From: Legionella jamestowniensis
Lineage (GTDB): Bacteria > Pseudomonadota > Gammaproteobacteria > Legionellales > Legionellaceae
Direction: 5' to 3'
NCBI RefSeq assembly: GCF_001467745.1
Contig: NZ_LNYG01000012.1
Span: 27,344 to 80,985 of the forward strand
DNA: 53,642 nucleotides
Shown one piece after another: positions 1-53,642 of the stretch; the first letter of the stretch is position 1, and the number at the start of each line of letters is the position of its first letter. A program made the translations under genes and the position numbers. The notes under the pieces were generated by a model. It saw nothing but the letters and a program-made list of their open reading frames with translations, did not search any database and was not told the origin of the DNA.

Positions 1-5
1 CTCCA

Positions 6-197
6 TCATGGGTTATATCGATCCACCAAACACCATTTCGCTTTTTGAGTGCCATCTACAATTACTCCTATGACTGACACCCTGCGATGCATCATGATAA
101 GGATACTTTGATCTCTAATATGTGACAAGATAAACAAATTTAAGAAATAGATTCCAGTTGGACTTGTGTTAATTTTCGAAATTATGCCACTCTTCAT
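6..197 (-). CDS. Doubtful small ORF, 63 aa
   Basis: This is a short open frame with a hydrophobic stretch near residues 16-25. I do not recognise the product. No convincing ribosome binding site precedes it, and it sits alone at the window edge, so it may be a remnant or a chance frame. The rest of 1-272 shows nothing else I can name and probably contains the murJ promoter. Confidence 0.15.
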   Translation of the reverse strand: MKSGIISKINTSPTGIYFLNLFILSHIRDQSILIMMHRRVSVIGVIVDGTQKAKWCLVDRYNP

Positions 198-272
198 TAA
201 GCACTTAGAGCCGTCGACCCAGTCTCATCTTTAAGTTATGATATTGATTATTCACGCTACTTAATACTTGTA

Positions 273-1895
273 ATGAATTCCAATAAAACCCTAAATGTTA
301 AAGCGACTGGGATTATCGCACTTGCAGTGATGTTTAGTCGCGTATTAGGTCTTATCCGGGAAGTCTTATTTAATACCTTATTTGGCACCGCTTCGATGGG
401 GATTTTTCTGATTTCATTTCGAGCGCCCAACCTATTAAGAGATCTTTTTGCAGAAGGGGCATTATCAGTTTCTTTCATCACAATTTTTTCTAAAAAAATA
501 GAAACAGAAGGTGATGACTCTGCGTGGAGACTGGCTGCTAAAATGCTCACGTTAACCAGCGTCGTAATGAGTATAATATCCCTAATTGGAATTATTTTTG
601 CTAAATATATAATCCATGCTTTAGCACCAGGCTTTTCAATAGAAGATATTGGTATAACTATCCTTCTCACTCAAATAATGTATCCTTTTATTTTGTTGGT
701 TTCTCTTGCCGCTATCATAATGGGGATTTTAAATTCCAAGAATGTCTTCGGTATACCCTCACTTGCTTCAAGCTTTTTTAATATTGGCTCAATTTTTGGT
801 GGTGTTTTTTGTGGCTGGTTAATTGACCCTGCATTCGGTGAGCGAGCATTGACTGGTTTAGCTATTGGAACAATGGTGGGTGGACTTTTACAACTTATCA
901 TACAATTTCCTAGCTTATGGAGAGTTGGCTTTCGTTTTAAACCAGATTTCAAATGGAACGATCCAGGGATCCGTAGTATCTTGATCTTAACTTTTCCTGC
1001 AATCATTGCTGCTAGTTCAGTACAATTCAATGTATTTATCAATTCAGCATTTGCTTCCTATCTTGGAAAAGAGGCCGTCACATGGCTTAACAGTGCATTC
1101 AGACTAATGCAGTTTCCTCTTGGCGCATTGGGGGTAGCTATTGCCACGATCACCCTACCTGTAATTTCACGTATTGCAGCAAGTACCAGCCAAACTCAAT
1201 TTGGACCAACATTAGGTCGCTCAATGCGCCTAGCCATATTTCTAACCATGCCAGCAGCAATTGGTCTTTGGTTTTTTGCTGAACCAATCATTTGCTTAAT
1301 CTATGAGCATGGTAAATTTCACTCGGCCGACACATTACAAACTGCTTATGCTTTAAAGTTTTATGCACTTGGTTTGATCAGCTATGCTTGCATCAAAATA
1401 TTATCCCCAGCCTTTTATGCTATTAATAAGAAATGGACACCCATGATGGTTAGCTTTTCTTCCATTGGTCTGAATATTTTCTTGAATTATTTTTTAATTT
1501 TTAAATTAGCTTTGGGACATGGAGGATTGGCGCTGTCAACGTCTATTTCAGCAACAAGTAATTTTTTAATTTTGTATATACTGATGAATCATTTGCATAA
1601 CCTGCAGACTATGTATTTTATAAGCACATTTCTTCGTTGTACTTTAGCATCAGGTCTTCTAGGATTAATTTGTTGGATAATATCATCTCACTTTAGTAAC
1701 TTCCTTTATCATCCTTCACTATTAATAAGCAGTATCTCCATAATTACTGCTATTTTTTTGGCTGGTTTAATATATTTATTGGCTTGTTTACTCCTTAAGA
1801 TAGAGATAGCAAGAAGTATGCTATTAAATTTTCAAGAAAAACTAGAAAAATTTGCGCATGGAAGTGAGAGCCATAGTCGTCAAAAAATTAACTAA
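273..1895 (+). CDS. murJ: MurJ/MviN-family lipid II flippase (probably an accessory copy)
   Basis: The 540-residue protein is almost entirely hydrophobic, consistent with about 14 membrane segments. It carries the MurJ hallmark near residues 40-65 (SFRAPNLLRDLFAEGALSVSF). MurJ proteins of the MVF/MOP superfamily flip lipid II across the inner membrane for peptidoglycan synthesis. The N-terminal reading (VMFSRVLGLIREVLFNTLFG) and the LLRDLFAEGALS form look closer to copies I recall from delta-proteobacteria and Acidobacteria than to the usual gamma-proteobacterial chromosomal MurJ. The surroundings are accessory, so I infer a second, acquired copy. The stop codon overlaps the stop of the convergent downstream gene by 4 nt. 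The family call is firm; paralogue status is inference. Confidence 0.9.
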   Translation: MNSNKTLNVKATGIIALAVMFSRVLGLIREVLFNTLFGTASMGIFLISFRAPNLLRDLFAEGALSVSFITIFSKKIETEGDDSAWRLAAKMLTLTSVVMSIISLIGIIFAKYIIHALAPGFSIEDIGITILLTQIMYPFILLVSLAAIIMGILNSKNVFGIPSLASSFFNIGSIFGGVFCGWLIDPAFGERALTGLAIGTMVGGLLQLIIQFPSLWRVGFRFKPDFKWNDPGIRSILILTFPAIIAASSVQFNVFINSAFASYLGKEAVTWLNSAFRLMQFPLGALGVAIATITLPVISRIAASTSQTQFGPTLGRSMRLAIFLTMPAAIGLWFFAEPIICLIYEHGKFHSADTLQTAYALKFYALGLISYACIKILSPAFYAINKKWTPMMVSFSSIGLNIFLNYFLIFKLALGHGGLALSTSISATSNFLILYILMNHLHNLQTMYFISTFLRCTLASGLLGLICWIISSHFSNFLYHPSLLISSISIITAIFLAGLIYLLACLLLKIEIARSMLLNFQEKLEKFAHGSESHSRQKIN

Positions 1896-2326
1896 TCTCT
1901 GATGCCAAACCATCTAATAAGTGTCTTTTCACCAAGATGGTCATAAATATAAGATAAATAATATGTTAGATGAGTGGTTAATTGTTCTTGTGAGGGAGCT
2001 ATCTCATTGCTAAAAGGGGTATGGTGAATATATTTTTTAAAGTAAAAATTACAAAAATCCATATAACCTTTTGTAAATAATAGAAATGTATGCCACATAT
2101 CATCAATTTCTTTCATCTCATGATGAATAACACATTGGAAATTTAATTCTTCTTGTTCAGGGTTAGTCATTTGATCATACTTATGTTTATTGCATAGCCA
2201 TAAAAATTTTAAAAGCTCAGTAAAAGCCTCTTCTGGGCCAAGAGTATTATCAGGATATTCTTTTTTATAACGATTAATCACATCTGAATTTTGATATTGT
2301 AAAAGCTGGCTAAGTGGAACTATCAT
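1892..2326 (-). CDS. GRDP-like (glycine-rich-domain-protein-like) protein, 144 aa
   Basis: The central motif EIDDMWHTFLLFTKGYMDFC followed by an HHTP segment matches the conserved core of GRDP-like proteins (PF07173 type: D-x-x-W-H-x-H/F-L-L-x-T-x-x-Y-x-x-F-C ... HH). That core is probably a small helical, possibly metal-binding unit; no reaction is established that I know of. There is no signal peptide or membrane segment, so it should be cytosolic. A GATAGG ribosome-binding-like site lies 7-8 nt before the ATG. It is 74 nt downstream of the Cys-rich peptide gene on the same strand, separated by a perfect palindrome, which suggests one operon with an attenuating or RNA-stabilising hairpin. 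Its stop overlaps the stop of murJ. Confidence 0.65.
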   Translation of the reverse strand: MIVPLSQLLQYQNSDVINRYKKEYPDNTLGPEEAFTELLKFLWLCNKHKYDQMTNPEQEELNFQCVIHHEMKEIDDMWHTFLLFTKGYMDFCNFYFKKYIHHTPFSNEIAPSQEQLTTHLTYYLSYIYDHLGEKTLIRWFGIRD

Positions 2327-2353
2327 TTTTTTACCTATCTGTAAATTTGAGAT

Positions 2354-2381
2354 AAGTAGTTAAGAGTACTCTTAACTACTT
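2354..2381. terminator. Perfect 28-bp palindrome between the peptide and GRDP-like genes
   Basis: The two 14-nt halves (AAGTAGTTAAGAGT and its exact complement) meet with no spacer, so the transcript from the minus strand would fold into a 12-13 bp hairpin just after the peptide stop codon. No T-run follows on the minus strand, so it is more likely an attenuator, a 3'-end-protecting hairpin or a protein site than a simple terminator. Confidence 0.55.
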
Positions 2382-2400
2382 TGAAAAATTGCTCAAATGC

Positions 2401-2523
2401 TCACACACCACATTGGCCTGCGCAAGGGACAGGATGACAGCCATGTTTGCATTGCGCGCACTTTGAGTTCGCATTTTGCTGAATTTTTATTTCAATAATT
2501 TTTTTTATTAATTGGGATTTCAT
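2401..2523 (-). CDS. Small Cys/His-rich peptide, 40 aa (candidate peptide precursor)
   Basis: The frame starts with ATG at 2523 and stops with TGA at 2401-2403. The first 20 residues are Lys/Ile-rich (MKSQLIKKIIEIKIQQNANS), like a leader. The last 20 contain five Cys and two His in CAQCKHGCHPVPCAGQC. AGAGG sits 6 nt before the ATG, a strong ribosome binding site that argues for real translation. The layout (Lys-rich front, Cys-rich core, hairpin, second gene, divergent ABC exporter) resembles a ribosomally made peptide natural product, or alternatively a small metal-binding peptide. I know no named family for it and see no classical modifying enzyme next to it. Confidence 0.6.
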   Translation of the reverse strand: MKSQLIKKIIEIKIQQNANSKCAQCKHGCHPVPCAGQCGV

Positions 2524-2576
2524 ATTAACCTCTTAGTTGTTATTTGAGAAAAATCTACATCATTTCTATATAAAAC

Positions 2577-2652
2577 GAAACGTGTTATTATTACAACATA
2601 TCGTTTCAATCACGGCAAACATTTTAAATGTTTCGTACGCTATGATCGAAAC
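2577..2652. promoter_or_regulatory. Two consecutive inverted repeats between the peptide operon and the ABC exporter gene
   Basis: GAAACG (2577-2582) pairs with CGTTTC (2602-2607), and GTTTCG (2630-2635) pairs with CGAAAC (2647-2652). Four copies of the same hexamer in alternating orientation in the divergent promoter region look like operator sites for one regulator controlling both directions. The regulator is not identified. Confidence 0.4.
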
Positions 2653-2682
2653 TTATAAAATAACTTACCAATTAACTTAAAA

Positions 2683-4473
2683 ATGAATGCCAAAAAAACC
2701 TCTTTAACTCATTTCATTCTTTCCACAGTGTGGCCTTATAAAATTTGGATCCCTATCATAGCCTTAGCAGGATTGATTTGGGCGTCCCTCAATACCTGCA
2801 TACCTTATGTACTTAAACTTATTATTGATAAAGTTTTGGTTTTTCAAGGACATAAAGCCCAATTACCTAAAACTTTACAATCATATTTCTTTAGTTATAT
2901 TGCACTTTGGATAGGACTTTGTGCCAGTATACGTCTTTTAGATTGGGCAAAGATGAAGTTTTTTCCTAGCGTGCGTGAAAATGTAATCAAAGAAATGTTC
3001 AATTATCTGAGTCAACATTCACACCAGTACTTTCAAAATAATTTTACTGGGAGTTTAATTAATAAAATTAATGATATGCAAAAAGGAATCATTGGCATTC
3101 TTTCTATAGTGGATGAGCTTTACGTTCAGTTGCTAGTCATATTCATGGCTATTATCACCATGCTATTTGTTCACCCAATTTTTGCAGCCATTCTATTTGG
3201 CTGGATTGTTTCTTTCCTATTCATCACCATGTTATTTTTGAAACCGATTCAAAGGCTTTCGCATGCTCTTTCAGAAAGTGTAACAACGTTAGTTGGTAAA
3301 AAAGTTGATAGCATCAGCAATATCATTAATGTGATACTTTTTGCCAGACATAAAAAGGAAAATCACTACATTCATCAAAGCATTCTCGATACGGTAGCTA
3401 AAGACCGTGCCATGCAAGCTAAGGTTATCAAAATGCGCCTATTTTGGGATTTTAGCATTTTAATTTTTACGGGATTAAATATTTATATTTTGCTTCTCAT
3501 GTACAGTAAGGATCTTATTACTATTGGAGATTTTGCTTTTGTTATCAGTGTATCCATTAGTATCTTATGGAATTTATGGTTTATCGCGGGGCAAGTTGTA
3601 ATTTTTTCTGAACAAGTAGGTAATTGTAAGCAAGCTTTATCGATTCTAGGTAAATCACACGATATCGTCGATGCGAAGGATGCAAAGCCACTGCTGGTAA
3701 CTCGAGGCAAAATTGAATTTAAAGAAGTGACATTTCATTATAATGAAGGTACTTATCTGTTCAAGAATAAAAATATCATTATTTTACCTGGTCAAAAAGT
3801 AGGTCTTGTAGGATTTTCTGGAAGCGGAAAGAGTACCTTTGTTAATCTGATTTTGCGTCTTTTTGATGTTGAATCAGGCACAATTAAAATTGATGATCAA
3901 AGCATTAAAAACGTGACCCAACAATCACTAAGGGAACAAATAGCTCTCATCCCGCAGGACATAACCCTATTTCATCGTACGTTAATGGAGAATATACGCT
4001 TTGGTGACATGAATGCAAAAGATGAAGAAGTGATTGCCATCTCTAAGAAAGCCCATTGCCATGAATTTATCAGTCAACTTAAAGAAGGTTATCAAACAGT
4101 GGTCGGTGAGCGTGGTATTAAACTATCAGGTGGCCAGCGCCAACGAATTGCTATTGCGAGAGCAATGCTCAAAAATGCCCCGATTCTAATTTTGGATGAG
4201 GCAACCTCTGCATTGGATTCCCTTACTGAACAATATATTCAAGAAGCTTTAGATGAAATGATGCATAACAAAACCACTATTGTTATTGCTCATCGTTTAG
4301 CAACGCTATCAAAAATGGATAGAATATTAGTATTTGACAAAGGGAAAATTATTGAAGATGACTCTCATGAAGCGCTATTGAGGCTTGATGGTCATTATGC
4401 AAGGTTGTGGCAAATGCAAGCAGGTGGATTTTTGCCTAAAATTGCGAGTGACTGTAATCACAATTTGGCCTAG
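2683..4473 (+). CDS. ABC exporter, fused membrane and ATPase domains, 3' end replaced by a transposon
   Basis: The 596-residue half-transporter has six membrane helices in residues 1-310 followed by a nucleotide-binding domain with Walker A GFSGSGKST, Q-loop IPQDITLF, signature LSGGQRQR, Walker B LILDEATSALDS and switch His in VIAHRLAT. It works as a dimer in the inner membrane, exporting a lipid, drug or peptide; it lacks an N-terminal C39 peptidase domain. It diverges from the Cys-rich peptide operon, making that peptide a candidate substrate (inference). The last codons (TTG GCC TAG) lie in the transposon's left terminal repeat: joining 4466 to 11371 restores a frame ending at 11416 that is about 13 residues longer. 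The tail lies beyond the H-loop, so activity may survive. Confidence 0.88.
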   Translation: MNAKKTSLTHFILSTVWPYKIWIPIIALAGLIWASLNTCIPYVLKLIIDKVLVFQGHKAQLPKTLQSYFFSYIALWIGLCASIRLLDWAKMKFFPSVRENVIKEMFNYLSQHSHQYFQNNFTGSLINKINDMQKGIIGILSIVDELYVQLLVIFMAIITMLFVHPIFAAILFGWIVSFLFITMLFLKPIQRLSHALSESVTTLVGKKVDSISNIINVILFARHKKENHYIHQSILDTVAKDRAMQAKVIKMRLFWDFSILIFTGLNIYILLLMYSKDLITIGDFAFVISVSISILWNLWFIAGQVVIFSEQVGNCKQALSILGKSHDIVDAKDAKPLLVTRGKIEFKEVTFHYNEGTYLFKNKNIIILPGQKVGLVGFSGSGKSTFVNLILRLFDVESGTIKIDDQSIKNVTQQSLREQIALIPQDITLFHRTLMENIRFGDMNAKDEEVIAISKKAHCHEFISQLKEGYQTVVGERGIKLSGGQRQRIAIARAMLKNAPILILDEATSALDSLTEQYIQEALDEMMHNKTTIVIAHRLATLSKMDRILVFDKGKIIEDDSHEALLRLDGHYARLWQMQAGGFLPKIASDCNHNLA

Positions 4474-4504
4474 CGCTCCGGAACTTGCGCCCTGACGCAA
4501 AAAT
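4467..4504 (+). repeat. Left terminal inverted repeat of the Tn3-family element
   Basis: It begins GGCCTAGCGCTCCGG and ends with GACGCAAAAAT. It is 38 bp and identical in inverted orientation to 11328-11365. AATTT at 4462-4466 is the left target duplication. The GGCCTAG end supplies the premature stop of the ABC exporter gene. Confidence 0.95.
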
Positions 4505-4516
4505 ACTTATCTCATA

Positions 4517-5074
4517 CTACTGAACAGCCTTCCTGATTTTTTGCTCCATTTCAGAAGTTATCTCAGTTGATCGAGGAGGAAGCTTTGTTGTCCCACGCAA
4601 GCCATTTTGTTCAATATCTTTAATAAGCAGATCCATCACGGCTATTTCGCGGACTTGAGCCTCTATTATCTGATCTGCCAATTTACGAACACGAGGGTCT
4701 TTAATTGTTGCTTTTCTGGAGTTATTTATAGCAATGGAGTGATGAGGGATCATTGATTTCATGAAGCTAATATCAGTAATAACGAACTGCCCTCGATTAA
4801 TCACTAATAAAATAACCCCCATTATTGCCGCGATGCTGAGAATACTAACTTTAATTACTATTCCTTCATACATAGACCACATAAACCCTAGCATTACAAT
4901 ACTCATAACGCATCCCATTATCAAGGAAGCAATCAGCCGGTTTAGACTAAACATGGCATGGTCAAACGAATAAACAAGCTGGTACATCAAAAAAAACATA
5001 ATAAAAGTAGAGACTGTAATCATCGCAACAAATCGTCCCCAACTCATACTTCCTCTTTGCTTTTGCTTATCCAT
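4517..5074 (-). CDS. DUF305 membrane protein, probable copper-resistance accessory
   Basis: Three membrane segments in roughly residues 10-100 are followed by an outward-facing DUF305 region with the family motif [12 protein letters not shown], a helical dimetal-ferritin-like fold often found with copper or silver resistance genes. AGGAG lies 6 nt before the ATG at 5074; a GTG two codons upstream is too close to that site. The gene lies 56 nt downstream of the CopA-CopB fusion on the same strand, so the two are likely co-transcribed and act in periplasmic copper handling. Confidence 0.75.
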
Positions 5075-5130
5075 GTTCACTCCTTTTTAAACATCACCCC
5101 TGATTTAAAAGATCGAAAATCTGTATCGGG

Positions 5131-7527
5131 TTAAATAATAAAATTTAAGCCAAAAAAAAGCGAGTTTTCGACTACTGCTTCTCCATTGCTTCGCCTGATA
5201 TTTTTTAAGATACTGTGATATTTGGTATGTTCGTATTCTATAAAGGCAGAAATGCCTGGTGTAATTCTATAGTTTGGACGAATCACATATTGCGTCTCAT
5301 TAAGACCACTACCAATTTCATCTTCTGTAATAGTTTTCGTTGCAGCAATAGCTCTAAAAAGGGTCCCTAAAAATAAATTATTGGTTAATTGAGTATTACG
5401 ACCAAATTCAATATCTGCTTTAAAACTTTCTTTATGATAATAGAACCTGGAATTGTTAGTGATAAAATAATACATTAGTCCTTCAAAACCGATCCCAGGC
5501 TGCCAGTAAGGTGTTTTTGATGGGCGATAAAAATAATTTGCACCACCTTTTATCATCCAAAATTGGCTGATTTGTCGCCAATAGAATACATCAATATCCG
5601 CGTTGGAAATATTTCCCTTTTCCATTTCAGCATCATTAATATATAGCTGTAATTTGTTAAAATCAGGGCCATATAATCCATAATAAGTCAGGGTTTGTCG
5701 ATTTTTGGAGAAATCACCTCCGAATTCAATAAAAGATGCTGCAAAAAATTTATTGGGTGTGTGCACAGGATGCTCTACCATCGGCAACGAAATAGGACGT
5801 AGTTCATCTACTCGAACAATTGGCCGGTTATAGTAGGATGTATGTTTAATGATATTTTTTGGCGGTTCTTTACCTTTCGCAATGTCAATAATAGAAGCAT
5901 ATTGAAATGTTCTGGCAAGACCAGAAGCCATGTGATTTAGCATATGACAATGGAAAAACCACTGGCCACTAGCATCGGTATCTAAATCAGCTGTAACTTC
6001 ACTGCCCGGAGGGATATCAATAGTATGTAGCAAAGGATCGTGGTTTCCGTGACCGTTTCTTAGAATCAACCAGTGACCATGCAAGTGCATAGGATGATGC
6101 ATCATGGAATTATTAATAAAAACTAATCGATATCGTTTTGCAGGCAATAGTTTAATGGGTTTAGCGTTGTATTCAGGAACACCATTAATAAACCATATAA
6201 AGCGATCCATGAAGCCGAACAATTGTAGATTAATCGTTTTATAGATGGGCTTTTTAGGATTATTGGTTTCATATTTTGCTCTTAAATGCTGGTATTTCGT
6301 ACCTATTGTGACAGGTTTTTTTTGTTTATTGTGATGTTTTGCTTGCGTGTGGCTTTCGGTTGATATATTGCCTGTCTCAATCGTATTGATATGCGGCTGA
6401 TGGTGAAGTTCACTCTGCATTCCCATGTGCGCCATCGGCTTTAAACCGCGTTTTTTTTCATTTTTCATTTTGCCACGAGTGGTAGGTTTTGGATCTGGAA
6501 AAGGCATAACCTCCTTATAAAGGACGGGCTGATCTGCGTTTGTAATTAAAGCTCCCAGTGCTTTTCCAACTTTATCAAAAGATTCTGCATAAATGATGTA
6601 GGGCTTGTTTTGTTCAATTTTTATTAATACATCATTCGTTTCTCCAGGGCCGATAAAAAAATCTTTTACCGGATAAGGTATAACATCATTACCTTGCACA
6701 TGTACCATCTTCATGGTAACACCAGGTATTTTGACGCGAAAAAAAGTATTAGCGCCGGCTCCTATAAAACGCAGACGTACTACGTCACCCACCTTAACTT
6801 GACGTGTCCATGGGCGAGAGGTTGGATGACCATTCATCAAAAAAGTATCATAAGCAACGTCGCTTAGATCAAAGATGCCCATACGCATGTACTGCATCAT
6901 TTTATAATCCATCCATATTTTTTTACCCTCTTCTTTTGAGGCTTTACTGTAGCTTTGAATAAATTGTTGAAGTGATGGTTGCAAAGGAAATCTTGCACCA
7001 TAATATTCACCTGTTTTTTTTAAATTGGCTTGGATATGATCGGCTTTGGTATTTTTCCAGTCAGATAAAACTATTTCAAAGTCCTTATTGTATTTAAAAG
7101 CAGGTGGTGATTTTGGTTCGATAATATAAGCGCCATATAAGCCTTCTTGCTCCTGAAGACCTGCATGCGAGTGATACCAATAGGTACCAGATTGATGCAG
7201 GGTATAATGGTATTTAAAAGTAGCGCCTGGAGGAATACCTTTTTGTGTGATGTTCATGACACCATCCATTTGCCAAGGGAGAATAATCCCATGCCAATGA
7301 ATGGCAGCTTCTTTATCTAAATGATTATGAACATTTATAGTGACCTCATCCCCTTCTTTAAATCGAAGCGTTGGAGCTGGAATCTGATGATTGATAGTAA
7401 TTGCTCGTGCAGGGTATCCAGTAAAATTAAAGGTATCATAAGCAACAGTTAAATCGATGATATGATGTTTTGCCCATACATTTGCAGCGCAAATCATTAA
7501 AATTAATGGTAAATATCCTTTGTTCAT
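5131..7527 (-). CDS. copA: CopA-CopB fusion: multicopper oxidase joined to a CopB outer-membrane domain
   Basis: The 798-residue protein starts with a Sec-type signal (MNKGYLPLILMICAANVWA) that lacks the twin arginine usual in CopA. Residues 25-550 form three cupredoxin domains with all four copper motifs: HWHG, YWYHSHAG, HHPMHLHGH and HCHMLNHM. The type-1 axial position is Leu (HMASGL) where CopA usually has Met, which in other multicopper oxidases goes with higher redox potential. A Met/His-rich insert lies near residues 365-400. Residues from about 570 on resemble CopB (PF05275 type), with alternating beta-strand pattern ending in aromatic and hydrophobic residues. CopA normally oxidises or sequesters periplasmic Cu(I), and CopB is a separate outer-membrane protein; here one chain carries both. 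Confidence 0.85.
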   Translation of the reverse strand: MNKGYLPLILMICAANVWAKHHIIDLTVAYDTFNFTGYPARAITINHQIPAPTLRFKEGDEVTINVHNHLDKEAAIHWHGIILPWQMDGVMNITQKGIPPGATFKYHYTLHQSGTYWYHSHAGLQEQEGLYGAYIIEPKSPPAFKYNKDFEIVLSDWKNTKADHIQANLKKTGEYYGARFPLQPSLQQFIQSYSKASKEEGKKIWMDYKMMQYMRMGIFDLSDVAYDTFLMNGHPTSRPWTRQVKVGDVVRLRFIGAGANTFFRVKIPGVTMKMVHVQGNDVIPYPVKDFFIGPGETNDVLIKIEQNKPYIIYAESFDKVGKALGALITNADQPVLYKEVMPFPDPKPTTRGKMKNEKKRGLKPMAHMGMQSELHHQPHINTIETGNISTESHTQAKHHNKQKKPVTIGTKYQHLRAKYETNNPKKPIYKTINLQLFGFMDRFIWFINGVPEYNAKPIKLLPAKRYRLVFINNSMMHHPMHLHGHWLILRNGHGNHDPLLHTIDIPPGSEVTADLDTDASGQWFFHCHMLNHMASGLARTFQYASIIDIAKGKEPPKNIIKHTSYYNRPIVRVDELRPISLPMVEHPVHTPNKFFAASFIEFGGDFSKNRQTLTYYGLYGPDFNKLQLYINDAEMEKGNISNADIDVFYWRQISQFWMIKGGANYFYRPSKTPYWQPGIGFEGLMYYFITNNSRFYYHKESFKADIEFGRNTQLTNNLFLGTLFRAIAATKTITEDEIGSGLNETQYVIRPNYRITPGISAFIEYEHTKYHSILKNIRRSNGEAVVENSLFFGLNFII

Positions 7528-7674
7528 TAAATAATCCTTAATGTATACGCCATTAACAAATGTTAGTAGCAGGCAGAGTGAAATGCCTTTTGGTTCCTAT
7601 TTTTATTTAGTGGTTGATACTATCATCAGATTTAGATAAATTACAACATAAAAATAGAGGAATATAGCTATTAG

Positions 7675-7702
7675 AGTTCCGACTCTGGCTATTCTAGGAA
7701 CT
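7675..7702. promoter_or_regulatory. Inverted repeat before tnpA, candidate TnpI recombination core
   Basis: AGTTCC (7675-7680) and GGAACT (7697-7702) flank a 16-bp spacer directly upstream of the tnpA start. Tn3-family elements with a tyrosine resolvase (Tn4430 type) keep an internal resolution site near their recombination genes, so this is a plausible core, but the arms are short. The rest of 7528-7674 is AT-rich and should hold divergent promoters for the copper and transposition genes. Confidence 0.3.
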
Positions 7703-7708
7703 GGTGAA

Positions 7709-10618
7709 ATGAGTGTGATCGATTTAACAATAAATGAATTTGATTTAACCCAAGAAGAAATTGGCTTTATAAGGACAAGGCATTCAAGTAGGCAATTAGC
7801 ATTCGCTTTGCTATTTAAATACTACCAAAAAAGTCATCAATTCATAAGTGACCTAACAAAATTACCTGCTTATCTTATCAAGCAAGTTGCAAGCCAACTT
7901 AATATTCCGCCTGTTATTTGTGAAGTGCCTTCAAGAACATATGACAATTATATCTCACTGATTAGAAAATATTTTAATACTTCTTTCTCTAAAAAAACGC
8001 ATTATAAAGAGCTTGAGGTATGGATAAAAAACGAACTACTACCCAATCATTATTTAGCTGACGAAGAAATCAAAAATCAGGCGATTCAGTATTTAAAAGA
8101 AAGAGGTATTGAGTTATTTAAAGAAAAAACGATGGCAAGAATTATTCTTGATGCTAGCAACGCGTTTGAGAATGAATTATTCGAAAAACTAAAAAACACA
8201 TTGTCCCCAGAAGATGAGGCACAGTTAAATGGTTTGTTATTGCTTTATAAAGAAGGCTTGTCTTATTTAGGTTGGATAAATAAAGAAATTAACAACCCAT
8301 CACTTGATTCTATATTGAGTTTAATGGAACAGCTATCCATTTTGAACCGATTTAATTTTGATTTAGTAGCCATTCACACCATTCCAAGAAAAAGAATCGT
8401 GCATTATTCAGAAGCGTTTACACGTTTAAACCCTAGTGATTTAAAACAAATGATTGATAATAAGCGATGCGCTCATTTACTTATGTATTGCCACACAAGA
8501 AAAGAAGAGATTATCGATAAAACAATCGACATGTTTAACCGCATTATCCGCAACGTCATTCATAAATCAGAAAGGCGTGTGGTTAAAAAACTTATTAATG
8601 ATGTAAAAAAAGTCTACGGTAAAGATACGATCTTGTTTAATATAGCTGAGATAAGTTTAGAACAGCCAGATGGAACAATAAGAGATAAAATTTTTCCTAT
8701 TATTGGCCAGGATAAGTTAAAAAATATCATCGATGAGTATAAGAAAAGAGGACCAAAGTACCAGAGCCTTTTGCATCAACAAATTAGAAGTTCTTATGCC
8801 AGTCATTACCGACGAATGATCCAACCATTATTAGAAAATGTAATTTTTTGTTCTAATAACTCCGAGTATCAGCCAATACTGGATGCATTAGCGCTGATTA
8901 AAAAATATTTCGATAGTAATAAAATTTATTTCCCAGACAATGAAGATGTCCCTATTGATTTCTTGCCTGATAAATGGAAAAAACGCATTGTTGATCCAGT
9001 AAGCGGTAAAATAAAGCGAATTTGTTATGAAGTGTATGTTTTAAAAAAACTTGCAGACAGGATTAGGTGTCGTGAAATAAGGGTTGAAGGCTCGTTTAAA
9101 CATCGAAATCCAGATGAAGATTTGCCGAATAATTTTGAAGAAAACAAAGAAGTGTATTTTGAGGATCTTTCCTTGCCTCTTGATAGTGATGTCTTTATTG
9201 AACAACTAAAGCAACGCCTGACAAGCGCATTAGCCTCTTTAAATGACAATATACCCAACAATACAAAAGTTCAAATTAGTTCCAAAAATGGAGGTCGTAT
9301 TATTGTAACACCCCTTACACCTCAAGCAGAGTCTAGTAGCATTGGAATTATAAAAAAACATTTACAGGAAAAATGGGAAGGAACCAATCTCATCGACATG
9401 ATTAAAGAAGTCGATTTGGAAAACCAATTTACCCGTGATTTTATTTCATATGGCCACAAAATCTATTTAAAACCTCATGAAATTTCCGAAAGAATCTTAC
9501 TTACTATTTATGGACTGGGAACAAACGTTGGGTTAAAACACATGTGTGCTGGAAACGGCCATGTTAGTGAGCATCAGCTTCGACACATTAAAAATTATTT
9601 TTTATCTACTGACAATTTAAAAAACGCTTTAAGCAAAGTAGCAAATGCATTATTTAAAGTCAGACTAGAAGAAATATGGGGTGGTATGCCTGTAGCTGTT
9701 GCCAGTGACTCAACTCAATTTTCCGCTTATTTTCAAAATTTGATATCAGAATACCACAATCGCTATGGGGGAAGAGGCGTGATGATTTACTGGCATGTTG
9801 AAAAAAATGCCTGCTGCATCCACTCACAATTAAAAAGCGTTTCAAGTTCTGAAGTTTCTGCCATGATTGAAGGTGTATTAAGACACTGCACCGAAATGTC
9901 GGTTCAAAAAAATTATGTTGATACTCATGGTCAAAGTGAAGTGGGATTTGCCTTTTCACACCTTTTAGGATTTTCTTTAATGCCACGACTTGCCAATTTG
10001 AATAAACAAAAGTTGGCACAATGTGAACTTGGAGATTATCAAAAATATACAAATCTACAAGCAGTGCTGACAGATACCATTAATTGGCAATTAATTAAAG
10101 AACAATACAGTCAAATTGTAAAATATACTGCTGCGATGAAGGCCGGTCACGCTGAGCCAGAGTCTATTCTCCGGCGTTTTAATCAAAACAATCTGAAACA
10201 TCCAACGTACATAGCATTATCACAGTTAGGTAAGGTATTAAAAACCATATTCATCTGCAACTACTTAATGCATGAATCCATCAGGCAGGAAATCCAAGAA
10301 GGATTAAATGTAGTTGAACTTTGGAATGGTGTCAGCAAATTTATTTTTTATGGCCGATCTGGTGAAATTTCCTCTAACCATAAGAAAGCACAAACCTTAT
10401 CTGTGTTGTCTTTACATCTTTTACAACTATCAATGGTGTATATCAATACCTTAATGATTCAGCGAATAATAGAAGAGTATGGGTTGCAAAATAAATTAAC
10501 TAAGGAGGATAAAAGGGCATTAACTCCTCTTATTTATGAGCATGTTAACCCTTATGGTTTATTCCCATTGAATTTATCAACACGGTTGCCCCATCTTCAC
10601 TATAAGGTGGCTGCATAA
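7709..10618 (+). CDS. tnpA: Tn3-family transposase TnpA
   Basis: The 969-residue length is typical for Tn3 TnpA. The DDE catalytic triad can be placed at Asp667 (VASDSTQF), Asp738 ([12 protein letters not shown]) and Glu870 (NVVELWNG), with the LLGF..MPRL segment between the second and third. It cuts and joins the 38-bp ends during replicative transposition. A GGTG site precedes the ATG. The stop and the tnpI start overlap as TAATG, indicating translational coupling. The frame is intact. Confidence 0.95.
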
Positions 10619-11319
10619 TGGAACGAATATCAGCTAAAAAAATGGCGCAAAAAGTTTCAAGTTTGCTTAAAACACAGAATCCTAATTATGATTATCTTCG
10701 AGATGTATTCAGATTTGTGAGAGAAAATCTGAAAATCGAGGTTACAACAACACCCAAACGGTTACCTTATGTACCCACGGAAGATGAGATCAGGCTTTTT
10801 TATAAAGCAGTTTGGGAGTCTCACGATATTGTTCCAATGCTTATTGTTAAAGTTCTGCTTTATACTGGAATACGGGTTAGTGAATTAATTAATATTCAGT
10901 TAGCTGATGTTGATTTAACAAATTGTCGAATAAAAATAAATCAAGGGAAGGGTAAAAAAGATAGGGTTGTTCCCTTTTCACCGGCATTTAAAGAAGCCTT
11001 GGCTCTTCACATAAAACAATATAAAAATGAAAATAGGTTGTTTTTATTCGAGTCAGGCTTTCGTCGCCACTATACAGATCGTGGAATTAGAAAAATCCTT
11101 ATGAGATATACTAAGCTTGCGGGTATTGAACGCTCTATCTCACCTCATAAGCTAAGGCATTTTTTATTTACCTGGCTTAAAAAGAAAAATATCGATGATG
11201 CTTTTATTCAACCCTACTCAGGACATGCGAAAAGAGACTCACTGGAAATTTATTCAAAATTAAGCTTAGCTGATGCACAAGATAAGTATAATGATGTTAT
11301 AGGGGATTTTCCGATCTGA
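10618..11319 (+). CDS. tnpI: Tyrosine recombinase (TnpI-type cointegrate resolvase)
   Basis: The 233-residue protein has the tyrosine-recombinase residues Arg86 (TGIRVSEL), Lys near 113 ([10 protein letters not shown]), His177 and Arg180 (PHKLRH), His203 (YSGHAK) and Tyr212. It should resolve the cointegrate made by TnpA, taking the place of the serine resolvase of classical Tn3. It overlaps the tnpA stop by 1 nt and ends 8 bp before the right terminal repeat. Confidence 0.85.
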
Positions 11320-11327
11320 TATTTTAG

Positions 11328-11365
11328 ATTTTTGCGTCAGGGCGCAAGTTCCGGAGCGCTAGGCC
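11328..11365 (-). repeat. Right terminal inverted repeat of the Tn3-family element
   Basis: This is a 38-bp exact inverted copy of 4467-4504. AATTT at 11366-11370 is the right copy of the target duplication. Confidence 0.95.
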
Positions 11366-11370
11366 AATTT

Positions 11371-11416
11371 ACACACATTACCCCTAACACATATAGCAAA
11401 TAGTTTGAGAATCTAA
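11371..11416 (+). pseudogene. Severed 3' end of the ABC exporter gene
   Basis: Read in the frame continued from 4465-4466, this segment codes for LHTLPLTHIANSLRI and a TAA stop at 11414-11416. It is the natural C-terminus of the exporter gene cut by the Tn3-family insertion. Its stop overlaps the convergent GNAT gene. Confidence 0.75.
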
Positions 11417-11916
11417 ATAACAATTCTCAAGACATCCGTTGGGTGTGAAAATAACTGCCCTTCGCATACCACCTCAGCGCCATGTTTCTTATATAACCCG
11501 TTCAAACTTGGTTTTAAAGTATCCAATAAAATCAAATCAGAGCCTAATTCTGCTGCCAACCTCTTGGCTTTCTCTATTATTTGTTTACCAAAACCAAGTC
11601 CACGGCAATCTTTCTCTACATAGACATACATTAATTCACGTGCATGGGTTAGATTATCTGTTGTCTTCACTAAATCAGCATTAAAAGAATGATCTAATAA
11701 AGCAAACATCGCCACGGGTTGTCCCGCGAATGTACCAATATACACATTATCCTTAAGTGTTCGCATAACTTCTGCTCGGTAGTCTATTCCTTTATTACGG
11801 ATATACCCCCACTCATCTTCAGCCCATTTAGCTGCAATGGGTACGTAGTCCATACAGTCACTCAATTTGGTAAAAGTAAGTTTGTGTTTCGTCAAAGCAG
11901 AACTGAAAAGTAACAT
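11413..11916 (-). CDS. GNAT-family N-acetyltransferase
   Basis: The 167-residue protein has the GNAT core with the acetyl-CoA loop V-x-K-D-C-R-G-L-G-F-G-K (residues about 108-120) and a C-terminal NGLYKKHGAEVV strand-helix. It transfers an acetyl group from acetyl-CoA to an amine; the substrate cannot be read from sequence. GAGG lies 8 nt before the ATG. It begins 9 nt after the MFS transporter stop, so both are in one minus-strand operon, perhaps an import-and-modify or export-and-modify pair. Confidence 0.8.
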   Translation of the reverse strand: MLLFSSALTKHKLTFTKLSDCMDYVPIAAKWAEDEWGYIRNKGIDYRAEVMRTLKDNVYIGTFAGQPVAMFALLDHSFNADLVKTTDNLTHARELMYVYVEKDCRGLGFGKQIIEKAKRLAAELGSDLILLDTLKPSLNGLYKKHGAEVVCEGQLFSHPTDVLRIVI

Positions 11917-11925
11917 GTTAATACC

Positions 11926-13206
11926 TCAATAATTAATAGTCATGGCTGATTGCGGGTTTATTGACCTTTTGCGGCTATACTCACAAACTAGTAAAGAAAC
12001 CAGACCTATGATTGCTCCAAACATATAATACCAAGCTGGTGAAATAAAATTGCCAGTCTTGCTCACCAACCACATCATCACTAATGGCGTTGTGCCACCG
12101 AATAATGAAATACCAACATTAAAGGCAACACCAAAACCACTGTAACGGTACTGATGAGGAAATAAAGAAACCATATACGCATTTAAAGGTGCATAGGTAA
12201 TTGCAATCAAAACAGACATGAAAACCAGTCCTATTGCAATTAAACCAATATTTCCTGTGGAGAGTAATGAAAAGATAGGGATGCTAAAAAATAACATAGC
12301 TGTCATACCGAATCGGATGATTCTTAAAAACCCTATTCTGTCTGCTAAGAGCGCAATAAATGGCTCAAGTGCGGCATCCACTGTCAAAGATAAAGTGATG
12401 ATCAGTGTAGCGAAACCAAGCGGAACATGGAAATAACTGTGCAAATAAGTTGCTGTAAATACATAGGTACCAAAGGTCATAATACTGACTAGCCACGCTA
12501 TCCCTATAATACCAATCACAGCTAAAGGAGTCTCATTTAGTGCAGTCAGAAATGGCAGGCGTGTTTTATCATACTGAGCTATCCTCTGATATTCAGGTGT
12601 TTCAGCAACATAAGTACGCAAATAAAAAATCAGAATACCAGCAATCAATGCTACCCCAAACCCTATCCGCCATCCCCACGAAGGCATAAATGAAGCAGTA
12701 AATAACGAAGCAGCTAGGCCCGCTAAAATCAAACCTGTGCTGTATGCTGAACTGGTTAAGCAACCATATAATGCTTTTTTCTCAGGCTTAGCATGTTCCA
12801 CAAGAAAAATAGCGGATCCAGTAAATTCAGCACTTGCGACAAAACCTTGCATTACTCTTAATAGAGTGATTAGGAGAGGCGCTACAATCCCAATGAGTTG
12901 ATAAGAAGGCACAATACTAATCATTGCTGTAGGAATCGCCATCGCTAAGATACTTAGTGACAATGCGCGTTTCCTACCAAAATGATCGCCAATATAACCA
13001 AAAAATAGTGACCCAAGTGGAGCTAACAAATAGCCTACAGCAAATACACCAAATGTGCTTAAAAGCGAAGCAAATCGATCATCGCTGGGAAAATAAGTTG
13101 CTGCAATAATTGGTACAAAATAGCCAAAAAGTGCAAAGTCATACCATTGTAATGCGGTGCCTGAAACACCAGCGAATAATGCTTTACTCGCGGGGGATAT
13201 TCTCAT
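11926..13206 (-). CDS. MFS transporter, metabolite:H+ symporter (ProP-like) type
   Basis: The 426-residue protein has about 12 membrane segments and MHS-subfamily marks: the LQWYDFALFGYFVP start, the loop motif GYIGDHFGRKRAL after helix 2, and the related loop LLADRIG after helix 8. Related proteins import osmolytes or organic acids with protons at the inner membrane. It is the first gene of a minus-strand pair with the GNAT gene and is divergent from the hydrolase gene; the 93-bp gap must hold both promoters. Confidence 0.85.
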   Translation of the reverse strand: MRISPASKALFAGVSGTALQWYDFALFGYFVPIIAATYFPSDDRFASLLSTFGVFAVGYLLAPLGSLFFGYIGDHFGRKRALSLSILAMAIPTAMISIVPSYQLIGIVAPLLITLLRVMQGFVASAEFTGSAIFLVEHAKPEKKALYGCLTSSAYSTGLILAGLAASLFTASFMPSWGWRIGFGVALIAGILIFYLRTYVAETPEYQRIAQYDKTRLPFLTALNETPLAVIGIIGIAWLVSIMTFGTYVFTATYLHSYFHVPLGFATLIITLSLTVDAALEPFIALLADRIGFLRIIRFGMTAMLFFSIPIFSLLSTGNIGLIAIGLVFMSVLIAITYAPLNAYMVSLFPHQYRYSGFGVAFNVGISLFGGTTPLVMMWLVSKTGNFISPAWYYMFGAIIGLVSLLVCEYSRKRSINPQSAMTINY

Positions 13207-13299
13207 TTGTTACTCCTTCTGCACAAATATGACCCAAATTTTTCGATTTTGCTTGAAATATTATCACCATAGGGTATCTTAAGGACGATTGTAAATAAT

Positions 13300-13998
13300 A
13301 TGGTCACAAATATGAATAGGGATATAGTACTCATTCCCGGAGCATTAGCAACCCCAAAGCTTTGGCATCAGCAAGTGGCTTTTTTTCAGGAAGGCAAACG
13401 ATTTCATTACGTTGATGTGCTCAATAGCGACTCCATTACAGAGATGGCTTATCGCTTTGTTCCAAGTGCTCCTAAAAAATTTACTCTAATTGGATTCTCT
13501 ATGGGAGGCTATATTGCGCTCGATTTATATCGCTATATCCCCGATAGCATAGAAAAGCTCATTCTAATTAATTCCGCTGCAAAATTGGTATCTGAAAAGG
13601 GGCAATTAGAGCGTGAACGTTCTCTCGATTTAATTAGTAAGGGGAAGTTTGATTTCTTAATTAAGCTGATCTTTAAAAACTCAATTTATGATAAAGAAAA
13701 ACATAAAGCTCTGTTACCCCTGGCACAAGACATGGCACAAGAAGTAGGCGTTGAAAATTATAAAAAACAATTGAGTGCCATTCTTAATAAACCGGATCAT
13801 TCATCATTATTACCTTTGATTGAATGTCCAACATTATTAATTGCCAGTAGACAGGATAACGTCATGCCTATTGAAAGATCAGAGCATATGGAAAAAAACT
13901 TGAAACGTTCGGAGTTAATTTATCTAGAACAATGTGGCCACATTGCCATGTTGGAAAAACCGGACAAGATTAACAAAATATTGGCTGGTTGGTTGTAA
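13300..13998 (+). CDS. Alpha/beta-hydrolase fold protein
   Basis: The 232-residue protein carries the whole catalytic set: nucleophile elbow GFSMGG near residue 68, acidic residue in SRQDNVMP and His in CGHIAMLEKP near the C-terminus, plus the oxyanion region LIPGALATP. It is an esterase or hydrolase of unknown substrate; no signal peptide. The ATG at 13300 has no clear ribosome binding site, and a second ATG at 13312 is possible. It precedes the LuxR-type regulator by about 26 nt, likely co-transcribed. Confidence 0.82.
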   Translation: MVTNMNRDIVLIPGALATPKLWHQQVAFFQEGKRFHYVDVLNSDSITEMAYRFVPSAPKKFTLIGFSMGGYIALDLYRYIPDSIEKLILINSAAKLVSEKGQLERERSLDLISKGKFDFLIKLIFKNSIYDKEKHKALLPLAQDMAQEVGVENYKKQLSAILNKPDHSSLLPLIECPTLLIASRQDNVMPIERSEHMEKNLKRSELIYLEQCGHIAMLEKPDKINKILAGWL

Positions 13999-14024
13999 GT
14001 AGTAACGATGTTAGGGATATATCA

Positions 14025-14828
14025 ATGCATAGCGTCAATGAAGATGGAACTATTTGCGTTAATTTAAATGATTATAATGAGTTATCAGATTCAATCCGAT
14101 TTCGGGAAAAAATCGATTATCTGACAGAAAAACTTAATTGTCCAAAAGAGATATCCAATTTTTCAATCTCAATGCTTTTTCGTGGTGGCCAACGTTACTA
14201 TATCTCTAATCTTTACCTCTGGGCTATACCATACCGAACTGAGGGTTTATTTCGAGGAGATGTGGATCATGATCGTAACCTTTACCATGGAAAAGAGTTT
14301 TTTATTCAGAGAGAAATAAAATACGATGAAATGCAGATTCCAATTATTCAAATACTGGAATCACGCTATAAATTAAGTACTACTTTTGCTATGGTTCGAC
14401 AGTGTGACGAATGTGATTTTATTATTGAAGCTTATAACAATGAAGAAATAAAAGAACCTCAAAAACTTTACTATCAAGTGCGTGATACTTTTGAAAAATT
14501 CATTTGTCTCTTCCTTGATGCCATGTTATCAGAGATAACTACTGCTATACCAAGCCAAAAATGGCTGAGTATATTTATCGATAGTGAATTAAGAAAAAAT
14601 ATCATTATGCGTAAGACGATTCCAAAACATTTTATACAGCTCACCCAACGAGAATTACAATGCCTGAGTATGATTGCTAATGGAATGACCATCCAAAAAA
14701 TATCTGACTGCTTACATTTATCGGCAGAAACCGTAAAAACACATGCTAAGTCCATTCGCAATAAAATGAATTGCATTAATATTACTGAGGCTGTATCAAA
14801 AGCATTTCGCTATGGCTTAATATCATAA
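14025..14828 (+). CDS. LuxR-family transcriptional regulator
   Basis: The C-terminal 60 residues form a LuxR helix-turn-helix (LTQRELQCLSMIANGMTIQKISDCLHLS then AETVKTHAKSIRNKM, split here). The N-terminal 190 residues are of the type seen in Legionella LuxR regulators (LpnR-like), without a classical acyl-homoserine-lactone domain that I can recognise. I chose ATG 14025 because AGGGAT lies about 8 nt upstream; a TTG at 13989 inside the hydrolase gene would add 12 residues. It probably regulates nearby genes, including the hydrolase and MFS genes (inference). Confidence 0.85.
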   Translation: MHSVNEDGTICVNLNDYNELSDSIRFREKIDYLTEKLNCPKEISNFSISMLFRGGQRYYISNLYLWAIPYRTEGLFRGDVDHDRNLYHGKEFFIQREIKYDEMQIPIIQILESRYKLSTTFAMVRQCDECDFIIEAYNNEEIKEPQKLYYQVRDTFEKFICLFLDAMLSEITTAIPSQKWLSIFIDSELRKNIIMRKTIPKHFIQLTQRELQCLSMIANGMTIQKISDCLHLSAETVKTHAKSIRNKMNCINITEAVSKAFRYGLIS

Positions 14829-14913
14829 ATTACCTACATTGGGGGATAGGATTACTTATTATAATAATTATACTTCGCCATGTTATTAAAAAATTTATAC
14901 ATGGAGTTGTAAC

Positions 14914-15153
14914 ATGGTGTGTATCGTGGAATTTAATGATAGTTTTCGTTTTAATTTTGTACGGAACAGAATAAAACAAAAAATTTGGATTGAAGCACTT
15001 TTACGTCTTACCAATCTAGATATCAATCACATGGCAGCAATTCTTGAAATACCAGCTGAAGTATTAACTAAGGTACATCACGGAGAAATGGATCTTTCTC
15101 AAGAGTGTGCTGAATGTTTGGGAAGATTATTTTTGCTGGCCTTTAGTGATTAA
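14914..15153 (+). CDS. Small helical protein, 79 aa, unknown function
   Basis: A GGAG site lies 8 nt before the ATG. The sequence from residue 30 (LTNLDINHMAAILEIPAEVL then TKVHHGEMDLSQECAECLG) reads like a compact helix-turn-helix, so a small DNA-binding protein is possible. I do not recognise the family. It stands alone after the LuxR gene. Confidence 0.5.
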   Translation: MVCIVEFNDSFRFNFVRNRIKQKIWIEALLRLTNLDINHMAAILEIPAEVLTKVHHGEMDLSQECAECLGRLFLLAFSD

Positions 15154-15232
15154 ATTCATTCCTGAATTTTAAAGATAATATGGCCAGTTGTGTAAATTGG
15201 TCATACGCATTCAAAAATGGCTAAATAATAAA

Positions 15233-15346
15233 GTGCTGGCTACGGCTAAAAAACGCCAATCTAACTTGATACCAGTAAGATTAGTTTGTGAATTAGATGA
15301 GTTAATTAATAGAGTCAGAAATCAAAATCGACAAAAAATATTATAA
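15233..15346 (+). CDS. Possible very small ORF, 37 aa
   Basis: A GTG-started frame codes for a basic product with the helix-like segment IPVRLVCELDELINRVRNQN. There is no clear ribosome binding site. It may be the remnant of a larger gene or a chance frame. Otherwise 15154-15368 holds nothing I can name. Confidence 0.15.
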   Translation: MLATAKKRQSNLIPVRLVCELDELINRVRNQNRQKIL

Positions 15347-15368
15347 ATCAGTGGTTTCGAGTCATAAC

Positions 15369-17801
15369 TTATGGCGAATTATCTTTGGCTACTGTTTTTT
15401 CAACCGTTTCAGAAGGTTGCACCTTATCAGGTCGAACATCGGCTAAAGCACTTCGAAATCGTTGATTTACTTCCCGAGCGGACTCTAAATTAGCCGCTTC
15501 CTGTGTTTCATGAATAGGCACATCAACTTCATCAGTCTGTTGCGTCTGCACTTCATGAGCAGGCTGATGACCTGACAATTTTGAAAGAGCAGTAAAAAAA
15601 GCAGCATGTTCATGTGATTCTGGCAAAGACTGTTCAAATAAGTATTTCGGCTGGCCATGAAGAAAATGAATGGTCACTTGATCTCCCTTAATGCTTATTT
15701 TGAAATCTTGATTCTTTTCGGGTAAAAAATCAGTCTCTGAAATTCGCACCAATTTTATTTCACGATCGAATTCTTTACATATTAAACCGCCATCTTTGCT
15801 ATATATTTCTCGCTTCTCTTTGAAGGGGTTCTTATATACTCCCCCAAATGTTTCCAATGATGGAATGAATTCTTTCTTTTCTTGCTTGGATGGATGTACT
15901 AAATTAAACCAATCCAAACGGAGTTTTTTGGATTGGTCATTAGGCGATGACTTAATCGCCTCTCCAAAACAACTTCTTGCTCTTTCAATATCACCTTGAT
16001 CTTCGGCAAGCATCCCTTCAATCGTTTCTTTCCATCCTAACTCATCGCTTTGAGTATAATGAGGCATATGTTTAAATAGGTCTTGCATGTCACCAATAGG
16101 CGCTAAATCAGAAGAATTCAATATTTGGGTTGCAATACTCATTCCATTTTCAGAGTTTGTAAAAAATGCTGCACCTTTTTTATCTGTAACATTGATCGCA
16201 ATAAAAGATCGAGTATTCAGGTTTTCACCATATTGATATGCAATTACCTTACCTGCATCTTTATAGATATGCCAACCTAATCCACATGTTTTCGTGATGC
16301 TGTAAGTCCTCGTTGGCACAAGTTTCTCACTTAAAACCTTGACTTCTGTTTGTGCAGATTTGTTCATTGCATATTTTAATTCATCAAGCTCAGTTTGATT
16401 GAAAGGAACACGCCTATAATTACTATCTGTTGCACTCTTGAGGTATTTTTTTGCGTTATCATCAATGCTTAGACGATCGAATTCTTCTGGTGTCAAACCT
16501 GAAAGTGCGAAACTTGTTTCATAGTCAAATGCTTGTTGGATGATGGGATCATCTATGTTCTTTAACCAAGCGGTCATGAATTTTGAAAAATCATTGGCTG
16601 TTGTAAGTAGTGATCCAGCGGCATCAAGATGAGAGGTATGACCTGCTTTTGATGTCATTGCCAAGATATCACTTTTGAATGAAAGGTTATTAAGTTTTAT
16701 TCCCAGGTTTGTTAAATCAATCTCAGGAGGGATAGATACTGGTTCACTCATTCCTTTTACATAATACTCACGGGGATTTTCAGATAAATAAATTTTACCT
16801 TTTTCAGCTTGATTAAGATCGGACAATGATGACATCAATTCAAGATCATATCTAAGATGAGAGAGGCTTTCATAAATTGATGTAGATTTTCCTAGCTGAG
16901 TATGAACTGCTACAATATTGGTATTGCCATCTGGTTGTGGTAAAAATGTAGAATGCTCCATTTCTAGAGGCTTAAACACATACTCGTGGGCCAATTCTTC
17001 TAAATTTTTACCCGTTGTGGCCTCAATGACTTTTTGCAAGAAAAGAATAGCTTCACCTGAATAGGAATACCCTTTGCCCAGATATGATTCATCATCAAAG
17101 AGTAGTGGAGAAGATAAATCTGATTCTGATCCAAAATTGGGCAAGCCCGTGGTGTGTGACAATACATGTCTGGCTGTTAATTGTTGAGCCTTTTCAGGAT
17201 ATTGACCCTTTACCTTAAATCTTTCATATTCCTGACCCGCTGCTTGCAGAATAGGAAGTAATGGCTCATCTAAATTGATACGTTTTTCCCTAACCAATTG
17301 TAACACCAAATAGGTAAATACAATTTTGCTCAGAGAGGATGCTGGAAATTGGGTGTCATTATCTACTTCATTCCTGTCAGTATGGGTGTGACCTCCGTTA
17401 GATGTTACAATTTCTTTAATTTGCTCCACACTTAGATGTAATTTACTCTCATCCTTATTTTTAATGGCGTTTATTTTTTCCTCAAATAAATTGAAATCAA
17501 CAATTTTTGTTTTTTCATATTTTCCATCAGGCTTAATATAATAAAGTTCCTGAGTATCGTTCTTTTTGATAAATATATAACTGTTTTTGTATTGTGCAGG
17601 ACTTTTGGGTAATTCAGACATCAAATGGAGGTCACACCCGTCAGCATCAGCGGATTTTGCGTCTTTTTTGCCAACAGAGAGTGAGGTTTCTACAAATTCA
17701 TTTGCGCTTTCTTTTATCGGTTCAACATACGCATAACCTATAGCTGGAATATGAGCAGGCTTTATTATTTTTTGTAATGTATCAGCAGACGGTTTAGGCA
17801 T
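15369..17801 (-). CDS. Serine hydrolase (class C beta-lactamase/esterase fold) with a domain insertion
   Basis: The 810-residue protein has the S-x-x-K motif of serine beta-lactamase-like enzymes at Ser156-Lys159 (FPASSLSK), the following helix (LQLVREKRINLDEPLLPIL), the HVLSHTTGLPNF segment and Y-S-G (YSYSGEAILFL). The usual third motif reads YQYGEN instead of H-x-G. The fold's first strands (residues 20-56) are separated from the active-site helix by an extra block of about 85 residues (60-143) containing YIFIKKND, ELYYIKPDG and LHLSVEQIKEIVTSNGGHT, which looks like an inserted Legionella-type domain. Residues 590-640 are TPR-like. No signal peptide is visible, and the C-terminus is Glu-rich and polar, so a Dot/Icm effector is possible (inference). 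Substrate unknown. Confidence 0.75.
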   Translation of the reverse strand: MPKPSADTLQKIIKPAHIPAIGYAYVEPIKESANEFVETSLSVGKKDAKSADADGCDLHLMSELPKSPAQYKNSYIFIKKNDTQELYYIKPDGKYEKTKIVDFNLFEEKINAIKNKDESKLHLSVEQIKEIVTSNGGHTHTDRNEVDNDTQFPASSLSKIVFTYLVLQLVREKRINLDEPLLPILQAAGQEYERFKVKGQYPEKAQQLTARHVLSHTTGLPNFGSESDLSSPLLFDDESYLGKGYSYSGEAILFLQKVIEATTGKNLEELAHEYVFKPLEMEHSTFLPQPDGNTNIVAVHTQLGKSTSIYESLSHLRYDLELMSSLSDLNQAEKGKIYLSENPREYYVKGMSEPVSIPPEIDLTNLGIKLNNLSFKSDILAMTSKAGHTSHLDAAGSLLTTANDFSKFMTAWLKNIDDPIIQQAFDYETSFALSGLTPEEFDRLSIDDNAKKYLKSATDSNYRRVPFNQTELDELKYAMNKSAQTEVKVLSEKLVPTRTYSITKTCGLGWHIYKDAGKVIAYQYGENLNTRSFIAINVTDKKGAAFFTNSENGMSIATQILNSSDLAPIGDMQDLFKHMPHYTQSDELGWKETIEGMLAEDQGDIERARSCFGEAIKSSPNDQSKKLRLDWFNLVHPSKQEKKEFIPSLETFGGVYKNPFKEKREIYSKDGGLICKEFDREIKLVRISETDFLPEKNQDFKISIKGDQVTIHFLHGQPKYLFEQSLPESHEHAAFFTALSKLSGHQPAHEVQTQQTDEVDVPIHETQEAANLESAREVNQRFRSALADVRPDKVQPSETVEKTVAKDNSP

Positions 17802-17979
17802 AATGTATTGAAAATACTTTAAAGATATATTTAATTATAAATCAAATTTACGTACAGGCGTTCAGTCTTTACCTCTTAGAATTACGAATCCATCATAAAG
17901 ATGAGTAACTTGCTTTGCTTCCATTAAATTACAAGCAATTATTTACAAAAATTATCAATGCTTTTAGCTAAAAGATTAA

Positions 17980-18690
17980 TTACTCTTTAAAGCCATTTGG
18001 TTTTGGTCCACTTGATATATCCAATGGATTTGGTGATTTATAAGAAACAGCAGCTCCTTTCTCATCAACCTTTTGTGCAGTACTTTGATTAGTCTTATAG
18101 GCAAGATCTGCATTATAGTTGTTGTCAGGAACTAGGTTTTTATTCAAAAGTCTAGTAACAAATTGATCATATAATTTTGGATCAGGGATATTAATTCTCA
18201 AATTATTCCCTTCCCTAGAGAAGCTAATATTTTGTGCATTTACTTCATCAGTAAACGTTTTGAGTTCATCTTCAATCTTATCATAAAGCTCATTTAGATC
18301 CTTCTCATCGTTAGCACTGAGCAATTCATTACCTTGAAAATGGATTGAGCCCTTAGCTAAGTCCAACTCAATAGAAAATACTGCTAAGTCATTTTTAAAA
18401 GTATAAAGAAAATCATCTTTAAAATTCCAAACCTCACTATTTTCTAGATAAGAGGATAATGTTTTCACTTCTATATTTGTAGGTACATATTTTGGGGTAG
18501 TGGCATTATCTTTTTGGGAGCTTTCATCTTTGGCTTCATCGCTACCACTATCACCACCACCTCCTCCGCCACCATGACCTTTGCAAATAGGCAAACCAGA
18601 AGCACGACAAATACCACAGGGATTGTTTTCAAGAGCCTTTGATCGCTCATCCCTTTTATTTTCATTTTTACTTCTCGATTCAGCTGGCAT
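17980..18690 (-). CDS. Cys/Gly-rich N-terminus hypothetical protein, 236 aa
   Basis: The N-terminal region has NPCGICRASGLPICKGHGG followed by a run of Gly, a possible zinc-binding knuckle (C-x2-C, C-x-GH). The rest (residues 65-236) is acidic and soluble, with a mixed alpha/beta pattern and no recognised domain. I chose ATG 18690 because GGAG lies 6-7 nt upstream; ATGs at 18702 and 18714 are also in frame. It lies between two other large minus-strand genes and shares their style, so it may be a Legionella-specific and perhaps secreted protein. I do not recognise its function. Confidence 0.6.
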   Translation of the reverse strand: MPAESRSKNENKRDERSKALENNPCGICRASGLPICKGHGGGGGGGDSGSDEAKDESSQKDNATTPKYVPTNIEVKTLSSYLENSEVWNFKDDFLYTFKNDLAVFSIELDLAKGSIHFQGNELLSANDEKDLNELYDKIEDELKTFTDEVNAQNISFSREGNNLRINIPDPKLYDQFVTRLLNKNLVPDNNYNADLAYKTNQSTAQKVDEKGAAVSYKSPNPLDISSGPKPNGFKE

Positions 18691-18938
18691 TTTATACTCC
18701 ATAACATCATACATTTTTTGTTAACATTCTAGTGTATTGAGTTGTACTCTAGCGTAGTATTTTTCTTTTTTTACGTATTTTTAACAAAAAAATGCTACAG
18801 CATATATTAAAGAACAATATGACTTTCCGGGTGGCTTTTTCAATGCATTAGGCAGCTACCCTCCCAGATAATGATGAAAAAAATTGTCTATTTTTTCAGT
18901 GGATTTTTTTGTCCATTCAACATGCACCCAATATCTAA

Positions 18939-21854
18939 TTATTTGCTAATGGTATAGCCGGAAAATACCCTGGTTTCACCTGAATCTGTTGGGCAATTAA
19001 CATCATAATAATGAACTTGCCTTCCTGCCGTATTTTCTGTAGTAAGAAAATGACGCACTCGGCACCCAGGCCATTTTTTAGTAATGTCAACTCCATCAGC
19101 CGCTTTCCCACTCACAATTCCTTGTGCTTTCTCGTTTGCTATTTCTTTTTTAATTTCATTAACAATGGCTGGATTTGGTGTGGCAACTTTAGGTGCAGAG
19201 GAAGCAGATTTTGAGAACATTCCTTGCGATGAAACCTTCGCCTCCAATTGTTGCTTTAAGTGATTAATTTGTATTTGATGACCTATTTGACCACAAGCGG
19301 TAGCTGCGTTTTGCACGGCAATCGTTGTTTTTTGCAAGCTTTCTTTGGATCTTGCCATTGAATTTTGTAAGCTGATAGATGAGGTATAGCTTGTTGGTTG
19401 TATACTATGACTGGCAATAAAGTGACTGTGTGCTCGCATATTTTGTTGTACCTTATGCGACATCGCAAAAGGGTCATGATTCTGAGAAGTTGGATACTGC
19501 GCTGCACGTTTTTCTCGTTTAGCAGCTTTCTCGGCCCGTTTTTTCGCAGTTGCGGCTAACATGGCTTTGCCTTCTTCTGATTCATAATAAGCTTTTTTCC
19601 ACTCTCTACGCGATTGACCTTTTTTATCCAGGAAGAACTTCACGGATTGCTGAGTTGGTGCGACTTTAGGCGCTGTTGCCTCCACAGCTTGTGCTTGTTT
19701 TTGTGATTCTGCTAATTGCACTCTCTGCCTAATTTGTTCTTCCGCTGCTACTTTTATGGCCAGTCCTGACTCATGATTAGGCTCAAAGCTTAAAAATTTA
19801 TTGCTATTTTCCAGCGCTTGCTCATATTTATTTAATTGATAAGAAACAAAAGCCAGGTTGTTATAAGCGGTAGCACAATTAGGATCAATGCCTATAGCTC
19901 TCATATAGGCTTGTTCTGCATTGGTGAATTGGTTTAGTTTTATATAACAATTACCGCGATGTCCAAATGCTTCAGCCCCATTAGGATTTAATTGTAATGA
20001 TTGATTAATTAATGTTAATGCCTTTTGTACATTGTTTTCATCATAGGCAACAATGCTTTCATTTAATAATCGCTCGGCCTCATTTAGGTTAATCTCTCGT
20101 TCTACCGCTTGTTTAAATTGCTGATATTCTGGTGCATTGGGTTCATATTGAATAGCTTGTTTCTCTACTAAAAGCGCACCTTCAAGATCACCAGAAGCAA
20201 AATCGCTTGTGGCATGGTGATGCAGATTATTAGCGATTTGTTGTTTCATTTCAGTAAAATTATCAGCTCCTTCTAATAATTCTAATGCTTTATCGTAATC
20301 AGCAAATAGTTGTACTCTATTTATAGAAAAATGGTTTGCATAAGCTCGAGCCAAATATAAATCAGGATTATCAGGTTCTAAAACAATAGCACTGGTAAAA
20401 TTGGCAATGGCTTCATCGATATTTTCTAAATATAAATTAGCCATACCCAGCAAGTAATCGGCATCCACCGTTTCTACTAAATTTAAAGCTTTGTGTGCTT
20501 CCTCTTTTGCAGCTTGGTAATCATCATTACCAAAAGCTTGTTGACCTTGCTGTATGTATTCTTTTGCTTTGCTGTTCATATGAGCAAGGATGAGTAAATT
20601 CTGAATTTTAGCCTCTTGTGATTCAGGGTTATGAGTAAGAATTTTTTCACATTCATCAAATGCTAAGTCATATGCTTCCATTCCCAAATATACTTTACTG
20701 CGCTGTAAATATAATAAGTCCTTATCCTCTGTATATAAATCTAATGCAGCATTAATAAAACGCAGCGCTACTTCATTCATACCTTCAGCTAATTTATTGA
20801 TGCTGGCGTCATAACAATATTCAGCAAGCTCTCTTTTTATTGCTATAAATTCTTCATCACTTCTGTCGAAAGTTAATAAATATTGAATGTCTTGTAGTGC
20901 TAAATCGGATTGATTTTTGTTGAGATAGATTCTGGTTCGAATGTAATAAGAAGAAAGGTCCATTGGATTTAAGTTTGCGGCTTTATCACAATGCGATAAT
21001 GCTTTATCAAACTCATCAATGGCTTCATAACAGTACGCTAGCTCATTGTGGAATCTAAGATTATTTTCTCCTTGAGCAAGGGCCGCAGAAAGTAGTTTAA
21101 TTGCATCGTCATAAGCTTCTTGCTCGTATAATTCGTTTAATGCATCTAGGACATCATTGGTGCTTAATTGAGCAATGTTGGCAATCAGTATAGAGATGTC
21201 TTCTTCACTTTCAGGAGGGATACTTACTTCTAGGTTATCTTCATTATCATAATTTTCTAGCTCAGACTTTCTTTGTTTAATACTTTCTTCAATTTCATTT
21301 AACCTATTTAAGCTAATATCTATATTTTTCCATTCATTAGAGGTTTTTTGTTTATCTGATGTATCACTCATAGCTTCAAATGCTTGATGACACGCGTCTG
21401 TAACAACTTTACCCATGGGTGTAGTAATTTTATCTGCCATAACGTATGCGCCCGTTGCTACTGCAGCCCCTACGAATGCTCCCCCTATGGGTGTCGTACC
21501 TAAACTTGCAACACTACCAATAGTAACACCGGATACTGCAGCAACTGTACTGTTAATACCTTCTTTAGCGAGAGCAACGCCTGTTCCACATACGATTTTT
21601 TCAACAACAGGTTCGGAGGGGTTGTGAATAATTTCTGATATAACCTCAGCGACAGGCCCAACATATTTAAGTTGTTTTGGCATGACGTGCAATCCCGTCA
21701 TATGCACTGCTGTGTTTAAATTAGAAATACCATGAGCAATTGAGCCAATTACGGTACTATCATGCAATTTTGATTTTTCTAGCGACTCTTCACTAGATAA
21801 AGAAGATAGGGTTCTATCCTCTGTTTGCTTTAATTCGTTTTCTGTGTTTTTCAT
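18939..21854 (-). CDS. Large TPR-repeat protein, 971 aa
   Basis: Residues 75-150 contain a Gly/Ala-rich, membrane-inserting-type stretch (TVAAVSGVTIGSVASLGTTP, then GGAFVGAAVATGAYVMADK). Residues about 210-760 carry many tetratricopeptide repeats, for example ALSHCDKAANLNPMDLSSYY, AIANFTSAIVLEPDNPDLYL and AEQAYMRAIGIDPNCATAYN. A Lys/Arg/Ala-rich linker follows, and the last 60 residues form a small Cys-containing domain (WPGCRVRHF ... YYDVNCPTDSG). TPR arrays mediate protein binding. It is a candidate scaffold or translocated effector; no enzyme motif is visible. There is no signal peptide. Confidence 0.75.
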   Translation of the reverse strand: MKNTENELKQTEDRTLSSLSSEESLEKSKLHDSTVIGSIAHGISNLNTAVHMTGLHVMPKQLKYVGPVAEVISEIIHNPSEPVVEKIVCGTGVALAKEGINSTVAAVSGVTIGSVASLGTTPIGGAFVGAAVATGAYVMADKITTPMGKVVTDACHQAFEAMSDTSDKQKTSNEWKNIDISLNRLNEIEESIKQRKSELENYDNEDNLEVSIPPESEEDISILIANIAQLSTNDVLDALNELYEQEAYDDAIKLLSAALAQGENNLRFHNELAYCYEAIDEFDKALSHCDKAANLNPMDLSSYYIRTRIYLNKNQSDLALQDIQYLLTFDRSDEEFIAIKRELAEYCYDASINKLAEGMNEVALRFINAALDLYTEDKDLLYLQRSKVYLGMEAYDLAFDECEKILTHNPESQEAKIQNLLILAHMNSKAKEYIQQGQQAFGNDDYQAAKEEAHKALNLVETVDADYLLGMANLYLENIDEAIANFTSAIVLEPDNPDLYLARAYANHFSINRVQLFADYDKALELLEGADNFTEMKQQIANNLHHHATSDFASGDLEGALLVEKQAIQYEPNAPEYQQFKQAVEREINLNEAERLLNESIVAYDENNVQKALTLINQSLQLNPNGAEAFGHRGNCYIKLNQFTNAEQAYMRAIGIDPNCATAYNNLAFVSYQLNKYEQALENSNKFLSFEPNHESGLAIKVAAEEQIRQRVQLAESQKQAQAVEATAPKVAPTQQSVKFFLDKKGQSRREWKKAYYESEEGKAMLAATAKKRAEKAAKREKRAAQYPTSQNHDPFAMSHKVQQNMRAHSHFIASHSIQPTSYTSSISLQNSMARSKESLQKTTIAVQNAATACGQIGHQIQINHLKQQLEAKVSSQGMFSKSASSAPKVATPNPAIVNEIKKEIANEKAQGIVSGKAADGVDITKKWPGCRVRHFLTTENTAGRQVHYYDVNCPTDSGETRVFSGYTISK

Positions 21855-22354
21855 TAGTCTAGACTTTCTCTTTTTCTATTTGGCGTCAAAATTTAGTACA
21901 CTCAATTTAGTCCTCCCCCGCTGAAAAAACCATAGCAATACCACTGTCAACTTTGGCACTATCTCTAAAAAAATAAATGCCTTTTTGGTTTTCCCCATAA
22001 TAATTTCTTATCATGATTCCATAAATGTAGTATTACTGGAGATGGATTAATTATATTATCTTCAATCTTAATAGAGAAAACTTTAATCAAAAGGGTAAAA
22101 AAACAAAGTATACCATAAATCAAAATTAACTGATTAAAATAAACGCGACTGATACACAAACAACGCATTTTTACAAATAATACAACTGAACTTATAAAAT
22201 ACACACTCCTCGCTTTTTATTCTTACATCCAAGATGTTTTTGCTAATTTTCTAATGAATAAGCCATATCTCGTACGCAGTAATCCTGATCGTTTTTCAGG
22301 CAACTTGTTTACTATACTCTACGTAACCTATTGCTTTGTATTTTAGGAAACATC
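21855..22354. other. Non-coding stretch, AT-rich
   Basis: I see no convincing gene. A minus-strand open frame at 21965-22204 (79 codons, hydrophobic) has no ribosome binding site and is doubtful. The stretch probably contains the promoter of the TPR gene. Confidence 0.3.
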
Positions 22355-22710
22355 ATGAGGCCTGATAACCCGACAGCAGTCGAAGAAATAAGACATTATA
22401 GTGATATCCCGGGACTATCACGGACAACCATGATTCAAGGGAAATAGATTATCAATTTTCAGGCACCACAAATTGTGGATTCTACAAATTGAAAGAATTA
22501 CCGGATGAAAATAGATATAGCCAATATGATTCTTCACGCTATATTCTGACTGAAAAAGCACTCTATTTACGCTGAATGAAAAATTAACCTAACAAAGCCT
22601 CTGATTTAACAGCGGTTGCTGATTATTTTTCCGCTGAGTTAAATTTTAAAAAATTTAATGAAGTGCCTGCATTAAAAGGAAGAACAACTATATGCACTCC
22701 TCTTAGCTGA
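22355..22710 (+). pseudogene. Decayed gene remnant of unknown family
   Basis: AGGA and an ATG at 22355 start a frame of 30 codons that stops at 22445. A second frame, open before this point, continues protein-like (YQFSGTTNCGFYKLKELPDE, then YDSSRYILTEKALYLR) to a TGA at 22573, then a TAA at 22585, and reads on in the same frame (SDLTAVADYFSAELNFKKFN) to a TGA at 22708. One frameshift and two in-frame stops indicate a dead gene. I cannot name the ancestor. Confidence 0.5.
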
Positions 22711-22755
22711 TCCATGTAAAGATAAGTGCTCACATACCATGAGGGATCAAGAGGC

Positions 22756-23751
22756 TCATCTTAATGTTTTAGTAAACCATAAAATTAAATCATCATCAAG
22801 CGGATAGTTTTCCCCTGGCACTGTTGATTTATAGCCATAAGTCACTCCTAAACTATCTGGAGAATAACCCCGCTTCACATAGAGCCGTTGTGCCGCTCCA
22901 TATCCTCCATCAGGACCACCATATAATCCTACACCAATACCAACGACATCTCTTTGGCTTGCGGCTTTTTCTTCAGCAGCCTTCAGTAAAGTGCTACCTA
23001 TCCCACGTTGACGAAAAATGGGCAGCACGTTCAAGTCCATAATCTCAGGGATTTTTTGTTTGGCAAACGGTTCATATTGCGATTCCCATTTCAAGGTGAT
23101 ATATCCAGCAAATTGTCCTTGAAAATAAGCCAACCAAATAACCCTGGCCGATTGCTGTTGCTCTTGGTAATAAAATTTAAAAAGGGAAGCAGGTTTTGGC
23201 CAGTTTGCTTTCTGAAATGCGTCAACAATAACTGGAATATCGGATAGCTCTAATGCTTTGATGGATATTGCTTTGTTACTTTGAGTTGGGATTTCAAGAT
23301 CTTTTACCATATAGACCATGTTCCACTCATACCCTTCTGGTTTTAAATTTAAGAGAGGTGAAAAGCCAACAGATTGATAAAATTGATAGGTTTTTAAATA
23401 GTTTTCTTCTGTCTCAAAGGGACTTAGTGTTTCAACGGTCATCGTCTTAGCCCCATGCGTTTTCGCAAACTGACAAGCTACATCAATCAATTGGCTTCCT
23501 ACGCCTTGGCGATGGAAATCACGCAATACTGCCATCCAATAAATATTGGCATTATTAGGGTAAGGAAAATCAATCGAAACAAGACCAATATAGTTATTCT
23601 CAGTTTTCGCTGCAAAATTAGTACGTGTTTTTACACCTATTGAGTAGTACTCGTTAGCTTCTGGTAAACCAAAATATTCAGGTAAATCCTTTGTAATTGT
23701 TCGACACAAGGTTTGAGCCAATTTCCCAGTTATTTTTTCAATTTGAATCAT
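22756..23751 (-). CDS. Tandem GNAT acetyltransferase (two GNAT domains)
   Basis: Residues 1-150 hold one GNAT domain with the acetyl-CoA loop R-D-F-H-R-Q-G-V-G-S, and residues 160-331 a second with L-P-I-F-R-Q-R-G-I-G-S and a GLYGGPDGGYGAAQRLYVKR tail typical of many stand-alone GNATs. Each transfers acetyl from acetyl-CoA; the substrate is unknown, and small amines or antibiotics are possible. It lies 10 nt downstream of the PNPOx-family pseudogene, in line with lvrR, so the three form one minus-strand operon and the gene travels with the ICE. Confidence 0.8.
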   Translation of the reverse strand: MIQIEKITGKLAQTLCRTITKDLPEYFGLPEANEYYSIGVKTRTNFAAKTENNYIGLVSIDFPYPNNANIYWMAVLRDFHRQGVGSQLIDVACQFAKTHGAKTMTVETLSPFETEENYLKTYQFYQSVGFSPLLNLKPEGYEWNMVYMVKDLEIPTQSNKAISIKALELSDIPVIVDAFQKANWPKPASLFKFYYQEQQQSARVIWLAYFQGQFAGYITLKWESQYEPFAKQKIPEIMDLNVLPIFRQRGIGSTLLKAAEEKAASQRDVVGIGVGLYGGPDGGYGAAQRLYVKRGYSPDSLGVTYGYKSTVPGENYPLDDDLILWFTKTLR

Positions 23752-23761
23752 AATTTTTTCC

Positions 23762-24399
23762 CTACCGCAGTATCTCGAGCACTACTTTCATAGCCATCGG
23801 GAAATCAATACAATGATAATCAAGGTGAAAGCAGATTCTTTTCCCAATTATTTTTATAAAGCAATATTCTACCACATCAGACAATTCATCAGTTCTGTAA
23901 GTATAAAATACCATTCGTTGAGGAATTACCCTGAAACCACAATAATACTCGCTCATAGGTAATGGATTATTTTGAAACTGGGTAGCCAAGTTTCTCTTTT
24001 ATCTTCGAGCAGTTGTTTACTGGGTATCACTTGCGATGAGGTAGGCGCATAGCTATGAAATCTAATTTGGGCAAAAGGTGGATAAGTATCCCAGTAAGCC
24101 CTACTCTCGCTTTCTGTTAACACAATGACCGTTCCATCTATGATGACTTCTCTTTCAAATAACTCAAACCAAAAAGTAAGCGATACCACAGGATTGCTAG
24201 TCATCTCGGCAACTTTTTTGGTTCCTCGTTGAGTAAAAAATAATAAGCCTTGTTCATTTATTTCACGAATGGCAATAACTCGTCCATGAGGAATAGCATC
24301 TTTGCGAGTCGTAGTTAATATAGCGTGCTGTGGATTAGGTGCTCCTTTTTCAAGTTCTTCCGAAATCCATGATGTTAAAAGGATAATGGGACTTTTCAT
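23762..24399 (-). pseudogene. PdxH-like (PNPOx fold) oxidase, frameshifted
   Basis: The first 140 residues read as a pyridoxamine-5'-phosphate-oxidase-like FMN-binding protein (RKDAIPHGRVIAIREIN, LLFFTQRGTKKVAEMTSNP, FWFELFEREVIIDG). The frame ends early after KRETWLPSF. The expected C-terminal part (PLPMSEYYCGFRVIPQRMVF onward, with the Trp/Gly-Tyr-Arg-Val motif altered to CGFRV) continues in another frame from about 23989 to 23762. A single frameshift near 23975-23990 explains this; sequencing error is possible. It begins 2 nt after the lvrR stop, so it is translationally coupled to the ICE repressor. Confidence 0.7.
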
Positions 24400-24401
24400 A
24401 A

Positions 24402-25064
24402 CTACTGCAAATATTTTCTGATTTCAGTAACAACACCAATCAGTTGCGCTTCATTGGCTTGCTTGATACTTACTGTGGCCCATAATTCACTATTCGGCAA
24501 CAACTGAAATAAACAACCATCTGCTTCACCATATCGACGCAGTACAGTCTGTTTTTTCCCTGTTAGGTAAACCAAGACATATTGACCTGGATTGGGTTGC
24601 AATTGACCATCAATAATCACTATATCACCTGGATTGAGCTCGGGTTGCATACTGTTATCTTCAACCACAACTGCAAATAGTGCAGCGCTTTTGATGGATA
24701 AATTAAAATTATCAATGGTAATTGTTTTCTCAAACGTAAATGTATCTTGTTGTCCTAAAATTTCTCTAGCATGTGCTGAATCTTTCATACTCAATATAGG
24801 AATATGTCGAAGCTTATTTTCAGAACTCTGAATGAGATCCCCTTGCGGATTATCCGTTAAGCACAACAAATAAGAGGCAGATACATTTAACTGATCTGCA
24901 AGCAGTTTAGCTTCCAATGGCCCAGGACTTCGCGTTCCTTGCTCCCAGTTACTTATTCTTGCTGGCGAAAGCTCTTTTGTTCTTGCTGCTAACTCTTTAA
25001 TCGTAATACCCAGCTCTTTACGAGCTTTGGTAATACGATTACCTATTTGTTCTCTAATATCCAT
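24402..25064 (-). CDS. lvrR: LvrR-like ICE repressor: XRE DNA-binding plus S24 (LexA/CI-type) domain
   Basis: Residues 1-70 form an XRE helix-turn-helix (IKELAARTKELSPARISNWE), and residues 105-220 an S24/LexA-type domain with the Ser motif VEDNSMQPELNPGDIVIID. The catalytic Lys usual in the T-V-K-R motif is replaced (QTVLRRY), and no Ala-Gly cleavage site is evident in the linker, so RecA-stimulated self-cleavage may be lost. It diverges from lvrA, the arrangement of the Legionella lvrRABC ICE control region, where it should hold transfer genes silent. A frameshifted PNPOx gene and a tandem GNAT gene follow in the same operon. Confidence 0.85.
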   Translation of the reverse strand: MDIREQIGNRITKARKELGITIKELAARTKELSPARISNWEQGTRSPGPLEAKLLADQLNVSASYLLCLTDNPQGDLIQSSENKLRHIPILSMKDSAHAREILGQQDTFTFEKTITIDNFNLSIKSAALFAVVVEDNSMQPELNPGDIVIIDGQLQPNPGQYVLVYLTGKKQTVLRRYGEADGCLFQLLPNSELWATVSIKQANEAQLIGVVTEIRKYLQ

Positions 25065-25105
25065 TGTGATCCTTCAAAAAAATGATACATACCCATTGAC
25101 TTAAA

Positions 25106-25162
25106 CACTATTTGTTTTATATTATTGACCAGTTAAAACGTTTTGTGTTTTATAAAATAGTG
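25106..25162. promoter_or_regulatory. Operator-like inverted repeats between lvrR and lvrA
   Basis: CACTATTT (25106-25113) and AAATAGTG (25155-25162) are inverted around a near-central palindrome AAAACGTTTT (25135-25144). Placed in the 184-bp divergent intergenic region, these are likely sites for LvrR or a related regulator overlapping both promoters. Confidence 0.4.
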
Positions 25163-25248
25163 ATACTTATCATATTTAATCATAAATTTATTTAAAAATC
25201 ACATCATGTTTTATTTTTTCATTTATATTCTTGATAATAGGTCAAACT

Positions 25249-26121
25249 ATGGAATTTATTATTATCACCCATCAGGAACTTTCTGCACTAAGTGGTTTAC
25301 CTTATCTACAACAATTAACTTATCTTCAAGGCATTAAGCCCTACGTCGATTACAAGACAGGAATAGTCGGTATTCGTCGTGGTATTAGTTATCAGTCATT
25401 GAGTGAAGCGCTTTACATAGAGCCTCATTCTGGCATTAAAAGCGGAAGTCCCAGTAAGGATCAGTTGCGACGTGCTTTGAAAGGGCTTGAGAAGGCAGGG
25501 TTAATTCAAATCCGGTCTTGGGAAAGAAAGCTTGTTTTACGTTGTTTATTACTGGATAGGCATGATTCTGTTCAGAATAAAGCCGCCATAAAAACACATG
25601 ACTATAGCGCACCTCAAGAACCACAAAAAAGTCTATTAGACTCAACAAAATCCAATACGAATAAACTAGATCCCGACACAACCCCAAAGGATGAACCCGC
25701 CACTCCTCAAGATAATAATAATTATTTTTTTATTTCTTTATCACAAGCCTTTGATGTCTTCTGGGATCTGTACCCTCTGAAAAAAGAAAAAGAAAACGCT
25801 TTTGAGGTATTTAAAAAACTAAAGCCTTCTCAAAGCTTAGTCCAGCAAATCATAGCTCGCTTAACCGAACAAATTCAACTTGAGATAAAAAAACGCGCCG
25901 AGGGCGTTTGGGTTCCGGCCTGGAAGTATCCAGCAAATTGGTTAGCACAGCGATGCTGGGAAACAACATCAACAAATCTTGAAGCCAAGGAGCATGATCA
26001 TGCAATCCATGAAACAAATCGTAAATACGTATCACCTACAAACAGCATCAGGATTACAGAATCGGGTGAAAGCTCAAGTTTCAGTGACGCCGAGTTCCAA
26101 AATCTCTGGAAATTGCATTGA
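25249..26121 (+). CDS. lvrA: LvrA: ICE regulatory/replication-like protein
   Basis: The protein of about 290 residues has an N-terminal winged-helix-like region (LSALSGLPYLQQLTYLQGIK, then YQSLSEALYI and QLRRALKGLEKAGLIQIRS) and a C-terminal region (FDVFWDLYPLKKEKENAFEV then FKKLKPSQ) that reads like the end of phage O-type replication proteins. ATG 25249 is chosen because ATAGG lies 8 nt upstream; a TTG 18 nt earlier is less likely. It overlaps lvrB by 122 nt. Position and order match the Legionella lvrRABC cluster. The replication-like reading is my inference. Confidence 0.75.
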   Translation: MEFIIITHQELSALSGLPYLQQLTYLQGIKPYVDYKTGIVGIRRGISYQSLSEALYIEPHSGIKSGSPSKDQLRRALKGLEKAGLIQIRSWERKLVLRCLLLDRHDSVQNKAAIKTHDYSAPQEPQKSLLDSTKSNTNKLDPDTTPKDEPATPQDNNNYFFISLSQAFDVFWDLYPLKKEKENAFEVFKKLKPSQSLVQQIIARLTEQIQLEIKKRAEGVWVPAWKYPANWLAQRCWETTSTNLEAKEHDHAIHETNRKYVSPTNSIRITESGESSSFSDAEFQNLWKLH

Positions 26122-26449
26122 GCAAGTCAATAAACTTTTTCTGAAATTCTCAACCTTTTATGGACACATATGGCGTAGCCAATTCAAGAATGAAGCTTAT
26201 TCAAATTTTGCACGTCAAGAGTGGTCAAAAGCACTAGAGGGATTCGATACTCAGTTAATTGATCAAGCGATTGATGAGTGTCTTAAAAACCGCGAAATGC
26301 CGCCTGCGCTGGCGCAATTTATTGAGTGTTGTAAGCAACTATCAGCCAGAAAAAAACAGTGTTTTCAAAGAGAACCTTACAAACCTTGTAATCCTGTTGT
26401 TGCCAACGCACACCTGAAAAAAATAAAAGCAATCTTAAACATGAAATAA
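26000..26449 (+). CDS. lvrB: LvrB: small ICE protein, helicase-loader-like region
   Basis: The 149-residue protein starts at ATG 26000, with AAGGAG 7 nt upstream (the ATG at 25994 is too close to it). The region KLFLKFSTFYGHIWRSQFKN followed by ALEGFDTQLIDQAIDECLKN and REMPPALAQFIECCK resembles phage P/DnaT-type replication proteins. It overlaps the end of lvrA in another frame by 122 nt, a long overlap suggesting tight coupling, and precedes csrT by 19 nt. Confidence 0.7.
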   Translation: MQSMKQIVNTYHLQTASGLQNRVKAQVSVTPSSKISGNCIEQVNKLFLKFSTFYGHIWRSQFKNEAYSNFARQEWSKALEGFDTQLIDQAIDECLKNREMPPALAQFIECCKQLSARKKQCFQREPYKPCNPVVANAHLKKIKAILNMK

Positions 26450-26468
26450 AAATAACCGGAGAAAAATA

Positions 26469-26666
26469 ATGTTGGTACTGACAAGAAAAAAGGGTGAACA
26501 AATATTAATTGATAAAGGGCAGATTGAAATACACGTTATTTATCAACGAAGAGGTGTAGTCGCTTTAGGTATTAAAGCTCCAGCTCATATTGATGTTGAT
26601 AGAAAAGAAATTTTTTTAAGAAAACAAACTAATCCTCAAAACACAGATATAGAGGAACCAAAATGA
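26469..26666 (+). CDS. csrT: CsrA-family RNA-binding regulator of the ICE (LvrC/CsrT)
   Basis: The 65-residue protein keeps the CsrA pattern MLVLTRKKGEQILI with RNA-contact residues Leu4 and Arg6, the GIKAPAHIDVDRKEIF segment with the conserved Arg, and a short tail. CsrA-type dimers bind GGA motifs in mRNA leaders to alter translation. CGGAG precedes the ATG. ICE-borne csrA homologues in Legionella sit just before the transfer genes and tune both ICE and host life-cycle switching. Its stop overlaps the next gene (ATGA). Confidence 0.9.
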   Translation: MLVLTRKKGEQILIDKGQIEIHVIYQRRGVVALGIKAPAHIDVDRKEIFLRKQTNPQNTDIEEPK

Positions 26667-27097
26667 AAATAAGTGCTCAACTCTCTGTAATTGGCGTACT
26701 TAGCGTAGCAGCCTTTTATTCTATGGCAGCTAACGTTACTCAAGTAAACCGCTACGCGACTGTTGCCAACAAACCATTAGCAGCCCAGATCAATCCACTC
26801 CTTGCCATTCAACAAGTCCATTTTCCTCAAGAAGTACAAACCATAGGTCAGGCAGTTGAATGGTGGTTGAAGTTTTCAGGATTTTCTCTGGTATCGAAAG
26901 AAAAACAACTTCAGAGCCTGCAAACCATCATGCGCCAAGCCTTGCCTCAGATTGATAGAAACCTCGGCCCTTTGACTGTTAAGGACGGCCTTGAAGTTCT
27001 TGTTGGCCAACAGTCATTTACCTTAATTGAAGATCCTTTATTACGGCAAGTGAATTTCAAATTAAGAGCTGGAGTAAGAAATGGGGGTATATCATGA
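26663..27097 (+). CDS. pilL: PilL-type ICE protein (TIGR03748 family)
   Basis: The 144-residue secreted protein has a signal peptide (about residues 1-23) and the PilL-like pattern N-R-Y-A-T-V-A-N-K-P and IGQAVEWWLKFSGFSLVS, then the TVKDGLEVLVGQQSFTLIED segment. PilL-type proteins open the transfer operon of PFGI-1-class ICEs and act in the periplasm or envelope. It overlaps csrT and the next gene by 4 nt each. Confidence 0.8.
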   Translation: MKISAQLSVIGVLSVAAFYSMAANVTQVNRYATVANKPLAAQINPLLAIQQVHFPQEVQTIGQAVEWWLKFSGFSLVSKEKQLQSLQTIMRQALPQIDRNLGPLTVKDGLEVLVGQQSFTLIEDPLLRQVNFKLRAGVRNGGIS

Positions 27098-27708
27098 TCA
27101 ATCGCAAAACGACCTCAAAGTATTTATTGGCAGCAGGCTTAGGCTTGACCTTGGCAGGTGTCATTGTTGGTATTAACTATTTTCCAACAAATAAAACGAA
27201 TAATTCGGCTGTTATTTCACATCGTCTTGATACCTTGCAAGCACAGCTTGGTGCTTTGCATGAGGAAGTTAAAAAACCCGTTGAGACAGTTGATTTAACC
27301 GTTATTAATCAGGATTTTCATAAACTGATCTCCTTGATTGAACAGCTCAACAATCATAATGAAACAGATATTAATCGCCTGATCAATGATAATCGTACTG
27401 AATTAACACAAAAATTGGATGTCTTGCGTGAAATGGTGAGGACTTTGGATAAAAAGCAGCATCCCATTAAATACCTGCCCATTAACACCTTACCGTTTAA
27501 AGTCATCAGTATAGACAGCATTCAGCAAGTCAGTGTGGCTACAGTGGCTTATACCTTTAAGACAGTGCCTTTGGAAAAAAGCGACCAATTAGCTGGCTGG
27601 ACAGTATTAAGTATTGACTTCGGTCTACAACGCATGGAATTGGAAAACGGTAATAAAGAGCATGTTGTGGTGAGGATGGATGTGTTGCAGGGTGAATCTG
27701 ATGCTTAA
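27094..27708 (+). CDS. Membrane-anchored coiled-coil transfer protein
   Basis: The 204-residue protein has one N-terminal membrane segment (YLLAAGLGLTLAGVIVGINY), a long helical region to residue 125 and a C-terminal beta-rich part (FKVISIDSIQQVSVATVAYT, then LAGWTVLSIDFGLQRMELEN), a layout like pilus-assembly PilO/PilP-type proteins. It is embedded in the ICE transfer operon with 4-8 nt overlaps on both sides. The exact family was not confirmed. Confidence 0.6.
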   Translation: MINRKTTSKYLLAAGLGLTLAGVIVGINYFPTNKTNNSAVISHRLDTLQAQLGALHEEVKKPVETVDLTVINQDFHKLISLIEQLNNHNETDINRLINDNRTELTQKLDVLREMVRTLDKKQHPIKYLPINTLPFKVISIDSIQQVSVATVAYTFKTVPLEKSDQLAGWTVLSIDFGLQRMELENGNKEHVVVRMDVLQGESDA

Positions 27709-28540
27709 GTATTCTGCTTTCCTGATTCCCATATTAGCCTGTCATGCTGTACATGCTGATATGACTATTCCAGGATTAAATCAACAGCCCTTAAATCACT
27801 TTGCCATTGAAGATAAAACATTGGCCAGAACAGGATTAACGACTAATGAAGACGATCTGACCTCAGAGCAAGACATCAATAAAATTACACTGACCGATAT
27901 CCAATTGCATGAAGCTAAAGTATGGGGATTAACTACTGATGAAGAAAAACGTTATGTCCTGCTCATGCAAAATAAAAGTAAATTCTACTACAAAGGCTTA
28001 AGACAAACTCCTATTGATATTCTGGGTATTAATGCCAGAAATGAAACCGAACGCAACCATTTTGCAGAATTAGCAGCAAGACAGGAAGCCCAGAAAGTAG
28101 CTAAAAATATTGCCTGGAACAATGCTTTTTACAACGCTTATAACAAATTGTTTGCTAATGTCCCTGTGGTTGGTGAGTTTGACCCATCTCCTTATTCGCC
28201 CTATGCCCACAAACCAGTGCAATTAACCCAGGGCGATACACTGTATTTCTTTATCAAAGAACAGGATGCTGTAAAAACCATTTTACTAATGCTCTTTGAT
28301 GCCATAGAGCAAACACCGGATGCACGTCTGCATCTGATGTTATTGGATATGAATGATACAACCATCCAGATATGGGCGAATCAACATCAAATACCACAAC
28401 ATCTTGTTAATGGTGGCCGTATTAGTCTCAACCACGGCGAACTAAGCTACCAATCCCTCAAGGTCAATAAAAAGTCACTACCACTGTTGCTGCTCTCCAA
28501 AAACGGTCATTCCAGCATTGTTGATTTGGGGAGATTTTAA
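27701..28540 (+). CDS. ICE protein of the TIGR03759/PFL_4693 family
   Basis: A signal peptide (about residues 1-19) is followed by the family core AKVWGLTTDEEKRYVLLMQN, GIN-ARNETERNHFAELAARQ and a C-terminal thioredoxin-like stretch. Start ATG 27701 is preferred over an earlier TTG at 27680, because mature signal features begin there. It is a periplasmic component of GI-type conjugation systems with unknown biochemical role. It overlaps the preceding gene by 8 nt. Confidence 0.85.
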   Translation: MLKYSAFLIPILACHAVHADMTIPGLNQQPLNHFAIEDKTLARTGLTTNEDDLTSEQDINKITLTDIQLHEAKVWGLTTDEEKRYVLLMQNKSKFYYKGLRQTPIDILGINARNETERNHFAELAARQEAQKVAKNIAWNNAFYNAYNKLFANVPVVGEFDPSPYSPYAHKPVQLTQGDTLYFFIKEQDAVKTILLMLFDAIEQTPDARLHLMLLDMNDTTIQIWANQHQIPQHLVNGGRISLNHGELSYQSLKVNKKSLPLLLLSKNGHSSIVDLGRF

Positions 28541-28541
28541 G

Positions 28542-29000
28542 ATGCGAAAGTCAGCCATACTCTTGGGGTTGTTAATGATTACATCCTGTTATGCCTGGCA
28601 AACCATTAACATGGAGCAATATATTAAAGAAAGCCAAGCACAGCTCACTGAAGAGTCTTTAAAACTACAAGAAAAGCTCGATGCGAGATTGCCCGTATCA
28701 AGTCATGTAACTGCTGGTAAAGTAGAGAGACGAACACTCACACTCGTTAATTTCTCAAATCCTGTATTTATCATTGGGGATGATGCGGCCTCTTACCAGT
28801 GGTTGCAAGCCAACGCGAAAAAGCTTGAAGAAGCACAAGCATTGGGCTTTGTCGCCAATATCAATACCAGTGAGCAACTTCAAGCGTTACAACGCCTCAC
28901 CAAAGCGCCTTTATTACCGGCTAACGTGGATGACTTAATGGAACTCTTTCAAGAAACCCATTACCCACTCGCTTTCTTTGGGAAAGAATTATGGCAATAA
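28542..29000 (+). CDS. ICE protein of the TIGR03765/PFL_4695 family
   Basis: The 152-residue secreted protein has a signal peptide (MRKSAILLGLLMITSCYA) and the conserved block FSNPVFIIGDDAASYQWLQA with NAKKLEEAQALGFVANIN. Start ATG 28542 has GGGGAG upstream. It is a periplasmic transfer-operon component with unknown activity. It overlaps the DUF4400 gene by 10 nt. Confidence 0.85.
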   Translation: MRKSAILLGLLMITSCYAWQTINMEQYIKESQAQLTEESLKLQEKLDARLPVSSHVTAGKVERRTLTLVNFSNPVFIIGDDAASYQWLQANAKKLEEAQALGFVANINTSEQLQALQRLTKAPLLPANVDDLMELFQETHYPLAFFGKELWQ

Positions 29001-29689
29001 AGACTGTAACGCCCAAACCATTCCAAAAAACCATCATGAGTTTTATGATCCTTCTTTTATTAGGCTGGTTAATCCTAATGGGTTGGGTATCCAGTCTTTG
29101 GTGCTGTGTAGGGTTTGAAAAAGCTTATACTTCAGTTACCACACTTTATCAAAAACAAACGCAAGCAATTACCACGTTTAACGGAGTGATGGTTGCTAAC
29201 ACCGTTAAATCCTGGTTAAAAAACATTCCTACTCAAGAGGTTACCAACAAAGCAGCACAAACAGGCTCTCTGATTAAAAAAAATCTGGATGAAGTGATGC
29301 CTGATGAAACCAATGATTTAAATGAAATAGCACAAGATTTTAGCCTAATCGCCAATCAAGTTTGGTTACTGATGGGATTAACTACTCAGGTGATATTCAT
29401 CAAACTGGTTATTCTGATTTCGGCTGTACCTCTGTTTTTATTAATGACTGTGGTTGGACTTGTCGATGGGTTAAATCAACGCGCTATCCGTACCGCGTCC
29501 CTTGGTCGTGAATCCTCCTATGTCTTTCACCAGCTCAATCGCCACGCCAAGAGAGGCCTTTTACTGCTATTGAGCTTCTGGCTTGCGCTACCCATATGCA
29601 TCACACCTGCCTTTGTTTTTGTACCAGCAAGCCTGTTGCTAGGCATCACGGTTTCCATCACCGCAAGCCGATTTAAAAAATATTTGTAA
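28991..29689 (+). CDS. ICE membrane protein, DUF4400/TIGR03747 (PFL_4697) family
   Basis: The 232-residue protein has about four membrane segments (residues 17-40, 120-150 and two near the C-terminus) and the family loop LNQRAIRTASLGRESSYVFH followed by a basic patch. It is an inner-membrane component of GI-type type IV secretion. It overlaps the previous gene by 10 nt and sits 9 nt before the RAQPRD gene. Confidence 0.85.
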   Translation: MAIKTVTPKPFQKTIMSFMILLLLGWLILMGWVSSLWCCVGFEKAYTSVTTLYQKQTQAITTFNGVMVANTVKSWLKNIPTQEVTNKAAQTGSLIKKNLDEVMPDETNDLNEIAQDFSLIANQVWLLMGLTTQVIFIKLVILISAVPLFLLMTVVGLVDGLNQRAIRTASLGRESSYVFHQLNRHAKRGLLLLLSFWLALPICITPAFVFVPASLLLGITVSITASRFKKYL

Positions 29690-29698
29690 GGAGAAAAC

Positions 29699-30022
29699 AT
29701 GAAACGATTGTTGTTATTACTCATATTAAGTCTGCCACTAGCCTCTCATGCGAGTAACGATGCACTCAACCAAACGCTAGTTAGAGTAATCAATCAGATT
29801 AACGCCATCATGTCTTTACTTGATGAAGCCCAAACTGAAATTGAACCCAATACCCGCATCCAATTGCACATAGATAATTTTGAAAGCTCCGATGGAAAAA
29901 CTCATGCAGGCCTTCGTACCGATTTACTGTCCATTCGTAATGCGCTGATTGATTACATCAATAAACCCGCAATTGTTCCTAAAATTATCAAACCCTTAGC
30001 GCTGGATTTTATAGGAAAGTAA
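29699..30022 (+). CDS. RAQPRD-family ICE protein
   Basis: The 107-residue protein has a signal peptide (MKRLLLLLILSLPLASHA) and the family core RIQLHIDNFESSDGKTHAGL followed by RTDLLSIRNALIDYI. The terminal RAQPRD signature itself is degenerate here (NKPAIVPKIIKPL). AAGGAG lies 6 nt upstream. It is a periplasmic part of the transfer operon. Confidence 0.85.
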   Translation: MKRLLLLLILSLPLASHASNDALNQTLVRVINQINAIMSLLDEAQTEIEPNTRIQLHIDNFESSDGKTHAGLRTDLLSIRNALIDYINKPAIVPKIIKPLALDFIGK

Positions 30023-30024
30023 CC

Positions 30025-30288
30025 ATGAGCAAAGTGGATATTGCCAAAACTTTTGCTGTCAGTTTTAAGCAAGCTGCGGGCGATACTGCTGCAAGTGCCT
30101 TTTCCGGCAGCATCCGATTTGTCGCCATCATGCTTGTCATTATTGGCCTTATTTGGTGCATCAATCAATTCATGGGCAATGCAGAAAAAGAACAAGAAGG
30201 ATTTCTTATCCTTCTAGGTTCCCGCTTAATCCGCATTGTTCTTGGGTTTTGTTTATTCATTCTAATTTTAATCGTTAAGGGGAATTAA
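30025..30288 (+). CDS. Small ICE membrane protein, DUF3262/TIGR03758 (PFL_4701)
   Basis: The 87-residue protein has two hydrophobic segments separated by a short charged loop (NAEKEQEGF), as in the family that precedes the pilin-like gene in these operons. It lies 2 nt after the RAQPRD gene stop. It may be a pilin-like or channel subunit of the mating pore. Confidence 0.85.
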   Translation: MSKVDIAKTFAVSFKQAAGDTAASAFSGSIRFVAIMLVIIGLIWCINQFMGNAEKEQEGFLILLGSRLIRIVLGFCLFILILIVKGN

Positions 30289-30290
30289 TC

Positions 30291-30677
30291 ATGAAAAAGT
30301 CAATTGCAGGTGTCAAACAATGGGGGCAACGAATGGGTACAGGACTCATTACTTTAAATTATGCGCCCGCATTGTTTGCCGATAACTGGTTTCCAAAAAT
30401 CTCTAATGCCGATGACATCAGCGACGGTAACAAAAGCATGATGACGGTTACAGGAAACTATGTTCGCCAAGGCTTGGGGTTATTGCTTTTTATTGCTGCA
30501 GTCATGAGCTTTATTAAATTCATCACCACCATTCAGCATGGCATTGAAGAATCCAAGAAAAATGATGGCTCTATGGTGGCCTTTGGTACGTTTGCGGTGA
30601 TGGGAATTACTTATCTTGCCATCAGTATCGTAGCAGGTTATGTCGGTTACAGCATGATTACCAAATTCAAGATTTAG
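30291..30677 (+). CDS. Pilin-like ICE membrane protein, DUF2976/TIGR03745 (PFL_4702)
   Basis: The 128-residue protein has a signal-like front, a short periplasmic part and two membrane helices (GLGLLLFIAAVMSFIKFI, GTFAVMGITYLAISIVAGYV). Position and length match the TraA/VirB2-like pilin slot of GI-type transfer systems. The gene starts 2 nt after its neighbour. Confidence 0.85.
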   Translation: MKKSIAGVKQWGQRMGTGLITLNYAPALFADNWFPKISNADDISDGNKSMMTVTGNYVRQGLGLLLFIAAVMSFIKFITTIQHGIEESKKNDGSMVAFGTFAVMGITYLAISIVAGYVGYSMITKFKI

Positions 30678-30686
30678 GGGGGATTC

Positions 30687-31037
30687 ATGAATCAACCGTC
30701 CTCACGTCATCTGTCGTTTGATTATGAAGCCTATAAAGGGTTAAGTCTAAGAGAGCTTTTCTGGATAGTGGTGGTAACAACACCACTAATTAGCATGGGA
30801 TGTGCTTTGGCAGGACTTTTTATTGGCTATCCGTTGGCCTTCGGATGTATTGGTTTCATTGTTGGTTTTATTGTGTCCATTACTTTTTGCCCTAAACGGG
30901 CAGCTGCCATTAAGGCTGGCAAACCGCATGGTTATTTAATGAAAAAAACTGTGTTGTTGATGGCAAAGTGGGGGTTAAGACGCTCGCCCTACATTCACCA
31001 TCAAGGTGTCTGGCAAAAATCAAGACTCGTGAGGTAG
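30687..31037 (+). CDS. VirB3/TraL-like ICE protein, DUF3487/TIGR03750
   Basis: The 116-residue inner-membrane protein has two helices (WIVVVTTPLISMGCALAGLF and PLAFGCIGFIVGFIVSITF) and a basic C-terminus (KPHGYLMKKTVLLMAKWGLR). It is the VirB3-type partner of the VirB4-like ATPase. GGGGG precedes the ATG. Confidence 0.85.
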   Translation: MNQPSSRHLSFDYEAYKGLSLRELFWIVVVTTPLISMGCALAGLFIGYPLAFGCIGFIVGFIVSITFCPKRAAAIKAGKPHGYLMKKTVLLMAKWGLRRSPYIHHQGVWQKSRLVR

Positions 31038-31041
31038 TTCT

Positions 31042-31704
31042 ATGTTTCATTATTGGAAAAAAGTAGACAGTTTAAATCACATCAATCGCTTATTATTGGC
31101 CTTTGTGTCCGTGCTCATTATGATTGTATTTGGCCTTATCATCACATTGGCCAAAATACCCAATCGTTTTGAGTTTTGGTTAACACCTTCGATGAGTAGT
31201 AATGGTGGATTAATCGAGGAAAACGCCATCCCCAAAGAGTACGTTCAGGGTTTTGTTGCCACACTGCTACCCACCTTAAACACCTGGTCACAAGGTGGTA
31301 AAAAAGAATTTGCTACTAATCTTTCAGGCTTTCATTACTACTTCACTCCACGACATCAGGCATTAATGGATAAAACCTTGATAGCTTATAAAGATGCTCA
31401 ACTTTTTAATCGTATACAAGTAGCAAGTCTTTATCGGTTTATGGAAAACGAAGATGTCAAAGTAATCGCTCATAACACATGGGAAGTTCATCTGGTTTTA
31501 CGCATTACCCAACGCTTAAAAGACGATAGCCCCATGGTCATTGCAGACAAGATTGTGGATTACCATGTACGAGTGGTCAAGATCAATCTCTCGCGCTTAC
31601 AAAATCCTTTCCAACTGGCACTGGATGGCTACACCCAACCAGAAACACTAATCACCGATTTATTGGCAACCAATACAAGAGGTACACAACATGACAACAA
31701 CTAA
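31042..31704 (+). CDS. TraE/VirB8-like ICE protein, DUF2895/TIGR03746
   Basis: The 220-residue protein has one N-terminal membrane helix (LLLAFVSVLIMIVFGLIITL) and a periplasmic domain with FVATLLPTLNTWSQGGKKEF and a beta-rich tail. It is part of the inner-membrane platform of the mating apparatus. It overlaps the next gene by 14 nt. Confidence 0.85.
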   Translation: MFHYWKKVDSLNHINRLLLAFVSVLIMIVFGLIITLAKIPNRFEFWLTPSMSSNGGLIEENAIPKEYVQGFVATLLPTLNTWSQGGKKEFATNLSGFHYYFTPRHQALMDKTLIAYKDAQLFNRIQVASLYRFMENEDVKVIAHNTWEVHLVLRITQRLKDDSPMVIADKIVDYHVRVVKINLSRLQNPFQLALDGYTQPETLITDLLATNTRGTQHDNN

Positions 31705-32473
31705 ATGGTTACTCGCCATAATTGCCTTAATTAGCAGTCAATACGCGCTTGCGCTAGATGCAGAGCATGTCTTGTGGGATAAAACACCCATCCCTGTTGA
31801 ACTATCCTTGAATGAGGAAAGGCTCATACATTTTCCGCAAGCCATTAGTATTGTAGATAATGAAGCAGCTTCCCAAACCACGCTTTTGAAAATTCAGGAT
31901 GCTTTGTATCTGAAAGGCAAGAACGTTTTTAAAAACAAAAGGCTCTTGGTGCAGCTCATGCCTCAAGGTGAGGTTATCATCTTAAACTTAAACGTTAATG
32001 ATAAAACTCATGATGTAAAACCGATAGAAATTCTTTTGGAATCCCAAGAAAGCACCAGTGCCTCTCAAGAAACGACCAATTCTCTGGATTTAAATGCAGT
32101 AACATTGACACGCTTTGCCATCCAATCCTTGTATGCCCCACAAAGACTGTTGGTTATTCCTGATGGCGTGGGGCGTGTTCCTATGCAAACCCGAAAACAA
32201 GTAAGCCTTTTTTACGGTGCCAGCATTGAAGCAAGACCATTGATTTCATGGCATGGAGGAGCTTTTTATGTGACTGCGGTAGAGTTGAAAAATCTGTTAA
32301 ACAAGGAAATAGTTGTTGATCCTCGCCAAATGATGGGTAACTGGCAAACCGCTACCTTTTACCCCACCAACACTCTATCACCTCGTGATAAGAAAGAGTC
32401 TACCACGGTATTTCTGGTATCAGACAGACCCTTTGGCATAGCACTTTCAGCGAGTCGGGAGTATGTACGATGA
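31691..32473 (+). CDS. TraK/VirB9-like ICE protein, DUF3438/TIGR03749 (PFL_4704)
   Basis: The 260-residue secreted protein has a signal peptide (about residues 1-21), an N-terminal VLWDKTPIPVELSLNEERLI motif and a C-terminal beta-rich region (NWQTATFYPTNTLSPRDKK). By position and fold pattern it is the outer-membrane-core VirB9-type subunit. It overlaps the neighbours by 14 and 4 nt. Confidence 0.85.
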   Translation: MTTTKWLLAIIALISSQYALALDAEHVLWDKTPIPVELSLNEERLIHFPQAISIVDNEAASQTTLLKIQDALYLKGKNVFKNKRLLVQLMPQGEVIILNLNVNDKTHDVKPIEILLESQESTSASQETTNSLDLNAVTLTRFAIQSLYAPQRLLVIPDGVGRVPMQTRKQVSLFYGASIEARPLISWHGGAFYVTAVELKNLLNKEIVVDPRQMMGNWQTATFYPTNTLSPRDKKESTTVFLVSDRPFGIALSASREYVR

Positions 32474-33783
32474 AAAAGAATACTGGACTTAAAGTATTGA
32501 CTGGCACGGTGATCGCGGTTGTTGCACTCATTATGATGAATGGCAAACATCATGACCGTGAACCTGATGTCACTCACCACGATCCTAATAATCTGAACGA
32601 AGCTATTGCAAGTCAGTTTAATGACAACATCCGTGATGTTGCTGCAAGACTACAGGAAACCGAAAAGAAACTTGCCAGACTTGAATTGGAAAACAAGCAA
32701 CTCAAAAGCAAAAATGAAAATGTGCAGGCTTCTTATGATCCTGAGGTGATTAAAGAAATAGAACAACTAAAATCCGAATTGGCCCATGTCAAAACCAATC
32801 AGGAATCCCAACAAAACTCTCAATCCTACACTGTCAATGGAGAATCGACTCTTGTCAAAGAACAAAGTGTTAAGGACATCGATGCCTTATTAATGAAACG
32901 TGAAAACAATCCTAATGAACAAGCCTATTGGGAAAATTTAAAGAAAAAACAACAGACATTCACTCAAAAAGTTAAAACAGCAGCTTCAAACAGTGAAGAT
33001 AAAAAAAGTATTCCCTATTACACCATTCCAGCAGGCTCCGATTTAGGCAGAACTACCTTGTTATCAGCACTGATTGGTGAGGTACCAGTTGAAGGCAAGC
33101 TCATGCAGCCTTTATTTCCCTTCTCAGCCATTATTAATCGTGGTGATTTAATGGCTGCTAATGGTATCCCTTTGCCTCCCAATATTTCAGGTATGAAAGT
33201 TAATGGTTATGCAATCGGTGTTGGTTCTTTTTTGGATAACATCAGCTGTGTTCGAGCCTATGTGACCTCTGCTTTATTTGTTTTTGATGACGGCCATTTT
33301 GTGACCGTGGGTAAAGAGCAAATGACTGGAACAGCTGAAATGGTCAATAACGAAAGTTTAGGTTATCTCACCACCGCTTTTGGTAATCCCTGCATTAAAG
33401 GCCAGTATTTTACTAATGCTCCAAGAGTACTTACAGCACTTGTGGCTTCCGATGGGATTAAAGGGTTTGGTAATGCACTTTCCCAGTGGCAAATGAGCTA
33501 TACCGCCAATGCGAATGGTGCGACAGGCATACCTACCGGCTCCATGGGCAATTATGCTTTGGGTGGTGCGCTTTCCCAGGGAACAGTTAAAGCTGCTGAT
33601 TGGCTGGAAAAGCACATTCAAGGCAGCTTCGATATGGTTTTTGTTCCAGCATCTCAACGATACAGACCGACACAACTTTCATTTCACGTCACACAAACCA
33701 TCAACCTTGATAAAGAAACCAATGGGAGAGTATTAGATTATGGCCATTTACAACAAACTGCACATGATTTTAGCCTTAGGTAG
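32470..33783 (+). CDS. TraB/VirB10-like ICE protein, TIGR03752 (PFL_4705)
   Basis: The 437-residue protein has one membrane anchor near residues 8-24, a coiled coil (about residues 50-115), and a VirB10-type C-terminal domain (PLFPFSAIINRGDLMAANGI, then QGSFDMVFVPASQRYRPTQL). It spans the envelope and links the inner platform to the outer core. It overlaps the VirB9-like gene by 4 nt and the lipoprotein gene by 44 nt. Confidence 0.88.
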   Translation: MKKNTGLKVLTGTVIAVVALIMMNGKHHDREPDVTHHDPNNLNEAIASQFNDNIRDVAARLQETEKKLARLELENKQLKSKNENVQASYDPEVIKEIEQLKSELAHVKTNQESQQNSQSYTVNGESTLVKEQSVKDIDALLMKRENNPNEQAYWENLKKKQQTFTQKVKTAASNSEDKKSIPYYTIPAGSDLGRTTLLSALIGEVPVEGKLMQPLFPFSAIINRGDLMAANGIPLPPNISGMKVNGYAIGVGSFLDNISCVRAYVTSALFVFDDGHFVTVGKEQMTGTAEMVNNESLGYLTTAFGNPCIKGQYFTNAPRVLTALVASDGIKGFGNALSQWQMSYTANANGATGIPTGSMGNYALGGALSQGTVKAADWLEKHIQGSFDMVFVPASQRYRPTQLSFHVTQTINLDKETNGRVLDYGHLQQTAHDFSLR

Positions 33784-34129
33784 CGTCTTGGTGCTAAGTG
33801 CTTGCGCCTCAAAGACAGTTGGTTCCACGGCTATTCCCGAAGGAGGATTGACTGTTAGCCAACTTTATCAACAAAGCCTAGGTGACGCCATGCCTGGCTG
33901 GTCTGTACCTAAAAGACAGGCGAAGACAGTGAATTATTCAGGGTATACACGAGATGCTTCCAACGAGATCCAACATTTGTTCAAGCCTTTGGATAACCCA
34001 CAAGTTCCGATTTATGTGTTTCCTCATGTTGCTGTCATTGGTGATGAGCAATTGTTAAAACCAGGCTATACCTCAGCCTTTTTTCTCTACAAACAAAATC
34101 AATTTGCACTAGCTTCCGAGCACTATTAA
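33740..34129 (+). CDS. Conjugative-transfer lipoprotein, TIGR03751 family
   Basis: The 129-residue protein has a lipoprotein signal with lipobox LSAC (Cys about residue 22), then a short conserved region ending in a VYVFPHVAVIG-like strand block (PIYVFPHVAVIGDEQLLKPG). It is likely the outer-membrane lipoprotein of the core complex. It overlaps the VirB10-like gene by 44 nt. Confidence 0.85.
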   Translation: MAIYNKLHMILALGSVLVLSACASKTVGSTAIPEGGLTVSQLYQQSLGDAMPGWSVPKRQAKTVNYSGYTRDASNEIQHLFKPLDNPQVPIYVFPHVAVIGDEQLLKPGYTSAFFLYKQNQFALASEHY

Positions 34130-34139
34130 GAGGTAAATA

Positions 34140-36914
34140 ATGAAATTATTCAGCCAAGTAAGTGACTGGCTGTTAGGACAACCCAATAAACCAGCATTAA
34201 CGCAACAAAACATAAAAAAAAGATTTGAGAATCCCTTCCCTTCCTTTGCCAATCAATTGTCCATGGTGGATTTCAATGATGAACTCAATCTCTTTTTACT
34301 CAATGATGGAGTCAGCATTGGTTCAGGTTTTGAATTAGCCTCCATTCCAGCAGAGGCTACATCTACTGAACATTTAGACGCTGTATTTAGCAAAATTCGC
34401 GATACGTTTGCCACAGTCGTACCTTTGCACAAAGAAGATCCTTGGGTAATGCAAATGTATGTCAATGACGAATACAGTTTAAAACCTGTTCTTAATCATA
34501 TTCAACAAAGCATTGCACCAGACATTGCTGAAACATCCTTTACTCGTGACTATTTGGCAAGGTTAGATGATCTGTTTTGCAAGATGACAAGACCCGAAGG
34601 CTTGTTTGTTGATCCAAAAACCGATGCACCCTATCGCGGCAGACGAAGACGAATCAGGATTTTGTTTTATCGCCTCTATCAAAAAACGCAAACCACTAGA
34701 GAACTGGCACTTGCCGAGCATCAGGAAGTCATTGCTCAGATTGAAAGCAAATTACTATCACCTGGTCTTCAACTAAAACAACTAACCGGTAAAGATTATT
34801 ATCAGTGGTTGGTGCGGTGGTTTGCAGCTAACGCTGAAGAACTACTAGCTCGTTTTCCTTACCCTAAAGACAAAAAACCAGCAGGCTATACCTTAAGCCA
34901 GAATATTTTGTTTCATGAACCGCAAAGTGATGAGCATGGGTTTATATTTGATGAGATGATTCATCGTATTCTTTATATCGATGGTCTAAAAGAAGCACCT
35001 GAAATTGGTCTTTTATCTCGTGAAAAACCACAAGCCAATCCCAAACACCGATACGCACTTTTAGATAAGTTACCAGAGGGTGCTACCTACACTATTCAGG
35101 TTGTCTTTGAAAATGATGAAGCCTTAGATGCGCATCTGATGCGTCTTGAAAAAGGCATCGTAGGAACAAGCCTTAAACCCTCACAAGTCAGAGAAGATAT
35201 CAAAACTGCACGAGATGAATTGTCTATAGGAAACCGTCTGTTTTGGGTTAATCAATCTATTTTTTATCGTGCCAACACAAAGGACCAGGCAGTACGCATT
35301 GAAAAAGAACTAAAAGAATTATTTATTGAGGCCAAAATGCCTTTGATTTCTTCTTGTTTCGACATTCATCCCATTAACAGTTATCTCAATGCTCTACCTT
35401 TTAATTTCATCCCACAATACGCACGCCAATACTTGCGCTTTGACCGATTGATGTATGCGTCCGAATTAGCCTCTTTACTGCCTGTGTATGGACGCAACCA
35501 AGGAGCAAGACATCTTCCCTGTTTCACCTTCTTTAACCGTTTGGGAGAACCAGTACTCTTTGATGTGTTGCATCATGATTTTATCAGCCAAAACTCCCAC
35601 ATGGCCTTGTTCGCCAATTCCGGTGGCGGCAAATCAGTGGCTACTGGCTGGATGATTAATTCGTTGATGGCCACTAAAAATGCCCGCATCATTCTATTTG
35701 AAATGGGGAATTCCTTTGACCGCATGCTTATTCATGCCAAAGCACATGGCAAAAATACAAAGCAGTTATTACTGAGCAATAAGAAAAATGAAGCTGTTCC
35801 ATTAAATCCTTTTTGTGAGGCCTATAAAGCCATTCCTGAAATCACTGACAATCTAAATCCTGAGCAAGCAGCTTTAATTGCACAAAAAATCATGGCACTC
35901 AAAGAAAATCTCGAACAGCCTGCCAGTTCGGAAGATTTAGCCTGTGATGATGGCTCTCGCTCATATCTCGCAGAATTGGCTTTAGCATTACGTACCATGA
36001 TTACAGAAGCCAATGCACTAGAAGAAGAACAATTTACCTTAGCTGATGAAACATTGTTAATTGAAGTCTTAAGTGATGCCATCTTAACGTCTTTTAATCA
36101 TGACATACCGCAAATGCTGACTGAGCATATTGTAAGTAGCTTTAAGCGGCGACTGGATAAAGAAACGGTTCCTCGCAAAAAAGACCGTATTTTGGATATG
36201 CACGACCGATTAAACAGTTATGTCATTAACAGCGCTAAATCACGCTTTTTTAATGTGCCGACTGAACCTTTAGGAGATTTTGATATCTTTCATATTGATA
36301 TTTCCGCGATTAAAGATGATACCGGAAAGCTCGCTTTAGTGATGGTGTCTTTATTACCAAGAATATTGGCTATGGCAGAAGCCACTCAAAACGACAACAG
36401 ACCAACCTTTCTTTTTATTGATGAATCTCATTTGCAATTTCAAATTCCTTCAGTGGTGGCCGTATGTTTACTGGTTGCCAAAGTAGCCAGAAAATTAGGT
36501 CTTTGGCTGGTTGCTATTACCCAAAACGTCACTGATATGAATTCGGAAAAAGCCACCAAGATTTTATCGCTAATTGAAACCTGGATTTTATTAGGCCTTG
36601 ATGAAAAGGAAATTAGCGATGTCAAACGATTTAAATCATTAACTCCGCAACAAGAAGCTTTAATTAGAGATATTGATTCACAAAAAGGATTATATGCAGA
36701 AGCAGTTTTATTAGGCTCACGTTATCAAGGTTTATTTCGTGTCATTCCACCTCGCTACTTACTTGCTCTTTTAATGACTGAAAAATCAGAAAAAGCACAA
36801 CGCCATTCCCTGGAGAAACAACATGATGTCCTTAAAGCCGCAGAACTGCTTGCCAACCTTCTCGAAAATAAAAAACAAAGCAAAAATCATGATGTTTATT
36901 TCTATGATGATTAG
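34140..36914 (+). CDS. traC: VirB4/TraC-type conjugative ATPase (TIGR03744, PFL_4706)
   Basis: The 924-residue protein has Walker A FANSGGGKSVATGW near residue 495 and Walker B TFLFIDESHLQF near 760, followed by a conserved AITQNVTDM region. VirB4-type ATPases power pilus assembly and substrate transfer at the inner membrane. AGAGG precedes the ATG. Its end overlaps the TraU-like gene by 92 nt. Confidence 0.93.
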   Translation: MKLFSQVSDWLLGQPNKPALTQQNIKKRFENPFPSFANQLSMVDFNDELNLFLLNDGVSIGSGFELASIPAEATSTEHLDAVFSKIRDTFATVVPLHKEDPWVMQMYVNDEYSLKPVLNHIQQSIAPDIAETSFTRDYLARLDDLFCKMTRPEGLFVDPKTDAPYRGRRRRIRILFYRLYQKTQTTRELALAEHQEVIAQIESKLLSPGLQLKQLTGKDYYQWLVRWFAANAEELLARFPYPKDKKPAGYTLSQNILFHEPQSDEHGFIFDEMIHRILYIDGLKEAPEIGLLSREKPQANPKHRYALLDKLPEGATYTIQVVFENDEALDAHLMRLEKGIVGTSLKPSQVREDIKTARDELSIGNRLFWVNQSIFYRANTKDQAVRIEKELKELFIEAKMPLISSCFDIHPINSYLNALPFNFIPQYARQYLRFDRLMYASELASLLPVYGRNQGARHLPCFTFFNRLGEPVLFDVLHHDFISQNSHMALFANSGGGKSVATGWMINSLMATKNARIILFEMGNSFDRMLIHAKAHGKNTKQLLLSNKKNEAVPLNPFCEAYKAIPEITDNLNPEQAALIAQKIMALKENLEQPASSEDLACDDGSRSYLAELALALRTMITEANALEEEQFTLADETLLIEVLSDAILTSFNHDIPQMLTEHIVSSFKRRLDKETVPRKKDRILDMHDRLNSYVINSAKSRFFNVPTEPLGDFDIFHIDISAIKDDTGKLALVMVSLLPRILAMAEATQNDNRPTFLFIDESHLQFQIPSVVAVCLLVAKVARKLGLWLVAITQNVTDMNSEKATKILSLIETWILLGLDEKEISDVKRFKSLTPQQEALIRDIDSQKGLYAEAVLLGSRYQGLFRVIPPRYLLALLMTEKSEKAQRHSLEKQHDVLKAAELLANLLENKKQSKNHDVYFYDD

Positions 36915-37884
36915 CTTACCCATCCATGCCAAAGAAAGCATAGAGCCACCCCATCCTATTAGCAGTTTTGGTATTGCCACCAAGGTATTGGGCAGGATCT
37001 TTACCAACAGTCACTACAAGGTAATTGGTTCCTGTACTTGGGCAGTAGGAAAACTTCCGCCTAAGCTGGTAGCTGTTCCTGCAATCGAGCAGTTTTTACC
37101 TGACTTAATTGTCACAGTGGCCAATCGCCCTGAAACCAATCCATGGATTGAAGCACGTGCACTTTATGAAAATCCGGCAAGCCAAGCCTTGTATCAAAAA
37201 ACCTATCTACTAGCGACTGGTTCAGCGCTAGGTTTTGGCGATGATGCAGGACAAACCTCAGCCATGCACATCAATGAAGAACGCACACGGGTTGTAGATG
37301 TAATTGGCAGTCCAGCAGGTCTTTATCGTTTCCCTTATTTGTCACATAAACCTGAAACACGTTTTGGTTCTCCCTACTACATCAGTGAGGCTGATGCCGT
37401 GTCAGACCGCACAGAGCTTGCTGAAATTGCTTATATGGCAACTCATCCTCATCTGTTATTCAACCATGACATAGGCTCTACAACACAGTCGTGGGGACAT
37501 GAAATCCCAAGGATTATGCGAGTCACGCAGCCCTCACGCTTTAGAGCATCCGTTGTTGCAGCCCTTCATGCAGCAGACATCGTGACCAATAAAAACAGTC
37601 TTCATGTGACCCAGAGCACCAGTAATTCTTGTGGGGCTAATTGCGTAGTAGCCAATGTCATATTCGATGGGCACAACAAAAACATCATCTGGCAGGAAGT
37701 ATATCCCAAAAACCGCAACCTCAACTTTAATGATACCAGCGATATGGGTGTAGAAGATGACAAAGCAGGTAATGGGAATTATGTCTTTGTAGTTTGGCGA
37801 AAATATCGAGGCTGTATCGCCCATGAAGGGAAATTGCTTCGCGCACTGTCATTCCCCAAAGTGGGGCATCCTCAAAAACGATAG
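36823..37884 (+). CDS. TraU-like ICE protein, TIGR03756 (PFL_4710)
   Basis: The 353-residue protein has the TraU pattern HYKVIGSCTWAVGKLPPKLV, a long conserved periplasmic body and paired Cys near CGANC. The start at 36823 has GGAG 8 nt upstream, inside the ATPase gene; this gives a longer front before the signal-like segment MMFISMMISLPIHAKE. A shorter start at 36889 would begin the signal peptide directly but lacks a binding site. It is a periplasmic mating-pair component. The PFL_4709-type gene often found before it is missing here. Confidence 0.85.
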   Translation: MMSLKPQNCLPTFSKIKNKAKIMMFISMMISLPIHAKESIEPPHPISSFGIATKVLGRIFTNSHYKVIGSCTWAVGKLPPKLVAVPAIEQFLPDLIVTVANRPETNPWIEARALYENPASQALYQKTYLLATGSALGFGDDAGQTSAMHINEERTRVVDVIGSPAGLYRFPYLSHKPETRFGSPYYISEADAVSDRTELAEIAYMATHPHLLFNHDIGSTTQSWGHEIPRIMRVTQPSRFRASVVAALHAADIVTNKNSLHVTQSTSNSCGANCVVANVIFDGHNKNIIWQEVYPKNRNLNFNDTSDMGVEDDKAGNGNYVFVVWRKYRGCIAHEGKLLRALSFPKVGHPQKR

Positions 37885-37893
37885 GAGTTAATC

Positions 37894-39276
37894 ATGCACA
37901 AACTGTCTATGTCTTTACTTACATTAATGCTACCAAAAATGCTCTTTGCCAGTTCTTTTATGCCTAATGAATCGGATTATTATTACAAGTTGGGTGGCTC
38001 ATCCAATCTATATGTACCCCCTGTTAATAATGACCAAACCATCACTATTGGTGGTAATGTCGATGGGCGACTTGGCTTTACCTGTAATGGATTTAATCCT
38101 GTAGTCTCTATTACCAATACCTTTCAGGATATGAAGTCTTCTGTCATGAATATTCCTGGCGGTATTATTGATAACCTCAAAGGATCTGTTGCCGGCTTTC
38201 CACTGTATAAACTACAACAATCCATGCCTGCGCTTTATAACGTACTGCAAAATACGGCCAGCTACGCGCAGAATGAATTTAGCGTCAAAGTAAAAGATTG
38301 CCAGGATGTGAAAAAGACTCTGGAAGAGGGTCAATCACCTATGGAAAGTATGCTTTCTGTGTCTGATAGTCAGGGCTGGCTTGAGGCAGCAAAACGAGCG
38401 AAAACTGAAAATGTGGATGTGACTTCAACGGCTAAAAGTATTGCTAAAAAACGAGACGAATATGGACTGCCCTGGATAGGTCGGGAAAGCGGAAATGCTG
38501 GTGGAACATACCAACGGCCTATCAAAGTCATTAACGATGTAGTCATTGCAGGTTACAACATTTTACTAAATCGCAAACCGCTTAATAATGAGAAGAAGCC
38601 AGATACCAAAACACCCATGACGCACACTTGGCCAACACCAACGGATGCAAGTCTTTGGGCTGTTAAAGTATTAGGTGATATTCATGTAAGCACCGCCACC
38701 GATGCAGATAAAACCAAACACGATGCCAAAGCTGGCATTGGATTATCCGCGTTATTACAAAGTTGCGACAGCTCCAACACCTGTACTTCGAATGTATCTA
38801 AAGCACTGTGGAATCTAGTAGACAAAAAATGGCCATTGACTGAAGAAAAACTCAAAATGGTTAGTGCATCCAATTTGATGATTACAGATGAAATCATTAT
38901 CACCATACAACGTATGCCGCGTGAAGAACAAATCTTGACTGTTTCCAAATTGGCTGAGGAAATTGCTGTACAAAACATGCTCGATAAAGCCTTGATGATG
39001 CGCCGTATTTTACAAGCTGGTTTACAAGTACAAGAAGTACAAAACTTAAAGCCAGCGCTTGATATGGTGAAATTTGCCTTAAAGAAACTCGATGATGACA
39101 TTCATTCTTTAGCTTTTGAAAGTGAAGTTCGTAAAAAAATGATGACTGAAACCCTAGGTCTTTTGATGGATATGCGAGGTAGCGATATAGCCAAGGGCTT
39201 GCTTGGTGATGACCATGAACAATCGCAAGTTAAAAATGGCGCAGTCTATGCGAAACCTGATTCCAAAGGAGCATAA
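37894..39276 (+). CDS. ICE protein, TIGR03755 (PFL_4711) family, TraH-like
   Basis: The 460-residue secreted protein has a signal peptide (about residues 1-19), the family start LGGSSNLYVPPVN and GGNVDGRLGFTCNGFNP, and a helical C-terminal half. It probably works with TraU- and TraG-like proteins in mating-pair formation. It ends 1 nt before the TraG gene. Confidence 0.85.
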   Translation: MHKLSMSLLTLMLPKMLFASSFMPNESDYYYKLGGSSNLYVPPVNNDQTITIGGNVDGRLGFTCNGFNPVVSITNTFQDMKSSVMNIPGGIIDNLKGSVAGFPLYKLQQSMPALYNVLQNTASYAQNEFSVKVKDCQDVKKTLEEGQSPMESMLSVSDSQGWLEAAKRAKTENVDVTSTAKSIAKKRDEYGLPWIGRESGNAGGTYQRPIKVINDVVIAGYNILLNRKPLNNEKKPDTKTPMTHTWPTPTDASLWAVKVLGDIHVSTATDADKTKHDAKAGIGLSALLQSCDSSNTCTSNVSKALWNLVDKKWPLTEEKLKMVSASNLMITDEIIITIQRMPREEQILTVSKLAEEIAVQNMLDKALMMRRILQAGLQVQEVQNLKPALDMVKFALKKLDDDIHSLAFESEVRKKMMTETLGLLMDMRGSDIAKGLLGDDHEQSQVKNGAVYAKPDSKGA

Positions 39277-39277
39277 G

Positions 39278-40846
39278 ATGGTCGTATTTAGCCCTTTATC
39301 CTTGTACACCACCTATTTGGGCTGGCAGCAATATGAGGTAATTTTTAATGCCCTGTGGCAAACCGGGTTGTTATACCTTGGTTTTCTTATGGTAGGGTAT
39401 CGATTCTTAAAAAATGTGCTGGCACCTTCTGGTGCCACACATCACGCGGCAGAGTATGCCTTGAATCATTTTCTTTATGAATTGGCAATTACTTTTTTGA
39501 TTTGCGGCATCTTTATCTACCCCTGTGTGCCATTGGAAGAAAAAGCTATGAGTTTCAAACCCATGTGCGGTATAAAAAAAGGAACAGATGCAAAAACTTC
39601 TACTTTAAAAGATACAGGTACTACTTATGATGAAGCATTTGCAGACGTACTGACCCCCAATGTCAAAATGCCTATTGGTTTTGCACTCTTGCAAAATTAC
39701 ATATCAGGGATTACCTACGGCTTGATGAAAGTGACGGGTTGCACCGACAGCTTACAAGCGATTGAAGGCGATTTAATTTCCACCTATTTACCTGCCGATG
39801 TACGTGAACAAGCATTGAATTTTCACAGACAATGCTTCCTTGAGGCCAGAAGTCAATATCACAATGAACCGCACGACAAAACCAAGGTCAATGACATTTT
39901 AAAAAAATACGGTGGTGAGGAGGATTTAAAATGGGTGGGTTCCAAAGTCTATCAAACACTATACTATGATAAAATTTACGCAAGACAACCTGTACCAGGC
40001 TTTACCTTTAACGAAGCCCCCAACAAAAATCTCGAAAAAGCAGCAGAACGTGGTGATATTGATGCCAAGCATCTGCCAGAGCAAGGTTATCCCACCTGCA
40101 ATCAATGGTGGAAAAAGCTCAAAACAGATTTGGTGCAAGTAGCCAATAACGCCAGTGTCTTTGACAGCCACCTGAATTACTACGCGGTTTTAGACAGGGT
40201 ACGCACGTTCAAAAATAACCATCCTAAAGCTTGGGGTTCGCAGTTAAGCTCAGAAGACTACATTGCCAAGATGTTGCTTAATGACAGTCGCGACATGCAG
40301 GCTAACAGTATGAAAAACCTAATGGGAAATACCAATGGGGCTTTTGGTGGTGCCATTTCTCATGGGTTAGTAAATATTGGGCAATTAACAAAATCTTGGG
40401 TCTCAACGCCGTTAAAACGTGAAGCAATTATGCAAACACTACCTGTCATGCAGGCCTTTTTGTATTTCTTCCTGATTATCTTGACTCCTGTGATTTTGGC
40501 TTTAAGTGGTTATAACCCTAAGGCGTTAGGCAGCATTTGCGGTCTGTTTATAATGACGATTTTCCTGCAATACCTGTGGCATCTGGTAGGTTTTGTCGAG
40601 CGCAGTGTGCTTGATCCTTTAGGACAAAACGATGCCATTGCAGCCATGCGCAATATGGCGGTTTTATTCTACTTTATTGCACCCATGTTACTCTTAAAAC
40701 TATCCAGTCATTTTGGTGGAGAAGCAGGGGCAGCCCTTGGTGCATTGGTTAATGACGCAGCACAACACAGTAACAAAGTTGCTAACTCAGGTGTGGATAC
40801 CATCAAGCAAGGGGCAAAAATAGCCAGCATGGGGAAAGTAAAGTGA
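39278..40846 (+). CDS. traG: TraG-like mating-pair stabilisation protein (N-terminal domain type)
   Basis: The 522-residue protein has membrane segments at the front and around residues 375-480 and a large periplasmic loop between them (CNQWWKKLKTDLVQVAN region). It matches the TraG N-terminal family that closes these mating operons. Start ATG 39278 has AAAGGAG upstream; an in-frame ATG at 39203 lies inside the preceding gene. Confidence 0.88.
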   Translation: MVVFSPLSLYTTYLGWQQYEVIFNALWQTGLLYLGFLMVGYRFLKNVLAPSGATHHAAEYALNHFLYELAITFLICGIFIYPCVPLEEKAMSFKPMCGIKKGTDAKTSTLKDTGTTYDEAFADVLTPNVKMPIGFALLQNYISGITYGLMKVTGCTDSLQAIEGDLISTYLPADVREQALNFHRQCFLEARSQYHNEPHDKTKVNDILKKYGGEEDLKWVGSKVYQTLYYDKIYARQPVPGFTFNEAPNKNLEKAAERGDIDAKHLPEQGYPTCNQWWKKLKTDLVQVANNASVFDSHLNYYAVLDRVRTFKNNHPKAWGSQLSSEDYIAKMLLNDSRDMQANSMKNLMGNTNGAFGGAISHGLVNIGQLTKSWVSTPLKREAIMQTLPVMQAFLYFFLIILTPVILALSGYNPKALGSICGLFIMTIFLQYLWHLVGFVERSVLDPLGQNDAIAAMRNMAVLFYFIAPMLLLKLSSHFGGEAGAALGALVNDAAQHSNKVANSGVDTIKQGAKIASMGKVK

Positions 40847-40848
40847 AG

Positions 40849-41073
40849 CTAGTCTCCATGAATATGTCTGGCGTACTCAGAGCCACTGATTGCACCGTCT
40901 TCATAAAGTTCCGTTGCCTTCATCGCAACATAGTGTGGTTTATCTTTTTCATCAGAAGCAAAGACAACGATCGCTTGCAAAACAAGAAGACTTATCTTGC
41001 CAAATATTTTCAATCCCGTCCAAATCACCGACTGTACTGGGGTGTTCTTCCTAATCATAAGGAGTTTTTCCAT
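40849..41073 (-). CDS. Small membrane protein on the opposite strand, 74 aa
   Basis: The product has one membrane segment (WTGLKIFGKISLLVLQAIVVF) and a short C-terminal helix pair (MKATELYEDGAISGSEYARH) reminiscent of SHOCT-type tails. It is the only minus-strand gene in the transfer cluster, and its ATG shares the CATG tetramer at 41071-41074 with the start of the next plus-strand gene. Protein-like composition favours this strand over the opposite frame. Its stop abuts the TraG gene end. Confidence 0.6.
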   Translation of the reverse strand: MEKLLMIRKNTPVQSVIWTGLKIFGKISLLVLQAIVVFASDEKDKPHYVAMKATELYEDGAISGSEYARHIHGD

Positions 41074-41404
41074 GTTAAATAATTGGTTTTATAAATCCAT
41101 TATAGGCATAAGCAAATTCATTCTGCCAGTGGTATTACTTTTGTTGTTAGCACCTCAATTGATGCGATTTAGTACTGAGCTTAGCAGCATGAATGACTTT
41201 TTCAAAATCCATCAAGTAGGTTTTTTACTCTGCCATATGCTGTTTTATATAGCTCTGTATTTGGCTTGGCCAAAACTGATTACAGGCATGGTAAACCGAC
41301 GCCAAGATGAACTTGATGAAGCCCAAATTAAATTGGCTTTGCAAGCCAAATACTACCTACTTGCAGCACTAATCTTTTTTGAATTACTGATTTGGTGGAG
41401 ATAA
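41072..41404 (+). CDS. Small ICE inner-membrane protein, 110 aa
   Basis: The protein has two or three hydrophobic segments and a charged loop (NRRQDELDEAQIKLALQAKY). AAGGAG lies about 8 nt before ATG 41072, within the divergent small gene. It lies 3 nt before traD and is likely co-transcribed with it, perhaps a TraD partner. I do not recognise a named family. Confidence 0.7.
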   Translation: MLNNWFYKSIIGISKFILPVVLLLLLAPQLMRFSTELSSMNDFFKIHQVGFLLCHMLFYIALYLAWPKLITGMVNRRQDELDEAQIKLALQAKYYLLAALIFFELLIWWR

Positions 41405-41407
41405 ATC

Positions 41408-43414
41408 ATGAGCCAATATCCCGTTGAAAACCTTTTGCGTGAACCCACTGAATTCTATACCTTCCTAACCTGTACTTCACTGGCATGGCTTACTGTCGCT
41501 CAACCACACCTGTTTCTACTCACACAAAACATGGGAGTCTATGCAGCACTTAGCCTTATGATATTGGGTCTAGTTAGAGGATACCAGGCCTTCCGCATCA
41601 AGCGTTATCACCGCAGACTTATTGCTATGCCTTATTATGCTTTGTCCACCACGGAAGTGCCATTATCCAAGAAATGGTTATTTCTTGGGAAAGGGTTTCG
41701 TTGGTTGCCTCATCATACGCAGCGATTACATCAAATTAAACAAATTAGAAATGAATTATTTATGCAACGAAATACGTGCTATCGCAAAGTACGTGATTAT
41801 TGCAAAAACCACGAAAGTTCATTATTAACCCAACTGTTTAATACCCCATCAAGATTTAATCCATTCAAACCTGATCCGCCTGTAGGTGGCAGCTCATACC
41901 TCCATGGGTTGGGTGAAAAAGATAGTTCCGTCTATATCCCGCATGAAGTTCGAGTTGGTCATACTTTTGTAGTGGGCACAACTCGAGTTGGTAAAACACG
42001 CCTAGCAAGCATCCTAATCAATCAGGATATTAGAAATGGCGATGCAGTGATTGTCGTTGACCCCAAAGGAGATTTAGATTTAGTTCGTGATATGTACTCA
42101 GCCTGCAAGGCTAGTGGCAGATTACATGATTTTAAAGTGGTGCATTTAGGTTTTCCTGAATTGTCTGCTCACTACAATCCGCTCAAAAACTATGATCAAG
42201 TCAGTGAGGTTGCTACACGTGTTACCGATGCGATTCAAGCTGAGGGCGAAGGAAAACAGTTTGCAGCCTTTGCATGGAAATACGTGAACATTGTAGCGAT
42301 CTGCCTTGAAGAAATGAAACAACTTATTTCTTATACTTCTATAGGGTTTTACATCAATCGATTAGATCAACTACTAATGGCATACTCTGATGCCATACTC
42401 CCCACACATGATCCAAATTATCATGAAAAAATAGAAGAAATCATCGCTAATAATGATTGCCGTGTAGATAAATACGGCAATACTCCGCCACCTATGAGCC
42501 GCTCAAAGGCGGTGGTGAAATATTTACAAGAGCATATCAGTAAAACCATCACCTCAGGCAACGTTGAAAGCCTTCATGATCAAGTACTCATTGATCTGTT
42601 TGATGCGGCCATCATGGACAAAAATTATTACGATAAAATCACGGCCAGTGTCGGCCCTGTGTTATCAGAAATTAATAAAAGTAATGCATCAAAGATCTTT
42701 TCATTTCATAAAAGCAATTGTGAAATAGAATTGATGAGTGCAATAAAAAACAAACAAGTCATCTATATCGGGCTGGATAGCTTAACAAACCCTAATATCG
42801 CCCAAGCAGTCGGTAAAGCTTTTTTGTCAGATTTAGTATCCACTGCTGGAAAAATATATAAGGAAAGTAACGCGAATTACCGCCTCAATCTCCATTGCGA
42901 TGAGCTTTCTGAAATTATCCAAAACTCGTTTGTAAAAATTTTGAATAAAGCAGGTGGGGCTGGTTTTCAAGTCACCGCGTATGCTCAGACCAAACAAGAT
43001 ATGGAGGTGGCACTGGGCTCAAAAGCCAAAGCAGAAGTGACTGAAGGAAATCTAAATACTCTCATCATGTTACGTGTTAAAAATGAAGAAACAGCCAATT
43101 TATTAGTTAAAGTATTACCAAAAATTGGCGTGATCGAGCATACTCAAGTGTCCATGGTCAACGATACACCCCATGGTGAGAATGGTGTTTATTTTAACAC
43201 CACCAATGAAGATCGAGTACAAACCACCGCGGTACCTATGATTGATGTCAATGACATTATCTCACTGCCCAAAGGGCAGGCCTTTGTTTTAGTGAATGGC
43301 GGAGAGCTGTACAAAGTAAGAATACCCTTACCTGTGAACGATGGATTAGCCCCCAAGGATATCAAAAGCGCTATTCATGCAATTAACCAATTGGATGATA
43401 ACCTTGGAGATTAA
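41408..43414 (+). CDS. traD: TraD-type conjugative coupling protein
   Basis: The 668-residue protein has N-terminal membrane segments (residues about 20-60) and a FtsK/VirD4-type ATPase domain with Walker A VGTTRVGKTRLA near residue 190 and the conserved VIVVDPKGDLDL. A second region (LNLHCDELSEIIQNSFVKIL) carries the acidic Walker B. Coupling proteins bring the relaxase-DNA complex to the mating pore at the inner membrane. It is the last large gene of the transfer operon; no relaxase gene is present next to it or elsewhere in the window. Confidence 0.93.
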   Translation: MSQYPVENLLREPTEFYTFLTCTSLAWLTVAQPHLFLLTQNMGVYAALSLMILGLVRGYQAFRIKRYHRRLIAMPYYALSTTEVPLSKKWLFLGKGFRWLPHHTQRLHQIKQIRNELFMQRNTCYRKVRDYCKNHESSLLTQLFNTPSRFNPFKPDPPVGGSSYLHGLGEKDSSVYIPHEVRVGHTFVVGTTRVGKTRLASILINQDIRNGDAVIVVDPKGDLDLVRDMYSACKASGRLHDFKVVHLGFPELSAHYNPLKNYDQVSEVATRVTDAIQAEGEGKQFAAFAWKYVNIVAICLEEMKQLISYTSIGFYINRLDQLLMAYSDAILPTHDPNYHEKIEEIIANNDCRVDKYGNTPPPMSRSKAVVKYLQEHISKTITSGNVESLHDQVLIDLFDAAIMDKNYYDKITASVGPVLSEINKSNASKIFSFHKSNCEIELMSAIKNKQVIYIGLDSLTNPNIAQAVGKAFLSDLVSTAGKIYKESNANYRLNLHCDELSEIIQNSFVKILNKAGGAGFQVTAYAQTKQDMEVALGSKAKAEVTEGNLNTLIMLRVKNEETANLLVKVLPKIGVIEHTQVSMVNDTPHGENGVYFNTTNEDRVQTTAVPMIDVNDIISLPKGQAFVLVNGGELYKVRIPLPVNDGLAPKDIKSAIHAINQLDDNLGD

Positions 43415-43415
43415 T

Positions 43416-43913
43416 ATGAAAGCAGAAATTACTTTAAACCTTCGTACCCGTGAAGTGTATAAATTATTTGAGAGAAAAATTAATAATGATACTTTATTTA
43501 TCAAAGCTATTTTACATAAGTTCAATAAAATACGCAGCAGCGCCTGTCGTCATACCAATACAAGTAAATCATTATTGGATAGTATGGAGCATCAATTTGT
43601 ACAGGGGATCAAAGTATTCACTCATGAAACAACGCGATACGAACAGCTACTTTATAAAAAGTCAGAATTCAATCAGAAAAAAATAGATTTTACTGCCCAA
43701 TTTCACCCCTCTATCCTAATTACCAACCATCTGGGCATTTTATTAGTTAACTTTATTGACTGTTATGATAAATTAGTCGCAACTATCAAGTTACTGCATT
43801 TAGCAGGATGTTTTTCAAGTGATAGCGACTATTACTTTCACATAAAAAATATTCAAAAAACTGCTAATAAGGTATTGAGTAATGTTTTAGTGGAGCCACT
43901 TAGGAAAAGTTGA
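43416..43913 (+). CDS. AcaB/TIGR03761 (PFL_4669)-like ICE protein
   Basis: The 165-residue protein starts ITLNLRTREVYKLFERK and contains FHPSILITNHLGILLVNFID followed by CYDKLVATIKLLHLAGC, the pattern of the PFL_4669 family (AcaB-type, associated with transcriptional control in conjugative elements). Start ATG 43416 has TTGGAG about 7 nt upstream. It follows traD by 1 nt, so it is co-transcribed. Confidence 0.6.
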   Translation: MKAEITLNLRTREVYKLFERKINNDTLFIKAILHKFNKIRSSACRHTNTSKSLLDSMEHQFVQGIKVFTHETTRYEQLLYKKSEFNQKKIDFTAQFHPSILITNHLGILLVNFIDCYDKLVATIKLLHLAGCFSSDSDYYFHIKNIQKTANKVLSNVLVEPLRKS

Positions 43914-43941
43914 CTTTAAGAATATAATTGGAACACAAAGA

Positions 43942-44988
43942 ATGATTTTATCTAAGCGCATCCAAGACTATACTATTGTCTCCAACACCTTAGCATGTAT
44001 GAGTAACAATCAATTACAACAAACATTGTCTACTGGAAAAGCAATATACACCGGCATTGGTGGTACTTCAGTTCAGATAGAAGTTGAAAATATCCCCATC
44101 TTTGTAAAAAAAGTTTCGCTTACTACGCTTGAATTAAAACCAGAGAACTTCATGTCCACCGCAAACCTGTTTAATTTACCCATGTGTTATCAATATGGTA
44201 TTGGTTCGGCGGGCTTTAATGCTTGGCGTGAGCTTGCAGCACATGTTATAACCACTAATTGGGTCATTAGCGGCCAATGTCCAAACTTTCCAATATTATA
44301 TAGTTGGCGAATTATGCCTAATTCTTTAAACCAAACCGATTTATCCTATTGGGGTTCCACAGAAAATTATTTAGATTATTGGGAAAATAACGAATATATA
44401 AAAGACCGTGTTGAAAGCTTGTGTAAAGCCAACAGCAGTATTTTGTTATTTCTTGAGCATTCCCCTAAAAATTTATACCAACAATTAAAAGATATTTTAT
44501 CCAGTGACAATGAATTACGTGTAATAAAATACCTTGAAAAATTGAACCAATCATTTGAAACAGTTTTTACGTTCATGCAAGATAATAGTTTCCTTCACAT
44601 GGATGCGCACTTTCGTAATATTTTAGCGGATGAAGATAACATTTATCTCAGTGATTTTGGCCTAGCTTTATCAAAAAATTTCGATTTATCAAGAGCGGAA
44701 TTAAATTTTATAAATAACCATAAGCTGTATGATCGATGCAGTTATTCCGTCAATTTACTGCATGGTGTTTTAACAGGCTATGCCGGAGAAGATAATTGGG
44801 ATAAAATTTTAAACGACTATCTTAGCAACAATCTGCCTATCACCTTACCAGATAAAATCCAGAGTGTATTATCCAAGCATGCCTCAGTAGCAGAAAAAAT
44901 GCATCGCTTTTATAAAGAAATTCAGAAAGATAAATCTACGCCTTATCCTGCAATTTTTAATCACTTAAGCAATAAATCTGATCTGTAG
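43942..44988 (+). CDS. Protein-kinase-like protein, ICE cargo
   Basis: The 348-residue protein has a kinase layout: glycine-rich TGIGGTSVQIE, Lys in IFVKKV, Glu in WRELAAH, catalytic loop FLHMDAHFRNIL and metal-binding SDFGLA. All key residues are present, so activity is plausible; the H-x-D-x-H-x-x-N loop is closer to aminoglycoside/choline-kinase-like enzymes. The block STANLFNLPMCYQYGIGSAG is, from memory, a shared mark of a bacterial kinase family with unknown substrate. It lies 28 nt after the AcaB-like gene. Roles could be element maintenance, phage defence or host manipulation. Confidence 0.7.
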   Translation: MILSKRIQDYTIVSNTLACMSNNQLQQTLSTGKAIYTGIGGTSVQIEVENIPIFVKKVSLTTLELKPENFMSTANLFNLPMCYQYGIGSAGFNAWRELAAHVITTNWVISGQCPNFPILYSWRIMPNSLNQTDLSYWGSTENYLDYWENNEYIKDRVESLCKANSSILLFLEHSPKNLYQQLKDILSSDNELRVIKYLEKLNQSFETVFTFMQDNSFLHMDAHFRNILADEDNIYLSDFGLALSKNFDLSRAELNFINNHKLYDRCSYSVNLLHGVLTGYAGEDNWDKILNDYLSNNLPITLPDKIQSVLSKHASVAEKMHRFYKEIQKDKSTPYPAIFNHLSNKSDL

Positions 44989-45136
44989 CTTTCCGAAATC
45001 CTTTTTAATAATAAGAAATTGTCGACTGTCCCGGTTCAATGACATCTCCAAGCAAACTAGATTCATCATGATATCTATAAAATGGATGTCTATTGAGCCA
45101 AATGAAAGTATAATGCAACCCTTTTAAGTGAACAAA

Positions 45137-45622
45137 ATGCATACTGAGGCAGATGTGGTAGATGATAAGGAACCAGCAATTAAAAAGAAAAATTTAGTTT
45201 TTAATAATCAGCATGATGCGTATTGTTTTCAAGCAAGATACCAAAAGTTAGGTTATATAAAAAAATGCTCCCATGCCAAAATTTTACGACACAGGGTATA
45301 TGCCTCAGCATTTACAACAATGTGTCTTCAATCTTCATATAGATTCGTAGAGGATGGAGAATATTTCATAGGATGCCTAGAGTCTTGCACATTCTATCAA
45401 CCAATAGCAATTGGTAAATGGAAAAAAATAACTCTTTCAGTTAGAAAGAAAATAAATCAAATTTTATTAAAATTCGTAAAAACAGTAAAATGGGTATTGG
45501 AATGGTTTGCGTCTCTTTCTCCAATGGTACAATTAATTTTTGCCTTTACCCTTTTAATCATAACGCTTGGAAATAGTCCGGTAATAAACTTACTATTAGA
45601 TTTAATAAAAATAATAAAATGA
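45137..45622 (+). CDS. Hypothetical protein with one C-terminal membrane segment, 161 aa
   Basis: A soluble region with several Cys residues (residues 25-90) is followed by a basic helix and a C-terminal membrane anchor (MVQLIFAFTLLIITL). A GTG three codons earlier (45128) is an alternative start; neither has a strong binding site. I do not recognise the family. It lies 148 nt after the kinase-like gene and is the last gene before the non-coding region. Confidence 0.5.
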   Translation: MHTEADVVDDKEPAIKKKNLVFNNQHDAYCFQARYQKLGYIKKCSHAKILRHRVYASAFTTMCLQSSYRFVEDGEYFIGCLESCTFYQPIAIGKWKKITLSVRKKINQILLKFVKTVKWVLEWFASLSPMVQLIFAFTLLIITLGNSPVINLLLDLIKIIK

Positions 45623-46004
45623 GCTGATTAATATCGCTCATTACTTATTCAACCATTGGTATCTCCAGTTACAAAATTTACCTAAAACTGTAGACATTAA
45701 TCTAACGATACAATTATCCGATTGGCAATAAGTTGGAAATTAAAGAATGAATTTATGTGAATTGCAGCAGCAAAATTAGTTGAGGCGAATAATGTTTTTA
45801 AATCTTTAAGGTACACTATGAAGTTATATAATGTGTTTACTATATCACCATCACCAAGTGTAATAACGTTATTTCCTGTCGCATTTATATTTATACCTAC
45901 GTATCCTGTATTATTTTTGAACTCAGAGGGAGTTTCAATTTATCAACACTATCAGAAGATATTTCATACTAAGTAATCTTTGATGGAATTTGTGAGAATA
46001 AATT

Positions 46005-46042
46005 GGCTGCGTCACTGAGGATTTATCCGCAGTGACGCAGCC
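46005..46042. repeat. Near-perfect 38-nt hairpin, candidate oriT or regulatory element
   Basis: Arms GGCTGCGTCACTG (46005-46017) and CAGTGACGCAGCC (46030-46042) are exact complements; inside, GGAT and ATCC pair again around a TT loop with one A/G mismatch between. No T-run follows, so a terminator is unlikely. It could be a relaxase or replication-protein site; no relaxase gene supports the first option. Confidence 0.55.
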
Positions 46043-46181
46043 CAAGGACTGCGAAATTTTTCAATAAATTCAAGCTACTATTCATTATTTGGCAAGCGCG
46101 TGCAACGCGATTGCTCAAAATAATCATTTAAAAGCCCTTGTCCAACACAAGTCGTTTTGCTAATGTAACGTTAAGCATAAC

Positions 46182-46277
46182 TGACGAGACCGGTGCGATT
46201 CCGGCGAAACCTGAATAGGTCTTATTCAATAGCCACTCTCATTCTCTAATCTTGTGGTAGAACGATAAGTCGAGAAC
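46182..46277 (+). ncRNA. Candidate structured RNA (STAXI-like), copy A, upstream of the recombinase pair
   Basis: The motif shares conserved blocks with 49183-49278 (GGCGAAACCT, AATAGGTCTT, AGCCACT, TCATTC, CTAATCTT, TAAGTCG, GAAC). CCGG pairs with CCGG around a 7-nt loop; ACCT pairs with AGGT; TTCTC pairs with GAGAA; loop GGTG can pair with CACT (46234-46237), a pseudoknot. Three of these pairings change in a compensatory or wobble-compatible way in copy B. Placement upstream of recombinase and ardA genes fits the published STAXI RNA motif, but I could not run the model. Confidence 0.55.
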
Positions 46278-46492
46278 AAAACACCATCTGCACTTCGCAG
46301 AATCTATTGTAATAAAAAGCAATACAATTCTTTAAGAATTGAACCTCACAATACCCTCTCTGTATTGCCCCGGCGCAACAATAGTTCGTAGAGACTTTGT
46401 TGTATTTAAAACCATTAAACTTAAGGAGATCACCATCATAAAAAAGTAGTACCTATGTAATCAGGTCAATAGAAGTTTGTAGTTTAAAACTG

Positions 46493-46584
46493 ATTTGCCC
46501 CTGAACTGAGCCTTGAGGCACTACGCCTGGTACTGCAACCTTGCAGGCCGCTCTACCAACACTAAACAAAATACCAGGGCAAAT
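46493..46584 (+). promoter_or_regulatory. Folded leader directly upstream of the first recombinase gene
   Basis: ATTTGCCC (46493-46500) pairs with GGGCAAAT (46577-46584), enclosing further hairpins such as GCCT-TG-AGGC and CTGCAA-CC-TTGCAG. The closing stem ends 18 nt before the recombinase ATG, so folding could control its translation. Confidence 0.4.
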
Positions 46585-46602
46585 AGTTTTAGAGGGTTAC
46601 AG

Positions 46603-47406
46603 ATGAGAAAAAGTCAGCTTAGACAACAAGTAGATCAGTATTGTAAACACAATCACACGGAGTCATTCCGCGCGAAAAAACACCGTCATTTTGTATTACA
46701 CAAAATGATTCGTGATTTATATCATATTGGCCATGTTCCCCCCAAATGGCATGCAGTTACTCATGATCATATGGTGCAACTTGTTGTTCATTGGCAAAAA
46801 GAGGAGATCAAGTCTAAAACTATCATGAAATACATGACCATCATTCGTATATTTTTTCAGAGTATTGACCATTCAATTAATAATATTAGTAACCAGAATT
46901 TGGGAATTAAAAGCCCTCAACAGCATTCCAAGACAATCTTTTTTCCAAATAATCACGTAGAAACACTAAAAAATCCCGTTGCAAAAATAATGCTCGAATT
47001 CCAAATTTATTTTGGATTAACACTTAGTGAAGTAATGCGTCTAAATCCTGCTATCCATATTCAGGAAAATTCACTTTGGATTACAAGAGATATTGCCACA
47101 AACAGCCATGACAGGAGGATTCCTGTTAGAAATGATAGGCAAGCTCAAGCCAATAAAACACTTAAAACACTATGCAAAGAAGAAAGTTTGATTTTAACTT
47201 TTGGATATCATTTTGTACGCGGCGCGTACAGCCATGAAATGAAAAAAATAGGCTTGTCATCATCAAAGAGCTATCGCTGTTTTTATGCCAAGAATATGTA
47301 TTCTGAATTGAGTCAAATCTTATCTCCATATTTGGCGAAACAAACCATCATGCGTGAAATGGGATTGCAATCCAGACGCACGCTATGGAGTTATCTGCAT
47401 GAGTAA
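46603..47406 (+). CDS. Catalytically degenerate tyrosine-recombinase-like protein
   Basis: The 267-residue protein has an N-terminal SAM-like DNA-binding half and a C-terminal recombinase-like half, but the expected catalytic positions differ: GLR becomes GLT (IYFGLTLSEVMRL) and the H-x-L-R-H motif becomes SYRCFYAK. A terminal Tyr (WSYLHE) remains. AGAGG lies 6 nt before ATG 46603. It overlaps the following complete recombinase by 8 nt. Related sequences suggest a duplicated pair in which this member binds DNA or partners the active one without catalysis (inference). Confidence 0.6.
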   Translation: MRKSQLRQQVDQYCKHNHTESFRAKKHRHFVLHKMIRDLYHIGHVPPKWHAVTHDHMVQLVVHWQKEEIKSKTIMKYMTIIRIFFQSIDHSINNISNQNLGIKSPQQHSKTIFFPNNHVETLKNPVAKIMLEFQIYFGLTLSEVMRLNPAIHIQENSLWITRDIATNSHDRRIPVRNDRQAQANKTLKTLCKEESLILTFGYHFVRGAYSHEMKKIGLSSSKSYRCFYAKNMYSELSQILSPYLAKQTIMREMGLQSRRTLWSYLHE

Positions 47407-48301
47407 TACAAAATTGTGTTCAGCAAAATTTTCAATCAACGAATTGGTTAAAAAAGCATATGGACATTCCTATGCTAGCCAATCAGACATGCGTCATATG
47501 CTCTTTCGATGTGTGAAAGACTTACATGAGCTTGGCTATAAAATTGGCCATATAAAAGGATTAAAAGCAAAACATATCTACATGTTAGTAGATCACTGGA
47601 AATCTGAAGGAAAAAATCCAGGAACAATTAAAAACTATATGGCCAAACTACGCAAAGCAGCGTGTCTATTAGATAGCCCAAAACTCCTTAAGCCAGAAAA
47701 TAGTGCATATAATATCTGTCAACGCTCTTATGTATCCTCAATCAACAAAGCAATTTATCATATTGATCTATCCAGGTGCACCGATCCTTACATTAGATTA
47801 TCCATTGAAGGTCAGATGCTTTTTGGCCTAAGGCGTGAAGAATCCATGAAATTTACACTTAGTGAAGCACACCATGGGGATAGCTTGATGATTAAACCAA
47901 GTTGGACAAAAGGAGGCATAGGCAGAACATTAAACATAACAAATGAGGCACAACGTCAATGGTTAACAAAGGTTTCTCGGTTGGTAAGAGCTGGGGAATC
48001 GCTCATACCATCAAATAGAACCTATAAGCAGCACTTAAGTCATTATGAAGAACAAGCAAAAATCATGGGGGTTAGTAAACTGCATGGCTTAAGACATGCC
48101 TATGCCCAGAGACGATATAGAGAGCTAACCCAATTATTTGATCCAAAAAATAAAGGAATGGTATGCCCATTTGAAGGCGGAAAAAAATTCAAGGACATGA
48201 GTCCAATAGAAAAAGCCATGGATAGAAAAGCACGCCAAATGATTAGCCTTGAATTAGGACACTCTCGTTTATCAATAACAAGAATTTATTGTGGAAAGTA
48301 A
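47399..48301 (+). CDS. Active-looking tyrosine recombinase (XerDC-like integrase, integrase_1 type)
   Basis: The protein of about 300 residues has the full tyrosine-recombinase set: Arg in FGLRREE (about 145), Lys in WTKGG (about 171), His and Arg in LHGLRHAYA (about 229 and 232), His in LGHSRLS and Tyr in RIYCGK at the very end. GGAG lies within 10 nt of ATG 47399, inside the upstream gene, so translation is coupled. It could resolve element dimers or catalyse excision. Unusually, the nucleophile lies only a few residues from the C-terminus. Confidence 0.75.
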   Translation: MSNTKLCSAKFSINELVKKAYGHSYASQSDMRHMLFRCVKDLHELGYKIGHIKGLKAKHIYMLVDHWKSEGKNPGTIKNYMAKLRKAACLLDSPKLLKPENSAYNICQRSYVSSINKAIYHIDLSRCTDPYIRLSIEGQMLFGLRREESMKFTLSEAHHGDSLMIKPSWTKGGIGRTLNITNEAQRQWLTKVSRLVRAGESLIPSNRTYKQHLSHYEEQAKIMGVSKLHGLRHAYAQRRYRELTQLFDPKNKGMVCPFEGGKKFKDMSPIEKAMDRKARQMISLELGHSRLSITRIYCGK

Positions 48302-48304
48302 GTG

Positions 48305-48371
48305 ATTATGTAAAGTTCCCTAAAAAAAATCAGTAAAATCAGCAAGCATTGTCATAGTTACTTTACATAAT
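48305..48371. repeat. 67-bp inverted-repeat unit after the recombinase pair
   Basis: ATTATGTAAAGT (48305-48316) and ACTTTACATAAT (48360-48371) are perfect 12-bp complements around a 43-nt spacer. Sitting just after the recombinase stop, they could be recombinase binding sites or a stem without a T-run. The spacer is AT-rich and shows no gene. Confidence 0.4.
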
Positions 48372-48508
48372 ATTTTATCAAAGTTGGAATCTGTTGCAAA
48401 ACCTCATAAGCGGTTGCTTTACCTAGTTATTAAGCATTAAACAGTTATTGCCAGTGTATTTTGCTTTTGGTATTCTCGCTGTAAATTTTGATAAATCTTA
48501 AATGATCA

Positions 48509-48928
48509 ATGAAGTTATTTACACAGTCTCTTTTCTTAATATATTTAGGACTAAGTTCTATGCTACACGCAGCCAAACCTATCCCTTACACTATATTGCT
48601 TACAGACAAAGATGGTAACTCTTATTTTAAGACAGCAAAAGAAGAGTTAAATCCTGCTAAAGTAGGTTTTACTAGCTCTGTGATCCCCGCGCACAAAGTT
48701 TTTTTTGGCAAGGGTCCTAATAAAGAGCAAGATTGGCATAACCCTGCTCAAAAGTTATTTATTATTGTTTTATCTGGGGTTATGCAAATTGAAACAAGTC
48801 GTGGTGAAATCAAAAATTTCAGCCCAGGTGAAATATTGTTAGCGGAAGATCTAACTGGCAAAGGTCATAAAACACGTAGTCTTAATGAAGAACCAGTAAA
48901 TTATCTTGCAATACCATCAATTAAGTGA
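48509..48928 (+). CDS. Secreted cupin-domain protein, 139 aa
   Basis: A signal peptide (MKLFTQSLFLIYLGLSSMLHA) is followed by a single cupin barrel: W-H-N-P-A-Q-K-L-F-I-I-V-L-S-G-V-M-Q, then GEIKNFSPGEILLAEDLTGK and GHKT. Cupins bind small ligands or metals; the function here is unknown, with periplasmic location expected. It is isolated cargo between the recombinases and the ardA region. Confidence 0.75.
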   Translation: MKLFTQSLFLIYLGLSSMLHAAKPIPYTILLTDKDGNSYFKTAKEELNPAKVGFTSSVIPAHKVFFGKGPNKEQDWHNPAQKLFIIVLSGVMQIETSRGEIKNFSPGEILLAEDLTGKGHKTRSLNEEPVNYLAIPSIK

Positions 48929-49097
48929 AAGGTAACTCCCAGCAATATTCAGACAGGCCTGAGAATACTCCTCAAATCAGATGATGACTCAGGCTTGATG
49001 CATGGCATTCATAGATAAGTCAAGATTTACTGCACATAATAATCTGCTAACCACAATAGATTTTTTGTGCTCTTAAGCATAAGGTCTATTGCGGCTA

Positions 49098-49149
49098 AAA
49101 TCAATCAAAACGTGTTTTATTTAAATTAATAACACGTTTTGATTGATTT
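49098..49149. repeat. 52-bp palindrome, perfect 19-bp arms
   Basis: AAATCAATCAAAACGTGTT (49098-49116) is exactly complementary to 49131-49149, around a 14-bp AT-only spacer. It is stronger than any typical operator. It could be a bidirectional terminator, a cruciform-type replication or transfer site, or a protein binding site. Confidence 0.5.
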
Positions 49150-49182
49150 ATTTGTGGTAACAGTTTAAAGTACCCATAACAC

Positions 49183-49278
49183 AACTGAAGAGCCAGTGAA
49201 AGCCTGGCGAAACCTAATAGGTCTTGTGAAGAGCCACTATCATTCCCTAATCTTATGGCAGAACGTTAAGTCGGGAAC
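49183..49278 (+). ncRNA. Candidate structured RNA (STAXI-like), copy B, upstream of ardA
   Basis: It corresponds block for block to 46182-46277. Pairs CCAG/CTGG around a 7-nt loop, ACCT/AGGT, TTCCC/GGGAA, inner CTTA/TAAG, and loop AGTG with CACT (49235-49238) are all kept, with changes relative to copy A that retain pairing. It lies about 220 nt upstream of the small ORF and 470 nt upstream of ardA. Confidence 0.55.
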
Positions 49279-49498
49279 CTCAGTTTCGATCATTGATCAT
49301 CCACCAGGGTGAAACCACATTAAAACCTCTTGTTTTAAACCTTTTTGTCCATTCGCATAGTCATTTGCGAACGGCTGTTCTTTAAAAATTAGGCGAATCA
49401 ACCAGGCTTATTGTAACCAAGTATGGATGAGTCATTTTTTAACTCATCTGGGAAAAACTTCCCTGATAAGGTGGTTTTCCCAATTTTTGGAGAAAACT

Positions 49499-49684
49499 AT
49501 GGAAAATGTGAGTTCTACTATCTCAAGAAAGGAATACGTATTTTTTGATTTAGCTTGTTTTATTAATGAATTTCATACCTTGCGCCATGAGTTATCAGCA
49601 CAAGATATAGAGGAAATTAAGCAGCTAAGCAAGAAATTGCATTCTCTTTTAGAGACTCAACATCCTCAGCTCAATTTAGTTTAA
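49499..49684 (+). CDS. Small acidic protein upstream of ardA, 61 aa
   Basis: A GGAG site lies 7 nt before ATG 49499. The product is helical and acidic (LSAQDIEEIKQLSKKLHSLL). No family recognised. It shares the leader with ardA and ends 65 nt before it, so it may belong to the same antirestriction operon. An upstream in-frame start at 49427 lies in the hairpin region and is less likely. Confidence 0.5.
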   Translation: MENVSSTISRKEYVFFDLACFINEFHTLRHELSAQDIEEIKQLSKKLHSLLETQHPQLNLV

Positions 49685-49749
49685 CCCTAAGTAGGAGTGC
49701 TTATTTCTACTTAGGGAATAGCACTTCTTTTGCAAGGAGTCTTAAAAAA

Positions 49750-50256
49750 ATGGATGCACCTCAAATTTATGTTGCATGCCTTGCAGCATATAACAATGGC
49801 ATGCTGCACGGAGAATGGATTGATGCAACTCAGGATGTAAGCACTATTTATGATGAAATTCATAAAATATTGGCTAACAGCCCCATTGAGGATGCAGAGG
49901 AATTTGCGATCCATGATTTTGAAGGATTTGGTGGTGCGCAAATTGGCGAGTATGACAGCATCAATGATGTTGCTGAGCTTGCCACCTTCATTATGAAGCA
50001 TGGGGAATTAGGTGCTGAACTTTTTAGCTACTACTCGATTGACGATGCTGAGAGGATGTTAGAGGAAAATTACCACGGCGCTTATGATAGTGAAGTTGAT
50101 TTCGCCCGTGCGCTTTTTGACGACTGCTACAGCAGTACAATACCGGAAGATCTGCTGTTTTATTTTGATTATGAGGCTTTTGCACGTGATCTTTTTATAA
50201 ACGATTATTTTTCGGTAGAAGCAGATGCTCAGACGCATGTTTTTTCTAGCTACTAA
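49750..50256 (+). CDS. ardA: ArdA-family antirestriction protein
   Basis: The 168-residue acidic protein has the ArdA front PQIYVACLAAYNNGMLHGEW followed by IDATQD and the EEFAIHDFEGFGG motif. ArdA mimics DNA and blocks type I restriction enzymes when the element enters a new host. AAGGAG is about 11 nt upstream. A terminator hairpin follows immediately. It sits beside the right end of the ICE with excisionase and integrase genes. Confidence 0.92.
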   Translation: MDAPQIYVACLAAYNNGMLHGEWIDATQDVSTIYDEIHKILANSPIEDAEEFAIHDFEGFGGAQIGEYDSINDVAELATFIMKHGELGAELFSYYSIDDAERMLEENYHGAYDSEVDFARALFDDCYSSTIPEDLLFYFDYEAFARDLFINDYFSVEADAQTHVFSSY

Positions 50257-50277
50257 GCCCCCTCTTTGGGGCTTTTT
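50255..50277 (+). terminator. Rho-independent terminator after ardA
   Basis: AAGCCCC (50255-50261) pairs with GGGGCTT (50268-50274) around a 6-nt loop, followed by a T-run. It overlaps the ardA stop codon, so ardA is the end of its transcript. Confidence 0.85.
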
Positions 50278-50358
50278 ATATGCTAATTCTTAATACACAA
50301 AACTTGCACTAGAAAACACAATATGTTTTAATATTAAAAACGTAATGTTTTACTTGTG

Positions 50359-50712
50359 ATGATTCATAGAGATTTCAATAACATGAATAACTATAATGAT
50401 AGAGGAAATAATTATAACACAAAAACCTTAGACATTATTCAGACAGCTAATTTTCTAGGTATCCATAAAGAAACAGCGCGGCGGTTAGCAGCTTCAGGTG
50501 AACTTCCAGGGGTAAAAATTGGTAGAGCGTGGCGATTTATAGAACAAGATATCGTTGAATTTATGCGATCTCAATATTACAGCATTAAGGAATTATCTGT
50601 AAGCGATAGCAGGAGCAATAAACAATGGCAATCACAAAAAGAAATAACATCTGGTGGATTGACATCTCGCACAACGGAAAACGAATACGTCAAAGCACTG
50701 GGACTGAAATAA
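50359..50712 (+). CDS. Excisionase-like helix-turn-helix protein
   Basis: The core DIIQTANFLGIHKETARRLA, then GELPGVKIGRAWRFIEQDI is the MerR/BldC-like HTH of excisionase-family proteins; the last 50 residues are unstructured. Starts at 50356 (GTG), 50359 or 50383 are possible. The gene overlaps the integrase by 88 nt in another frame. It probably acts as recombination directionality factor for the integrase. Confidence 0.75.
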   Translation: MIHRDFNNMNNYNDRGNNYNTKTLDIIQTANFLGIHKETARRLAASGELPGVKIGRAWRFIEQDIVEFMRSQYYSIKELSVSDSRSNKQWQSQKEITSGGLTSRTTENEYVKALGLK

Positions 50713-51602
50713 AAAATAAGGCACAACAATTACATGATAAATTAAAATTTGATCTCTGGAACAATACAAAACTTAATTCGTTGCCTCAAAAATGTTGGGT
50801 AGATGCAGTTCTTCGCTGGTTAGAAGAATCAGCTCATAAACGAAGCCTAGAAGATGACAAAATCCACCTACGTTGGGCGGATCCTTATCTTCGGGGACTA
50901 TTAATAACAGAAATTAATCAAGATCATATTGAGACGCTTGCTAAAGCTCGAGAATCCACGAATGTCTCCCCTACTACTGTTAATCGAATGCTAGAAATCA
51001 TTCGTGCAATTCTTCGTAAAGCCCAAAAAGAATGGGGATGGCTTCTTTCTGTTCCTCCTATTCGGATGAGAAAAATAGACAATAAGCGAATTCGTTGGCT
51101 TACTCGTCAGGAAACTAAACGATTGCTGGAAGAATTACCCACACATCTTAAAGATATGGTCCATTTTACCTTATGCACTGGATTACGGGAGTCTAATGTT
51201 ACACAATTAAAATGGAAAGATGTTGATTTAAATCGTCGGCACGCTTTGGTCCATCCAGAAGAATCAAAAACTAAGAAAGCTATTCCTGTTCCTTTAAATA
51301 GTCAGGCGGTAGAGATATTAAACCAACAAAAAGGTAGACATCCTATTTTTGTGTTCACATATAATGGCAATCCTGTCACTCGCTGTAATAATCATGCATG
51401 GCGTAAGGCATTGAAGCGCGCTGGTATTAAAGATTTCCGGTGGCATGATTTACGTCATACTTGGGCAAGTTGGCATGTTCAAAGTGGCACCAGCCTTCAT
51501 GAGCTACAGCAGTTAGGTGGGTGGTCTAACTATGAGACAGTTTTAAGATATGCTCACTTATCAGGAAAACACCTACAAGCAGCAGCAGAAAGAATCATTT
51601 AG
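50625..51602 (+). CDS. int: ICE tyrosine integrase
   Basis: The 325-residue protein has the integrase catalytic set: Arg in CTGLRESNV, Lys in ESKTKKAIPV, His and Arg in WHDLRHTWAS, a Trp in place of the second His (LGGWSNYE) and Tyr in LRYAHLSG. AATAAAC then a weak binding site precede ATG 50625, inside the excisionase gene. It sits about 1 kb from the tRNA-Arg fragment, the probable attachment site, and should integrate and excise the element. Confidence 0.92.
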   Translation: MAITKRNNIWWIDISHNGKRIRQSTGTEIKNKAQQLHDKLKFDLWNNTKLNSLPQKCWVDAVLRWLEESAHKRSLEDDKIHLRWADPYLRGLLITEINQDHIETLAKARESTNVSPTTVNRMLEIIRAILRKAQKEWGWLLSVPPIRMRKIDNKRIRWLTRQETKRLLEELPTHLKDMVHFTLCTGLRESNVTQLKWKDVDLNRRHALVHPEESKTKKAIPVPLNSQAVEILNQQKGRHPIFVFTYNGNPVTRCNNHAWRKALKRAGIKDFRWHDLRHTWASWHVQSGTSLHELQQLGGWSNYETVLRYAHLSGKHLQAAAERII

Positions 51603-51672
51603 CTATGAGGGTAACTTTACCGGTCTTGTCACTCAGCAAATTTTATATGCAGAGCTGGCTTTTTGGCCGAAG

Positions 51673-52146
51673 TCAATCTTTGCGCTGTGATTCAGATCTG
51701 GAAGCATTTAACTCTAACTCTTTTTGCAAAGAGTCTATTTTCTTTATTTGATTAGTGAGCGTATCATTTGAACCATGCAATTCTTCCAAAGCCTGGGACA
51801 CTGCTCTAGGGTTAATTTCGATTACCTTAAGGAAAAGCTTGGCAGCTCCAGTAGGTTCTCTTCTATGTTGCTCCCATCCTTCTAATGTACGTTTTTTAAA
51901 ACCAAAACTTCGTGCAAATTCCTCTTGAGTCATCTTAAGTCTTCCACGTATAAACTTCACGTCTACTTCCTGTACAGGATTAACCCGTTTGAACCCCATA
52001 GATCTTAATTTTTCCTTAGAATACAAAGGCGCATCAGGATCGGAATTTGCCGCCTTTTCTATTTCCTCGTTTGTCATTTTTTTTACTCTATCCCAATTTG
52101 TTTTACCTTTACTCTTGGAAGTAGTAGATTCTTCGTTCGTTTTCAT
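51673..52146 (-). CDS. XRE-type antitoxin with BrnA-like front
   Basis: The 157-residue protein joins a BrnA-like N-terminal (MTNEEIEKAANSDPDAPLYS) to an XRE helix-turn-helix (MTQEEFARSFGFKKRTLEGWE), followed by a helical tail. It should neutralise and autoregulate with the upstream BrnT-like toxin; the genes overlap by 38 nt. Confidence 0.75.
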   Translation of the reverse strand: MKTNEESTTSKSKGKTNWDRVKKMTNEEIEKAANSDPDAPLYSKEKLRSMGFKRVNPVQEVDVKFIRGRLKMTQEEFARSFGFKKRTLEGWEQHRREPTGAAKLFLKVIEINPRAVSQALEELHGSNDTLTNQIKKIDSLQKELELNASRSESQRKD

Positions 52147-52387
52147 GTGCGACCCTCGCGCTAATTATTCGTTTTACATTGTTTCGATTGGTATATACCA
52201 CGGCAAGAACAACCTCATTAACTACGCCAAACGTAATATACCTTTCTTCACCTTTTTGTGAACTGGGAGCCTCAACTCGCATTCTATCTTCAAATATTTG
52301 TATAGCATCTTCAAAATCTATCCCATGCTTATCAATATTAGATTGCCTTTTGTTCTCATCCCATTCAAATTTATTTTTATTATTCAT
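52109..52387 (-). CDS. brnT: BrnT-family toxin
   Basis: The 92-residue protein has the BrnT pattern FEWDENKRQSNIDKHGIDFE, GEERYITFGVVNEVVLAVVY and IISARVAHENERRIY. BrnT is a ribonuclease that arrests growth until bound by its antitoxin. I chose the inner ATG (52387); a TATAAT with TTGGTA 18 bp upstream suggests a start near or leaderless at this codon, while an ATG 36 nt earlier would place the promoter inside the gene. It forms a type II maintenance module next to the ICE end. Confidence 0.82.
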   Translation of the reverse strand: MNNKNKFEWDENKRQSNIDKHGIDFEDAIQIFEDRMRVEAPSSQKGEERYITFGVVNEVVLAVVYTNRNNVKRIISARVAHENERRIYYFQE

Positions 52388-52616
52388 ATCATTATTATAC
52401 GTCAATGTAGTAGTACATACCAATAAAAATATTTGTCCCTAAAATGTATATGAATTAGGGACGGGGTCACATTACAAAATTATGCTTCACTTAAGTGTGC
52501 CCAAAACGTGCCAAATTAACGCCGCAGCTAACATATTTATCGCTGTTCTAGGCAGTAATTCGTCACAATGATGCATCGCAGGTTATTGATTTTAAATGAA
52601 TTGTATTTAATGCCCA
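52388..52616. other. Non-coding stretch between the toxin gene and the tRNA fragment
   Basis: It holds the toxin promoter (TTGGTA and TATAAT on the minus strand near 52395-52420) and AT-rich DNA towards the tRNA fragment. I see no gene or the 5' half of a tRNA in it. Confidence 0.4.
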
Positions 52617-52665
52617 CTGGCTACGAACCAGGGGGTCGGAGGTTCGAATCCTTCCGGGCGCGCCA
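52617..52665 (+). tRNA. 3' end of a tRNA-Arg(ACG) gene, probable ICE attachment site
   Basis: CTGGCTACGAACCAG gives anticodon stem-loop with anticodon ACG, followed by variable loop, TTCGAAT T-loop and CGGGCGC acceptor strand with encoded CCA. The 5' half (expected to begin GCGCCCG) is absent, and homology stops at 52617. ICE insertion into tRNA 3' ends leaves exactly such a duplicate at the distal junction. The full gene is not in this window. Confidence 0.8.
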
Positions 52666-52696
52666 TTTTTCAGTAGATCACTGAAGCAAAAATCAC

Positions 52697-53642
52697 GGGT
52701 CTTCCTCAAATCCGGGGGCACTTTACTCATCCACACAGCACTCTAACTCTTAACCTATAATTTTCAAAATTTCTAAACCCATATGCTCTTCTTTGAATCA
52801 ATTTCATTTTTCGATGAAACCCTTCAGTAATTCCGTTGTTTTTTGTAAAACGAAGCATTCTAACGACTTCCTCTCTCCATTTAAATAACGTATTCCCTAA
52901 TGTTCTTAAGTGTTGAAAAGCGCTTTGTTTCAATTCTTTGACCATTTCTAAGAAGTGCGGCAACAAGCGTTTACACTCTTTTGCTGTACAGTGCTTTTTA
53001 GTTAATAGTTGATGCAACTGTTGTTTAAAGTCATAAATGGCAGCAATCGCGGGTTGTTGTTCCAAATAGCGATTGCGTTTACTCAGACGCAATCAAGACA
53101 GGTTCTCGGGCTTGGTCTTCAAAGCCATTAGCGTACCTCTTTGGTACTTCATCGCCGGGTCGATTTGATGAAAAGTTTGCATACTTAATTGATTGATGAG
53201 ACGGATGACATGAAATCTATCAGCCACAATCTTGGCATTAGGAAAGTAGCGTTTAACTAAAGCACGATAGCTACTACTTAAATCAATACAAACCACGCGT
53301 ATACGCTCTTTGCCTTCCAGTGCTTTAAAGTAACTCTCCAAATCCCGCACAGAACGACCTTTAACAATATCAAAAACCTTGTGCTTACCTAAATCACATA
53401 AAGTGGTTATATAGCCCTGCTTCTTTGTAAAGGAGTGTTCATCAATACCCAATACCCGAGGACATAGAGGCGATGTAATCCGTTTCTCTTGTCGTTCATA
53501 ACCATAATGATACCAGCGCTCTATTGTTGATTTTCCAGTGTGAAAATGACGGGCTAAATCCTTTTGGCTTATACCCTCTCTTTACGTAAGCTTTCTGTGG
53601 CTCGTTGGTATTTGCCAATCCCTGGAAAACGTTGGTTGAAAT
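52697..53642 (-). mobile_element. ISL3-family insertion sequence, broken and cut by the window end
   Basis: The sequence GGGTCTTCCTCAAATCC at 52697 onwards resembles an ISL3-type terminal repeat just beyond the transposase end. The remaining part encodes an ISL3-type transposase with several disabling changes. The other end is beyond the window. It lies 31 bp after the tRNA fragment. Confidence 0.65.
52727..53642 (-). pseudogene. ISL3-family transposase, stop codon and frameshift
   Basis: The part LGIDEHSFTKKQGYITTLCD, VVCIDLSSSYRALVKRYFPN and ADRFHVIRLINQLS matches the central region of ISL3 transposases, with the DDE Asp in GIDEH and CIDLS; the C-terminal part contains NNGITEGFHRKMKLIQRRAY. 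A TGA at 53093-53095 interrupts the frame (probably CGA originally), and a frameshift near 53585 separates the N-terminal zinc-finger part. The 5' end lies outside the window. The enzyme is likely inactive. Confidence 0.8.

What the first reader, a model, noticed from the sequence alone, without database searches (positions are those of the whole stretch)
1892..4473. Undescribed small-peptide locus: Cys-rich 40-mer, GRDP-like protein, perfect hairpin, divergent ABC exporter, extra MurJ beside it
A 40-residue peptide with Lys/Ile-rich front and CAQCKHGCHPVPCAGQC core has a strong ribosome binding site (AGAGG). It is followed by a perfect 28-bp palindrome and a GRDP-like gene, and faces an ABC exporter across paired GAAACG/CGTTTC repeats. 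This is the layout of a peptide natural-product or metal-peptide system; the neighbouring MurJ could be a self-protection paralogue. Direct: ORFs, palindrome, repeats. Inference: joint function.
Basis: partly seen in the sequence, partly recalled or inferred. Interest (0 to 1): 0.72.

Follow-up and report, generated by a model that had tools for sequence, protein, structure and literature searches.

The report
Cysteine peptide paired with GRDP-like protein
A tiny cysteine-containing peptide gene sits just in front of a small helical protein gene, and this pair, or a fused version of it, recurs in several bacterial phyla, which suggests a so far undescribed kind of peptide-processing or metal-handling unit.

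Summary
The 40-aa Cys peptide, the GRDP-like gene and the 28-bp palindrome between them are real. The peptide gene is under selection (7 silent, 0 replacement changes against a sister species). The pair recurs: by a fixed rule, 52 of 67 GRDP-like loci of the order have a short Lys/Ile-front, Cys-end peptide directly upstream (control 1 of 289 ORFs, and that one is a GRDP gene). Of 66 GRDP domains outside the order, 38 carry a Cys tail themselves and 11 have such a peptide upstream. The motif CGPGTC occurs both as a free peptide end and as a fused tail. One cluster has double-glycine-leader Cys peptides, two GRDP-like genes, HlyD and a C39-peptidase ABC exporter; two others lie beside TonB receptors. 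Best reading: a RiPP-like cassette in which the GRDP-like domain (invariant D, W-H and H residues; no PDB fold match) modifies or metal-loads the Cys end. No reaction is shown. The window's ABC exporter is probably only a neighbour. The extra MurJ stands beside the pair in 3 of the 7 genomes that have it, so its role is open. My paper searches found no description of such a pair.

The parts
2401..2523 (-). 40-aa precursor-like peptide: Lys/Ile-rich front, five-Cys end CAQCKHGCHPVPCAGQC
   Evidence: ORF; identical protein in the sister species with 7 silent and 0 replacement changes; short Cys peptides upstream of most GRDP-like genes examined in the order
2529..2533 (-). ribosome-binding site AGAGG of the peptide
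   Evidence: sequence
2354..2381 (.). perfect 28-bp palindrome in the spacer; hairpin of a peptide-GRDP transcript
   Evidence: one exact copy of its 20-base core in the genome; spacer stems of mostly different sequence in 27 of 37 related loci against 4 of 36 and 3 of 37 in flanking controls
1892..2326 (-). GRDP-like protein, 144 aa, all-helical; D75, W78, H79, Y88, H102 invariant in both alignments
273..1895 (+). second MurJ paralogue, convergent neighbour; membership in the unit undecided
   Evidence: same-strand order peptide-GRDP-MurJ in G042
2683..4473 (+). MsbA-like ABC exporter without a C39 domain match, divergent neighbour, probably not part of the unit
2577..2607 (.). GAAACG/CGTTTC inverted pair in the divergent intergenic region
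   Evidence: arms not conserved in the sister species

Best explanation
The locus is a two-gene, RiPP-like cassette. The short peptide is made from its own start site; its Lys/Ile-rich front is a recognition segment and its Cys-rich end is the part acted on. The downstream GRDP-like protein is a small helical partner whose invariant D-x-x-W-H and H residues probably form a metal site; it recognises the front and modifies, oxidises or metal-loads the Cys end. In many relatives the Cys end is fused to the GRDP domain itself, so there the domain would act in cis. The hairpin between the genes would let the cell make more peptide than partner protein, by RNA processing or partial termination. The product is most likely a Cys peptide that binds metal (copper is the first candidate) or is exported. 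Shown: coding, conservation, pairing, fusion, hairpin, fold class. Inferred: modification or loading, metal, export, hairpin function.
For: Peptide under purifying selection. Rule peptide in 52 of 67 loci, control 1 of 289 (the control hit is a GRDP gene of another lineage). Fused or upstream Cys partner in 49 of 66 GRDP domains outside the order; the fused rule is met by 12 of 192 other ORFs. Split and fused forms need at least 4 changes on the GRDP tree. CGPGTC as free peptide end and as fused tail in another genome of the phylum. GG-leader Cys peptides, two GRDP-like genes, HlyD and C39-ABC in one cluster. Peptide, GRDP-like, TonB receptor and CobN/ExbB-type genes in Aureibacter. Peptide, GRDP-like and ABC-2 genes beside a TonB receptor in G459. 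GRDP domain joined to a TIGR04222 domain with Cys tail in Planktothrix; TIGR04222 proteins are proposed MNIO substrates (PMC12452194, passages seen). Spacer hairpins.
Against: No enzyme activity, metal content or modified peptide is known. 15 of 67 loci of the order fail the peptide rule; L014, L017, L030, L095 and L096 of these still show a peptide by eye with one or two Cys, L007, L008, L090 and L094 show none. 17 of 66 domains outside the order have neither form by the rule, and some 'fused' ends are doubtful (L138, L139 and L145 end in a CPNCGRR stretch like a zinc ribbon). In another count the tail rule (3 Cys) is met by 16 of 29, background 6 of 78. No exporter or receptor family recurs in the flanks held in the order. 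Spacer hairpins are missing in six loci of the KCC type (L081, L083, L085-L087, L089), and in 11 of 13 distant-type loci the peptide stop abuts or overlaps the GRDP start. The Cys end differs so much between lineages that one common reaction is not certain.
Confidence: 0.6

Rival explanations
1. The peptide is a regulatory leader ORF. Ribosomes that stall or slow at its Cys codons, or the peptide itself, change the hairpin and so the expression of the GRDP-like gene, as in Cys- or copper-responsive leader ORFs (recalled examples).
For: Peptide directly upstream, Cys codons near its end, hairpin in the spacer of 27 of 37 loci; in 11 of 13 distant-type loci the peptide stop abuts or overlaps the GRDP start.
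Against: The front half is conserved as protein, not only the Cys codons; in 38 of 66 domains outside the order a Cys stretch is at the C terminus of the GRDP protein itself, where it cannot be a leader ORF; GG-leader peptides beside a C39 exporter look like export substrates.
Confidence: 0.15
2. The peptide is a small metal-binding protein (metallothionein-like) that works by itself, and the GRDP-like protein is a separate metal store or sensor that does not act on the peptide.
For: Cys/His-rich end; copper oxidase and DUF305 genes near the window locus; heavy-metal RND-like pump genes around the L. parisiensis locus (named by eye); D/H conservation.
Against: Many ends have only two or three Cys (GWCGPGTCIG, KTCCR); fusion of Cys tails to the domain suggests direct contact; metal genes do not recur as neighbours.
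Confidence: 0.15
3. The full reader model: an exported antibacterial peptide, with the divergent ABC as exporter and the extra MurJ as immunity.
For: Extra MurJ is real; it lies beside the pair in G000, G003 and G042, in G042 in the order peptide-GRDP-MurJ on one strand. In G270, outside the order, a MurJ gene (31% to the window's) lies about 1.1 kb downstream of a GRDP-like gene, without a peptide found.
Against: 0 of the next 18 best ABC loci have the other genes beside them; the MurJ paralogue is without the pair in 4 of 7 genomes within the stretches held; 3 of 75 GRDP loci of the order have this MurJ or ABC in the stretch held.
Confidence: 0.05

Closest known systems
Methanobactin operons (MbnA, MbnB/C, MATE exporter MbnM, TonB transporter MbnT; PMC3621798, start of abstract and passages seen)
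   Same: Very short precursor followed by its partner gene; TonB receptors beside some members here; MurJ, of the MATE superfamily (recalled), beside others
   Different: No MNIO (MbnB) match among the neighbours scanned; the partner is an unrelated small helical protein
TIGR04222 proteins and bufferins, MNIO-type RiPPs (PMC12452194, passages seen)
   Same: Cys/Gly/Ser tails; in Planktothrix a GRDP domain is fused in front of a TIGR04222 domain with such a tail
   Different: The GRDP-like domain is not an MNIO; in the order of the window most peptides are 25-45 aa and have no long carrier domain
Eukaryotic and viral GRDP proteins (PF07173; plant AtGRDP2, search listing with start of abstract)
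   Same: Fold match to a giant-virus GRDP-like model (probability 1.00, TM 0.69/0.72, E 0.014); recalled: GRDP domain with a Gly-rich tail
   Different: Pfam PF07173 does not reach the window protein; plant proteins have further domains (recalled)
Borosins (recalled)
   Same: Enzyme and substrate peptide exist both fused and as separate genes
   Different: Methyltransferase, unrelated; recalled only
C39/double-glycine microcin clusters (recalled)
   Same: One relative cluster has GG-leader Cys peptides, HlyD and C39-ABC
   Different: I know of no such cluster with a GRDP-like gene (recalled)

Membership tests
RiPP | genetically encoded short precursor beside a partner gene | tested here: met
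RiPP | conserved recognition front and variable core at the end | tested here: met
   52 peptides listed, compared by eye; front conserved, Cys end differs between clades
RiPP | post-translational modification of the core | not testable with these tools
   needs mass spectrometry
RiPP | known modifying enzyme class or export/protease gene beside the precursor | tested here: inconclusive
   no known maturase among the six window genes scanned; C39-ABC plus HlyD in one relative cluster
MNIO-RiPP (methanobactin, bufferin) | MNIO (DUF692) gene beside the precursor | tested here: not met
   window genes between 273 and 7527; the neighbours scanned in relatives had no such match either; genes further away not scanned
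GRDP-like (PF07173) | Pfam gathering score | tested here: not met
   window protein no match; two other members at E 8e-4 and 2e-3, just below cut-off
GRDP-like (PF07173) | same fold | tested here: met
   viral GRDP-like model, probability 1.00, TM 0.69/0.72, but E 0.014
Cys-responsive leader ORF | regulates the downstream gene through translation | not testable with these tools
   needs reporter assays
anti-phage defence system | match to PADLOC models | tested here: not met
   six proteins, none

The most novel reading that the evidence does not exclude
The GRDP-like domain is a new class of metal-dependent peptide-processing domain that acts on Cys/Gly peptides, in trans on free peptides in some bacteria and in cis on its own tail in others, and the GRDP proteins of plants, fungi and giant viruses, with their Gly-rich tails, do the same.
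Probability: 0.3. Interest if true: 0.88.

Novelty: new variant of a known kind. Interest (0 to 1): 0.74.

Why it matters
It gives a functional lead for a widespread domain of unknown function (partner of Cys peptides), points to a large set of mostly 25-45-aa genes that match no family in Pfam, NCBIfam or PHROGs where tested, and names concrete pairs for a simple co-expression and mass-spectrometry test. If the domain modifies Cys, it would be a new RiPP maturase class; if it loads metal, a new metal-peptide system.

Tried and rejected
Rejected or left undecided: ABC exporter as part of the unit (18 best further loci of the many ABC matches; ABC 79% against peptide 100%, GRDP 92% and MurJ 93% identity to the sister species). 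GAAACG/CGTTTC as a conserved operator (arms changed in the sister species). Palindrome as a repeated operator: one exact copy in the genome, next best with 3 mismatches, as in the reversed control. Known RNA family: none at 1850-2750. Defence system: none. PHROGs: best E 0.11. PDB by sequence: none; PDB by fold: best E 2.3. Viral contigs: no relative confirmed; in phage records one weak match, E 1e-7, in an unverified faecal contig. A membrane protein beside the P. savastanoi pair looked MOP-like by eye but had no Pfam or PDB match, so it is not used as evidence. Papers searched for the pair or its domain; none of the listings shows a bacterial GRDP-peptide pair (asked other questions).

Limits of the counts: the 289 control ORFs are all ORFs of 120 aa or more in six frames of the held loci up to L147, some of them overlapping, not genes, or from the same region twice. 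The 67 loci include near-copies (for example L005/L006 and L021/L022). Of 70 loci of the order, L097 (contig end) and L098 (broken gene) were left out for length and L111 for short upstream DNA. In one search, 37 of the 68 order rows were picked by me for diversity; other rows with a motif or HH mismatch (for example L172 and L173, which have Cys tails, and L152) and near-copies were dropped by the script. In one search two rows under 115 aa were dropped (104 to 102); the tree is quick, has 40 open forks and long branches (L122, L162). Some upstream hits in GC-rich genomes look like chance ORFs and are not counted. The 5-row alignment behind the fold holds two near-identical pairs.
Full report
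What is there. The window holds, on the minus strand, a 40-codon gene (2401-2523), a spacer with a perfect 28-bp palindrome (2354-2381) and a 144-codon gene (1892-2326). An AGAGG site stands five bases before the peptide ATG. The spacer RNA folds at -17.4 kcal/mol, better than all 200 shuffles. On the plus strand lie a MurJ gene (273-1895), which overlaps the end of the convergent GRDP gene by four bases, and an MsbA-like ABC exporter (2683-4473). The genome has two MurJ genes.

The peptide is a real gene. In 22 genomes of the genus the peptide is found in two, the window's own among them. The other species has the identical 40 residues; the DNA differs at seven places, all silent. The spacer to the GRDP gene is also well kept (the outermost pair of the palindrome is lost), while the DNA upstream of the peptide is much less conserved. 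Over 116 pairs of related peptides of the order, the ratio of replacement to silent change per site is 0 to 0.39; the pairs are not independent.

The pair recurs. GRDP-like relatives are in 87 of 143 genomes of the order. I took 70 loci; 67 had a gene of at least 125 aa and at least 150 nt upstream. By a fixed rule (20-80 aa, same strand, end within 220 nt before the GRDP start, two Cys near the end, hydrophobic and Lys/Arg front) a peptide is there in 39 of 51 close and 13 of 16 distant relatives, against 1 of 289 other ORFs of 120 aa or more in the held loci. That one control is a GRDP gene of another lineage (L134). The rule was written. The peptides read, for example, MKEKIIKKIVQKKLLKKSRGWCGPGTCIGA, MKKQLVQQIVKAKIAKGMMRCKCCRYS or MSKEEIICRLVRTITQHSLQKTCCR. 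Of the 12 close loci that fail, L014, L017, L030, L095 and L096 show a peptide of this look with one or two Cys by eye; L007, L008, L090 and L094 show none. The window's genome has a second pair, of the distant type (L112).

The hairpin is kept as a structure more than as a sequence. In the 37 loci with a spacer of 25 nt or more, the best stem scores 9 or more in 27, against 4 of 36 equal stretches upstream of the peptide and 3 of 37 downstream of the GRDP gene. Stem sequences differ between lineages, and the ten bases after the stem show no long T run. Six loci of the KCC type lack a stem, and in 11 of 13 distant-type loci the peptide stop abuts or overlaps the GRDP start. The core of the window palindrome has one exact copy in the genome.

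Beyond the order. With a profile of 41 sequences, 31 of 369 genomes of the class match, three of them of the family; with a broader profile (A5), 32 of 397 of the phylum, the own genome included. Of 67 GRDP domains from these hits and from plasmid records, one (L121) is of the window's genus; of the other 66, 38 have a Cys tail on the domain, 11 a Cys peptide upstream by rule, 17 neither. The tail rule is met in 12 of 192 other ORFs, with another rule, in 16 of 29 GRDP proteins and 6 of 78 background ORFs. Some fused calls are doubtful (CPNCGRR ends of L138, L139, L145; L141). The tails are of the kind GCGGGCGGD, CSSCGGGGD or CKGCNGCAAGC; the free peptides of the kind CNGQCASGHC. Such forms occur in plasmid records of Pseudomonadota, Bacillota, Bacteroidota and Cyanobacteriota; the two Actinomycetota proteins looked at (L151, L152) have no fused tail. 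A tree of 102 domains needs at least 4 changes between fused and split, with rows of neither form set aside.

Gene context. In G753 two peptides with a ...DNISGG leader and a Cys-rich end stand before two GRDP-like genes, then HlyD and an ABC exporter with a C39 peptidase domain (Pfam E 1.5e-38), all on one strand. In Aureibacter the peptide MEKKETIIENLLAERKDLGLGHCSNCGHCSASF precedes the GRDP-like gene, with a TonB receptor downstream and CobN- and ExbB-type genes upstream. In G459 peptide, GRDP-like and ABC-2 genes lie beside a TonB receptor that is split over ORFs. On a 7.9-kb E. coli plasmid a GRDP-like protein with a Cys tail is followed by an ABC transporter and a JmjC/cupin protein. In Planktothrix the GRDP domain stands in front of a TIGR04222 domain with a Cys tail; TIGR04222 proteins are proposed MNIO substrates (PMC12452194, passages seen). 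Near the window pair lie a DUF305 gene (weak CopM match) and a copper oxidase joined to CopB; around the L. parisiensis pair there are heavy-metal RND-like pumps (by eye). In the flanks held for the order no metal, exporter or receptor family recurs.

The GRDP-like protein. AlphaFold2 gives a confident helical model (pLDDT 89, pTM 0.85, five sequences). No PDB match by sequence or by fold (best E 2.3). In viral models the one clear match is a 'glycine-rich domain-containing protein-like' of Harvfovirus (probability 1.00, TM 0.69/0.72, 23% identity, E 0.014). Pfam PF07173 does not list the window protein even with the limit at E 10, but lists two other members at E 8e-4 and 2e-3, below its cut-off. 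Across 24 diverse members D75, W78, H79, T85, Y88 and H102 are invariant and H101 nearly so. D75 and H79 lie on one helix four residues apart; that this is a metal site is inference, and I had no coordinates to measure.

ABC and MurJ. Of the 20 best ABC loci, only the window's and the sister species' have the other genes beside them; the other 18 have no tblastn match to them in the flanks held. The MurJ paralogue is in 7 of 140 genomes: beside the pair in G000, G003 and G042 (in G042 in one direction), without a GRDP match in the other four within the stretches held. In G270, outside the order, a MurJ gene lies about 1.1 kb downstream of a GRDP-like gene. A flippase role in export or immunity is possible and unproven. 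Methanobactin operons have a MATE exporter and a TonB receptor (PMC3621798, start of abstract and passages); that MurJ belongs to the same superfamily is recalled.

Judgement. That peptide and GRDP-like protein form one functional unit I hold at about 0.93. That the protein acts on the Cys end of the peptide, by modification or metal loading, at about 0.6. Export or antibacterial use of this copy is open. I saw no description of the pair in the eight paper searches that asked for it; the library lacks most subscription journals.

Noticed in passing
L112 (own genome G000:C1:152300-154500) and L101-L115: A second peptide-GRDP pair of the distant type; in 10 loci of this type the next gene on the same strand is of one family, and a member of it (L111) matches DotU (Pfam E 6e-40).
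   Followed up: partly
L013, L015, L017-L020 and others: In 20 loci a gene of one family lies directly downstream on the opposite strand (a member, at L077, is a HxlR-type regulator); in 13 a methyltransferase-like gene lies upstream on the opposite strand; in 11 others, L080 to L086 among them, a LysR-type gene lies downstream.
   Followed up: partly
window 5131-7527: Multicopper oxidase (CopA-like, below the NCBIfam cut-off) joined to a CopB domain in one 798-aa ORF, next to a DUF305 gene at 4517-5080.
   Followed up: no
L148 (E. coli plasmid pHUSEC41-3): GRDP-like with Cys tail, ABC transporter, JmjC/cupin protein and a DUF4440 gene on a 7.9-kb mobilizable plasmid; 25 E. coli plasmid records have the GRDP-like match.
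   Followed up: partly
L191 (G662:C1:645000-655000): Two GRDP-like genes about 0.8 kb apart with different Cys tails (CYGCDSSVERCPNNIC and SCGPGTCGASTNCQG).
   Followed up: no
L152 (Streptomyces plasmid, 1792-2328): 178-aa protein with a Cys-rich end (STCRVCQSRGCM) two genes before a GRDP-like gene; no Pfam or NCBIfam match.
   Followed up: no
window 7709-10618: 969-aa ORF that looks like a Tn3-type transposase (recalled look, not tested).
   Followed up: no
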